33,432 bases of DNA. Source: Candidatus Buchananbacteria bacterium (GTDB lineage Bacteria; Patescibacteriota; Patescibacteriia; 2-01-FULL-39-33). The DNA lies in the NCBI GenBank assembly GCA_903888345.1, contig CAISTG010000035.1, positions 1 to 33,432 of the forward strand, read 5' to 3'. Of the stretch, positions 1 to 33,432 are shown in pieces; position 1 is the stretch's first letter, and every line of letters begins with the position of its first letter. The position numbers and the translations under genes were made by a program. Under the pieces are notes generated by a model. It searched no databases. It was not told where the DNA came from and saw only the letters and a program-made list of their open reading frames with translations.

Positions 1-114
1 ACTATATTAGGATTAAGGAGATCTATTAAAGTCTGGAATATTTATTACAATAATTTGGAGCATTGTGCCTTAGGCGGGAAGACTCCAAATGAGATGTTAT
101 TAATTAATAACTAA
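1..114 (+). CDS. IS481-like transposase, C-terminal end only
   Basis: Frame 1 is open from the window edge to TAA at 112-114. It encodes the end of a DDE integrase core, recognised by the W-x-x-YYNN-LEHCALGGKTP-x-EML pattern typical of the last helix of IS481/IS3-type transposases. The 5' part lies outside the window. The stop is followed within 2 bp by a terminal repeat (116-130) that is the reverse complement of one at the far end of the window. The family call rests on this short tail and on the matching N-terminal piece at 33331, so the exact IS is not identified. Confidence 0.75.
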   Translation, partial: TILGLRRSIKVWNIYYNNLEHCALGGKTPNEMLLINN

Positions 115-115
115 T

Positions 116-130
116 CCGCCATATGTATGT
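116..130. repeat. Right terminal inverted repeat of the IS
   Basis: CCGCCATATGTATGT is the exact reverse complement of the 15 bases at 33303-33317, which precede the transposase start at the other end of the window. It lies 1 bp after the transposase stop codon, as expected for the right end of an IS481-like element. Outside these 15 bases the two ends match poorly. Confidence 0.75.
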
Positions 131-233
131 GCTTAAAACAGGTATATTCCAATTCGTCTGCTTCTCAAGTGGGGTTCGAACGTCCTTTACAAGGCAACCC
201 AGAATTATTAATAGGTGGTAGAATTATCTATAT

Positions 234-263
234 TAAATAAAACCCCACTCAAAGAATGGGGTT
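234..263 (-). terminator. Terminator of the 384-aa minus-strand gene
   Basis: AACCCCA (241-247) pairs with TGGGGTT (257-263). On the minus strand the hairpin is followed by a T-rich run (complement of 233-240). It sits 10 bp after the stop of the gene at 274-1428. Confidence 0.7.
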
Positions 264-273
264 AGTTTTAGGC

Positions 274-1428
274 TTAACGATGAAAGATTCGTCCATCAAA
301 ATGTGCTAGGTTAGAAACAGAGACTGGATCTTGATCGGCGCTTAAACACCAGCCAAGACTACACGCACTTAAGGTTAAAACTCTGAGATCGCCGTTAATA
401 TCGTAGACGTAGAAGACGTTGTTCTTCTTATTTGTTAACAATATACCAGGCGCTTCTCCGTCTCGTCCACAATTTGGCTGACGACGCATGAGATTAAAAA
501 CATGAGCTAGGGGAATCACCATTTTTTCCGTGCCACCGAAGTGTTGAATAATGCTGTCATTGTTTACCGCCATCATTATGTCGTCGTAATAGATCGCATT
601 ACTATCGATTGACTCTTCAGTTACTCCCAAGTAAAACTTCTTGAACAGACTCGACCGTTCGTAGATTTTGAGAAGTTTATTAAAGACATTATGTTCGGGC
701 AGCCTCTTAGTGCAGTGTTTGTTGGCTACAAACTTATTAATTTTAGGGGCGGTGGTATTTCCGGCTGGTCGAAAAGTTGACGATGGTATTGTCTCGACTT
801 TGGGTACTAATCCCAGAAATAAAGCGCGTTGACTTTCAAAATACCACCCCCTGCTAACACTACCACCATAGTAAACGTAATCGTCCTCAGGACAACGGGA
901 AAGGAAGACACCAGTTCCGCCGAAAAATGAACTACTTAAACTATAAACTTTAGAAATTTCTACTTCTTTATCAATTCGGCCAGTACTGGTTTTTACGCGT
1001 ATAGTCCTGGTTTCATTTTTGATATCGCCAAGGCCGATTAACGGATAGTCATTAAAGCTGGGATATCTAATTTGAAAGAAATTCAAGTCAAGCGCGTTCG
1101 CAGGAATTACTCCACGTTCTTTAAAAATCCGTAAAACATCCGCGTTAAATACTTCCTGTCCGAAAAAATTCGTAACCACGAACCCAAAATCTAGTTTAAG
1201 ATTTTTGAGCTCTTCGAGTATTTCATTAAATAGCACTCGATTCTTTTCGATTAGTAGCTCAGCAGTCTTTTTGTTGAAGATCACTTTTCTCAGTAATGGG
1301 TCAACGGTTGAGCTACCAATTCGTTTGCCTACTTGGTCAACAATTTTTTGTTCGAGCGTCTCAGATTGATTAAGTTTTTCAAATAGCTGTTTAATAATCG
1401 CTTGTGAACTGAGGCCGTCATTGTTCAT
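274..1428 (-). CDS. Hypothetical protein, 384 aa
   Basis: I do not recognise this protein. It looks soluble, without a signal peptide or membrane segment. The first ~90 residues are charged and probably helical; the rest is mixed, with aromatic and glycine-rich stretches (for example SSSFFGGTG near residue 170) and a few scattered Cys with no clear metal site. The ATG is supported by AAAGGA 7 bases upstream on the minus strand. A consensus promoter (1494-1522) precedes it and a hairpin terminator follows, so it is a single-gene unit. It diverges from the TrmB-like regulator at 1639, and its -35 box carries the same TTGACAGTAA sequence as the regulator's promoter, which suggests control by that regulator. 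Confidence 0.8.
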   Translation of the reverse strand: MNNDGLSSQAIIKQLFEKLNQSETLEQKIVDQVGKRIGSSTVDPLLRKVIFNKKTAELLIEKNRVLFNEILEELKNLKLDFGFVVTNFFGQEVFNADVLRIFKERGVIPANALDLNFFQIRYPSFNDYPLIGLGDIKNETRTIRVKTSTGRIDKEVEISKVYSLSSSFFGGTGVFLSRCPEDDYVYYGGSVSRGWYFESQRALFLGLVPKVETIPSSTFRPAGNTTAPKINKFVANKHCTKRLPEHNVFNKLLKIYERSSLFKKFYLGVTEESIDSNAIYYDDIMMAVNNDSIIQHFGGTEKMVIPLAHVFNLMRRQPNCGRDGEAPGILLTNKKNNVFYVYDINGDLRVLTLSACSLGWCLSADQDPVSVSNLAHFDGRIFHR

Positions 1429-1493
1429 CGTCTTTTCCTTTCAGGGGTTGGGGTGATTATTCATCAAATTGTAATGAACTAAAATCAACCCGT

Positions 1494-1522
1494 ATTATAT
1501 GCCTCAGTTTTATTACTGTCAA
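1494..1522 (-). promoter_or_regulatory. Promoter of the 384-aa gene
   Basis: On the minus strand TTGACA (1522-1517) is followed, after 17 bp, by TATAAT (1499-1494), a perfect sigma-70 type promoter. Transcription would start near 1487, leaving a leader of about 58 nt with a Shine-Dalgarno site. The -35 context TTGACAGTAA repeats that of the neighbouring regulator promoter. Confidence 0.75.
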
Positions 1523-1591
1523 TAGTATTAACATTACGAATAATTTTTGTGTTTAAATTTAGATATAATATACGTATTTTTTAAGTATTGT

Positions 1592-1631
1592 TGTCAATAT
1601 TGTTGACAGTAACTTTACGATGCGGTATGAT
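1592..1631 (+). promoter_or_regulatory. Promoter with overlapping mirror-image operator (TrmB-like gene 1)
   Basis: TGTCAA-tattg-TTGACA (1592-1608) is an inverted repeat whose right arm is also the -35 box. TATGAT (1626-1631) follows after a 17-bp spacer, and the ATG at 1639 lies 7 bp after the -10, so the transcript should be leaderless. A protein bound to the inverted repeat would cover the -35, so autorepression is the likely mode (inference). Confidence 0.7.
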
Positions 1632-1638
1632 GGCGTAT

Positions 1639-2403
1639 ATGGATATACAATCAATCTTAAAGTCTATTGGCCTAACTGAGAAGGAAGCAAAGATCTATTT
1701 GACTTGTCTTGAATGTGGCCAGGATACAGTATTTAATTTGGCAAAAAATAGCGGACTTAAACGTCCGACTGCATATTTTACTTTGGAAAAGCTTAAAGAA
1801 AGAGGGCTGGCTTCGACTCATCAAACTTCAAAGGCAATCTACTATTCAGTCATTAGCCCGGCGCAATTACTTGTTAAGTTAGAAAAAGAAAAAGAAAAGT
1901 TGTCAGCTGCCCTGCCGGAATTGGAAAAACTGTATCGACAACAGCCCCACAAACCGCTAATAAAAATATTTGAGGGCAGAGAAGGTGTCGAATTGATTTA
2001 TCGTGAGTCGGGTGAGTATTTGAAACGAAATGAAGAAATACTCTACTTTGGCTCAACCATTCATTTTTTAGATACCCCAGAGTACAAACATCTTTTAGAT
2101 CTATATGTCAAAGAAATGAAGTCTAAGAAACATAAAGCGAGAGAGATCTTGGTTAGGCAGGAATTAGAAGGGAGTGATTACGTTGAAAAAATTCAACGCA
2201 ACAAAAACGCCAATCATCAAATTCGCTATTTCCCCAAGAGGATTAAATTTTCCGAGACCGATAATATTGTTTACGGTAATAAGGTGGCCATATTTTCTTT
2301 AAAGAAAGAAGTATTAGTTATATTAATTGAAGCCGAAAATATCGCGGATGCTTATCGTAATATCTTTGAAATGATGTGGAGCCAATCAGACCGAGCTTAT
2401 TAG
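1639..2403 (+). CDS. TrmB-like HTH transcriptional regulator (1)
   Basis: This 254-residue protein has an N-terminal winged helix of the TrmB type (about residues 1-75, with the GLTEKEAKIYL start typical of the family), then a Lys/Glu-rich linker helix, then an effector-type domain. TrmB-family proteins bind operator DNA and sense small ligands, often sugars, through the C-terminal domain; the ligand here is unknown. I chose ATG 1639 because the protein then begins at the usual family position and because the promoter -10 lies just 7 bp upstream. An ATG at 1588 would precede the transcription start. It is the first of four such regulators in the window. The P-loop kinase starts 61 bp downstream and may be co-transcribed. 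Confidence 0.85.
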   Translation: MDIQSILKSIGLTEKEAKIYLTCLECGQDTVFNLAKNSGLKRPTAYFTLEKLKERGLASTHQTSKAIYYSVISPAQLLVKLEKEKEKLSAALPELEKLYRQQPHKPLIKIFEGREGVELIYRESGEYLKRNEEILYFGSTIHFLDTPEYKHLLDLYVKEMKSKKHKAREILVRQELEGSDYVEKIQRNKNANHQIRYFPKRIKFSETDNIVYGNKVAIFSLKKEVLVILIEAENIADAYRNIFEMMWSQSDRAY

Positions 2404-2464
2404 TATGATTTCTTATGGGTTCAGATTCTTTTGTACTATATTGTAATCATGAAATAATGTATAT

Positions 2465-3097
2465 ATGATTTATTTAATTGGTGGTGCGCCGAGGTGCGGC
2501 AAAACGACCCTAGCTCAAAAACTATCCAAGGATTTAAAAATTTCCTGGCTGGCAGCAGATTCATTGGAGGGTGTGGTGGCAGCATATTTATCAAAATCCG
2601 ACTTAAAAAAGCTTTTCCCCAAAAGCGTCATGCGAAAAAAGACGAAGCGGAGTAATGACTTAATGTACGATACATTTTCAACCAAAGAAATTACTGCTGT
2701 CTATATTAAACAGGCACAAGCAATTTGGAAAGCCACCCGAGCACTCGTTCAAGCCTCAATTTATGAAGGACACGATTTGATAATCGAGGGTTATCAGTTG
2801 CAGCCAAAACTGGTAGCTCAATTGCAAAAGGATTTCAAAGAAGTTAAGGCCGTGATGTTGGTAAAGACAGATTTAGAATCAATCATTACCGGGGCTTTAA
2901 ATAGCACCAATAAACATGATTGGTTTATTGGTAACACTAAAAAAACGGGAACTTATAGGAAGATTGGTTTGCTGATCGAGAAATATTCGGCGTATATCAT
3001 TAAGGAGAGTCACAACCATCACCTAAGAGTAATTGATACTAGTTCTAATTTTAAAGCAGCGGTGAATTTAGCTGCCAAATATCTAAAATCGAAATAA
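2465..3097 (+). CDS. P-loop nucleoside/metabolite kinase-like protein, 210 aa
   Basis: A Walker A motif, GGAPRCGKTT, lies at residues 6-15, followed by a helix and a basic stretch (RKKTKR near residue 60). A Walker-B-like DLIIEGY occurs near residue 108. The size and layout fit small-molecule kinases of the AAA_33/2-phosphoglycerate-kinase-like group, but no substrate motif is clear. There is no Shine-Dalgarno site before the ATG and no strong promoter in the 61-bp gap after the regulator, so it is either read through from that gene or started leaderless from a weak promoter. A secreted-protein gene with its own promoter follows. Confidence 0.75.
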   Translation: MIYLIGGAPRCGKTTLAQKLSKDLKISWLAADSLEGVVAAYLSKSDLKKLFPKSVMRKKTKRSNDLMYDTFSTKEITAVYIKQAQAIWKATRALVQASIYEGHDLIIEGYQLQPKLVAQLQKDFKEVKAVMLVKTDLESIITGALNSTNKHDWFIGNTKKTGTYRKIGLLIEKYSAYIIKESHNHHLRVIDTSSNFKAAVNLAAKYLKSK

Positions 3098-3127
3098 GAA
3101 AACGTTATTGCAAATTACTTCTTAATG

Positions 3128-3157
3128 ATTGACTAATCGTCAATAACATTATATACT
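3128..3157 (+). promoter_or_regulatory. Promoter with inverted repeat, discoidin-like gene
   Basis: TTGACT (3129-3134), 17 bp, TATACT (3152-3157). The -35 is embedded in ATTGAC-taatc-GTCAAT (3128-3144), an inverted repeat with the same 5-bp spacing as the operator at 1592 but opposite arm order, so it may be a regulator site. Confidence 0.65.
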
Positions 3158-3225
3158 GAAGCAAGTTTAAATGACGTTCTTTAATTTGTTAATAAATATT
3201 TTCAACCGCCAAAAGGAGTCGTTTG

Positions 3226-3927
3226 ATGAACAAACTGATAGTCGGGACCATAGTTTTATCTTTGTTTTGCTTGATTTCGACAATTGCGATTGCGGCCGAG
3301 ACAGCGGCGACTACTTCAGCTTCGAGTAATTTAGAAGCGATTAAGATCGAACTGCCGAAAGAGTTTTTCGGTGGCACGCCAATCGATTACTGGTCAGCGA
3401 ATTTGGAGCCTGATGAAAACTGGAAGGAACGCGCTCCATTTCTGGCGCCTCCAGGCACGGTAGTTATCTCCGCTGGTAAGCCAGTCAGTTCGAGTGCCAA
3501 GTTTCCGACTTTAGGCGAAGTGAAGATGTTGGTTGACGGCGATAAGAATTACGCCAAAAACAGCTTACTGGAACTGCCAGAAGGCGTGCAATGGGTACAA
3601 ATCGACTTGCAAGCCAAAGCGAAAATTTATGCGCTCTTAGTCTGGCATTTTCATGAAGGCAAGCGAGTTTACTTCGATGTAATTGCTCAAGTCTCCAATG
3701 ACCCGGAGTTTAAGACGGAGACGACCATCGTCTATAATAATGACGCCGATAATAGCACTGGTTTAGGCGTTGGCAAAGACAAGGAATATGTGGAGAGCTA
3801 CAAAGGTCGTCTAATGGATGCCAAGGGTGTTAGTGGTCGTTATGTTCGCCTCTATACCAGCGGCAATACTGGTGATGATAAGAATCATTACGTTGAAGTC
3901 GAGGTTTTTGGTCAGTTAGCAAAATAA
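3226..3927 (+). CDS. Secreted F5/8-type C (discoidin/CBM32-like) domain protein
   Basis: This 233-residue exported protein has a signal peptide (residues 1 to about 24: Lys, a hydrophobic core, then an AIA-A type cleavage region) and then one galactose-binding-like beta sandwich. Typical discoidin strands are visible: LVDGDKNY, WVQIDLQAKAKIYALLVWHFH, and RYVRLYTSGN near the end followed by YVEVEVFG. Such domains bind glycans or cell-surface polymers. No catalytic domain is attached, so an adhesin or carbohydrate-binding role outside the membrane is likely. The start at 3226 is set by AAAAGGAG (3211-3218) with 7-bp spacing; an in-frame TTG at 3223 is too close. The gene has its own promoter and terminator. 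Confidence 0.8.
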   Translation: MNKLIVGTIVLSLFCLISTIAIAAETAATTSASSNLEAIKIELPKEFFGGTPIDYWSANLEPDENWKERAPFLAPPGTVVISAGKPVSSSAKFPTLGEVKMLVDGDKNYAKNSLLELPEGVQWVQIDLQAKAKIYALLVWHFHEGKRVYFDVIAQVSNDPEFKTETTIVYNNDADNSTGLGVGKDKEYVESYKGRLMDAKGVSGRYVRLYTSGNTGDDKNHYVEVEVFGQLAK

Positions 3928-3955
3928 ATACTGCACCTTGGCTTTGATCGGATGT

Positions 3956-3996
3956 TCCGGGTCAGACGTGAGTCGTTCGGCCCGGATTTTATTTTT
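3956..3996 (+). terminator. Terminator after the discoidin-like gene
   Basis: TCCGGG (3956-3961) pairs with CCCGGA (3981-3986), with a partial inner stem, followed by TTTTATTTTT. It ends the unit before the ABC exporter genes. Confidence 0.65.
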
Positions 3997-4031
3997 ATGT
4001 GGTATAATTAATAGCGAAAGAATATTTAATA

Positions 4032-4060
4032 TTTACGCGTGTTTTCAGTGTAATTAGTAT
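4032..4060 (+). promoter_or_regulatory. Possible promoter of the ABC exporter operon
   Basis: TTTACG (4032-4037), 17 bp, TAGTAT (4055-4060), 9 bp before the ATG, would give a leaderless transcript. An extended -10, TGG-TATAAT at 4000-4008, is an alternative that gives a 55-nt leader without a Shine-Dalgarno site. The sequence alone does not decide between them. Confidence 0.4.
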
Positions 4061-4069
4061 CTGTATATT

Positions 4070-5821
4070 ATGAAAAAACAAATTAAACAATCGAGTCTGC
4101 AGTCGGCACCCAGCCTATTTGGTCGACTGAAATATTATCAAGGCAGTATCATTTTGTTAATTGTTTTAACGGTAATTGCCAGTGCCTTAGGTTTAGCGAT
4201 TCCAAAAATTATTGCGGTCGCAATTGATACCTACATGAATGGCAATTTTTCGATCAACTTTTTGGTATTCGAATTTTTAGTGGTGGCTGGTTTAACTTTT
4301 ATTTTTACTTATTTACAAAGCGTTGTCCAGGTTTACACTTCCGAGCGAGTTGCTCGGGACTTGCGCAATGAAATCGCTGCTAAAATTTCTGTTCAACCGT
4401 ATTCTTATATCGAAACAGCGACACCGGCTAAGCTGTTGACCAATTTAACCTCGGACGTCGATTCGGTGAAGACTTTTGTCTCGATGGCGATTGCTTCGAT
4501 TGTTTCTTCCGTCTTTATGATTGTCGGGGTAGCCGTATTATTGTTGGTGATTGATTGGAAGTTGGGACTGGCGGTCTTAGCGGTCGTGCCATTTATTGCC
4601 GTTACTTTCTTTTTCATTTTCAGTCGCGTTCGTAAATTGTTTATTAAATCTCAAGAGGCGATTGATTGGCTTAATCGAGTAATTAGTGAAAGCATTTTGG
4701 GGGCCGCCTTGATCCGCTTGCTTAATTCTCATGAACCGGAAAGAAAAAAATTCTTGCTGGCCAATATCGAAGCTAAAGAGGTGAGTTTAAAAATCTTGGG
4801 TTTGTTTGCCAGCTTAGTGCCGGCCATTACTTTTTTTACAAATATCGCCACATTAATTATTGTACTGTTGGGCGGCTATTATGTGATTAATGGAGAAATG
4901 ACACTGGGAAATTTTACTGCTTTTAATAGTTATTTGGCGATTCTAATTTTCCCTATTCTGATACTGGGTTTCATCAGTAATATTATCGCTCAGGCCCAAG
5001 CTTCTTACGGTCGCATCTTATTGGTATTAAATGCGCCCAATGAAAAGAAGGCCGGTGGTCTCAAAGCAGACTTGCGTGGCGATTTAGCTGTTAAGCGGGT
5101 GACTGTTAACTTTGCTCAGAAGTCGGCCTTAAAAGATGTTTCTTTTACAATTAAAGCCGGCAGCAAAACAGCGATTATCGGTCCGACAGCCGCCGGCAAA
5201 ACGCAATTATTGTATTTACTCACGGGCTTGCTGGAACCGACTATTGGCGAAATAGATTTTGATGGTAAGAATATTGCTAAGTACGACAAAGATAGTTTGT
5301 ATAGCCAAGTTGGTTTTGTGTTTCAGGATAGTATCATGTTTAATCTGACCTTGCGTGAGAATATCGCTTTTAGTAATACGGTTGATGATGAGTCACTTAA
5401 AAAAGCAATTGCCACCGCCGAGTTGACTGATTATATTAAAACCTTGCCACAAAAATTAGATACAATTGTTTCGGAACGCGGCACAAGCCTATCGGGTGGG
5501 CAGAAGCAACGCATTATGTTGGCCCGAGCTTTAGCGATTAATCCAAAAGTTCTCTTGTTGGATGATTTTACGGCGCGTGTCGATACTCAAACGGAAAGAA
5601 AGATTCTGAATAATCTGGCAAAAAATTATCCGCAACTAACCTTAATTTCAGTCACGCAAAAGATTTCTTCAATCGAACATTATGATCAAATTATTTTATT
5701 GATGGAGGGAGAGTTGCTGGCCAAAGGAACGCATCAAGAATTGCTACACTCCTCGCCCGAATACGTGCAAATATATCGATCACAGCAGAGCATTAATCAA
5801 TACGAATCAAATGAAGCCTAG
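4070..5821 (+). CDS. ABC exporter half-transporter, subunit A (degenerate ATP site)
   Basis: This is a 583-residue type IV ABC exporter half: six predicted membrane helices (about residues 25-310), then a nucleotide-binding domain with Walker A GPTAAGKT (about 370), signature LSGGQ (about 473) and Walker B LLLDD (about 494). The residue after Walker B, normally the catalytic Glu, is Asp, and the H-loop His is Gln (SVTQKISS, about 526). Its signature is canonical. This is the pattern of the partner with the inactive site in heterodimeric exporters such as TM287/288, LmrCD and BmrCD. The stop is 2 bp from the start of subunit B, so the two are co-translated and surely form the dimer. Substrates are probably lipids, peptides or drugs; the sequence does not say which. 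Confidence 0.9.
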   Translation: MKKQIKQSSLQSAPSLFGRLKYYQGSIILLIVLTVIASALGLAIPKIIAVAIDTYMNGNFSINFLVFEFLVVAGLTFIFTYLQSVVQVYTSERVARDLRNEIAAKISVQPYSYIETATPAKLLTNLTSDVDSVKTFVSMAIASIVSSVFMIVGVAVLLLVIDWKLGLAVLAVVPFIAVTFFFIFSRVRKLFIKSQEAIDWLNRVISESILGAALIRLLNSHEPERKKFLLANIEAKEVSLKILGLFASLVPAITFFTNIATLIIVLLGGYYVINGEMTLGNFTAFNSYLAILIFPILILGFISNIIAQAQASYGRILLVLNAPNEKKAGGLKADLRGDLAVKRVTVNFAQKSALKDVSFTIKAGSKTAIIGPTAAGKTQLLYLLTGLLEPTIGEIDFDGKNIAKYDKDSLYSQVGFVFQDSIMFNLTLRENIAFSNTVDDESLKKAIATAELTDYIKTLPQKLDTIVSERGTSLSGGQKQRIMLARALAINPKVLLLDDFTARVDTQTERKILNNLAKNYPQLTLISVTQKISSIEHYDQIILLMEGELLAKGTHQELLHSSPEYVQIYRSQQSINQYESNEA

Positions 5822-5823
5822 AT

Positions 5824-7596
5824 ATGAATTATTCCCTGTCAAAAACTGACATCAAAAAAGAAAAAGAGAAAAGCGTTTTGCTAACTGCCTGGCGTCGCTT
5901 AGTGCCACTAATGGCCGAAGAAAAATGGGCGGTGGCCTTAGCCATGATTGCCACCTTAGTTAGTGCGGCGGTAACTTTAATTGTCCCGATTATTATTGCG
6001 CGCATTATTGATGTTTATATTGCTGGACATAATTTTTCCGGTGTTTTAAGTTATTCCGGCCTGTTGACGCTGATATTTATTGTTGGTGTGATCTCAAGTT
6101 ATTTGCAAATTCGTCTAATGGGTGGCGTTGGCCGCCGTTTGCTGTTTAATTTACGCGATAAAATTTTTAATAAATTGCAGGCATTACCGGTTGCTTTCTT
6201 CAATCAGAATAAGGCCGGCGATTTGATTTCGCGCATCAACAATGATACCGACAAATTGAACCAATTTTTTGCTCAGGCCTTAATGCAGTTCATTAGCAAT
6301 CTTATTTTAATTGTGGGCACTGGAGTTTTTTTGGTAGTGATTAGTCTGAAATTAGGTATCGTGGCCCTGATTCCCGCTGTATTCGCCTTAGTTTTAACCC
6401 AATTGCTCTCGCCTTGGGTTAAACGAACTAGCTTGGCTAGTTTGCAAACTTTGGGTGGTATGAGTAGTGAAATCCAAGAAAGCATTAATAATTTTAAGGT
6501 CATTGTGGCTTTTAATCGCTTAGATTATTTCCGCACGAAATTTAAAGAAGCGAATGAGAAGAATTATGTGGCGTCAGTTGCGGCTGGGGTGGCCAGCAAT
6601 ATCTTTAATCCGATTTATCTACTTGCTTCTTCGCTGGCGCAGATGGCGGTTTTGGCTTATGGTATTTATCTGATTGCTCTCGGGAATTTTACGATCGGTT
6701 TATTGATCGGTTTTCTGCTTTATGTAAATAACTTTTATACACCGCTGCGTCAATTGGCCTCGGTCTGGCCCTCATTACAATTAGCGTTGGCAGGCTTAGA
6801 TCGAATTGCGGAAGTATTATCTTTCGAGTCGGATTTAAAGATCGCGCCCAAGAAATGTTCCCGAACGATGTTGCCGAATTTGGTGATGGAATTTCAAAAT
6901 GTATCGTTCCACTATGTTGCTGGTCAAGATGTTTTAAAAAATATTAATTTTACTTTAGAGCGTGGCAAAACCTACGCCTTAGTAGGACCGACTGGCGGTG
7001 GTAAGACGACTACTGCTTCGCTAATGGCGCGCTTGTATGATCCGTCACAGGGCTCAATCTTCTTAGAGGGCAAAGATATTCGTTGCCTAGAACCGGCGGA
7101 GCGTGTTAAAAAAATTGGTTTTATTTTGCAGGAACCTTTTCTGTTTAATGGTACGGTTAGAGATAATATCTTGTATGGTAATGAAGAATTTCAGGCGTAT
7201 TCTAATGCCGAATTGATGACCGTTTTGAAAAAATCTCATTTAGCTAAATTGTTAACGCGCTTTTCGGCAGGCTTAGATACAATTGTTACTTCCAGCGGTG
7301 ATTCCGTCAGCTTGGGTCAAAAACAATTAATTGCTTTCATCCGCGCCACACTGCGACAACCAGATATTCTGATTTTAGATGAAGCGACCGCCAATATCGA
7401 CACCATTACTGAACAATTGCTGGAAGATATTATCAAACAGTTACCAGCCACGACTACCAAAGTGATTATCGCGCATCGTTTAAATACGATTGAAAATGCC
7501 GATGAAATATTTTTCGTCAATGCGGGGTCGGTAGTTAATGCCGGATCAATGCAACACGCCGTTGATCTACTGCTTAATGGTGATCGCCAAAGTTAA
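5824..7596 (+). CDS. ABC exporter half-transporter, subunit B (catalytic Glu present)
   Basis: This 590-residue half-transporter has six membrane helices in the first ~325 residues and then a nucleotide-binding domain: Walker A GPTGGGKT (about 388), signature SVSLGQ instead of LSGGQ (about 493), Walker B ILILDEAT with the catalytic Glu (about 514), and the H-loop IAHRLNT (about 548). The altered signature faces the Asp-containing Walker B of subunit A. One of the two ATP sites (A Walker motifs plus B signature) is therefore degenerate and the other is complete, matching the known heterodimeric MdlB/LmrD class. It lies 2 bp after subunit A. No terminator directly follows; a nested-hairpin repeat and then a bidirectional terminator lie before the next gene. 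Confidence 0.9.
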   Translation: MNYSLSKTDIKKEKEKSVLLTAWRRLVPLMAEEKWAVALAMIATLVSAAVTLIVPIIIARIIDVYIAGHNFSGVLSYSGLLTLIFIVGVISSYLQIRLMGGVGRRLLFNLRDKIFNKLQALPVAFFNQNKAGDLISRINNDTDKLNQFFAQALMQFISNLILIVGTGVFLVVISLKLGIVALIPAVFALVLTQLLSPWVKRTSLASLQTLGGMSSEIQESINNFKVIVAFNRLDYFRTKFKEANEKNYVASVAAGVASNIFNPIYLLASSLAQMAVLAYGIYLIALGNFTIGLLIGFLLYVNNFYTPLRQLASVWPSLQLALAGLDRIAEVLSFESDLKIAPKKCSRTMLPNLVMEFQNVSFHYVAGQDVLKNINFTLERGKTYALVGPTGGGKTTTASLMARLYDPSQGSIFLEGKDIRCLEPAERVKKIGFILQEPFLFNGTVRDNILYGNEEFQAYSNAELMTVLKKSHLAKLLTRFSAGLDTIVTSSGDSVSLGQKQLIAFIRATLRQPDILILDEATANIDTITEQLLEDIIKQLPATTTKVIIAHRLNTIENADEIFFVNAGSVVNAGSMQHAVDLLLNGDRQS

Positions 7597-7650
7597 GATA
7601 TATTTCTGTCTGACTTGCCTGCATCTTCGCCAAACATTATTCTAAATCCC

Positions 7651-7755
7651 AAGTCATTCCGACCCTCCCCACCTCAAGTCATTCCGGCCTTGAGCCGGAA
7701 TCTGGGCCCACATGTAAAAGTTACGCGGAGATTCCGGGTCAAGCCCGGAATGACT
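7651..7755. repeat. Nested-hairpin repeat element (REP/MITE-like)
   Basis: Two palindromes, ATTCCGG-ccttga-CCGGAAT type (7681-7701) and ATTCCGGG-tcaag-CCCGGAAT type (7731-7751), are themselves arms of a larger inverted repeat whose ends are AGTCATTCCGG (7677-7687) and CCGGAATGACT (7745-7755). A third partial copy, AAGTCATTCCG, lies at 7651-7661. The element fills the 254-bp gap between two convergent genes. Similar GTCATTCCGG hairpins occur as dispersed repeats in many genomes, but no second copy is in this window. Confidence 0.6.
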
Positions 7756-7815
7756 ACTGAGGATGGGTAATGACATCTGAGTTGGCTGGATTATATTTAT
7801 GAATAAATTTATATC

Positions 7816-7847
7816 AAAAAACATCAGCAGATGCTGATGTTTTTTTA
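7816..7847. terminator. Bidirectional terminator between ABC and recQ units
   Basis: ACATCAGC (7821-7828) pairs with GCTGATGT (7833-7840), with A-rich and T-rich flanks on both sides, so it can stop transcription from either direction. It lies 4 bp beyond the recQ stop on the minus strand. Confidence 0.8.
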
Positions 7848-7850
7848 AAT

Positions 7851-10010
7851 TTAGAGATTTATTAGCACTCGCGTGATTTTCAATTCATCGTAGGAATATT
7901 TTTTGTCTAAATATTCGAAAACTGGCTTTAATTTTTCTTGTCCACAAACTTTAAAAGCTTTTCGCATTACTTCATAACGATTGCTTGGCAACTTCAAATA
8001 TTCTAAGTCTAACTTCTCGCCGGCATCTATTAATTTTTCGATATGATTAACGACGGTGTCAACAGATAGTTTTTGATGCTTGGCAATCCGATCGAGCGCG
8101 ATTTTTTTAATTAGTAACTCTTTAGTTTTTAAAAAATAGATCGGTCGTTGTATTGCCACTTTAATTTCTGGTGCGCTAGGTTCTTTAGGTGGTTTTTCTA
8201 GCGAGCTTAAATTATTAATAGTGGCAAAGTCATTAATCAGCTCGAGAAAAGTAGCGCTGTGTTGCTCCAATTTCTTCGTTCCAACACCACTGATTTTCGC
8301 AAAGTCGGCTTGATCCTTAGGGAAGTAATATGACATCTCTTGCAAGCTAGTGTCACCGAAAATAACAAAGGGCGGCACATTAGCGGTCTCCGCCAATTCC
8401 TTGCGGGTAGCGCGCAGGATTTCAAAGAGCTCGGCATTATATTCTAAGGCTCCTTTTTTGGCGCGCTTTTTGCTCAGAGCAACATCTGCTAATGGTTTAT
8501 TGATAGCTAAGGTGGCGTTGCCATTCAAAAATTCTAAGCCGGCACGGGTTAGGCTGACTGTCGGGTATTGGCCTTCGCTTTTATTTAAATAATCTAGATC
8601 AATTAGCTGATTAATCAATTGTGCTAGTTCGTTCTCGGAGAAATCAGTAATACTTTTAAAGGCAGCTAATTGCTCGTGTTTGTTGATTAAAATCTTTTGA
8701 ATCTTTTTACCTAACAGAATATCGATTAGATAGTTGCGACCATAAGCAGTGCCGAGCTCAAAAATGCCACGTAGAATTTTTTTGGCAACTAAAGTCGCAT
8801 CAAATAGTTCGCGGGTTGTTAAACAAATATCACAGCCGCCACAAGTTTTGCTTTCCAGTTGCTCACCGAAATAATTCAATAGGTATTTTTTACGGCAAGT
8901 AGAGAGCGTGCAGAAGTTAATAATTTCCCCCAGTTTTTCCTGAGCGTGTTGATGGAGTTGGACGTCATCGATTTGGTTAATAAAGAATTCGTGTTTGCGC
9001 GTATCGGCATAAGTATAGAAGGTGACGCATTCACTAGGCAAGCCATCGCGACCAGCACGGCCGATTTCTTGGTAGTAGCCTTCTAAAGTTTTCGGATAAG
9101 TATAATGGACGACTAAACGCACATCCGGCTTGTCGATGCCCATACCAAAAGCAATAGTAGCGACAATAATATCGACTTTGTCTTTAATAAATAATTCTTG
9201 CACTGATTTTCTGACACTCGGGTCTAAGCCAGCATGATAGGCGCGAGCACTGAACTTGTTGGCGCGCAAATTAGTAGCCAATTCCTCAGTTTCTTTACGC
9301 GAATAACAATAGATGATCACTGATTCGCCTTTATATTTTTGCATCAAGTTAATCAGCTTCGGAAAGGCTTGCTTTTTTTCAATAATACTAAGATTTAAAT
9401 TCTCACGATTAAAACTAGTGATGTAGAGTGGAGCTTTTTGGAGATTTAATTGATTGATAATATCTTCTCGAACTTTGGCGGTAGCGGTAGCAGTAAGAGC
9501 AATCAAGGGAACTTGGGGAAATAATTTTTTGAGCAAACTTAAATTGCGGTAATCAGGACGGAAATCATGACCCCACTCAGAAATACAATGAGCTTCATCT
9601 ACGGCGATTAGACTGATGTTGAGGTTTTTAAGTTGTTGTTGGAATTCAGTTTGAGCAAAGCGTTCCGGTGCCAGGTAGAGGATTTTTAATTCGTTATTTT
9701 GAGCACGCTCGTACGCGGCGGCAATCTGTGAAGCGGTCAAGGAAGAGTTGATGAACTCAGCTTTGATGCCATTAGCTTGCAAAGCATCAACCTGATCTTT
9801 CATCAGGGCGATGAGGGGAGAAATGACTAAGGTTAAGCCTGGTAATTCTAAGGCCGGCAATTGATAGCATAATGATTTACCGCCACCAGTCGGCATCAGG
9901 ACAAAATTATCTTTACCGTCTAGCACACTATTAATAATATCCGCTTGCATTGGGCGGAATTCATCATAACCGAAATATTCTTTAAGTGTTTTTAGAAGTT
10001 GGTCTTGCAT
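7851..10010 (-). CDS. recQ: ATP-dependent DNA helicase RecQ
   Basis: This 719-residue superfamily 2 3'-5' DNA helicase acts in recombination and replication repair. Visible motifs in order: the RPMQ Q-type motif (19-22), Walker A MPTGGGKS (39-46), DEAH followed by the RecQ aromatic-rich loop CISEWGHDFRPDY, the PTL/SAT-like TATAT, motif VI QEIGRAGRDG, the RecQ zinc-binding domain with one Cys in STCRKKY and three in CGGCDIC, an RQC winged-helix region, and an HRDC domain near residue 520-600, with a further Lys-rich helical tail. The length is that of long RecQ proteins. I use ATG at 10010; a TTG at 10019 would add three residues. It starts about 13 bp after the stop of the TrmB-like gene, so the regulator and helicase share a transcript. 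Confidence 0.93.
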   Translation of the reverse strand: MQDQLLKTLKEYFGYDEFRPMQADIINSVLDGKDNFVLMPTGGGKSLCYQLPALELPGLTLVISPLIALMKDQVDALQANGIKAEFINSSLTASQIAAAYERAQNNELKILYLAPERFAQTEFQQQLKNLNISLIAVDEAHCISEWGHDFRPDYRNLSLLKKLFPQVPLIALTATATAKVREDIINQLNLQKAPLYITSFNRENLNLSIIEKKQAFPKLINLMQKYKGESVIIYCYSRKETEELATNLRANKFSARAYHAGLDPSVRKSVQELFIKDKVDIIVATIAFGMGIDKPDVRLVVHYTYPKTLEGYYQEIGRAGRDGLPSECVTFYTYADTRKHEFFINQIDDVQLHQHAQEKLGEIINFCTLSTCRKKYLLNYFGEQLESKTCGGCDICLTTRELFDATLVAKKILRGIFELGTAYGRNYLIDILLGKKIQKILINKHEQLAAFKSITDFSENELAQLINQLIDLDYLNKSEGQYPTVSLTRAGLEFLNGNATLAINKPLADVALSKKRAKKGALEYNAELFEILRATRKELAETANVPPFVIFGDTSLQEMSYYFPKDQADFAKISGVGTKKLEQHSATFLELINDFATINNLSSLEKPPKEPSAPEIKVAIQRPIYFLKTKELLIKKIALDRIAKHQKLSVDTVVNHIEKLIDAGEKLDLEYLKLPSNRYEVMRKAFKVCGQEKLKPVFEYLDKKYSYDELKITRVLINL

Positions 10011-10023
10011 GAAGGGCAAATAT

Positions 10024-10776
10024 TTATTTATTGGGGAGCGAGTGCCACATGAAATTAAACCATTTCAGGTGGTCTTGGGCGAGTGTTTTATCTTTTAAAA
10101 TAAAGATCGTGATGTCTTCATCAAGTTCGGCAATATTGACTCCTGAATAAATGGCGACATAGTCACCGAAAATATCAATCGATGAGCCGGTGGAGAATTC
10201 TTTCGGCAGGAATTTATAATCCTTGCCAATTTTACCGATGATGTCTGGATATTTTTTTAATTCGCTGTCGTAGATAATCTTGCTGGACATTTTTTTGGTA
10301 CGATACTGGTCATTAGCTCGTTTGGCATAACTTTTTATGCGGGGATCAAACCAGGAACCTTTGCTGCCGATGCCGTAAATCGTTTTACCGACCTTAAGTT
10401 CCAAATCAATATAGTTCTTTAATCCCGCCACACCCTTATAGACAAAAACAGCTTGATCGGGATTATGGCGATCATATTGTTTGATCAATTTCGGCAGGGA
10501 AGTTTCAAATTCATTATTTTTTTCTGCCACAATTTCTTTGAGTTTGTCGGGATGAACTGGGGCGTAAGTCAGGACTCGTTTCGGCAGAATTTGATAGGCT
10601 AGTCCCTTCTTGATTAAACGCTCAATCGCGTCATAAGTATTGCGGCGATGAATATTAGCATAAGTCGAGATAGCGCCAATGGTTGCTTCTTTAAGTTCTA
10701 AGAGGGCGCGGTAGATTTTGGCTTCGTTAGGACTCAGTCCGACATCAATTAAGATGTCTTCAGATGATGCTAGCAT
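10024..10776 (-). CDS. TrmB-like HTH transcriptional regulator (2)
   Basis: This 250-residue protein has an N-terminal TrmB-type winged helix (GLSPNEAKIYRALL, then a recognition-helix region around RRNTYDAIERL) and a C-terminal ligand/dimer domain. It heads an operon with recQ, separated by only a few bases. A consensus promoter lies 33-61 bp upstream, with a palindrome between its two boxes, so it probably represses itself and, through that, recQ. There is no clear Shine-Dalgarno site. Its operator sequence differs from the TGTCAA-type sites of the other three regulators. Coupling of a TrmB regulator to RecQ is unusual and its ligand is unknown. Confidence 0.87.
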   Translation of the reverse strand: MLASSEDILIDVGLSPNEAKIYRALLELKEATIGAISTYANIHRRNTYDAIERLIKKGLAYQILPKRVLTYAPVHPDKLKEIVAEKNNEFETSLPKLIKQYDRHNPDQAVFVYKGVAGLKNYIDLELKVGKTIYGIGSKGSWFDPRIKSYAKRANDQYRTKKMSSKIIYDSELKKYPDIIGKIGKDYKFLPKEFSTGSSIDIFGDYVAIYSGVNIAELDEDITIFILKDKTLAQDHLKWFNFMWHSLPNK

Positions 10777-10808
10777 ATATTTCTAGTCTAATTTTAGCTT
10801 ATATTCGT

Positions 10809-10837
10809 ATTATATGTCTAATTAAACTAAAAGTCAA
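10809..10837 (-). promoter_or_regulatory. Promoter and spacer palindrome of the TrmB-recQ operon
   Basis: On the minus strand TTGACT (10837-10832), 17 bp, TATAAT (10814-10809). The near-palindrome GTTTAATTAGAC fills the spacer (10827-10816), and its GTCTAATT half is repeated 30 bp away at 10786-10793, in the leader. This is a likely operator for autorepression. Confidence 0.7.
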
Positions 10838-10844
10838 TTTAAAA

Positions 10845-10881
10845 TGGTGGTATTGGCCACCACTTATATTATGAGTATACT
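10845..10881 (+). promoter_or_regulatory. Promoter with inverted repeat, short orphan operon
   Basis: TTGGCC (10853-10858), 17 bp, TATACT (10876-10881). An inverted repeat, TGGTGG-tattgg-CCACCA (10845-10862), overlaps the -35 box and could be an operator. It lies back to back with the promoter of the TrmB-recQ operon. Confidence 0.5.
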
Positions 10882-10944
10882 GGCTAATATAGAACGTTGA
10901 CAATTTAATTAATGAATGACCACAACCAGAAAGGAACCAGAATT

Positions 10945-11181
10945 GTGTTACATTTTTCGCCTGATAATGAATGTGGTGATAGCCCGAGACAAGCACGGGC
11001 CCGATTTAATGAAATGTCCTCCAGGAGCCAAGTAACGGCGGCCCATGAGGCACTTGCCAGAAGTGGTATGCCCGCTAATGAAAGATTAGCTTTGTCTGAC
11101 CGTTCAGTGATTGTCGCTGGCAGAAGTGTGATCGTCAATGAGGCTCATGAACAACAAAACAGGGAGAAGAATAATGACTAA
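10945..11181 (+). CDS. Hypothetical small protein, 78 aa
   Basis: This is an unrecognised soluble protein, rich in Arg, Ala, Ser and Asn, with a short internal repeat near its end (RSVIV-xx-GRSVIV). I chose GTG at 10945 because an AAAGGA lies at the same spacing as in the other genes of this operon; an in-frame ATG at 10912 has no ribosome site. Its stop overlaps the start of the next gene by 8 bp, so the two are translationally coupled. It is first in a three-gene unit with its own promoter, divergent from the TrmB-recQ operon. Confidence 0.6.
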   Translation: MLHFSPDNECGDSPRQARARFNEMSSRSQVTAAHEALARSGMPANERLALSDRSVIVAGRSVIVNEAHEQQNREKNND

Positions 11182-11884
11182 GGTTATAGATGATGTCAAA
11201 AAAATGGCGGTGGCGGTTAAAGCAGATAGTCCCAAACAACATTTCGAGAGAATGGAATGGCTGAGTAAAAGTTTATTCGGACTTGAAATATCCGGGAAAA
11301 AATCAATTGATAGTCAAACGCCCGGAGTTAGATTGGACTATAATAATTTTCTACGAGACAAGAAGTATCTGCGGCTACCATTGAAGCCTTTAACGTGGAG
11401 AAATGATGACGGTTTGCCTAAGATTGCGATATTTTCTCTGACTTCTGCAGTTTGTAGCTTTAGAAAGTGTACATTTTATTCTTCTTCTGGTGGTAGTGTT
11501 GATAGGGAAAAGTTAATGATACTTCCAATTTTACCTAGCGCTTTGTTTAATCTATATGAAGATGTTCGTGTTGTCCTCGGTAAAAAATGTTTAGAAGTGT
11601 GTCGGTCCATGCGGTTAGAATCTCTCGAGTTTTATAACTATACTGTTTCTTGCCAATTCAACGGAATTATTCCGGACAATGAGCGAACTAAAATAATGGA
11701 GGCACAGACACAAAAATACTTTGAAAACATTTATGTGATTGCCGATGCTAAATGGGGTTTGGAAACGCCTGTGATTTTGCCTTTGGGGGCAAGCCAGCTT
11801 GCTATAGGTTATGCCGATGGCAAACTTTGGTTAATTACTGATTTTGTTACCATGCCGGTTAACGAAGCGATGATTGTTAATTAA
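11174..11884 (+). CDS. Hypothetical protein, 236 aa
   Basis: I do not recognise this protein. It is soluble, without a signal peptide, begins with a Lys-rich helix, and has a middle region with several Cys (AVCSFRKC, CLEVCRS and SCQF) that could be structural or bind metal. The ATG at 11174 follows GGGAGAAG and overlaps the stop of the previous gene by 8 bp. It is the second gene of a three-gene operon whose other members are small and also unknown. The Cys are not arranged as a classical zinc ribbon. Confidence 0.75.
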   Translation: MTKVIDDVKKMAVAVKADSPKQHFERMEWLSKSLFGLEISGKKSIDSQTPGVRLDYNNFLRDKKYLRLPLKPLTWRNDDGLPKIAIFSLTSAVCSFRKCTFYSSSGGSVDREKLMILPILPSALFNLYEDVRVVLGKKCLEVCRSMRLESLEFYNYTVSCQFNGIIPDNERTKIMEAQTQKYFENIYVIADAKWGLETPVILPLGASQLAIGYADGKLWLITDFVTMPVNEAMIVN

Positions 11885-11919
11885 TATTTAAAACAACAAC
11901 CAAACAAGGAAATCGTATT

Positions 11920-12108
11920 ATGCCAAACTCATCTTCGAACACGGAAAATGCACCCGACAAATCTTCAGCACCGGAAAATACGTCCGAGACTCCTCCGAGT
12001 AAAGAAAATGAATCAGGTCTATATGGTCCGGCATTTTTCAAACAGCATCCCGATGCCTGCTATACTTTAGTTAATGGGGAATATGTAGTAAAAGTTGGAA
12101 ACAGATAA
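11920..12108 (+). CDS. Hypothetical small protein, 62 aa
   Basis: The first ~35 residues are a Ser/Pro/Glu/Asn-rich, probably disordered segment; the last ~25 form a compact piece (YGPAFFKQHPDACYTLVNG). It has a good ribosome site (AAGGA, 9-bp spacing), lies 36 bp after the previous gene and is followed directly by a hairpin terminator, so it closes the three-gene operon. Its function is unknown. Confidence 0.6.
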   Translation: MPNSSSNTENAPDKSSAPENTSETPPSKENESGLYGPAFFKQHPDACYTLVNGEYVVKVGNR

Positions 12109-12115
12109 GCACCTT

Positions 12116-12150
12116 AGCCACTCTCGAGAATATCTCCAGAGTGGCTTTTA
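12116..12150 (+). terminator. Terminator of the three-gene orphan operon
   Basis: AGCCACTCT (12116-12124) pairs with AGAGTGGCT (12138-12146), followed by TTTTATT. Confidence 0.75.
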
Positions 12151-12152
12151 TT

Positions 12153-12193
12153 AAATTAAAAAGACCCGTTCAGCGATTATGCTTACTTGGGTC
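12153..12193 (-). terminator. Possible terminator of the small minus-strand unit
   Basis: GACCC (12163-12167) pairs with GGGTC (12189-12193) across a 21-nt loop. On the minus strand the hairpin is followed by TTTTTAATTT. The stem is short, so support is moderate. Confidence 0.4.
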
Positions 12194-12235
12194 GGGTACA
12201 TTAAATATTTTTGGCAATCGGGCTCAACTTATTTA

Positions 12236-12547
12236 TCAACGTTTATCCAGCAAGTAAAGAGGCGGCAAGGGTTCAATCTTGGTGCGTACCTTCAGCATAT
12301 CATTGAAGGCGTAGTCCTGGTCCTGCTTAATGGGAAACATTGGCTTGAAAGAACGGATATCGATCGGCGCGTCAAGTTTCGGCAGTGGTGCCGCTTCAAA
12401 GCGGTGATCATCTTCACGCATCGCTTTATAGGCCGGAGAGACATAGGCCTGGGATAATTTTGCCTGCATCGCTTCCGACATTCGTTGAGTGACCGGAGCC
12501 GTGGCTTGGCGTAAGACTTGCTCAGGTGCGGGAAACATCATACCCAT
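12236..12547 (-). CDS. Hypothetical protein, 103 aa
   Basis: This is an unrecognised, mostly helical soluble protein rich in Met, Ala, Pro and Gln. The ATG at 12547 is supported by AAAGGA at 8-bp spacing. The frame stays open about 40 codons further upstream without a good start (an in-frame ATG at 12598 has no ribosome site), and that stretch looks protein-like (DLRKHIKRFNGEAKIII), so a longer ancestral gene or a frameshift is possible. It follows the 70-aa gene at 12652-12864 in the same direction and probably shares its transcript. Confidence 0.55.
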   Translation of the reverse strand: MGMMFPAPEQVLRQATAPVTQRMSEAMQAKLSQAYVSPAYKAMREDDHRFEAAPLPKLDAPIDIRSFKPMFPIKQDQDYAFNDMLKVRTKIEPLPPLYLLDKR

Positions 12548-12651
12548 GACGTTTTTCCTTTTCTGTTCGGCGTTGTTTCGTAAATTAGTTGCTGGCATTT
12601 CAATAATGATTTTCGCTTCGCCGTTAAACCGTTTGATGTGCTTGCGTAGAT

Positions 12652-12864
12652 CTAGCCGTTACCAAGGTCGAAATGATCAATGATGGGCACGCCTTGGCCT
12701 AGTCCGGGAATTTCTGTCGTGACGTGGTATTGGTTATCGGCATAAGTGAAGTGCGAATTTCCGGCGCCCTGAAAGACGGCACCGTTCTCCCATTGGCTGA
12801 CGATCGGAGCAAGCTCCATTGGCGGCTCAATAAGCGGCGGCGGATCTTGATAGTTGTATTGCAT
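12652..12864 (-). CDS. Hypothetical small protein, 70 aa
   Basis: This small protein has a Pro/Glu-rich N-terminus and a C-terminal part with alternating beta-like residues (YHVTTEIPGLG). It has a very strong ribosome site, GGAGGTG, 7 bp before the ATG. The YHVTTEIPG piece followed by the open frame downstream (see 12236-12547) faintly recalls a small-heat-shock beta strand, but it is too short to claim that family. It is transcribed from a promoter at 12975-13002, next to the third TrmB-like regulator. Confidence 0.55.
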   Translation of the reverse strand: MQYNYQDPPPLIEPPMELAPIVSQWENGAVFQGAGNSHFTYADNQYHVTTEIPGLGQGVPIIDHFDLGNG

Positions 12865-12974
12865 GGTAATTCACCTCCCTTCATTGCGGTTGGGTCATCA
12901 GTATTGTAAATTATTTAACTTTACGATTCTTGACTTGTAAATTTCTCGACAACAGCAAGATTGTCATATAGCAG

Positions 12975-13002
12975 ATTTTATACTAATATAAATAATCGTC
13001 AA
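12975..13002 (-). promoter_or_regulatory. Promoter of the small minus-strand unit
   Basis: On the minus strand TTGACG (13002-12997), 16 bp, TAAAAT (12980-12975). The leader region (12925-12967) contains TTGACTTG, CTCGACAA and TTGTCA half-sites that resemble the operator of the neighbouring TrmB-like gene (CTCGACA). Confidence 0.5.
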
Positions 13003-13033
13003 TACTACGGCACAAAATATCATATAATAAATG

Positions 13034-13050
13034 TTTAAATTTAAACAAAT
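13034..13050. repeat. 17-bp repeat, copy 1
   Basis: TTTAAATTTAAACAAAT is identical to 24940-24956. Here it forms part of a perfect 14-bp palindrome, GTTTAAATTTAAAC (13033-13046). Both copies lie some 35-50 bp upstream of a promoter -35 box. Confidence 0.5.
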
Positions 13051-13070
13051 TTAATTTATTTGTGTTTATT

Positions 13071-13111
13071 TGTCGGAGTACCTCGACACAATTTGGTATC
13101 TTTGCTAAGAT
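13071..13111 (+). promoter_or_regulatory. Promoter with overlapping operator (TrmB-like gene 3)
   Basis: TGTCGGAGTACCTCGACA (13071-13088) is a near-palindrome whose right arm contains the -35 box TCGACA. TAAGAT (13106-13111) follows after 17 bp. The leader would be only ~13 nt and has no ribosome site. The layout is the same as at 1592. Confidence 0.65.
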
Positions 13112-13130
13112 TAAAATATAAGCTGAATAT

Positions 13131-13946
13131 ATGCTCGAAGGTTTAATTGAAAAATTGGGTTTAACGGAAAATCAAGCTAAAGTCTATTTAGCTTTGGTCG
13201 AAGAAGGCCCAGCACTAGTTAGTGAAATTGGTCAAAAGTCAGATCTGAATCGGACGACTTGTTATGATGTCTTGGAAAAGTTAGTGGGTTACGGATTAGC
13301 TAGTTATGCTTCCGGTGATGGCTCCAAAAAGAAGTATGTTGCAGAGTCGCCCGAAACATTGGTGACATATTTAGAAAGAAAAAAACGCACCTATCAAAAT
13401 CGCTTGGAAGATTTGAAGGATAAGTTGCCAGAGTTGATGGCGTTATATAAACGGACGGATAAACCGGTGATTAAATTTCTGGAAGGAACGGAGGCTATCC
13501 GGGCGTCGATTACTTTAAATACTGATAATGAAGATATTTTGCCTGAAAGTCAACGGCCTGAAGTTTTGACAATTGCCGATTTAGAAGCTTGGGATGCGCC
13601 AGACTTAGCGCGATCTGCCAAAAAATATTTAAAACAATTAGCTAAGCATAAATATCCAGAGCGGATGCTGATTGTACCAACGAAAAAATCATTAGCGTGG
13701 ATTAATGATTATCCGATTCCCATCAAGAAAAAAATAGAAATTAGATTTTTACCTGAGGGCAGGTTTCCACTCTTTGCCACCGAAGTCAATATAATTGGAA
13801 ATCAGGTCTGGTTTACCTTATTAGAGAAGCCCGATCGGATGGTAATGGAGATTGCAAGTCGGCAACTAGCCGATACTTTGCGTATTTTATTTGAAATGGC
13901 CTGGGAGGCCGCGGAAAAATATACGCCGAAGAATTTTAAATATTAA
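13131..13946 (+). CDS. TrmB-like HTH transcriptional regulator (3)
   Basis: This 271-residue protein has a TrmB-type winged helix at residues 1-75 (KLGLTENQAKVYLALVEEG, then NRTTCYDVLEKLVGYGLA), a coiled linker (YLERKKRTYQNRLEDLKDKL) and a C-terminal domain. It is followed 22 bp later by the oleate-hydratase-like gene and lies opposite a small minus-strand operon. Its short leader and the palindrome across its -35 box suggest autorepression. From its position it may respond to a fatty acid or membrane state, but that is inference. Confidence 0.87.
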   Translation: MLEGLIEKLGLTENQAKVYLALVEEGPALVSEIGQKSDLNRTTCYDVLEKLVGYGLASYASGDGSKKKYVAESPETLVTYLERKKRTYQNRLEDLKDKLPELMALYKRTDKPVIKFLEGTEAIRASITLNTDNEDILPESQRPEVLTIADLEAWDAPDLARSAKKYLKQLAKHKYPERMLIVPTKKSLAWINDYPIPIKKKIEIRFLPEGRFPLFATEVNIIGNQVWFTLLEKPDRMVMEIASRQLADTLRILFEMAWEAAEKYTPKNFKY

Positions 13947-13956
13947 TTATTTCTGG

Positions 13957-13962
13957 TAGAAT
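13957..13962 (+). promoter_or_regulatory. Possible -10 of a leaderless promoter
   Basis: TGG-TAGAAT is an extended -10 placed 6 bp before the ATG of the flavoprotein, which would put the transcription start on the start codon. The -35 region is poor, so read-through from the regulator also remains likely. Confidence 0.45.
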
Positions 13963-13968
13963 TAAGTC

Positions 13969-15543
13969 ATGAACCAAGGAGGACGAAAAAATCAGCGAGC
14001 ATATATTATCGGAAGCGGTATTGCCGGATTGGCGACTGCTGTTTTTTTGATTAAGGATGGCGGGATGAAAGGTGAGAACATTAATATTATTGATAATCGC
14101 CCGCAGGCGGGTGGAAGTTTTGATGGTCAGGGGTCAGCTAAAACGGGATACTTGTGCCGAGGTTATCGCATTTTTGAAAGATCAGTACATGTTAGTGTTT
14201 ACGATCTGCTGTCTAAAATTCCCTCACCTAGAAATCCGAAAAAAAATCTCAGGCAGGAATTTTTTGATTTTAATCGAAAAGTTAAGGTACACGCAAAAGC
14301 ACGACTAATCGAAAAGGGAAAAATAGTTGATGCTTACCATATGGGTTTAAATTGGCGCGATCGCTGGGCTATTTTTAAAATGCTAGTCACGCCCGAGAGA
14401 TTTTTGGGCACCAATCCGATTAGTTATTATTTCACGCCCGCCTTTTTTAAGAGTAATTTCTGGATTGAATGGGCGACGACCTGCTCTTTTGAGCCACGAC
14501 ACAGTGCGATTGAAATGAAAAGATATTTAGAACGACTATTTCATAATGCGCCAGTCTTGGACACATTGGAGTGTGTTTTAAAGACACCGTTTTGCGAACA
14601 TGATTTTTTTGTTTTACCGATTGTAGAATGGTTGAAAGTTCAGGGGGTTAAGTTTCGCCAAAACTCACAGGTTACTGATATTCAATTTAATTCCGCCAGG
14701 GGCAAGAAATCTGTCGAGACAATTGTACTTAAAAGAGGCAAGATTAAGTTGAGTCTGGCAGACTTAGTGTTCTACACTAACGGCACGATTACTACTGATT
14801 CTAGTGTCGGTTCGATGACGCGAGCGCCTAAACCAGTTAAAAACAAATCAGCCACGTGGGACTTATGGAAGAAGTTGGCTCAACGTTTACCAAGCATGGG
14901 AAGGCCGGATGTTTTTAGTGATACAATAAAAAAATCAGAGTGGACTGGGTTTACGATTACATTTAACGATGCCACTTTCTTTGAGTTGCTAGAAAAGCTG
15001 ACTGGCAATAAGCCGGGAACCGGTGGCGCGATCACCTTTAAAAATTCCGGCTGGCTACTGTCGATTGATTTACCACATCAACCATATTTTATCGATCAGC
15101 CCAAAAATACTTTTGTCTGTTGGGGTTATGGTTTGTTGCCACACAGCCAGGGAGATTATATTAAGAAGAAAATGATCGAGTGTACTGGTCGGGAGATCTT
15201 AGAGGAATTAATTTATCAATTAGGCTTGCAGCAACAGAAACGGGCGATTATGAGGCGCGCGATTTGTTTGCCGGTGTTGATGCCGTATATAACGAGTCAG
15301 TTCTTGCCGCGTCAGAAGTCAGATCGTCCCGAAGTGATTCCCAAGGGCACACGAAATTTTGCTTGCCTTGGACAGTATGTGGAAATTCCGCATGAAGTGG
15401 TGTTTATGGTGGAATGTTCGGTGCGTTCGGCCAAGTTGGCAGTCAAAAGTTTACTCGGTTTAACGAATGAAATTCCGCCATTATACCAAAGGAAGTATAA
15501 TCTGGAATGTGTGTATAATGCCCTGAAAATGTTCCTAAGATAG
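13969..15543 (+). CDS. Oleate hydratase family flavoprotein (MCRA family), catalytic Glu missing
   Basis: This 524-residue protein matches the oleate hydratase/MCRA family end to end. It has the FAD-binding GSGIAGLATAVFLIKDG (15-31), GGSFDG (48-53), KSNFWIEWAT (161-170), HSAIEMKRY (178-186), GRxxxEEL-type helices and PYITSQFLPR near the C-terminus. Family members add water to C9-C10 double bonds of unsaturated fatty acids using FAD. In the family the loop RGGREM carries the catalytic Glu (E82 in Staphylococcus aureus OhyA); here it reads RGYRIF (64-69), with Ile at that place. The catalytic Tyr (RRY motif) is kept as Y186, 118 residues later as in OhyA. It is somewhat shorter than the ~590 residues usual for the family. 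Activity as a hydratase is therefore doubtful. It follows the TrmB-like regulator by 22 bp. Confidence 0.85.
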   Translation: MNQGGRKNQRAYIIGSGIAGLATAVFLIKDGGMKGENINIIDNRPQAGGSFDGQGSAKTGYLCRGYRIFERSVHVSVYDLLSKIPSPRNPKKNLRQEFFDFNRKVKVHAKARLIEKGKIVDAYHMGLNWRDRWAIFKMLVTPERFLGTNPISYYFTPAFFKSNFWIEWATTCSFEPRHSAIEMKRYLERLFHNAPVLDTLECVLKTPFCEHDFFVLPIVEWLKVQGVKFRQNSQVTDIQFNSARGKKSVETIVLKRGKIKLSLADLVFYTNGTITTDSSVGSMTRAPKPVKNKSATWDLWKKLAQRLPSMGRPDVFSDTIKKSEWTGFTITFNDATFFELLEKLTGNKPGTGGAITFKNSGWLLSIDLPHQPYFIDQPKNTFVCWGYGLLPHSQGDYIKKKMIECTGREILEELIYQLGLQQQKRAIMRRAICLPVLMPYITSQFLPRQKSDRPEVIPKGTRNFACLGQYVEIPHEVVFMVECSVRSAKLAVKSLLGLTNEIPPLYQRKYNLECVYNALKMFLR

Positions 15544-15561
15544 GCCATAATTGACATATGC

Positions 15562-15590
15562 TTGACTTATCTATCTATATGTGATATACT
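15562..15590 (+). promoter_or_regulatory. Promoter of the cold-shock gene
   Basis: TTGACT (15562-15567), 17 bp, TATACT (15585-15590). The transcript would carry a leader of ~80 nt before the GTG, as is common for cold-shock mRNAs. Confidence 0.7.
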
Positions 15591-15677
15591 ATTTATGCAA
15601 AGGGATGGTGTATTAAAAAGGTGTCGACTTTTAAAAAAACTCATTAATTGCAATTTTATAAACTAAGTCTAAAATTT

Positions 15678-15878
15678 GTGACTGGTACTATTAAAACTTT
15701 AGTAAACGATAAGTATTTCGGTTTTATCACCGTTGAAGGACAAGAGAAAGATTTATTCTTTCACAGCAACTCTTTAGTTGATGTCTTGTTTGGTGATTTA
15801 AAGCAGGGCGACACTGTTTCTTTCGAAACAGAAATGTCTCCTAAAGGAATGAACGCTGTTAATGTAAAACGCGTTTAA
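15678..15878 (+). CDS. Cold-shock domain protein (CspA family)
   Basis: This 66-residue OB-fold protein binds single-stranded RNA and DNA and melts mRNA structure. RNP1 is seen as KYFGFITV and RNP2 as DLFFHSNS, with the usual family end NAVNVKRV. GTG at 15678 places the start at the usual position (VTGTIKTL); an in-frame TTG at 15648 would add a tail unlike the family. No Shine-Dalgarno site is visible, and translation may depend on leader structure. A strong promoter precedes it and a bidirectional terminator follows, so it is monocistronic. Confidence 0.9.
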   Translation: MTGTIKTLVNDKYFGFITVEGQEKDLFFHSNSLVDVLFGDLKQGDTVSFETEMSPKGMNAVNVKRV

Positions 15879-15895
15879 TTTTCGTCTAAAAATCT

Positions 15896-15929
15896 AAAAA
15901 GATGCCCCTTAATCGGGGCATCTTTTTTT
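15896..15929. terminator. Bidirectional terminator (cold-shock gene and cfa)
   Basis: GATGCCCC (15901-15908) pairs with GGGGCATC (15915-15922), flanked by an A run before and a T run after, so it serves both convergent genes. Confidence 0.85.
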
Positions 15930-15940
15930 GTTAGAAATAT

Positions 15941-17059
15941 TTAGCGAATTGATTTATAGACTCCTTTAACGCCCTTAGGTGACAAAGCAATTTGCCAGAG
16001 TTGGATGGAACGAGCGCGGAAGGCACCGGCACAGCATAATAGGTAATAGCACCACATGCGATAGAATCTTTCATCATAGCTCTTACTTAGCTCAGGCCAG
16101 GCTTTTAAGAAATTATCATACCAAGCGAGTAAAGTTTTGTCGTAATAGGCACCGAAGTTATGCACGTCTTCAATAACGAATAACCCTTCCGTGGCGGTAG
16201 TTAATTGTTTGAGTGAGGGCAGGGATCCGTTAGGGAAAATATATTTCTCAATCCACGGGTCGGTATTGCTGCCGGATTTGAGACTGCCGATGGTGTGAAG
16301 CAAGAATAATCCATCTTCTTTCAAGCATCTTTTGGCGACCTCCATGTAGGTGCGGTAATTTTTGGAACCGACATGCTCGATCATGCCAATCGAAACAATG
16401 TGGTCGAATTTCTCGTTGACGTCGCGGTAATCTTGTAGGCGGAATTCAACATCTAATCCGGCGCATAATTCTTCTGCCAGTTTTTTTTGTTCTTTAGATA
16501 CAGTCACACCAATAACTTTGGCGCCGTAATTTTTGGCGGCGTGGCGAGCAAAACTGCCCCAGCCACAACCGATATCCAAAACGCGTTGGCCTGGTTGCAA
16601 GTTTAATTTTTTGCAAATCAAATCCAGCTTGGCGTCTTCGGCCTCAGTTAAGTCAGTGGTGTCTTTGAAATAGCCACAGCTGTAGGTCATACTTGGTCCG
16701 AGCATCTCGACGAATAAATCGTTGCCTGTGTCATAATGTTTTTCACCGACTTGGAAAGCTCGGCTGACTGCTTGCATGTTAAAAAGTTTGGCCTTGATAA
16801 ATCCGGCGACTACCGGCAAGGAAAGCCCTAGACGGTCATAGATGTTGGTTGAAAGGATACGATGAAAGAATTCATCGAGCTTTGCGCATTCCCACCAACC
16901 GTCCATGTAGGCTTCACCAAGTCCCAGTGACCCTTCAGCTTTGATGCGGTCATATAATTTGGGATTCTTAATTTGAGGATCCCAGGGGTTGGGGCCATCC
17001 AAAACAATCCCGGTCGGCTCAAGGAGGTAATTTGCCCACTTTTTTGTTGTCTCACTCAT
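15941..17059 (-). CDS. cfa: Cyclopropane-fatty-acyl-phospholipid synthase
   Basis: This 372-residue SAM-dependent enzyme converts cis double bonds of membrane phospholipid acyl chains into cyclopropane rings. Visible: the N-terminal region with GLGEAYMDGWW, the substrate motif KHYDTGNDLF, YSCGYF with the active-site Cys, SAM motif I VLDIGCGWG, GMIEHVG with the active-site Glu, LLHTIG with the His, and NFGAYYDKTL with the Tyr of the bicarbonate site. The length is close to that of the E. coli enzyme (382). All expected catalytic residues are present, in contrast to the nearby oleate-hydratase-like protein. A promoter lies at 17084-17112. Confidence 0.95.
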   Translation of the reverse strand: MSETTKKWANYLLEPTGIVLDGPNPWDPQIKNPKLYDRIKAEGSLGLGEAYMDGWWECAKLDEFFHRILSTNIYDRLGLSLPVVAGFIKAKLFNMQAVSRAFQVGEKHYDTGNDLFVEMLGPSMTYSCGYFKDTTDLTEAEDAKLDLICKKLNLQPGQRVLDIGCGWGSFARHAAKNYGAKVIGVTVSKEQKKLAEELCAGLDVEFRLQDYRDVNEKFDHIVSIGMIEHVGSKNYRTYMEVAKRCLKEDGLFLLHTIGSLKSGSNTDPWIEKYIFPNGSLPSLKQLTTATEGLFVIEDVHNFGAYYDKTLLAWYDNFLKAWPELSKSYDERFYRMWCYYLLCCAGAFRARSIQLWQIALSPKGVKGVYKSIR

Positions 17060-17083
17060 ACGTAGGTGTTATTAATTGTCTAT

Positions 17084-17112
17084 ATTGTAACCTCTTCCAC
17101 AATATTTAGCAA
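17084..17112 (-). promoter_or_regulatory. Promoter of cfa
   Basis: On the minus strand TTGCTA (17112-17107), 17 bp, TACAAT (17089-17084). The transcription start would lie near 17077, about 18 nt before the ATG; no strong ribosome site is seen. Confidence 0.55.
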
Positions 17113-17186
17113 CTAGATATTTAGTAAAAAATTGGCGATTATTGGCAATTTTATTGATCTTGGGATCATGATGATAATTATCTAGT

Positions 17187-17215
17187 TTGACAATGGTTAG
17201 CAATTATGCTAAATT
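17187..17215 (+). promoter_or_regulatory. Upstream promoter with operator-like repeat, 411-aa gene
   Basis: TTGACA (17187-17192), 17 bp, TAAATT (17210-17215). The spacer and -10 contain the inverted repeat TTAGCA-atta-TGCTAA (17197-17212), a likely protein-binding site. Confidence 0.6.
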
Positions 17216-17243
17216 GGTTTGAAACTTAGTACCTTATCAATAC

Positions 17244-17272
17244 TTGACGAAAGTTAAATAAATAATTGTAAT
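17244..17272 (+). promoter_or_regulatory. Downstream promoter, 411-aa gene
   Basis: TTGACG (17244-17249), 17 bp, TGTAAT (17267-17272). It is a second promoter 57 bp downstream of the first, leaving a leader of about 90 nt. Confidence 0.5.
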
Positions 17273-17369
17273 TTGAATAACTGGTTGCTTTTTTGACCCC
17301 GGTTCCTTTAAAACTGTATTTTAGGAGCTGATTAGATATATTTGTAACCAACAAACAGGAGTGATGACT

Positions 17370-18602
17370 ATGGGTAAAAAGACTGGTGTTGTTGACCTTG
17401 TTGCTGAAGTTACGCCGGTTGCGGCGAGCGATGGTTGTGCTGCCGCCTGGCAGGAAAAGGTTGGCGCTTTTGCCACCGCTGTGGGCAAACCACTTGAGGC
17501 AGTGAATGAGGCGTTGGCTGCCGTTTGTGGTGCGCCGAGCGAAGCTGCCTTGGCGGTTCTGGCTGATGAAGAGAGCAGTCCGTTGGCGGATCTCAAAGAA
17601 GCTTTGGCAGAATTGAAGATCCCCAGTGGCGTTTTGCGTCAGAGCGTGACTTTGTTGCGGGGACCCAAGACGGCGCCGGTTGGAGCCACGGTCTTTCAGG
17701 GCTATGGTGCTCTCCCGGTCATGCCCAATGAAGCAAGTTTTATCGAAAGCCTCAAAGTTGGTGGCGTGTTGCGTCCCGGGCAAACGGATGTGATTGCCGC
17801 TTGCCGTTCCGGTTTGGCCGAAAAGGTGGAATATTACTCCTTGCCGAAAAAGATCCTGACGGGAATTTTTGATTATACCAAATCGCGGAAGCAGTTGTTG
17901 GATCGACGCTATTGGGATTTGAAAAAGCAGTTGGCCAAGAACTATTATGCCGATATTTTGGAGGCGCTTGGTCTGCCTGGCGAAGCTGTCAATCCGAAGA
18001 GCAAGCAGGAGTTTTTGAATAAGGTTAATGCCAAGATGTGGCAGGCGCTTTACGATTTCAATTGTCTGGTTGCTGAATGGAATGATCGATTCCTGGCGTC
18101 GGGCAATAATAATATGGCTTTTCTTTCGGCGTTCGTCGCTGTTCAAGCCGGAGGCTCGGTACCGGCATCGATGCAGATTCCTGATACGACTTACTTGCGT
18201 GAGGCTGTTGATGCATTCATCGAAACGGTCAACGAGATTTTCTCTCCGGACGGTTTGCCAATCGCGCGCGCGTTGGCGGTTGATGCGGGTCGTATCAACG
18301 AACTGATCAATGATGAGAGTATCTATACTGCTCTGGGCAAGTCTGATCGTGAGGCGATGCTGCAGGGTTTGGGCGCAACGACTGTCACTTCCGATTATTT
18401 GACGATGGAAAAGTCGCTGCCGCATTTCGCGCTGAGCGTGATGTGCTTTAAGGATGTTCCGATCGGTACGGAGCTTGGTTATCTGTCGGCTTTGTATCAG
18501 TTGGGTGGCAGTATTCCTTGGCACAAGCTGATTCCTGAGGTTAATACTCCGCAGGCCATCGGCCGTGGCGATGGCATTAACCAGCGACGGCTCGTCCGCT
18601 AA
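17370..18602 (+). CDS. Hypothetical protein, 410 aa, start of the vWA/PurA-like cluster
   Basis: I do not recognise this protein. It is soluble and mostly helical, with an Ala-rich N-terminus (about residues 5-70) and no signal peptide or membrane segment. A basic segment (KSRKQLLDRRYWDLKKQ) lies near residue 170. The third in-frame start (ATG 17370) is chosen because CAGGAG (17356-17361) is 8 bp upstream; GTG 17361 and ATG 17364 overlap or crowd the ribosome site. Its base composition is visibly more GC-rich than its surroundings. It has two tandem promoters and its own terminator, and precedes the kinase/pseudokinase/vWA unit in the same direction. A link to that cluster is inferred from position and ribosome-site style. 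Confidence 0.75.
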   Translation: MGKKTGVVDLVAEVTPVAASDGCAAAWQEKVGAFATAVGKPLEAVNEALAAVCGAPSEAALAVLADEESSPLADLKEALAELKIPSGVLRQSVTLLRGPKTAPVGATVFQGYGALPVMPNEASFIESLKVGGVLRPGQTDVIAACRSGLAEKVEYYSLPKKILTGIFDYTKSRKQLLDRRYWDLKKQLAKNYYADILEALGLPGEAVNPKSKQEFLNKVNAKMWQALYDFNCLVAEWNDRFLASGNNNMAFLSAFVAVQAGGSVPASMQIPDTTYLREAVDAFIETVNEIFSPDGLPIARALAVDAGRINELINDESIYTALGKSDREAMLQGLGATTVTSDYLTMEKSLPHFALSVMCFKDVPIGTELGYLSALYQLGGSIPWHKLIPEVNTPQAIGRGDGINQRRLVR

Positions 18603-18624
18603 TTTTCGTTCCTTGTAATTACTG

Positions 18625-18655
18625 CTCCGGTAGCTTAGCTGCCGGAGTTTTTTTA
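18625..18655 (+). terminator. Terminator of the 411-aa gene
   Basis: CTCCGGTAGC (18625-18634) pairs with GCTGCCGGAG (18638-18647) with one mismatch, followed by TTTTTTT. Confidence 0.8.
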
Positions 18656-18701
18656 TGGCTAATTTTCCAGTATTCTTTAATATTTAATACTTGAGTTGGA
18701 C

Positions 18702-18730
18702 TTGACTTTAACTTGTTGGTTTGTTAAGAT
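18702..18730 (+). promoter_or_regulatory. Promoter of the kinase/pseudokinase/vWA unit
   Basis: TTGACT (18702-18707), 17 bp, TAAGAT (18725-18730), giving a leader of about 50 nt. Confidence 0.65.
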
Positions 18731-18788
18731 TGCCAATCGGACCTTACAATTGAAGTTATAACAAATTAACTCAAACAGGAGAATAACA

Positions 18789-19448
18789 ATGCTAGTTGTA
18801 AGTGGACTCAATGACGGAATCTTGGCGATATCTAAGTGGCTCGAAGCGAATTCGCGACCAGTCTTAATCGGGATTGCTGGCATGACTTGCTCCGGCAAAA
18901 CGACGTTAGCAGAAAAATTGCAACAGTCGTTAACGGAACGATCAGTGCTGGTTACACTCGATAATTTCTTTAGGGAATCGATTGATCCGCAACTCCCTCG
19001 AACCAGTGAAGGAAAAAAACTTTTTGACGTTCCGAATTCATATAACGGTAGCGAATTTATCAGTACGGTCGCTCGCTTAGTGGCGGGCTATGAAACTCAA
19101 ATGCCGTATTATGATAAACAGTCCGGTTGTCGCTTGCTGGAAAGATATCAGCGCGTCGCCGCGGCACCAATTATTATTGCCGAAGGACTTTTTGCCCTGA
19201 CCTTTATCAAAGACTTGAAAGTTAAGTCGTTATCGGTATTTGTTAAGGCGGACACTAAAGTTTGTCTGCAGCGGCGAATTGCTCGTGATGTTCCGATTTT
19301 TCGCGTAACACCGGAGCGAGTGCAAAAGAATTTTGAATTGAAAGTTCTGCCGTATTGTGACTATGTCACGACTCAAGAACAAGAGGCGGCAATAGTCATT
19401 TCGACCAATCCAGAAAGGAATTCCGATGACCTACGAAACAGTGCATGA
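18789..19448 (+). CDS. Uridine-kinase-like P-loop kinase
   Basis: This 219-residue protein belongs to the uridine kinase/phosphoribulokinase group, which phosphorylates nucleosides or sugar phosphates with ATP. Walker A is GMTCSGKTT (31-39); LVTLDNFFR (about 55-63) is the DDFY-type base/metal motif; FDVPNSYN corresponds to the family's FDHPDAFD; PYYDK is the substrate loop; EGLFAL follows Walker B; and RRIARDV is the lid. Starts other than ATG 18789 lack the CAGGAG ribosome site. It overlaps the pseudokinase gene by 23 bp. As a housekeeping uridine kinase it is divergent, and its operon partners suggest a specialised substrate. Confidence 0.8.
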   Translation: MLVVSGLNDGILAISKWLEANSRPVLIGIAGMTCSGKTTLAEKLQQSLTERSVLVTLDNFFRESIDPQLPRTSEGKKLFDVPNSYNGSEFISTVARLVAGYETQMPYYDKQSGCRLLERYQRVAAAPIIIAEGLFALTFIKDLKVKSLSVFVKADTKVCLQRRIARDVPIFRVTPERVQKNFELKVLPYCDYVTTQEQEAAIVISTNPERNSDDLRNSA

Positions 19449-20547
19449 ACTTTATGAAGATTTGCAACAAGCCGTCAAACCGGAAGATATTTTCGGTAGC
19501 TTCAATGAAACGTTTGATTTGAGTGTTCAGGGAAGCTTACTCGAAGAAAAGTATCGTGAACTGTTGGCCATCGTCGACGTAACAAAGTATGCCGATCTTT
19601 ATGATCAGGCGGTCGCGGAAGCGGCCAAAATAATCTTGGACAAATATTATGTTCAAGCCAAAGAGTGGATCGCAATCGCCGGTTATGGTGAGGCGCGTCA
19701 CGTGGTTACGTCAGTTCGCTCAGGCCAGGAAAAATTTCAGACTGAGCGAGGTGAATATATTTTGGGCGAAGCATTTGTCCAAGGTGATCATGCCACTCTT
19801 TATGAGGGTGAGTATGTTCGGAACAATGAAGCGGTTCGAGTCGCCATCAAGATTACTGATAGTGCGGCAAATAATAGTTTAATTACCCGCGAGGCGCGTA
19901 CACTGGAAGCTTTTTATGAGGATCCCGCGGATGAGATCAAACATTTTCCGATCTTGCTTGATCAGTTTCAGACTGACGATGGGCGGTCGGGATTGGTTTT
20001 TCGTTACGCTGATAATTGTTTCGATTTGTATACCGTGCGAGAAAATTTCCGTTACAAGAACGGTGTTCATCGGAAACACATGGTCTGGATGTTGAATCGA
20101 GCCTTGTCAGCACTAACTTATGCTCATGCCTATGAGCGGTTACATGGAAATATTGAACCGTCACATTTGATGATTCGGCCGCGTGATCATAATATGTTCC
20201 TGGTTGGTTGGGGTCATAGTATTTTTGCCCCCAAGAAGACTGGTGAAAATTTCAGTGTCTATAATTCTGAATTTAGTGCGCCTGAGGTTAAAGAACGCGG
20301 TGTGGCTTTGCGTTCAGCCGATATTTATTCGCTGGGCATGTGCATGGTCTATATTCTGGGTGGTAATGTTGCCGCCAAGACTATTCCTGATGATGTCGAA
20401 GATGAGTTGGCGAATTTTTTGGGTTCGATGATTCTGGAGAGTCCCTTTCAGCGGGCGCAATCTGCTCTAGTGTTAAAGAAGCAATTGAATGCGATGATTG
20501 TCCGGCTTTGGGGACCGAAGAAATTTTTGGTTTTTGAAATGGATTAA
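19426..20547 (+). CDS. Protein pseudokinase with N-terminal helical domain
   Basis: This 373-residue protein has an N-terminal helical part (1-105) and a protein-kinase-like fold (about 110-345). The ATP-anchoring VAIK is present (K142), as are SAPE (284-287) and DIYSLGM (299-305) of the C-lobe. The catalytic loop reads HGNIEPSHL (240-248) in place of HRDxKPxN, so the catalytic Asp is Asn242 and the metal Asn is His247. DFG is replaced by GWG (261-263). Phosphotransfer by the usual mechanism is therefore unlikely; a scaffold, nucleotide sensor or allosteric partner is more plausible. The start lies inside the previous gene and is supported by AAAGGA (19414-19419), so translation is coupled to the uridine-kinase-like gene. 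Confidence 0.8.
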   Translation: MTYETVHELYEDLQQAVKPEDIFGSFNETFDLSVQGSLLEEKYRELLAIVDVTKYADLYDQAVAEAAKIILDKYYVQAKEWIAIAGYGEARHVVTSVRSGQEKFQTERGEYILGEAFVQGDHATLYEGEYVRNNEAVRVAIKITDSAANNSLITREARTLEAFYEDPADEIKHFPILLDQFQTDDGRSGLVFRYADNCFDLYTVRENFRYKNGVHRKHMVWMLNRALSALTYAHAYERLHGNIEPSHLMIRPRDHNMFLVGWGHSIFAPKKTGENFSVYNSEFSAPEVKERGVALRSADIYSLGMCMVYILGGNVAAKTIPDDVEDELANFLGSMILESPFQRAQSALVLKKQLNAMIVRLWGPKKFLVFEMD

Positions 20548-20608
20548 TTGTTATTAAGGTTAGTTACTGATAAATATTTATAATTCAACCGAAAGAGGAG
20601 ATGCCGCT

Positions 20609-22099
20609 ATGGGCGGAGGCCATTTTGATGAAAGTAATTCTATCAGGATACGCGAATTTTCTCGCGGCAGTTCCCGTAGCTTTGGGTATATACCGGAATC
20701 AAGTATACCGAAGGAACGCAAAGTTCATGCAGCGCTTAATCCGAAAAACTGTATTCGTGAATGTCGCGACAATCCTGATCATCCACTAACGACACCGATC
20801 GTGCCGGGTATGGACGTGACGGAATCGCGTGGCGATGATGTCAGAGTGATGTTCAAGAAATTGCCGCGATTCATTGGTCAAATCTTTTTGCGGGGCTATG
20901 TTCCCGATCCGACCATTAGTTGTTGCGCAATTGGCGATGCTACTTGTGACTTGGCGCCACTGCAGGTTGGTCAGTTTGAAGCTGACAGCCGACTCGACGC
21001 TGTTCTGACGGAGCAGATTTGGGCAGAAAAAGGTGGCGGCGGGACTGGACAGGAAAGTTACGAACTTGCGGCTTACTATTATGCCAATAAAGTAATGCTC
21101 GATTGTCTGGCGCGCGGCAAGAAGGGCTATTTCTTCTTTACGGCTGATGAATCGCCATATCCGAAACTTAGCAAGGCTGAAGTCAAACGCATTATTGGCG
21201 ATACACTGCAGTCGGACGTGCCGACAGCGGAAGTCTTTGCTGATTTGCAGAAAAAGTTCGAAACCTATTTGATCTACATCAAGAAGCCTTGGGCTCAGCG
21301 CAAGAAATCGGTTGATGCCGAAATTGAGCAGCGAGTGAAGAAGGCCGGCGGCATGTATGATGGCGTGGACGTTCGTTTCTCGTTGTTGTGGCATGACCGC
21401 AATGATTTGGATATCCATGTGAGAACGCCCAGTGGCGAGCATATTTATTATTCTAATAAGCAGGCTGATGGCGGCTATCTGGATGTCGATAAGAATGTGA
21501 ACGGCGAAACCACGAAGCCAGTGGAAAATGTCCGCTGGAAAAAGGGTTCAGCGCCTAAGGGCAATTATGAAGTTTGGGTGGAGCGCTATCGTTTTCATGA
21601 GCCGATTGATCTGGATTCTCCTTTCAAAGTGGAAATCTGTATTGGTAATCAGGTTGAAAGTTACGAGGGTGTCATTCCTGCTGGCAGAACTCACGGCGAT
21701 AGTCGGGTGACTGTTGGGGAGTATCATTACGATCCCAATCAGATGGCGCCGGCTGAAACCGAAGCTGATGATCAGTATGCAGCTTATCAGGATCATGTGG
21801 TTATTGGCGAATGGGCCAAATTGTTGCCGGAAGAGAACATTCTCGTGATTAAGGATCCCAAAGCAATCATTGATACGATGTTGGGAGTCCTGGCACTTAA
21901 GGGTGGCACGCGGACCTTGGAGCAATTTTTGATCGAACTTAAAGAGGACGATCAGACTGATGAACGCATCGCCGATGTGTCGGAAGCACTTAAGCTACTG
22001 GCGCAATCTTGCTCGCAGACCAAGGTTGGGGTGACTGCCGTCAAGCGGTCAGGTACGCTCAAGAAACGTGGCAGTGGTAAGTTGATCAATCTCGACTAA
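20609..22099 (+). CDS. vWA domain protein with DUF2135-like beta sandwich
   Basis: This is a 496-residue protein. Residues about 60-225 form a von Willebrand factor A domain of the bacterial type: the MIDAS is DVTES (69-73, D-x-T-x-S), the second Thr is in GGGGTGQES (142-150), and the third ligand is Asp in FFTADE (177-181). Residues about 250-350 resemble a DUF2135/YfaP-like beta sandwich (LLWHDRNDLDIHV, then SGEHIYYSN and PKGNYEVWVERY). The C-terminal ~110 residues are helical and end in a basic tail. There is no signal peptide, so it acts in the cytoplasm, most likely as a metal-dependent adhesion scaffold for partners in this cluster. AGGAG lies 8 bp before the ATG. It is third in its transcription unit and is followed by a terminator. 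Confidence 0.8.
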   Translation: MGGGHFDESNSIRIREFSRGSSRSFGYIPESSIPKERKVHAALNPKNCIRECRDNPDHPLTTPIVPGMDVTESRGDDVRVMFKKLPRFIGQIFLRGYVPDPTISCCAIGDATCDLAPLQVGQFEADSRLDAVLTEQIWAEKGGGGTGQESYELAAYYYANKVMLDCLARGKKGYFFFTADESPYPKLSKAEVKRIIGDTLQSDVPTAEVFADLQKKFETYLIYIKKPWAQRKKSVDAEIEQRVKKAGGMYDGVDVRFSLLWHDRNDLDIHVRTPSGEHIYYSNKQADGGYLDVDKNVNGETTKPVENVRWKKGSAPKGNYEVWVERYRFHEPIDLDSPFKVEICIGNQVESYEGVIPAGRTHGDSRVTVGEYHYDPNQMAPAETEADDQYAAYQDHVVIGEWAKLLPEENILVIKDPKAIIDTMLGVLALKGGTRTLEQFLIELKEDDQTDERIADVSEALKLLAQSCSQTKVGVTAVKRSGTLKKRGSGKLINLD

Positions 22100-22121
22100 A
22101 TTATAAAGAAGTACCTTTTCG

Positions 22122-22152
22122 GACCAAACTCTCGTAGTTTGGTCTTTTTTTC
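22122..22152 (+). terminator. Terminator after the vWA gene
   Basis: GACCAAACT (22122-22130) pairs with AGTTTGGTC (22136-22144), followed by eight T. Confidence 0.85.
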
Positions 22153-22167
22153 TGCTTAAATTTACCC

Positions 22168-22196
22168 TTGACGCGAGGCGATTAATGTGGTAAGGT
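22168..22196 (+). promoter_or_regulatory. Promoter of the PK-like/PurA-like unit
   Basis: TTGACG (22168-22173), 17 bp, TAAGGT (22191-22196). The leader is about 53 nt and ends in an AAAAGGA ribosome site. Confidence 0.6.
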
Positions 22197-22255
22197 TTTG
22201 GATTGAACTTTGACAATTATGATTATTTTAAAATCAAACCAAAAAGGACGAAATA

Positions 22256-23194
22256 ATGATTATTGCAACCTTACCGCCAGTCTATCAGGAAGAATTAAGT
22301 GAGCAAATTGCCAGCCATCCGCGAGTTGATGTGTTGCGTTATAATACTGGTATGGATAGTTATTTTGATCCGGATGAGACCCTGGTATTGCTGAAACAAC
22401 TTACTGAAAGATTTGGTAAGAAACTTTGGCTGGATTTGAAGGGTCGGCAATTGCGCATTAAGGAATGGGTGACGCCTGGCTATAGTGAAATCGTTCTCAA
22501 TCATGCGATTGAGGTGACGGGCCCAGCCCGAGTTCATTTCCGTGGTAGCGGTTGGACCAATCTCAAATATGCTGATGGCAATCGGATCTTCGTTGATCCA
22601 TTGCCGCCCCAAGCTTTGGGCAAGGGACAATCAGTCAATGTAGTTGGTGCCGATGTTAAGATCACTGGCTATCTAACCGACCTTGATCGCGAGTATATCG
22701 AGTTAGCTAAACCTTGTGGTGTCGGCGGATTTTTGTTGTCTTTTGTCGAACGTGTATCCGATATTTCCGAGGTAATGAGTATTTGGGGTGACGATAAAGA
22801 ATCCATGCCCGACCTCATTTTGAAAATTGAGTCAGCGCGAGGCTTAGAGTTTATTCGAAATTTTTCAGTCGAGCCTTTTGCTTCTGCATCTAATCTAGTG
22901 ACTCCAATGTTGGCTCGTGATGATCTCTTCAATGAGCTAGGTAGCGGTCCCTTAGTTTTGTCGGCCGCTACTGAGTTGATTCAGGGATATCCTGAAGCCA
23001 TTACTGCTTCGCGTTTGTGGTCGGGCCTGGAAAGAACCGGCGAGGCGACGGTTGCAGATTTTGCTGATTGGCATTTATTGCATCAGCAAGGCTACAAGAA
23101 TTTCATGCTGTCTGATGGTCTCTGTTTGCGGCAGTTTACTGCCGCCATGGAAGCCATTGAAGAATATTATCAAGCTTATCCTGAGAAGGAGTAA
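22256..23194 (+). CDS. Pyruvate-kinase-like TIM-barrel protein, 312 aa
   Basis: The sequence follows the barrel part of pyruvate kinase: IIATLPP at the start, LDLKGRQLRI (59-68, like the DxKGPEIR strand), GFLLSFVE (158-165), LKIESARGLEFI (189-200, with the Lys and Glu of the PEP/metal site) and MLARDDLFNEL (218-228, like MVARGDLGVE). ATVADFADWHLLHQQGY then matches the PTRAE helix. At 312 residues it lacks the regulatory C-terminal domain, and the B domain is reduced to a short insert, so it is not an ordinary glycolytic enzyme. It may be a kinase or lyase acting on a small carboxylic acid. The PurA-like gene begins 4 bp after its stop. Confidence 0.75.
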   Translation: MIIATLPPVYQEELSEQIASHPRVDVLRYNTGMDSYFDPDETLVLLKQLTERFGKKLWLDLKGRQLRIKEWVTPGYSEIVLNHAIEVTGPARVHFRGSGWTNLKYADGNRIFVDPLPPQALGKGQSVNVVGADVKITGYLTDLDREYIELAKPCGVGGFLLSFVERVSDISEVMSIWGDDKESMPDLILKIESARGLEFIRNFSVEPFASASNLVTPMLARDDLFNELGSGPLVLSAATELIQGYPEAITASRLWSGLERTGEATVADFADWHLLHQQGYKNFMLSDGLCLRQFTAAMEAIEEYYQAYPEKE

Positions 23195-23198
23195 CCTT

Positions 23199-24575
23199 GT
23201 GTCTAAAACAAGTTATATTGTTGGCGGTCTTGGTTTCGGTGACGAAGGCAAGGGCCGTCTGGTTGATTATTTGGTCCGTCGCTTCGGTCTTGATAAAGTT
23301 GTTCGCTATAATGGCGGACCGCAGGCTGCGCATCATGTTGTTACACCGGAAGGTTTGCAACATTGTTGTGCTCAAGTGGGAGCCGGTAGCTTAGTGCCGG
23401 GAGTGAAGACCTATTTGTCGCGACATATGCTTGTTAATCCCTTGCAGTTAGAAACCGAAATTGAGGTTTTGAGCGCGAAGGGGATTAATGATATGTGGGA
23501 GCGCATTTTCATTGATGAAAATTGTTTCATTGTCACTCCATTCCATCGGTTAATGAATCAAATCAGAGAGCTATTGCGTGGCGCTAATCGCCATGGCAGT
23601 TGTGGTAAAGGAGTTGGTGAAGCCGCTATTGATGTTGCCACTTACGGTAATAGTTTGATGTTGCAAATGAAGGATTTGACTGATCCCGATTGGTTGTGGC
23701 AAAAATTAACCGCCATTAAGCAGCAAAAAATTGCCTTGGCAAAAGAATTAACTAAGGTAATAGGGCCGACGCTGGAGGTGCGATTGCGCATCCAAGAATT
23801 ATATAATTATGATTTGGATTTGTTGATTGAAAATTATATTTATCTTGGACGGTTTTTTCATATTTTGTCGTACCAGCAGTTTCAGAAAGAAATTGCCCTT
23901 GGCAATGCCGTCTTCGAAGGCGCTCAAGGTATGCTATTGCATCGTGACTTAGGTTTTGTGCCACATGTCACACAATCCGATACTAGTTTCACTAATGCCG
24001 AAAACTTATTGGCTGAAGCAGAATTCTCCGGCGAGGTGAAACGGTTGGCGGTTATTCGCGGTTACTATACTCGCCATGGCGCTGGTCCGTTCGTTACTGA
24101 AGATGCGGCAATGTCGCAATATGTTGCCGGCTGTCATAATGAATCTAATAAGTGGCAGGGTGAGTTTCGTTTGGGATGGTTTGATTTGCTGATGGCTCGT
24201 TACGCGCTCGAACATCTGGGTGCGGTCGACGGGATAGCAATTACTAATCTTGATCGAATGACTGATTGTCCAGCGATTAAAGTTGCTATGGCTTATCAGC
24301 ATTATGAGGATCCAGCAGTAAGTCCGCTAGTGCGCGGTTGGGGTTTGGTGCAAGGTTTGCGTCCCTCCAAGAGTGCACCGGTACAAAGTGTGCCACACGC
24401 CCTAAGTCGTTGCCGACCAGTGTATAAATCAGATCCCAGTTGGCGGATTACTGACGAATCTGGATTTAAGCCAAATTCACCATACCTGAAGTTTCTCGCC
24501 GAGCAGCTAAAAGTTCCGGTAGTTGCTACCGCTTTTGGTCCAACGGCCACAGACACCATTTGTCTGTGGAATTAA
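23199..24575 (+). CDS. Divergent adenylosuccinate synthetase-like enzyme (PurA/PurZ superfamily)
   Basis: This 458-residue GTP/ATP-dependent ligase-like protein has GFGDEGKGR (12-20, with the catalytic Asp15), GGPQAAH (39-45, with the His in place of GGHNAGH), GSCGKGVGEA for the IMP-phosphate loop GTTGRGIG, EGAQGMLL, TRHGAGPF and AITNLDRM. PurA joins IMP and aspartate. The aspartate-binding loop, normally TTGRxRRxGW, reads KWQGEFRLGW and keeps only one Arg, so the amino acid or nucleotide substrate may differ. Phage PurZ, which makes the precursor of 2-aminoadenine, is another branch of this superfamily. GTG at 23199 has AAGGAG at 7-bp spacing; the frame is open further upstream, but only inside the PK-like gene. 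It is somewhat longer than E. coli PurA (432). Confidence 0.85.
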   Translation: MSKTSYIVGGLGFGDEGKGRLVDYLVRRFGLDKVVRYNGGPQAAHHVVTPEGLQHCCAQVGAGSLVPGVKTYLSRHMLVNPLQLETEIEVLSAKGINDMWERIFIDENCFIVTPFHRLMNQIRELLRGANRHGSCGKGVGEAAIDVATYGNSLMLQMKDLTDPDWLWQKLTAIKQQKIALAKELTKVIGPTLEVRLRIQELYNYDLDLLIENYIYLGRFFHILSYQQFQKEIALGNAVFEGAQGMLLHRDLGFVPHVTQSDTSFTNAENLLAEAEFSGEVKRLAVIRGYYTRHGAGPFVTEDAAMSQYVAGCHNESNKWQGEFRLGWFDLLMARYALEHLGAVDGIAITNLDRMTDCPAIKVAMAYQHYEDPAVSPLVRGWGLVQGLRPSKSAPVQSVPHALSRCRPVYKSDPSWRITDESGFKPNSPYLKFLAEQLKVPVVATAFGPTATDTICLWN

Positions 24576-24599
24576 TCGGTTTCAACCAAAGGATAGGTC

Positions 24600-24896
24600 A
24601 TGATCAAAGAAAAAATCGCTCAATTTATTAGACGGTTTAATCTGCCGGTCTATATTGTTCGGGATTACCATCGTTATCTGAGTTATGAGGTTTTCTGTAA
24701 CGCTAATGGAACTAACCAGATTTTTCAGCATTGCCAAACGGGTGGTCCTTACATCTTCGGCTTTTATCTTTCGGTGAAAAGAGCTAAGAAAGCTCTAGAA
24801 AAAGCCAATGAGTGCTGGTATGCCGAAAACGAATATGATTTGTCTTCAATTACCGTCAAGGGAATGGACATTACTGTATGTTCTGAGTCTGAGTAA
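24600..24896 (+). CDS. Hypothetical protein, 98 aa, last gene of the PurA-like unit
   Basis: I do not recognise this protein. It is a small soluble alpha/beta protein: an N-terminal basic helix (IKEKIAQFIRRF), beta-rich middle (PVYIVRDYHRYLSYEVF) and a Lys-rich helix (VKRAKKALEKANECW), with four Cys that form no evident metal site. AAAGGA precedes the ATG, and the gene begins 24 bp after the PurA-like stop with a terminator directly after it, so it belongs to that transcript. Confidence 0.65.
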   Translation: MIKEKIAQFIRRFNLPVYIVRDYHRYLSYEVFCNANGTNQIFQHCQTGGPYIFGFYLSVKRAKKALEKANECWYAENEYDLSSITVKGMDITVCSESE

Positions 24897-24908
24897 TTTG
24901 AACCTTTA

Positions 24909-24938
24909 GCCACCTTCGTAATAATGGTGGCTTTTTTA
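24909..24938 (+). terminator. Terminator of the PurA-like unit
   Basis: AGCCACC (24909-24915) pairs with GGTGGCT (24927-24933), followed by a T run. Confidence 0.8.
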
Positions 24939-24939
24939 T

Positions 24940-24956
24940 TTAAATTTAAACAAATA
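24940..24956. repeat. 17-bp repeat, copy 2
   Basis: TTTAAATTTAAACAAAT is identical to 13034-13050; here it lies 35 bp upstream of the helicase promoter's -35 box. Confidence 0.5.
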
Positions 24957-24991
24957 TGACGCCAACTCGAGTCAATAATTATCAAGTATAA

Positions 24992-25020
24992 TTGACAAAT
25001 ATATGGTTCTATGATATACT
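24992..25020 (+). promoter_or_regulatory. Promoter of the DEAD-box helicase gene
   Basis: TTGACA (24992-24997), 17 bp, TATACT (25015-25020). A GTCAAT (24971-24976) upstream mirrors the ATTGAC that overlaps the -35, so a regulator site is possible. Confidence 0.75.
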
Positions 25021-25026
25021 TAGGAC

Positions 25027-25214
25027 TTAAAGTAATGTGAGTCAAGTACCGGCAAGATTGCTGAGTAACCAAATCTCATCTCATTTAGTTCCATTTTAGG
25101 AAATCTCAATTTAGACATTTCTTAAGTGTAAGTTAATTTTTTTAGCTGTGATGGAAATTTATGAAGGACCTGTGGTCCGCCTGCTTTAAAGCTAAAAAAT
25201 TAAAACTACAACTT
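25027..25214 (+). promoter_or_regulatory. Long 5' leader of the helicase mRNA
   Basis: About 190 nt lie between the predicted transcription start and ATG 25215. The leader holds a short hairpin, GGACC-tgt-GGTCC (25166-25178), and AT-rich stretches. Long structured leaders are known for cold-induced RNA helicase and CspA mRNAs; here that function is inferred. An in-frame ATG at 25161 with a weak GGA upstream could shorten it. Confidence 0.45.
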
Positions 25215-26480
25215 ATGTCTACAAGAAGTTTCGGCCGAAGCTCTAGCTTTGGCAAGTCTTCTGGTCGCCGGCGTGCTGCGCCGAGCGGTCAATCTGCTAA
25301 ATCGGCGGCTCGCTTCGGCGGACGTCCTACTGGTGGCCGGTCAAATTCCGGTCGCAGCAATAATCGCTTCACTGATCAAAAAATCAATCCAGCTTTATTT
25401 GTTTCTAAAGCCGGTCCGATCGTCAAAGAAAAGCCTTACGTTTCCAAAAACGCTTTCGCCGACTTTGCTATCGATGAGCAATTGAAAAGAAATGTCAGTG
25501 CTAAGGGTTATATCACTCCAACGCCAATTCAAGATGAAGCCATTCCGGCCGTCTTAGAAGGAATCGATGTAGTGGGTATCGCTAATACCGGTACCGGTAA
25601 AACCGCCGCCTTCTTATTGCCGTTACTAGATAAGATTATCAAGAATCCGAAAGAAAATATTTTAATAATTGTCCCGACTCGCGAACTAGCGACACAGATT
25701 AATCAAGAATTAATCGAGTTCAAGGGCAAGTTACGAATTTTCTCCGTTTGCTGTGTTGGTGGAACTTCCATCGGCCGCCAAATTTCTGATTTATATCGCC
25801 AGCATAATATTGTTATCGGTACTCCAGGACGTTTGAAAGATTTAATCGAACGCGGCATGATCAAGCCAGCAAGATTCTCAACTATCGTCCTCGACGAAGC
25901 TGATCGTATGCTTGATATGGGCTTTGTGGCTGACATGCGTTTCATTATGGGACTCATGCCAAAAGAAAGACAAACTTTGTTTTTCTCCGCTACCGTTAAT
26001 CGTGAGATTGATAAGTTAGTTCAAGAATTTTTAAATAATCCAGTTACAATTTCCGTTAAGACCGGTACTACCTCTAAGAATGTCGAACAAGATGTTGTTA
26101 GGATCCGCCATGAGAGCGAAAAGTTAGATGTCTTACATGAGATGTTGTCACAACCGGAATTTTCTAAAGTGCTTATTTTCGGCCGAACAAAATTCGGTGT
26201 CGAAAAATTGTCATACGCTTTGGTACAGCGCGGGTTTAAAGCCGACGCCATCCACGGCAACAAGAATCAGAATAAACGCCAATTAGCTTTGAATTTATTC
26301 AAGACCAACAAGACTAATATCTTGGTCGCGACTGATGTCGCCGCTAGAGGTTTGGACATTCCTAATGTTACTCACGTCATTAACTATGATGTGCCAGCGA
26401 CTTATGAGGATTACGTCCATCGTATCGGCCGTACCGGCCGTGCTGATCAACTTGGCAAAGCTTTTACTTTTATTAGCTAA
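25215..26480 (+). CDS. DEAD-box ATP-dependent RNA helicase
   Basis: This 421-residue RNA helicase remodels structured RNA, probably in the cold response or ribosome assembly. The N-terminal ~60 residues are a disordered Ser/Arg/Gly-rich segment (RSFGRSSSFG, GGRPTGGRSN), an RGG-like RNA-binding tail placed at the N-terminus. Then follow the Q motif TPTPIQDEAIP, motif I ANTGTGKT, PTRELA, GTPGRL, DEADRMLDMGF, SAT, motif V ATDVAARGLDIP and motif VI HRIGRTGRA. The protein ends soon after motif VI, so it is a minimal core without a C-terminal extension. The start could also be ATG 25161 (18 residues longer). It has its own promoter and terminator. Confidence 0.92.
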   Translation: MSTRSFGRSSSFGKSSGRRRAAPSGQSAKSAARFGGRPTGGRSNSGRSNNRFTDQKINPALFVSKAGPIVKEKPYVSKNAFADFAIDEQLKRNVSAKGYITPTPIQDEAIPAVLEGIDVVGIANTGTGKTAAFLLPLLDKIIKNPKENILIIVPTRELATQINQELIEFKGKLRIFSVCCVGGTSIGRQISDLYRQHNIVIGTPGRLKDLIERGMIKPARFSTIVLDEADRMLDMGFVADMRFIMGLMPKERQTLFFSATVNREIDKLVQEFLNNPVTISVKTGTTSKNVEQDVVRIRHESEKLDVLHEMLSQPEFSKVLIFGRTKFGVEKLSYALVQRGFKADAIHGNKNQNKRQLALNLFKTNKTNILVATDVAARGLDIPNVTHVINYDVPATYEDYVHRIGRTGRADQLGKAFTFIS

Positions 26481-26490
26481 TATATTTTAA

Positions 26491-26517
26491 AACATCCGCC
26501 ACGGCGGATGTTTTTTT
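26491..26517 (+). terminator. Terminator of the helicase gene
   Basis: ACATCCGCC pairs with GGCGGATGT around a 2-nt loop (26492-26511), followed by T7. Its stem is nearly the same as that of the terminator at 28484. Confidence 0.85.
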
Positions 26518-26524
26518 GTTAATT

Positions 26525-26552
26525 AAAAAAGCCGGCAATAGTTGTTGCCGGC
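26525..26552 (-). terminator. Terminator of the two-gene minus-strand unit
   Basis: GCCGGCAA (26531-26538) pairs with TTGCCGGC (26545-26552); on the minus strand a T6 run follows. Confidence 0.8.
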
Positions 26553-26566
26553 GTAGCTATCTAATT

Positions 26567-27130
26567 CTATTTGTCGCGTACTTGAAGCTCTTTGTTAGCG
26601 TGCCAGAAATGCTCGAGCGAACCTTTATGTCGATTCCACCAGGCCACTTCACTGACTGGCTCAATAAATTCGGGCCAGATAAAGGGGATATGAATTGAAC
26701 TTAAGGCGATACCGATGATATCTGTACTATCGGCACGTATACGAATTAAGTGGTCTCCCGAGAATTTCTTTTCATATAACTTCATAATTATGCGAATGGA
26801 CACGTCCTCGTAATGCGGAGCTGGAGCCAATTGGATAGAATAGTCCAATCCGGATTTAACGTCTGATTCTAATTCTGTCCAAACTTCGCTGGCTTGCTCA
26901 AATAGTTTAACCCAGAGGAATCTAGTGTCAGGATTAACAAAATGCATTTCATAACAAAGTTCATAGAGACGAAGAGCCTCGGGAAGATTTAAGAGTCTCG
27001 GGCCGAGGCGATGGCGAATGCGCCAGTTGCCTAGTCCATACTCGCGGTCATAACCGGCCAAGCGTTCTTCTTTGGCCTCGCCATACCAGCCAGGGCGGGC
27101 GATCGTTTTCCAGTCTGATTTCTTAAGCAT
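26567..27130 (-). CDS. Hypothetical protein, 187 aa
   Basis: I do not recognise this protein. It is soluble and Trp-rich (WKTIARPGWYGE near the start, AWWNRHKGSLEHFWHAN near the end), with helical LPEALRLYELCYEMHF in the middle. ATG 27130 is set by AAAAGGAG 6 bp upstream; an in-frame upstream ATG lacks such a site. It follows the 124-aa gene by 40 bp on the minus strand and shares its promoter and operator with the divergent TrmB-like regulator (27696), so the regulator probably controls it. Confidence 0.75.
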   Translation of the reverse strand: MLKKSDWKTIARPGWYGEAKEERLAGYDREYGLGNWRIRHRLGPRLLNLPEALRLYELCYEMHFVNPDTRFLWVKLFEQASEVWTELESDVKSGLDYSIQLAPAPHYEDVSIRIIMKLYEKKFSGDHLIRIRADSTDIIGIALSSIHIPFIWPEFIEPVSEVAWWNRHKGSLEHFWHANKELQVRDK

Positions 27131-27170
27131 ACCATTCTCCTTTTGTTTGATGGCCAAAATTTACTTAACA

Positions 27171-27545
27171 CTATATTTTAGGGTAGGGTCGCCCACTGGG
27201 CTCACTTGGTGGTGCCGGGATGAAGTCGGGTGGTATTTCCGATAACATCTCTGATAACATCCAGGCAGCCAAATCTAGAACCTCTTCGTCTGACAAACCG
27301 CCAGTGTTCTTAATTAATGTTGTTAGCCATGGAATTTTCTCAACACTTTCTTTTCCAAACTTCCATTTCCAATCTTTACATCGTGCTCCATGGGAACAAA
27401 CCATTTGTGCAAATTTACGCCAAGCGTTGTCTGTATTTTTAAACTCTTCCGGGCATACCTTCACTAGCTCTTGCTGATTAGAAATGCCACCATAAACACC
27501 GCAGGAATCATATGGAGTACCTGAAAACAGTATATTTTCTGGCAT
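27171..27545 (-). CDS. Hypothetical protein, 124 aa
   Basis: I do not recognise this protein. It is small and acidic, with four Cys (SCGVYGG, KVCPEEF, MVCSHGARC) spread over the first 75 residues, which could bind a metal, and a Pro-rich tail (PAPPSEPSGRPYP). ATG 27545 follows AGGAG at 7-bp spacing. A consensus promoter lies at 27613-27641, and the 187-aa gene is downstream. It is the first gene of a unit divergent from TrmB-like gene 4, with shared operator half-sites between them. Confidence 0.7.
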   Translation of the reverse strand: MPENILFSGTPYDSCGVYGGISNQQELVKVCPEEFKNTDNAWRKFAQMVCSHGARCKDWKWKFGKESVEKIPWLTTLIKNTGGLSDEEVLDLAAWMLSEMLSEIPPDFIPAPPSEPSGRPYPKI

Positions 27546-27612
27546 ATCATTTCTCCTATTTGTCAAAGTACCTATATATTTATAACTCGGGAACATCCCA
27601 AGCTAGTAATCC

Positions 27613-27641
27613 AGTATAACGTGTTATCCCCAGTTTGTCAA
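27613..27641 (-). promoter_or_regulatory. Promoter of the two-gene minus-strand unit
   Basis: On the minus strand TTGACA (27641-27636), 17 bp, TATACT (27618-27613), a near-perfect promoter whose -35 lies in an operator half-site shared with the divergent promoter. Confidence 0.8.
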
Positions 27642-27677
27642 CATTTGTCCAACAACTGTTGACAACTTGTTGACAAC
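27635..27677. promoter_or_regulatory. Shared operator region of TrmB-like gene 4
   Basis: Four half-sites lie in 43 bp: TTGTCAACA (27635-27643), TTGTCCAACA (27645-27654), TGTTGACAA (27658-27666) and TTGTTGACAA (27668-27677). The first and third arms contain the -35 boxes of the two divergent promoters, so one bound regulator could close both. Confidence 0.65.
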
Positions 27678-27687
27678 GGGGTAAACT
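27659..27687 (+). promoter_or_regulatory. Promoter of TrmB-like gene 4
   Basis: TTGACA (27659-27664), 17 bp, TAAACT (27682-27687). The ATG is 8 bp after the -10, so the transcript should be leaderless. An operator half-site fills the spacer. Confidence 0.75.
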
Positions 27688-27695
27688 TTAGTCAT

Positions 27696-28472
27696 ATGGC
27701 CATCCAGCAGACACTCAAAAAAATTGGGTTAAACGACAAGGAGATCAAGGTTTATTTAACTTTGCTTAAAAACGGTTCTACTAAACCGTCTGTTTTGGCG
27801 AGTATTACTAAGTTAAATCGAGCGACTTTATATCACGTGGCGCAAGGATTGATATCTAAGGGCATCATTTCCGAAGATCTTAGTGGCAAGTCATTAATTT
27901 TTGCACCATTACCACCGACTGAACTAGATAAGATATTGGCTCCAGTCAAAAGAGAGTTAAAAGAAAAGGAAGGTCTGATTAAGGAGGCGATTAATGAGTT
28001 GAGTTTAATTGCCAGTGATAAACAATACCCAGTACCCAAAATTCGTTTTATTGAGGAAAATAATTTGGAAAAGTTTTTATTTGCCAATCTAGAGAAGTGG
28101 CAAGATGAAATTCTAAAAGCAGACGGTATTTGGTGGGGTTATCAGGATCATACCTTTATTGATAACTTTGAAAAATGGCTGGATCAGACTTGGAAAACAT
28201 CGCAAAGTAAAGAAAAGAACTATCGGGCGCAGGTGTTTATTAATGCTACCGAAGCGGAAAAGAAGTTACAGCGCAAATATGCCAATCCGAAGCGCCAGGT
28301 TAAGTATCTAGACGGCACGAATTTTACTGCCAACACTTGGGTGTGCGGCGATTATTTGATTATGATTATGACCCAGCATCATCCGTATTACTTAATAGAA
28401 ATACACGACCAGTTGTTAGCGCAGAATACTAAAGAAGTATTTAAACGCTTGTGGCAAGTTGAAACTAACTAA
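27696..28472 (+). CDS. TrmB-like HTH transcriptional regulator (4)
   Basis: This 258-residue protein has a TrmB-type winged helix (KKIGLNDKEIKVYLTLLKNG, then NRATLYHVAQGLISKGII), a Lys/Glu linker (KRELKEKEGLIKEAI) and a C-terminal domain with several Trp (WWGYQD, WLDQTWK). There is no ribosome site; the -10 box lies 8 bp upstream, so it is translated from a leaderless mRNA. It probably represses itself and the divergent pair of orphan genes through the shared half-sites. Its ligand is unknown. A hairpin terminator follows. Confidence 0.87.
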   Translation: MAIQQTLKKIGLNDKEIKVYLTLLKNGSTKPSVLASITKLNRATLYHVAQGLISKGIISEDLSGKSLIFAPLPPTELDKILAPVKRELKEKEGLIKEAINELSLIASDKQYPVPKIRFIEENNLEKFLFANLEKWQDEILKADGIWWGYQDHTFIDNFEKWLDQTWKTSQSKEKNYRAQVFINATEAEKKLQRKYANPKRQVKYLDGTNFTANTWVCGDYLIMIMTQHHPYYLIEIHDQLLAQNTKEVFKRLWQVETN

Positions 28473-28483
28473 ATGTACCATTA

Positions 28484-28509
28484 AAACATCCGTCACGACG
28501 GATGTTTTT
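28484..28509 (+). terminator. Terminator of TrmB-like gene 4
   Basis: ACATCCGTC (28486-28494) pairs with GACGGATGT (28497-28505), followed by T5. Confidence 0.8.
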
Positions 28510-28548
28510 GAGCTAATATTGATTTAAATGTTGTAATATAAATACACA

Positions 28549-28577
28549 TTGAACAAAACACCAGCCTAGTTTATAAT
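28549..28577 (+). promoter_or_regulatory. Promoter of the YibE/F-like gene
   Basis: TTGAAC (28549-28554), 17 bp, TATAAT (28572-28577); the leader is about 28 nt without a clear ribosome site. Confidence 0.7.
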
Positions 28578-28611
28578 AGAGAGCAGCAGATTATTATCAT
28601 TAATCACGATT

Positions 28612-29805
28612 ATGAATAAAATATATTACAAAATTTGCTTGGCTTTTGTCATTTTAACGCTAATTACCCCAATGATGGTTAAGGCTCAGTCTGATGGTAC
28701 TGATAATACCGTACCCTTTAATCAACTGAGTTCTAGTACCGCCACTTTAGGCGGAATCACGACTGCGACAGCGCCGACCCTAGATCAGGATTATACTTTT
28801 AAAGCTAAAGTACTTAAAGTATTGGAAGAGCGTCAAGTCAAGCGTGATGATGGCTCCACCGCGACGCAACAGAATTTGCTCTTAATAGGAACCAATGGCC
28901 GCTACAGGGATCAGCAAATTACTTCTATTGGGATCGGTGATTTTGATGTGGTTTCGATGGGTGCTTATCGAGAGGGCGATTCTGTCTATGTTGATTTGAT
29001 CACTAATGATCGTGGTGAAAATAGTTTTATGGTAACTGATTATGTACGCACCGGTTGGGTTTATTTATTGTTTGCGCTTTTTGTGTTGGCGACAATTATT
29101 ATAGGTGGGCGTAAAGGCTTGCAGTCGCTTTTAAGTTTAGCTGTAAGCTTTGCGGTGATTATCTTTGTGATCATTCCTCAGTTGTTGCATGGCTCTGATC
29201 CGTTAGTGGTTGCCGTGCTAGGGTCACTAGTAGTAATGGGTATTATTATCTATTTCACTGATGGCTTTAATAAAAAATCGCACTTAGCAGTATTAACGGT
29301 ATTTATTTCTTTGTTTTTAACTTTATTATTGGCATACGTATTTACCTGGCTAACGCGGTTATCGGGATTTTCTTCGGAAGAGGCCACCTTACTGATTGGA
29401 ACTAGCGCTGGCAAGATAAATTTTCAGGGATTATTGCTGGCGGGAATTTTGATCGGTGCGGTCGGAGTACTTGATGATATTATTTTGGGACAAATCGAAG
29501 CGGTAGCGCAAATTAAAATTGCTAATCCAGATTTATCGGTCGGTCAGGTTTATAAAATGGCGATTGCGGTTGGCCGCACTCACTTAGGGGCGATTATTAA
29601 TACTTTGTTTTTAACCTATACTGGTGCTTCTTTGCCGTTACTAATGTTATTTTATTTAAGCCCGTCTGGTCCAGTTGATTTTTTTCAAGTCATCAACAAT
29701 GATTCGATTACGACAGAAATTGTGCGAACGTTAGTGGGTAGTATTGGACTGATGTTGTCGATGCCGATTGCGACCTATCTAGCGAGTCGATTTATCAAAA
29801 AGTAA
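28612..29805 (+). CDS. YibE/F family membrane protein
   Basis: This is a 397-residue membrane protein. A signal-like N-terminal segment (residues about 8-25) is followed by an external domain of ~120 residues with a small OB-like strand pattern (FKAKVLKVLEERQV), then about seven membrane helices from residue ~145 on. Family marks are RKGLQSLLSL, ATLLIGTSAGKINFQGLLLAGILIGAVGVLDDI and GRTHLGAIINTLFLTYTGASLPLL. YibE/F proteins are thought to be transporters or permease-like, but no substrate is established. It has its own promoter and terminator. Confidence 0.9.
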   Translation: MNKIYYKICLAFVILTLITPMMVKAQSDGTDNTVPFNQLSSSTATLGGITTATAPTLDQDYTFKAKVLKVLEERQVKRDDGSTATQQNLLLIGTNGRYRDQQITSIGIGDFDVVSMGAYREGDSVYVDLITNDRGENSFMVTDYVRTGWVYLLFALFVLATIIIGGRKGLQSLLSLAVSFAVIIFVIIPQLLHGSDPLVVAVLGSLVVMGIIIYFTDGFNKKSHLAVLTVFISLFLTLLLAYVFTWLTRLSGFSSEEATLLIGTSAGKINFQGLLLAGILIGAVGVLDDIILGQIEAVAQIKIANPDLSVGQVYKMAIAVGRTHLGAIINTLFLTYTGASLPLLMLFYLSPSGPVDFFQVINNDSITTEIVRTLVGSIGLMLSMPIATYLASRFIKK

Positions 29806-29810
29806 AGATA

Positions 29811-29841
29811 AAACTCCGTCTTCATTAGGCGGAGTTTTTTT
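29811..29841 (+). terminator. Terminator of the YibE/F-like gene
   Basis: AAACTCCG (29811-29818) pairs with CGGAGTTT (29830-29837), followed by T4. Confidence 0.8.
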
Positions 29842-29884
29842 AATTATCGCATTTTTAATGATGGCGACTAATGGTTTAGTTTGA

Positions 29885-29890
29885 TATAAT
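29885..29890 (+). promoter_or_regulatory. -10 box of the P-type ATPase gene
   Basis: TATAAT at 29885-29890 with only a weak -35 (TGGCGA, 29862-29867). Transcription would start near 29897, which is after the ATG at 29892 and before ATG 29910; this decides the start codon. Confidence 0.45.
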
Positions 29891-29909
29891 TATGATAGAA
29901 TATATATCT

Positions 29910-32447
29910 ATGTCTACTAAGCTATTAGGATTATCGAGTCAGGAAGCGCGGCGTCGCTTGTTGCTTGATGGCTATAACGAACTACCAGCCGATCGTGGTC
30001 GTAATTTTTTTTCGACTATTTTAAACGTTCTTAAAGAACCGATGCTATTACTACTAGTAGTTAGTAGTATTATTTATTTTGTTTTTGGAGAATTACGCGA
30101 TGCACTTTTTCTGTGCTTTTCGGTCTTGATTGTGGTCGGTATTACCTTTTATCAAGAACAAAAAACCGAGCAGGCCTTACAAGCGTTGAAAGAATTATCA
30201 AACCCCAAATCGCTTGTTATTAGAGATGGTCAAAAAGTTTCACTCGCCAGTCGTGAATTAGTCAAAGGCGATCTATTGGTTTTAAATGAAGGCGATCAAG
30301 TAACGGCAGATGGTGTGGTTTTGGAAGTGACCAGTTTAATGGTTGACGAATCGCTGCTAACAGGTGAATCGTTGGCCGTAAGAAAATCCGTTTGGAATGG
30401 TCGCACTAAATTAGTACAACCCGGTGGTGAAGATGCGCCGTTTGTTTTTTCGGGCACGATGGTTAATCGTGGTCGTGCTTTGGTTCAGGTGACTGCCACC
30501 GGCAGTAATACCCAATTGGGAAAGATCGGTAAGTCACTACAAGCAATTAATGAGGAAAACACGTTATTGCAAAAGGAGATGGCCAAAATCATTAAAATTT
30601 TTGCCATCTTTGGATTAGTTGCTTCTGTTTTGGTGGTTATTGGTTATGGCTTAACGCGAGGCGATTGGGTTAAGGGTGCCTTAGCTGGCTTAACTTTGGG
30701 GATGTCAGCGATGCCAGAGGAATTTGCAGTTGTCTTAATTATTTTTTTGACTTTAGGCGCTTGGCGCATGTCAAAAATTAAAGTCTTAACGCGACGTCCC
30801 GCCACGATTGAAACCTTGGGTGCGGCTACTGTTTTGTGTGTTGATAAAACAGGGACTATTACTGCTAATAAAATGGAGTTAGCAGAGGCATTAATCGATA
30901 AAAAGATATATCTAACTGCTGAACTGGATCAACAGCGGTTAGACAAACCATATTTAAATTTAATCGAGCATTCATTTTTGGCCTGTCCGCAGGAGAGTTT
31001 TGATCCGATTGAACGGGAGATTCGCCAGCAAGCAGAGTTAGCTTCGATTAGTCACGATCATTATTTTGATGATTGGAAATTGTTGCAAGAATATCCACTG
31101 AGTAAGTCGCTTCTGGTCTTTGGTAACCTTTGGCAAAATAACAAAACTGGCCAGCGAGAAATCTACGCTAAAGGCGCTCCGGAAGATATTATGAGTTTAT
31201 GTACCTTGAAGCCAAAACAAAAAACCGAGTTGATCCAAAAAATTACAGAAATGTCCGAACGTGGCTTGCGTCTTTTGGCAGTGGCTCGAGCTGATGTTAA
31301 TGATAAAAAGATTCCGAAAACTGTTGCAAAGATTGAATTTGAATTCGCTGGTATAATTGGTTTTGCTGATCCAATTCGACCAACGGTCGCGAAGTCATTA
31401 CAAGAGTGCTATCGGGCCGGTATTAAGGTGATTATGATTACTGGTGATTATCCGGGAACTGCGCAGTTCATTGCAAGGGAAATTGGTTTAAAAAATAGTC
31501 AGCAGTATATTACCGGTTTAGAGTTGCGCGATCTAACTGAAGAACAGTTACGTGAGCGTCTGAAAACCGTCAATATTTTTGCCAGAATTATTCCCGAGCA
31601 AAAATTAATGATTGTCTCGGCACTTAAGGCGAATGGGGAGATCGTGGCCATGACTGGCGATGGCGTTAATGATGCGCCAGCACTTAAAGCCGCCCATATT
31701 GGTATTGCCATGGGTGAGCACGGCACGGATGTGGCCCGTGCTGCCGCGGATCTAGTTTTATTAAACGATGATTTTTCCTCGATTGTTGCTGCTATTAGAT
31801 CGGGTCGCAAGATTTTTGAAAATTTACGGAAGGCGATCGCCTTTATTACCGCCATCCATATTCCGATTGCCGGTATTTCGTTGTTGCCAGTTATTTTTAA
31901 TTGGCCGTTAGTGCTCTATCCGGCTCATGTCGCTTTTTTGGAATTAATTATTGATCCTGCTTGTTCGACGGTGTTTGAAATGGAAAAGGAAGAAAAAGAT
32001 ATTATGGACCGACCACCCCGTAATTTAAAAGTATCATTACTCGATCGTCGTTTATTGGTCCTAAGTATTTTGCAGGGCTTAAGTATTTTGGTCATGTCCT
32101 TCATTGTTTATCTGTCAGCCTTAAATCTTGGTTTTGCTGAGGGAGAAATTCGCGCTCTAACTTTCAGTGCTATCGTCTTTGGCAATCTAATGTTAATTAT
32201 TACTAATCTGTCACATTATCGTCATTTCTTTAGTATCATTGCCGATTGGAACAAGGCGTTACTAGTAATTTTATTGCTGACTGTTACTTTCTTGTTGCTG
32301 ATTTTATACGTGCCATTTTTCCGTTCATTATTTTATTTTTCCTATATTAGTCCACTGAAATTACTATTAATAGTTTTGGCAGGTGGACTCAGTATTGTCT
32401 GGTTTGAGGGTTTTAAAATTATTAGCATGAAACGAGATACAATTTAA
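29910..32447 (+). CDS. P-type cation-transporting ATPase (P2-like, PEEF variant)
   Basis: This 845-residue ion pump has the family parts in order: an N-terminal actuator start (GLSSQEARRRL), TGES (dephosphorylation), membrane helix 4, the phosphorylation motif DKTGT, KGAPE in the nucleotide domain, TGD, GDGVNDAPAL and six C-terminal helices. The ion-site motifs differ from Ca2+ ATPases: helix 4 has AMPEEFAVV instead of PEGLP, helix 6 has ELIIDPACS instead of NxxxDxxPA, and no acidic residue is obvious in helix 5. The cation is therefore uncertain; the PEEF form recurs in a subfamily labelled only as HAD-IC P-type ATPase. I chose ATG 29910 because the -10 box ends 2 bp before ATG 29892. Confidence 0.9.
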   Translation: MSTKLLGLSSQEARRRLLLDGYNELPADRGRNFFSTILNVLKEPMLLLLVVSSIIYFVFGELRDALFLCFSVLIVVGITFYQEQKTEQALQALKELSNPKSLVIRDGQKVSLASRELVKGDLLVLNEGDQVTADGVVLEVTSLMVDESLLTGESLAVRKSVWNGRTKLVQPGGEDAPFVFSGTMVNRGRALVQVTATGSNTQLGKIGKSLQAINEENTLLQKEMAKIIKIFAIFGLVASVLVVIGYGLTRGDWVKGALAGLTLGMSAMPEEFAVVLIIFLTLGAWRMSKIKVLTRRPATIETLGAATVLCVDKTGTITANKMELAEALIDKKIYLTAELDQQRLDKPYLNLIEHSFLACPQESFDPIEREIRQQAELASISHDHYFDDWKLLQEYPLSKSLLVFGNLWQNNKTGQREIYAKGAPEDIMSLCTLKPKQKTELIQKITEMSERGLRLLAVARADVNDKKIPKTVAKIEFEFAGIIGFADPIRPTVAKSLQECYRAGIKVIMITGDYPGTAQFIAREIGLKNSQQYITGLELRDLTEEQLRERLKTVNIFARIIPEQKLMIVSALKANGEIVAMTGDGVNDAPALKAAHIGIAMGEHGTDVARAAADLVLLNDDFSSIVAAIRSGRKIFENLRKAIAFITAIHIPIAGISLLPVIFNWPLVLYPAHVAFLELIIDPACSTVFEMEKEEKDIMDRPPRNLKVSLLDRRLLVLSILQGLSILVMSFIVYLSALNLGFAEGEIRALTFSAIVFGNLMLIITNLSHYRHFFSIIADWNKALLVILLLTVTFLLLILYVPFFRSLFYFSYISPLKLLLIVLAGGLSIVWFEGFKIISMKRDTI

Positions 32448-32456
32448 TAAATTTGT

Positions 32457-32505
32457 AAAATAAAGAGCCGTCCCAAACCAGTTAAGTTAACTGGTTTGGG
32501 ACGGC
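32457..32505 (-). terminator. Long perfect hairpin, terminator of the NADAR-like unit
   Basis: A 19-bp perfect stem (32467-32485 with 32487-32505) around a single G. On the minus strand it is followed by TCTTTATTTT, so it ends the unit at 32518-33206. On the plus strand the 3' flank is not T-rich, but the hairpin also follows the ATPase stop by 19 bp. Confidence 0.75.
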
Positions 32506-32517
32506 CTTGTTGTGCGT

Positions 32518-32988
32518 TTAAAGAATCGGTGTTCGGACGAAGTCGCGGAGGGCGGTGAGTCGTGAGCAGAATTCTGCTTCTGTAAGGACAGTTAGCGTTG
32601 GATTAGAATTGCCGATAGTGTGGATCAGCGGTGCTTCTCCAGTGGCGAGTAGTGCGCGTCGGAAGCTATCATTTTGCGCCAGCGCGAGAAAGGCGCGGTT
32701 CAGTAGTTTCTGATATTCCGGACCAGTGCGTTCAAACTCCTGTCCTTGCCACCACAACTTCTGCACGCTCTGCCAATTGGCATTCAGTTTACGGCCGCGT
32801 CGTTTGGCGTCGCGTCCGACCAGTTGGCAGATTTCAATTTGCTCGGAAATATCCGGTGTCTTGAAAGCTTGTACTAGCCCTTCCATTGAGCGGCAGAGTA
32901 CGCCGTCGAAAATAAATTCGCGAGCCTCGAAGTTACTGAGGTCCCCGGCGGGAAATCCAGACTCCGATCCGATATCTAGTGGCTGCAT
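32518..32988 (-). CDS. NADAR-like (YbiA/DUF1768-type) protein
   Basis: This 156-residue protein resembles the NADAR fold: SESGFPAGDLSNF followed by FEAREFIFDG, CRSMEGLVQAFK, LVGRDAKRRG and RRALLATGEAPLIHTIG correspond to the family's GxxLSNF, ExxxQAxK, GR and LLxTG positions. NADAR members (YbiA in riboflavin metabolism, others on ADP-ribosylated guanine) are N-glycosidases cleaving ribose-linked groups. The usual final W-G is not obvious. GAGGAG 9 bp upstream supports the ATG. It lies 20 bp after the zinc-ribbon gene in one transcript. The family call is by pattern memory only. Confidence 0.6.
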   Translation of the reverse strand: MQPLDIGSESGFPAGDLSNFEAREFIFDGVLCRSMEGLVQAFKTPDISEQIEICQLVGRDAKRRGRKLNANWQSVQKLWWQGQEFERTGPEYQKLLNRAFLALAQNDSFRRALLATGEAPLIHTIGNSNPTLTVLTEAEFCSRLTALRDFVRTPIL

Positions 32989-33008
32989 GTCTTTGGTCTC
33001 CTCAATGG

Positions 33009-33206
33009 TTAGTCTTTGAAGATTATCGATTTCCAGTGGTTGGGGATTTGTCCTGCATTCGTTTCAATCGTTCGGCCACACACTCCACATTTGATGGTGA
33101 GTGGACCGACGTCATTGTCGATGATGTCTTCACAATGAACCGCCAACTTGCTCTTGCAATGCGGGCAGGTTACTTCGATGAAATCGTTGTTTTCGATTAC
33201 TCTCAT
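33009..33206 (-). CDS. Zinc-ribbon small protein, 65 aa
   Basis: Two Cys pairs, TCPHC (14-18) and KCGVCG (39-44), form a zinc ribbon spaced by ~22 residues, with a short acidic linker between them and a basic/aromatic tail (NHWKSIIFKD). Such small ribbons bind nucleic acid or act as structural cofactors of a partner. AAGGAG 6 bp before the ATG fixes the start. It is the first gene of a two-gene unit with the NADAR-like gene and is driven by a consensus promoter next to the IS end. Confidence 0.75.
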   Translation of the reverse strand: MRVIENNDFIEVTCPHCKSKLAVHCEDIIDNDVGPLTIKCGVCGRTIETNAGQIPNHWKSIIFKD

Positions 33207-33255
33207 GGCTGACTCCTTGTGGTTGGTTAACGGTTTAAGGTTCGACTAATAGCAA

Positions 33256-33284
33256 ACTATATCATATTTATTAATAAATGTCAA
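33256..33284 (-). promoter_or_regulatory. Promoter of the zinc-ribbon/NADAR-like unit
   Basis: On the minus strand TTGACA (33284-33279), 17 bp, TATAGT (33261-33256). It lies 19 bp from the left terminal repeat of the IS. Confidence 0.75.
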
Positions 33285-33302
33285 TACTAATTGGTAATGT
33301 GT

Positions 33303-33317
33303 ACATACATATGGCGG
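33303..33317. repeat. Left terminal inverted repeat of the second IS copy
   Basis: ACATACATATGGCGG is the exact reverse complement of 116-130. It lies 13 bp before the transposase ATG at 33331. Confidence 0.75.
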
Positions 33318-33330
33318 TTTTTCCAAAAGT

Positions 33331-33432
33331 ATGGCAAAATCAGCTACTATGTGTACGAAACTACCTCAGGATGCTCTCGAAGAAAGGTTGAGATGGGTGC
33401 TTCCAATTATGAATAAGGAAATTAAGCTTAAT
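33331..33432 (+). CDS. IS481-like transposase, N-terminal start only
   Basis: The frame is open from ATG 33331 to the window end. After MAKSATMC it reads a helical segment with LEERLRWVLPIMNKEIKL, which looks like the first helix of the helix-turn-helix that begins IS481-type transposases. An internal ATG at 33349 is an alternative start. The left terminal repeat at 33303-33317 lies just upstream, and the orientation is the same as that of the 3' end at 1-114. Confidence 0.7.
   Translation, partial: MAKSATMCTKLPQDALEERLRWVLPIMNKEIKLN

Follow-up and report, generated by a model that had tools for sequence, protein, structure and literature searches.

A kinase, vWA and PurA-like gene cassette kept in fixed order in bacteria and large phages, probably a new NAD or nucleotide stress or conflict system

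The window, the whole stretch of 33,432 nucleotides of Candidatus Buchananbacteria DNA analysed here, carries a run of genes that pairs enzymes resembling those of nucleotide metabolism with a pseudokinase and a vWA protein, raising the question of whether these genes constitute a system and what it might do. The sequence-only reading had placed seven genes in one direction in this region, and all seven open reading frames were confirmed at the stated place, with the following features:

17187 to 17215, + strand: promoter-like site of unit 1, TTGACA-17-TAAATT, a consensus match only
17361 to 18602, + strand: O413, putative accessory protein, mostly helical, N-terminus SAM/HhH-like, probably starting at ATG 17370
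18624 to 18648, + strand: predicted intrinsic terminator closing unit 1, 11-bp stem and T run
18702 to 18730, + strand: promoter-like match, unit 2
18789 to 19448, + strand: UdkL, uridine-kinase-family P-loop kinase (PF00485, 2e-17), in a position shared with G112
19426 to 20547, + strand: KIN, pseudokinase (PF00069, 2e-9), HRD changed to HGN and DFG to GWG
20609 to 22099, + strand: VWA, with MIDAS, inserted beta sandwich and N-terminus MGGG (PHROG 2971/1735, AlphaFold, Foldseek)
22121 to 22145, + strand: strong terminator-like hairpin, predicted to close unit 2
22256 to 23194, + strand: PKL, pyruvate-kinase-like barrel, second enzyme partner (PF00224, 5e-9; alignment)
23199 to 24575, + strand: PURL, PurA-like enzyme whose substrate sites are remodelled, GTG start (PF00709, 1e-65; signature; tree)
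24600 to 24896, + strand: 98-aa orphan ending unit 3, without relatives in the searches made
24908 to 24938, + strand: terminator-like hairpin and T run 3′ of unit 3, read directly off the sequence

The close packing first described is evident in the 23-nt overlap of the UdkL and KIN genes and the 4-nt gap between PKL and PURL, and the uridine-kinase-like, pseudokinase, pyruvate-kinase-like and PurA-like folds were each recovered by the Pfam families listed. Three promoter-led units had been proposed; hairpins close units 1 and 2 and promoter-like sites precede both, with no convincing site for unit 3 among the matches, which overall lie weakly above chance (22 versus 13.5 ± 4.1). Three transcription units in the window are plausible on these signals. 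Shine-Dalgarno-like sites lie 5′ of the genes, GAGGAG and AAGGAG occurring in addition to the AAAGGA and CAGGAG originally assigned to all of them.

The cluster is a real, conserved multi-gene system whose order stays fixed across many bacterial and large-phage genomes. Its core comprises KIN, a kinase or pseudokinase with a J domain, together with a vWA protein (VWA) and a PurA-like enzyme (PURL). In IMG/VR, same-strand PURL was present in 76 of the 80 best loci found with the vWA query and vWA in 78 of the 80 best found with PURL, the other two ending at contig ends, while among the best 80 of at least 559 bacterial loci KIN was present in 77 and PURL in 73, all of these best-80 samples being biased toward close relatives of the query. 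In two genomes, of Myxococcota and Deltaproteobacteria, that lack PURL beside vWA, PURL is encoded elsewhere. In the phage collection the vWA and PurA-like proteins shared their three host groups (Mycobacterium 188/189, Rhizobium 10/10, Vibrio 6/6). KIN was not recognisable in about 40% of sampled phage loci; a Met-rich protein stands in its place in 8-11 of the 34 kinase-less loci and was rejected as a general substitute. The neighbourhood search suggested by the sequence-only reading found the genes travelling together in phages and bacteria rather than apart in relatives.

PURL and PKL are interchangeable enzyme partners of KIN and VWA, defining a type I cassette with PURL and a type II cassette with PKL. 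In viral loci found with PKL the order KIN-VWA-PKL held in 17 of 17, with KIN-VWA upstream of PKL, and a second module of this order lies on contig C50 of the window's host genome. The window carries both partners, and its exact order UdkL-KIN-VWA-PKL-PURL recurs in another Patescibacterium, G112 (locus L242).

That neither enzyme is a plain housekeeping copy, as originally judged, was upheld, with no tight grouping with housekeeping PurA or Pyk. PURL forms a clade separate from housekeeping PurA (SH-aLRT 99) and scores far below the cut-off of the NCBIfam PurA models. With residue roles transferred by alignment from E. coli PurA, catalytic D13, K16 and H41 are kept in essentially all of 152 aligned PURL sequences, and Q224 and T239 mostly so. 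In the aspartate-binding loop R303 is deleted in all 152, T301 is replaced by Q in about 98% and R305 mostly by F or L; N38 is changed to Q, V273 to H and K331 to H, C or N, and most residues of the 5′-phosphate site are altered. PURL resembles PurA (PF00709) in fold and catalytic residues and differs in its separate clade, its aspartate site and the presence of vWA alongside in every informative viral contig. PKL retains the catalytic R-x-N, KIE and RxDL residues (R28, N30, K190, E192 and D223 invariant in seven aligned sequences), scores 44 bits against NCBIfam pyruvate kinase models with cut-offs of 306-432, and is distinct from the host's full Pyk on contig C31.

KIN relatives have an N-terminal DnaJ-like domain. 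The catalytic Asp of HRD is lost in the window (HGN) and in type I KIN, mostly as HGA where the motif was read, and is retained in type II KIN and in KIN of C50. VWA had no Pfam match and matched PHROG 2971 (8e-48) and, at its C-terminus, PHROG 1735 (1e-30). The intact MIDAS and beta sandwich that had been read from the sequence were corroborated by an AlphaFold model (pLDDT 84), in which Foldseek recognised a vWA/integrin-beta-like fold carrying the beta sandwich as an insertion, and by D69-x-T71-x-S73, invariant in 29 aligned sequences. The N-terminus M-G-[SGY]-[GS]-x-[WYF] was found in most of 178 VWA proteins.

By neighbourhood, the cassette is linked to NAD/ADP-ribose genes at loci other than the window. 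NrtR is encoded one gene upstream in 58 of 69 actinobacterial loci, with all eight families represented; regulators of the NrtR type are not confined to NAD and control other pathways as well. Genes for NadV, NMNAT and ADP-ribosylglycohydrolase occur repeatedly around the cassette, G327 having the order NrtR-NMNAT-KIN-VWA-PKL-PURL-isochorismatase/nicotinamidase-like-NMNAT/NAD kinase-ADP-ribosylglycohydrolase and loci L103 and L068 carrying NadV-NadM/NUDIX. NAPRTase/NAMPT and Band_7 are, in a tie, the commonest Pfam families of the viral flanks. Of the viral loci sampled, only some 9-10% have NAD genes within a distance of about 6 kb, and no NAD gene adjoins the cassette in the window or at C50. 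Since the cassette recurs in fixed order, often beside genes that make NAD or sense it, it is probably a new NAD or nucleotide stress or conflict system.

We infer complex formation, chemistry, substrate and physiological role of the cassette along the following lines, a scheme adopted tentatively. KIN and the MIDAS-bearing VWA adaptor would form a chassis that binds its partner and controls it, the partner being a remodelled nucleotide-metabolism enzyme: PURL in type I, PKL in type II or both as in the window. With D13, K16 and H41 kept, PURL is proposed to phosphorylate a purine-type nucleotide at its 6-oxo group, the activation carried out by PurA, and would then couple the activated nucleotide, presumably related to NAD or ADP-ribose, to an amine other than aspartate. 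The MIDAS and conserved N-terminal tail of VWA may dock PURL, with KIN gating the complex, and the cassette would help to keep NAD or nucleotide levels in balance during stress or conflict between phage and host, in the bacteria and large phages that use it. A bolder version, in which the amine is the N-terminal alpha-amine of VWA itself (Gly2 after Met removal) and the purine nucleotide is joined to it via C6, is a long shot. An M-G start in 167 of 178 VWA proteins, with start codons picked without using Gly, counts for it, and the loss of both carboxylate-binding arginines is what an amine on a peptide would lead one to expect; against it, VWA begins with MAKD, MRDK or MVHK in three cassettes whose PURL signature is essentially unchanged, and the tail may therefore be a docking motif only. 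If true, this would be an undescribed protein modification.

Other explanations place PURL in known purine chemistry. PurZ of 2-aminoadenine phages is likewise a phage-encoded PurA paralog (PMC12884076) and PURL falls in PHROG 1211, a family named for the 2-amino enzyme, consistent with synthesis of a modified deoxynucleotide for phage DNA. PURL scores 48 bits against the PurZ model NF038379 (cut-off 300), however, branches separately in the tree and is the reverse of PurZ of phiVC8, in which the Arg corresponding to R305 is retained and Ser stands in place of D13; PURL is also common in bacterial chromosomes, and the host genome of the window lacks PurB. A PurZ-type DNA modification system, very unlikely on this evidence, was set aside on model score, tree and residues. 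To our knowledge PurZ has no vWA or kinase partners. Auxiliary purine salvage, with PURL still making adenylosuccinate, would suit the PurA fold and intact catalytic residues but is most improbable given the lost T301, R303 and R305 of the aspartate site, the altered 5′-phosphate site, a separately encoded housekeeping PurA in most bacterial hosts tested and the missing PurB.

A phage-host conflict module, in which a nucleotide-type signal is made or destroyed, either for defence by bacterial copies or by phage copies to counter immunity that depletes NAD or works through nucleotide signals, is unlikely but deserves some weight. Both phages and bacteria carry the cassette, which is patchy in Patescibacteria (12 of 380 genomes), KIN is weakly matched by PADLOC kinase families, and NadV/NadM, a means by which phages withstand NAD depletion, lies near some phage copies. 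Yet PADLOC gave only scattered single matches among 78 neighbours, drawn from Patescibacteria and further phyla, with no defence-island enrichment and no family for VWA, PURL or PKL; no effector domain was seen, and NrtR-linked chromosomal copies are stable across actinobacterial genera. The anti-phage role first suggested is not supported, in view of this PADLOC result, the lack of recurrent defence neighbours and the wide carriage by large phages. Membership of the Ter stress modules fared no better and is improbable: vWA, kinase and predicted nucleotide-metabolite enzymes are common themes, with kinase/vWA signalling serving enzymes for a nucleoside-like metabolite, and Rhizobium phage Y65 encodes PRTase_3 (PF15610), HAD and metallophosphoesterase proteins at 4-7 kb ahead of its vWA-PURL pair. 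But TerD is absent from the host genome, the enzymes differ, no conserved Ter phosphoribosyltransferase set was apparent at the sampled loci, where PRTase_3 was seen near one phage copy only, and the Y65 PRTase_3 and HAD proteins matched nothing at the other loci sampled; Ter-module identity was set aside.

Several known systems share elements with the NAD-linked cassette favoured here. Phage NAD+ reconstitution (NadV-NadM, NARP) likewise repurposes enzymes of nucleotide metabolism and its genes occur near some cassettes, whereas the cassette itself lacks an NAD synthesis enzyme. ArnAB, an archaeal kinase-regulated vWA/Sec23-24 core, resembles it in kinase control of a vWA protein, ArnB being a Foldseek match to VWA, but regulates archaeal motility and has no nucleotide enzyme. 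The Bixzunavirus genes of PHROG 3043, 2971 and 1211 (e.g., Tonenili gp106-104) form this KIN-VWA-PURL triad with its order unchanged; they are annotated singly with no described system or function, and UdkL, PKL and O413 are missing. Searches of open-licence PMC papers revealed no vWA/kinase/adenylosuccinate synthetase system, those on the NrtR regulon and J-domain/pseudokinases gave no description of the cassette, and the jumbo-phage survey PMC7824862 mentions neither adenylosuccinate nor PurA; the cassette is undescribed in the family libraries and papers searched. A widespread phage and bacterial cassette is thereby defined around a new PurA-derived enzyme clade, which almost 200 records of mycobacteriophages at present label as adenylosuccinate synthetase. 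It bears on how vWA/kinase chassis control metabolic enzymes, and its fixed order, two exchangeable partners and NrtR linkage lead to specific, testable predictions about a new reaction of purine nucleotides connected with NAD metabolism.

The phage copies, the recurrent NAD/ADP-ribose genes, the second module on C50 and the two interchangeable enzyme partners were all absent from the sequence-only reading. Of the two orphans it listed, the 98-aa protein remains one, with no relatives in family libraries, sampled viral loci or the first 80 bacterial loci; UdkL likewise had none in those viral and bacterial loci and is present in G112. O413, the other supposed orphan, matched no family in the libraries searched, had no viral relatives and gave a mostly helical model of low confidence (pLDDT 53), but has relatives at L103 and in five Patescibacteria genomes (six other genomes), always adjoining the cassette, of which it is a recurrent accessory.

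The seven open reading frames of the window cluster, their spacing and their domain folds match the sequence-only reading, and its three transcription units are supported by strong hairpins that resemble terminators, one following 18602 and another 22099:

17361-18602, unit 1: O413 only
18789-22099, unit 2: UdkL (uridine-kinase-like), KIN (kinase/pseudokinase) and VWA (vWA protein)
22256-24896, unit 3: PKL (pyruvate-kinase-like), PURL (PurA-like) and a 98-aa orphan

The GC content of the module genes is 0.45-0.53 (last orphan 0.39) versus 0.37-0.44 in most neighbours and no vWA was found in 56 related genomes, such that the cluster was probably acquired horizontally.

KIN, VWA and PURL belong to a new, widespread module. 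That these genes form a conserved neighbourhood is borne out by vWA-PURL linkage in both directions in IMG/VR and by bacterial and Patescibacteria loci. A vWA query recovered 133 IMG/VR contigs, the best 80 having PURL on the same strand in 76, mostly immediately 3′ of vWA, and a kinase-like gene in 46, mostly immediately before it; following clustering at 70% identity, PURL was present in 56 of 57 viral-containing clusters. Reverse searching with PURL found vWA in 78/80, the remaining two being truncated by contig ends. Adjacent kinase-vWA-PurA-like genes are present in Mycobacterium phage Tonenili (gp106-104, reached via PHROG matches) and vWA-PurA-like pairs in Vibrio phage TDDLMA and Rhizobium phage Y65, with both proteins sharing host groups at nearly equal counts in the phage collection. 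In Y65 (L009 1237-5245) metallophosphoesterase, HAD, PRTase_3 and NUDIX genes lie shortly upstream of the pair. In some phage loci that lack the kinase, such as viral L081, L085, L089, L072 and L078, its position immediately upstream of vWA is taken by a protein very rich in Met.

The bacterial genome scan gave at least 559 loci, the best 80 of which (Actinomycetota, Myxococcota, Acidobacteriota, Planctomycetota, Spirochaetota, Pseudomonadota and one Kaiserbacterium) had KIN in 77 and PURL in 73, with PURL-like proteins encoded elsewhere in two genomes lacking PURL next to vWA. Among 380 Patescibacteria genomes vWA was detected in 12, two being weak matches, and in the remaining 10/10 PURL lay next to a vWA.

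The MIDAS of VWA is invariant in the alignment, its predicted fold is integrin-beta/ArnB-like with an inserted sandwich, and its N-terminal tail is conserved (M-G-[SGY]-[GS]-x-[WYF]; M-G in 167/178). Many bacterial vWA proteins also end in a conserved -R-L tail. KIN of this PURL-partnered type I is a pseudokinase (HGA or HGN, DWC or GWG motifs); its N-terminus is DnaJ-like in many relatives, and the HPD motif is lost from window KIN.

KIN-VWA-PKL is a second module type (type II). With PKL alone as the IMG/VR query, 17 loci were recovered and KIN-VWA lay upstream in every one; the kinases mostly retain catalytic HxD and DFG/DYG and J-domain-like N-termini. The window genome (G000) encodes such a module on another contig:

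G000:C50:2997-6719 (L007), second module: metallophosphoesterase, active-looking kinase, vWA (MGYG) and PK-like genes, then a radical SAM gene

Patescibacteria type II modules occur in genomes also carrying type I (G173, G377, G427, G000), and both partners are united as KIN-VWA-PKL-PURL in the window, L091, G112, G327 and viral L252, with UdkL immediately upstream in G112 as in the window. O413 adjoins the cassette at L103 as well as in five further genomes.

The suggestion that PURL is no plain housekeeping copy is upheld by the tree, which sets it apart from housekeeping PurA; most tested genomes encode a separate PurA with ~30% identity to window PURL. Across 152 aligned sequences D13, K16 and H41 are retained while N38 is changed to Q, V273 to H, T301 to Q and R305 mostly to F/L, with R303 deleted. 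In established E. coli PurA structures the changed positions are IMP 5′-phosphate-, ribose- and aspartate-binding residues, and on this alignment PURL therefore seems to keep the activation chemistry with both substrate sites remodelled. Since PurB was not found in the window's host genome (98.5% complete), classical AMP synthesis is excluded there as far as that completeness allows. Tests also disfavoured ordinary purine salvage, PurZ-type DNA modification (PURL lies apart from PurZ in the tree, though the PurZ row has a very long branch) and membership of the Ter modules, the analogy originally drawn. The 'adenylosuccinate synthetases' of cluster C phages (L006 4316-5644 and nearly 200 mycobacteriophage records) are PURL clade members, their annotations probably being wrong in function.

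The best-supported working model is that a kinase/vWA chassis controls a nucleotide enzyme derived from PurA, PK or both, with a tie to NAD/ADP-ribose metabolism; the cassette may have a part in conflict between phage and host. One gene upstream of KIN, 58/69 actinobacterial loci encode an NrtR-type NUDIX regulator (domain-checked); these span all eight families, though in Pseudonocardiaceae 1/8 loci only. Independent cases add to this: NrtR occurs in G377 and an NrtR-like match at L103; the G327 cassette is surrounded by NrtR, NMNAT-like, isochorismatase/nicotinamidase-like, NMNAT-like/NAD kinase and ADP-ribosylglycohydrolase genes, NadV and NadM/NUDIX are present at L068 and L103, and a NUDIX gene adjoins L091 and L242. 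In viral flanks NAPRTase/NAMPT is the commonest Pfam family, tied with Band_7. No NAD-type genes were found as cassette neighbours in the window, so for this copy the NAD link is drawn solely from the family.

Elsewhere in the window, 7.6 kb from the cluster, 32518-32988 encodes a T4 Gp30.3 family protein (PF08010, 2e-48; GC high, 0.53), of a NADAR-like family: a phage-type, possibly ADP-ribose-related gene. An MCRA-family (oleate hydratase-like) flavoenzyme (13969-15540) adjoins a cyclopropane-fatty-acid synthase (15941-17059), a lipid-modifying pair unusual for a small Patescibacteria genome.
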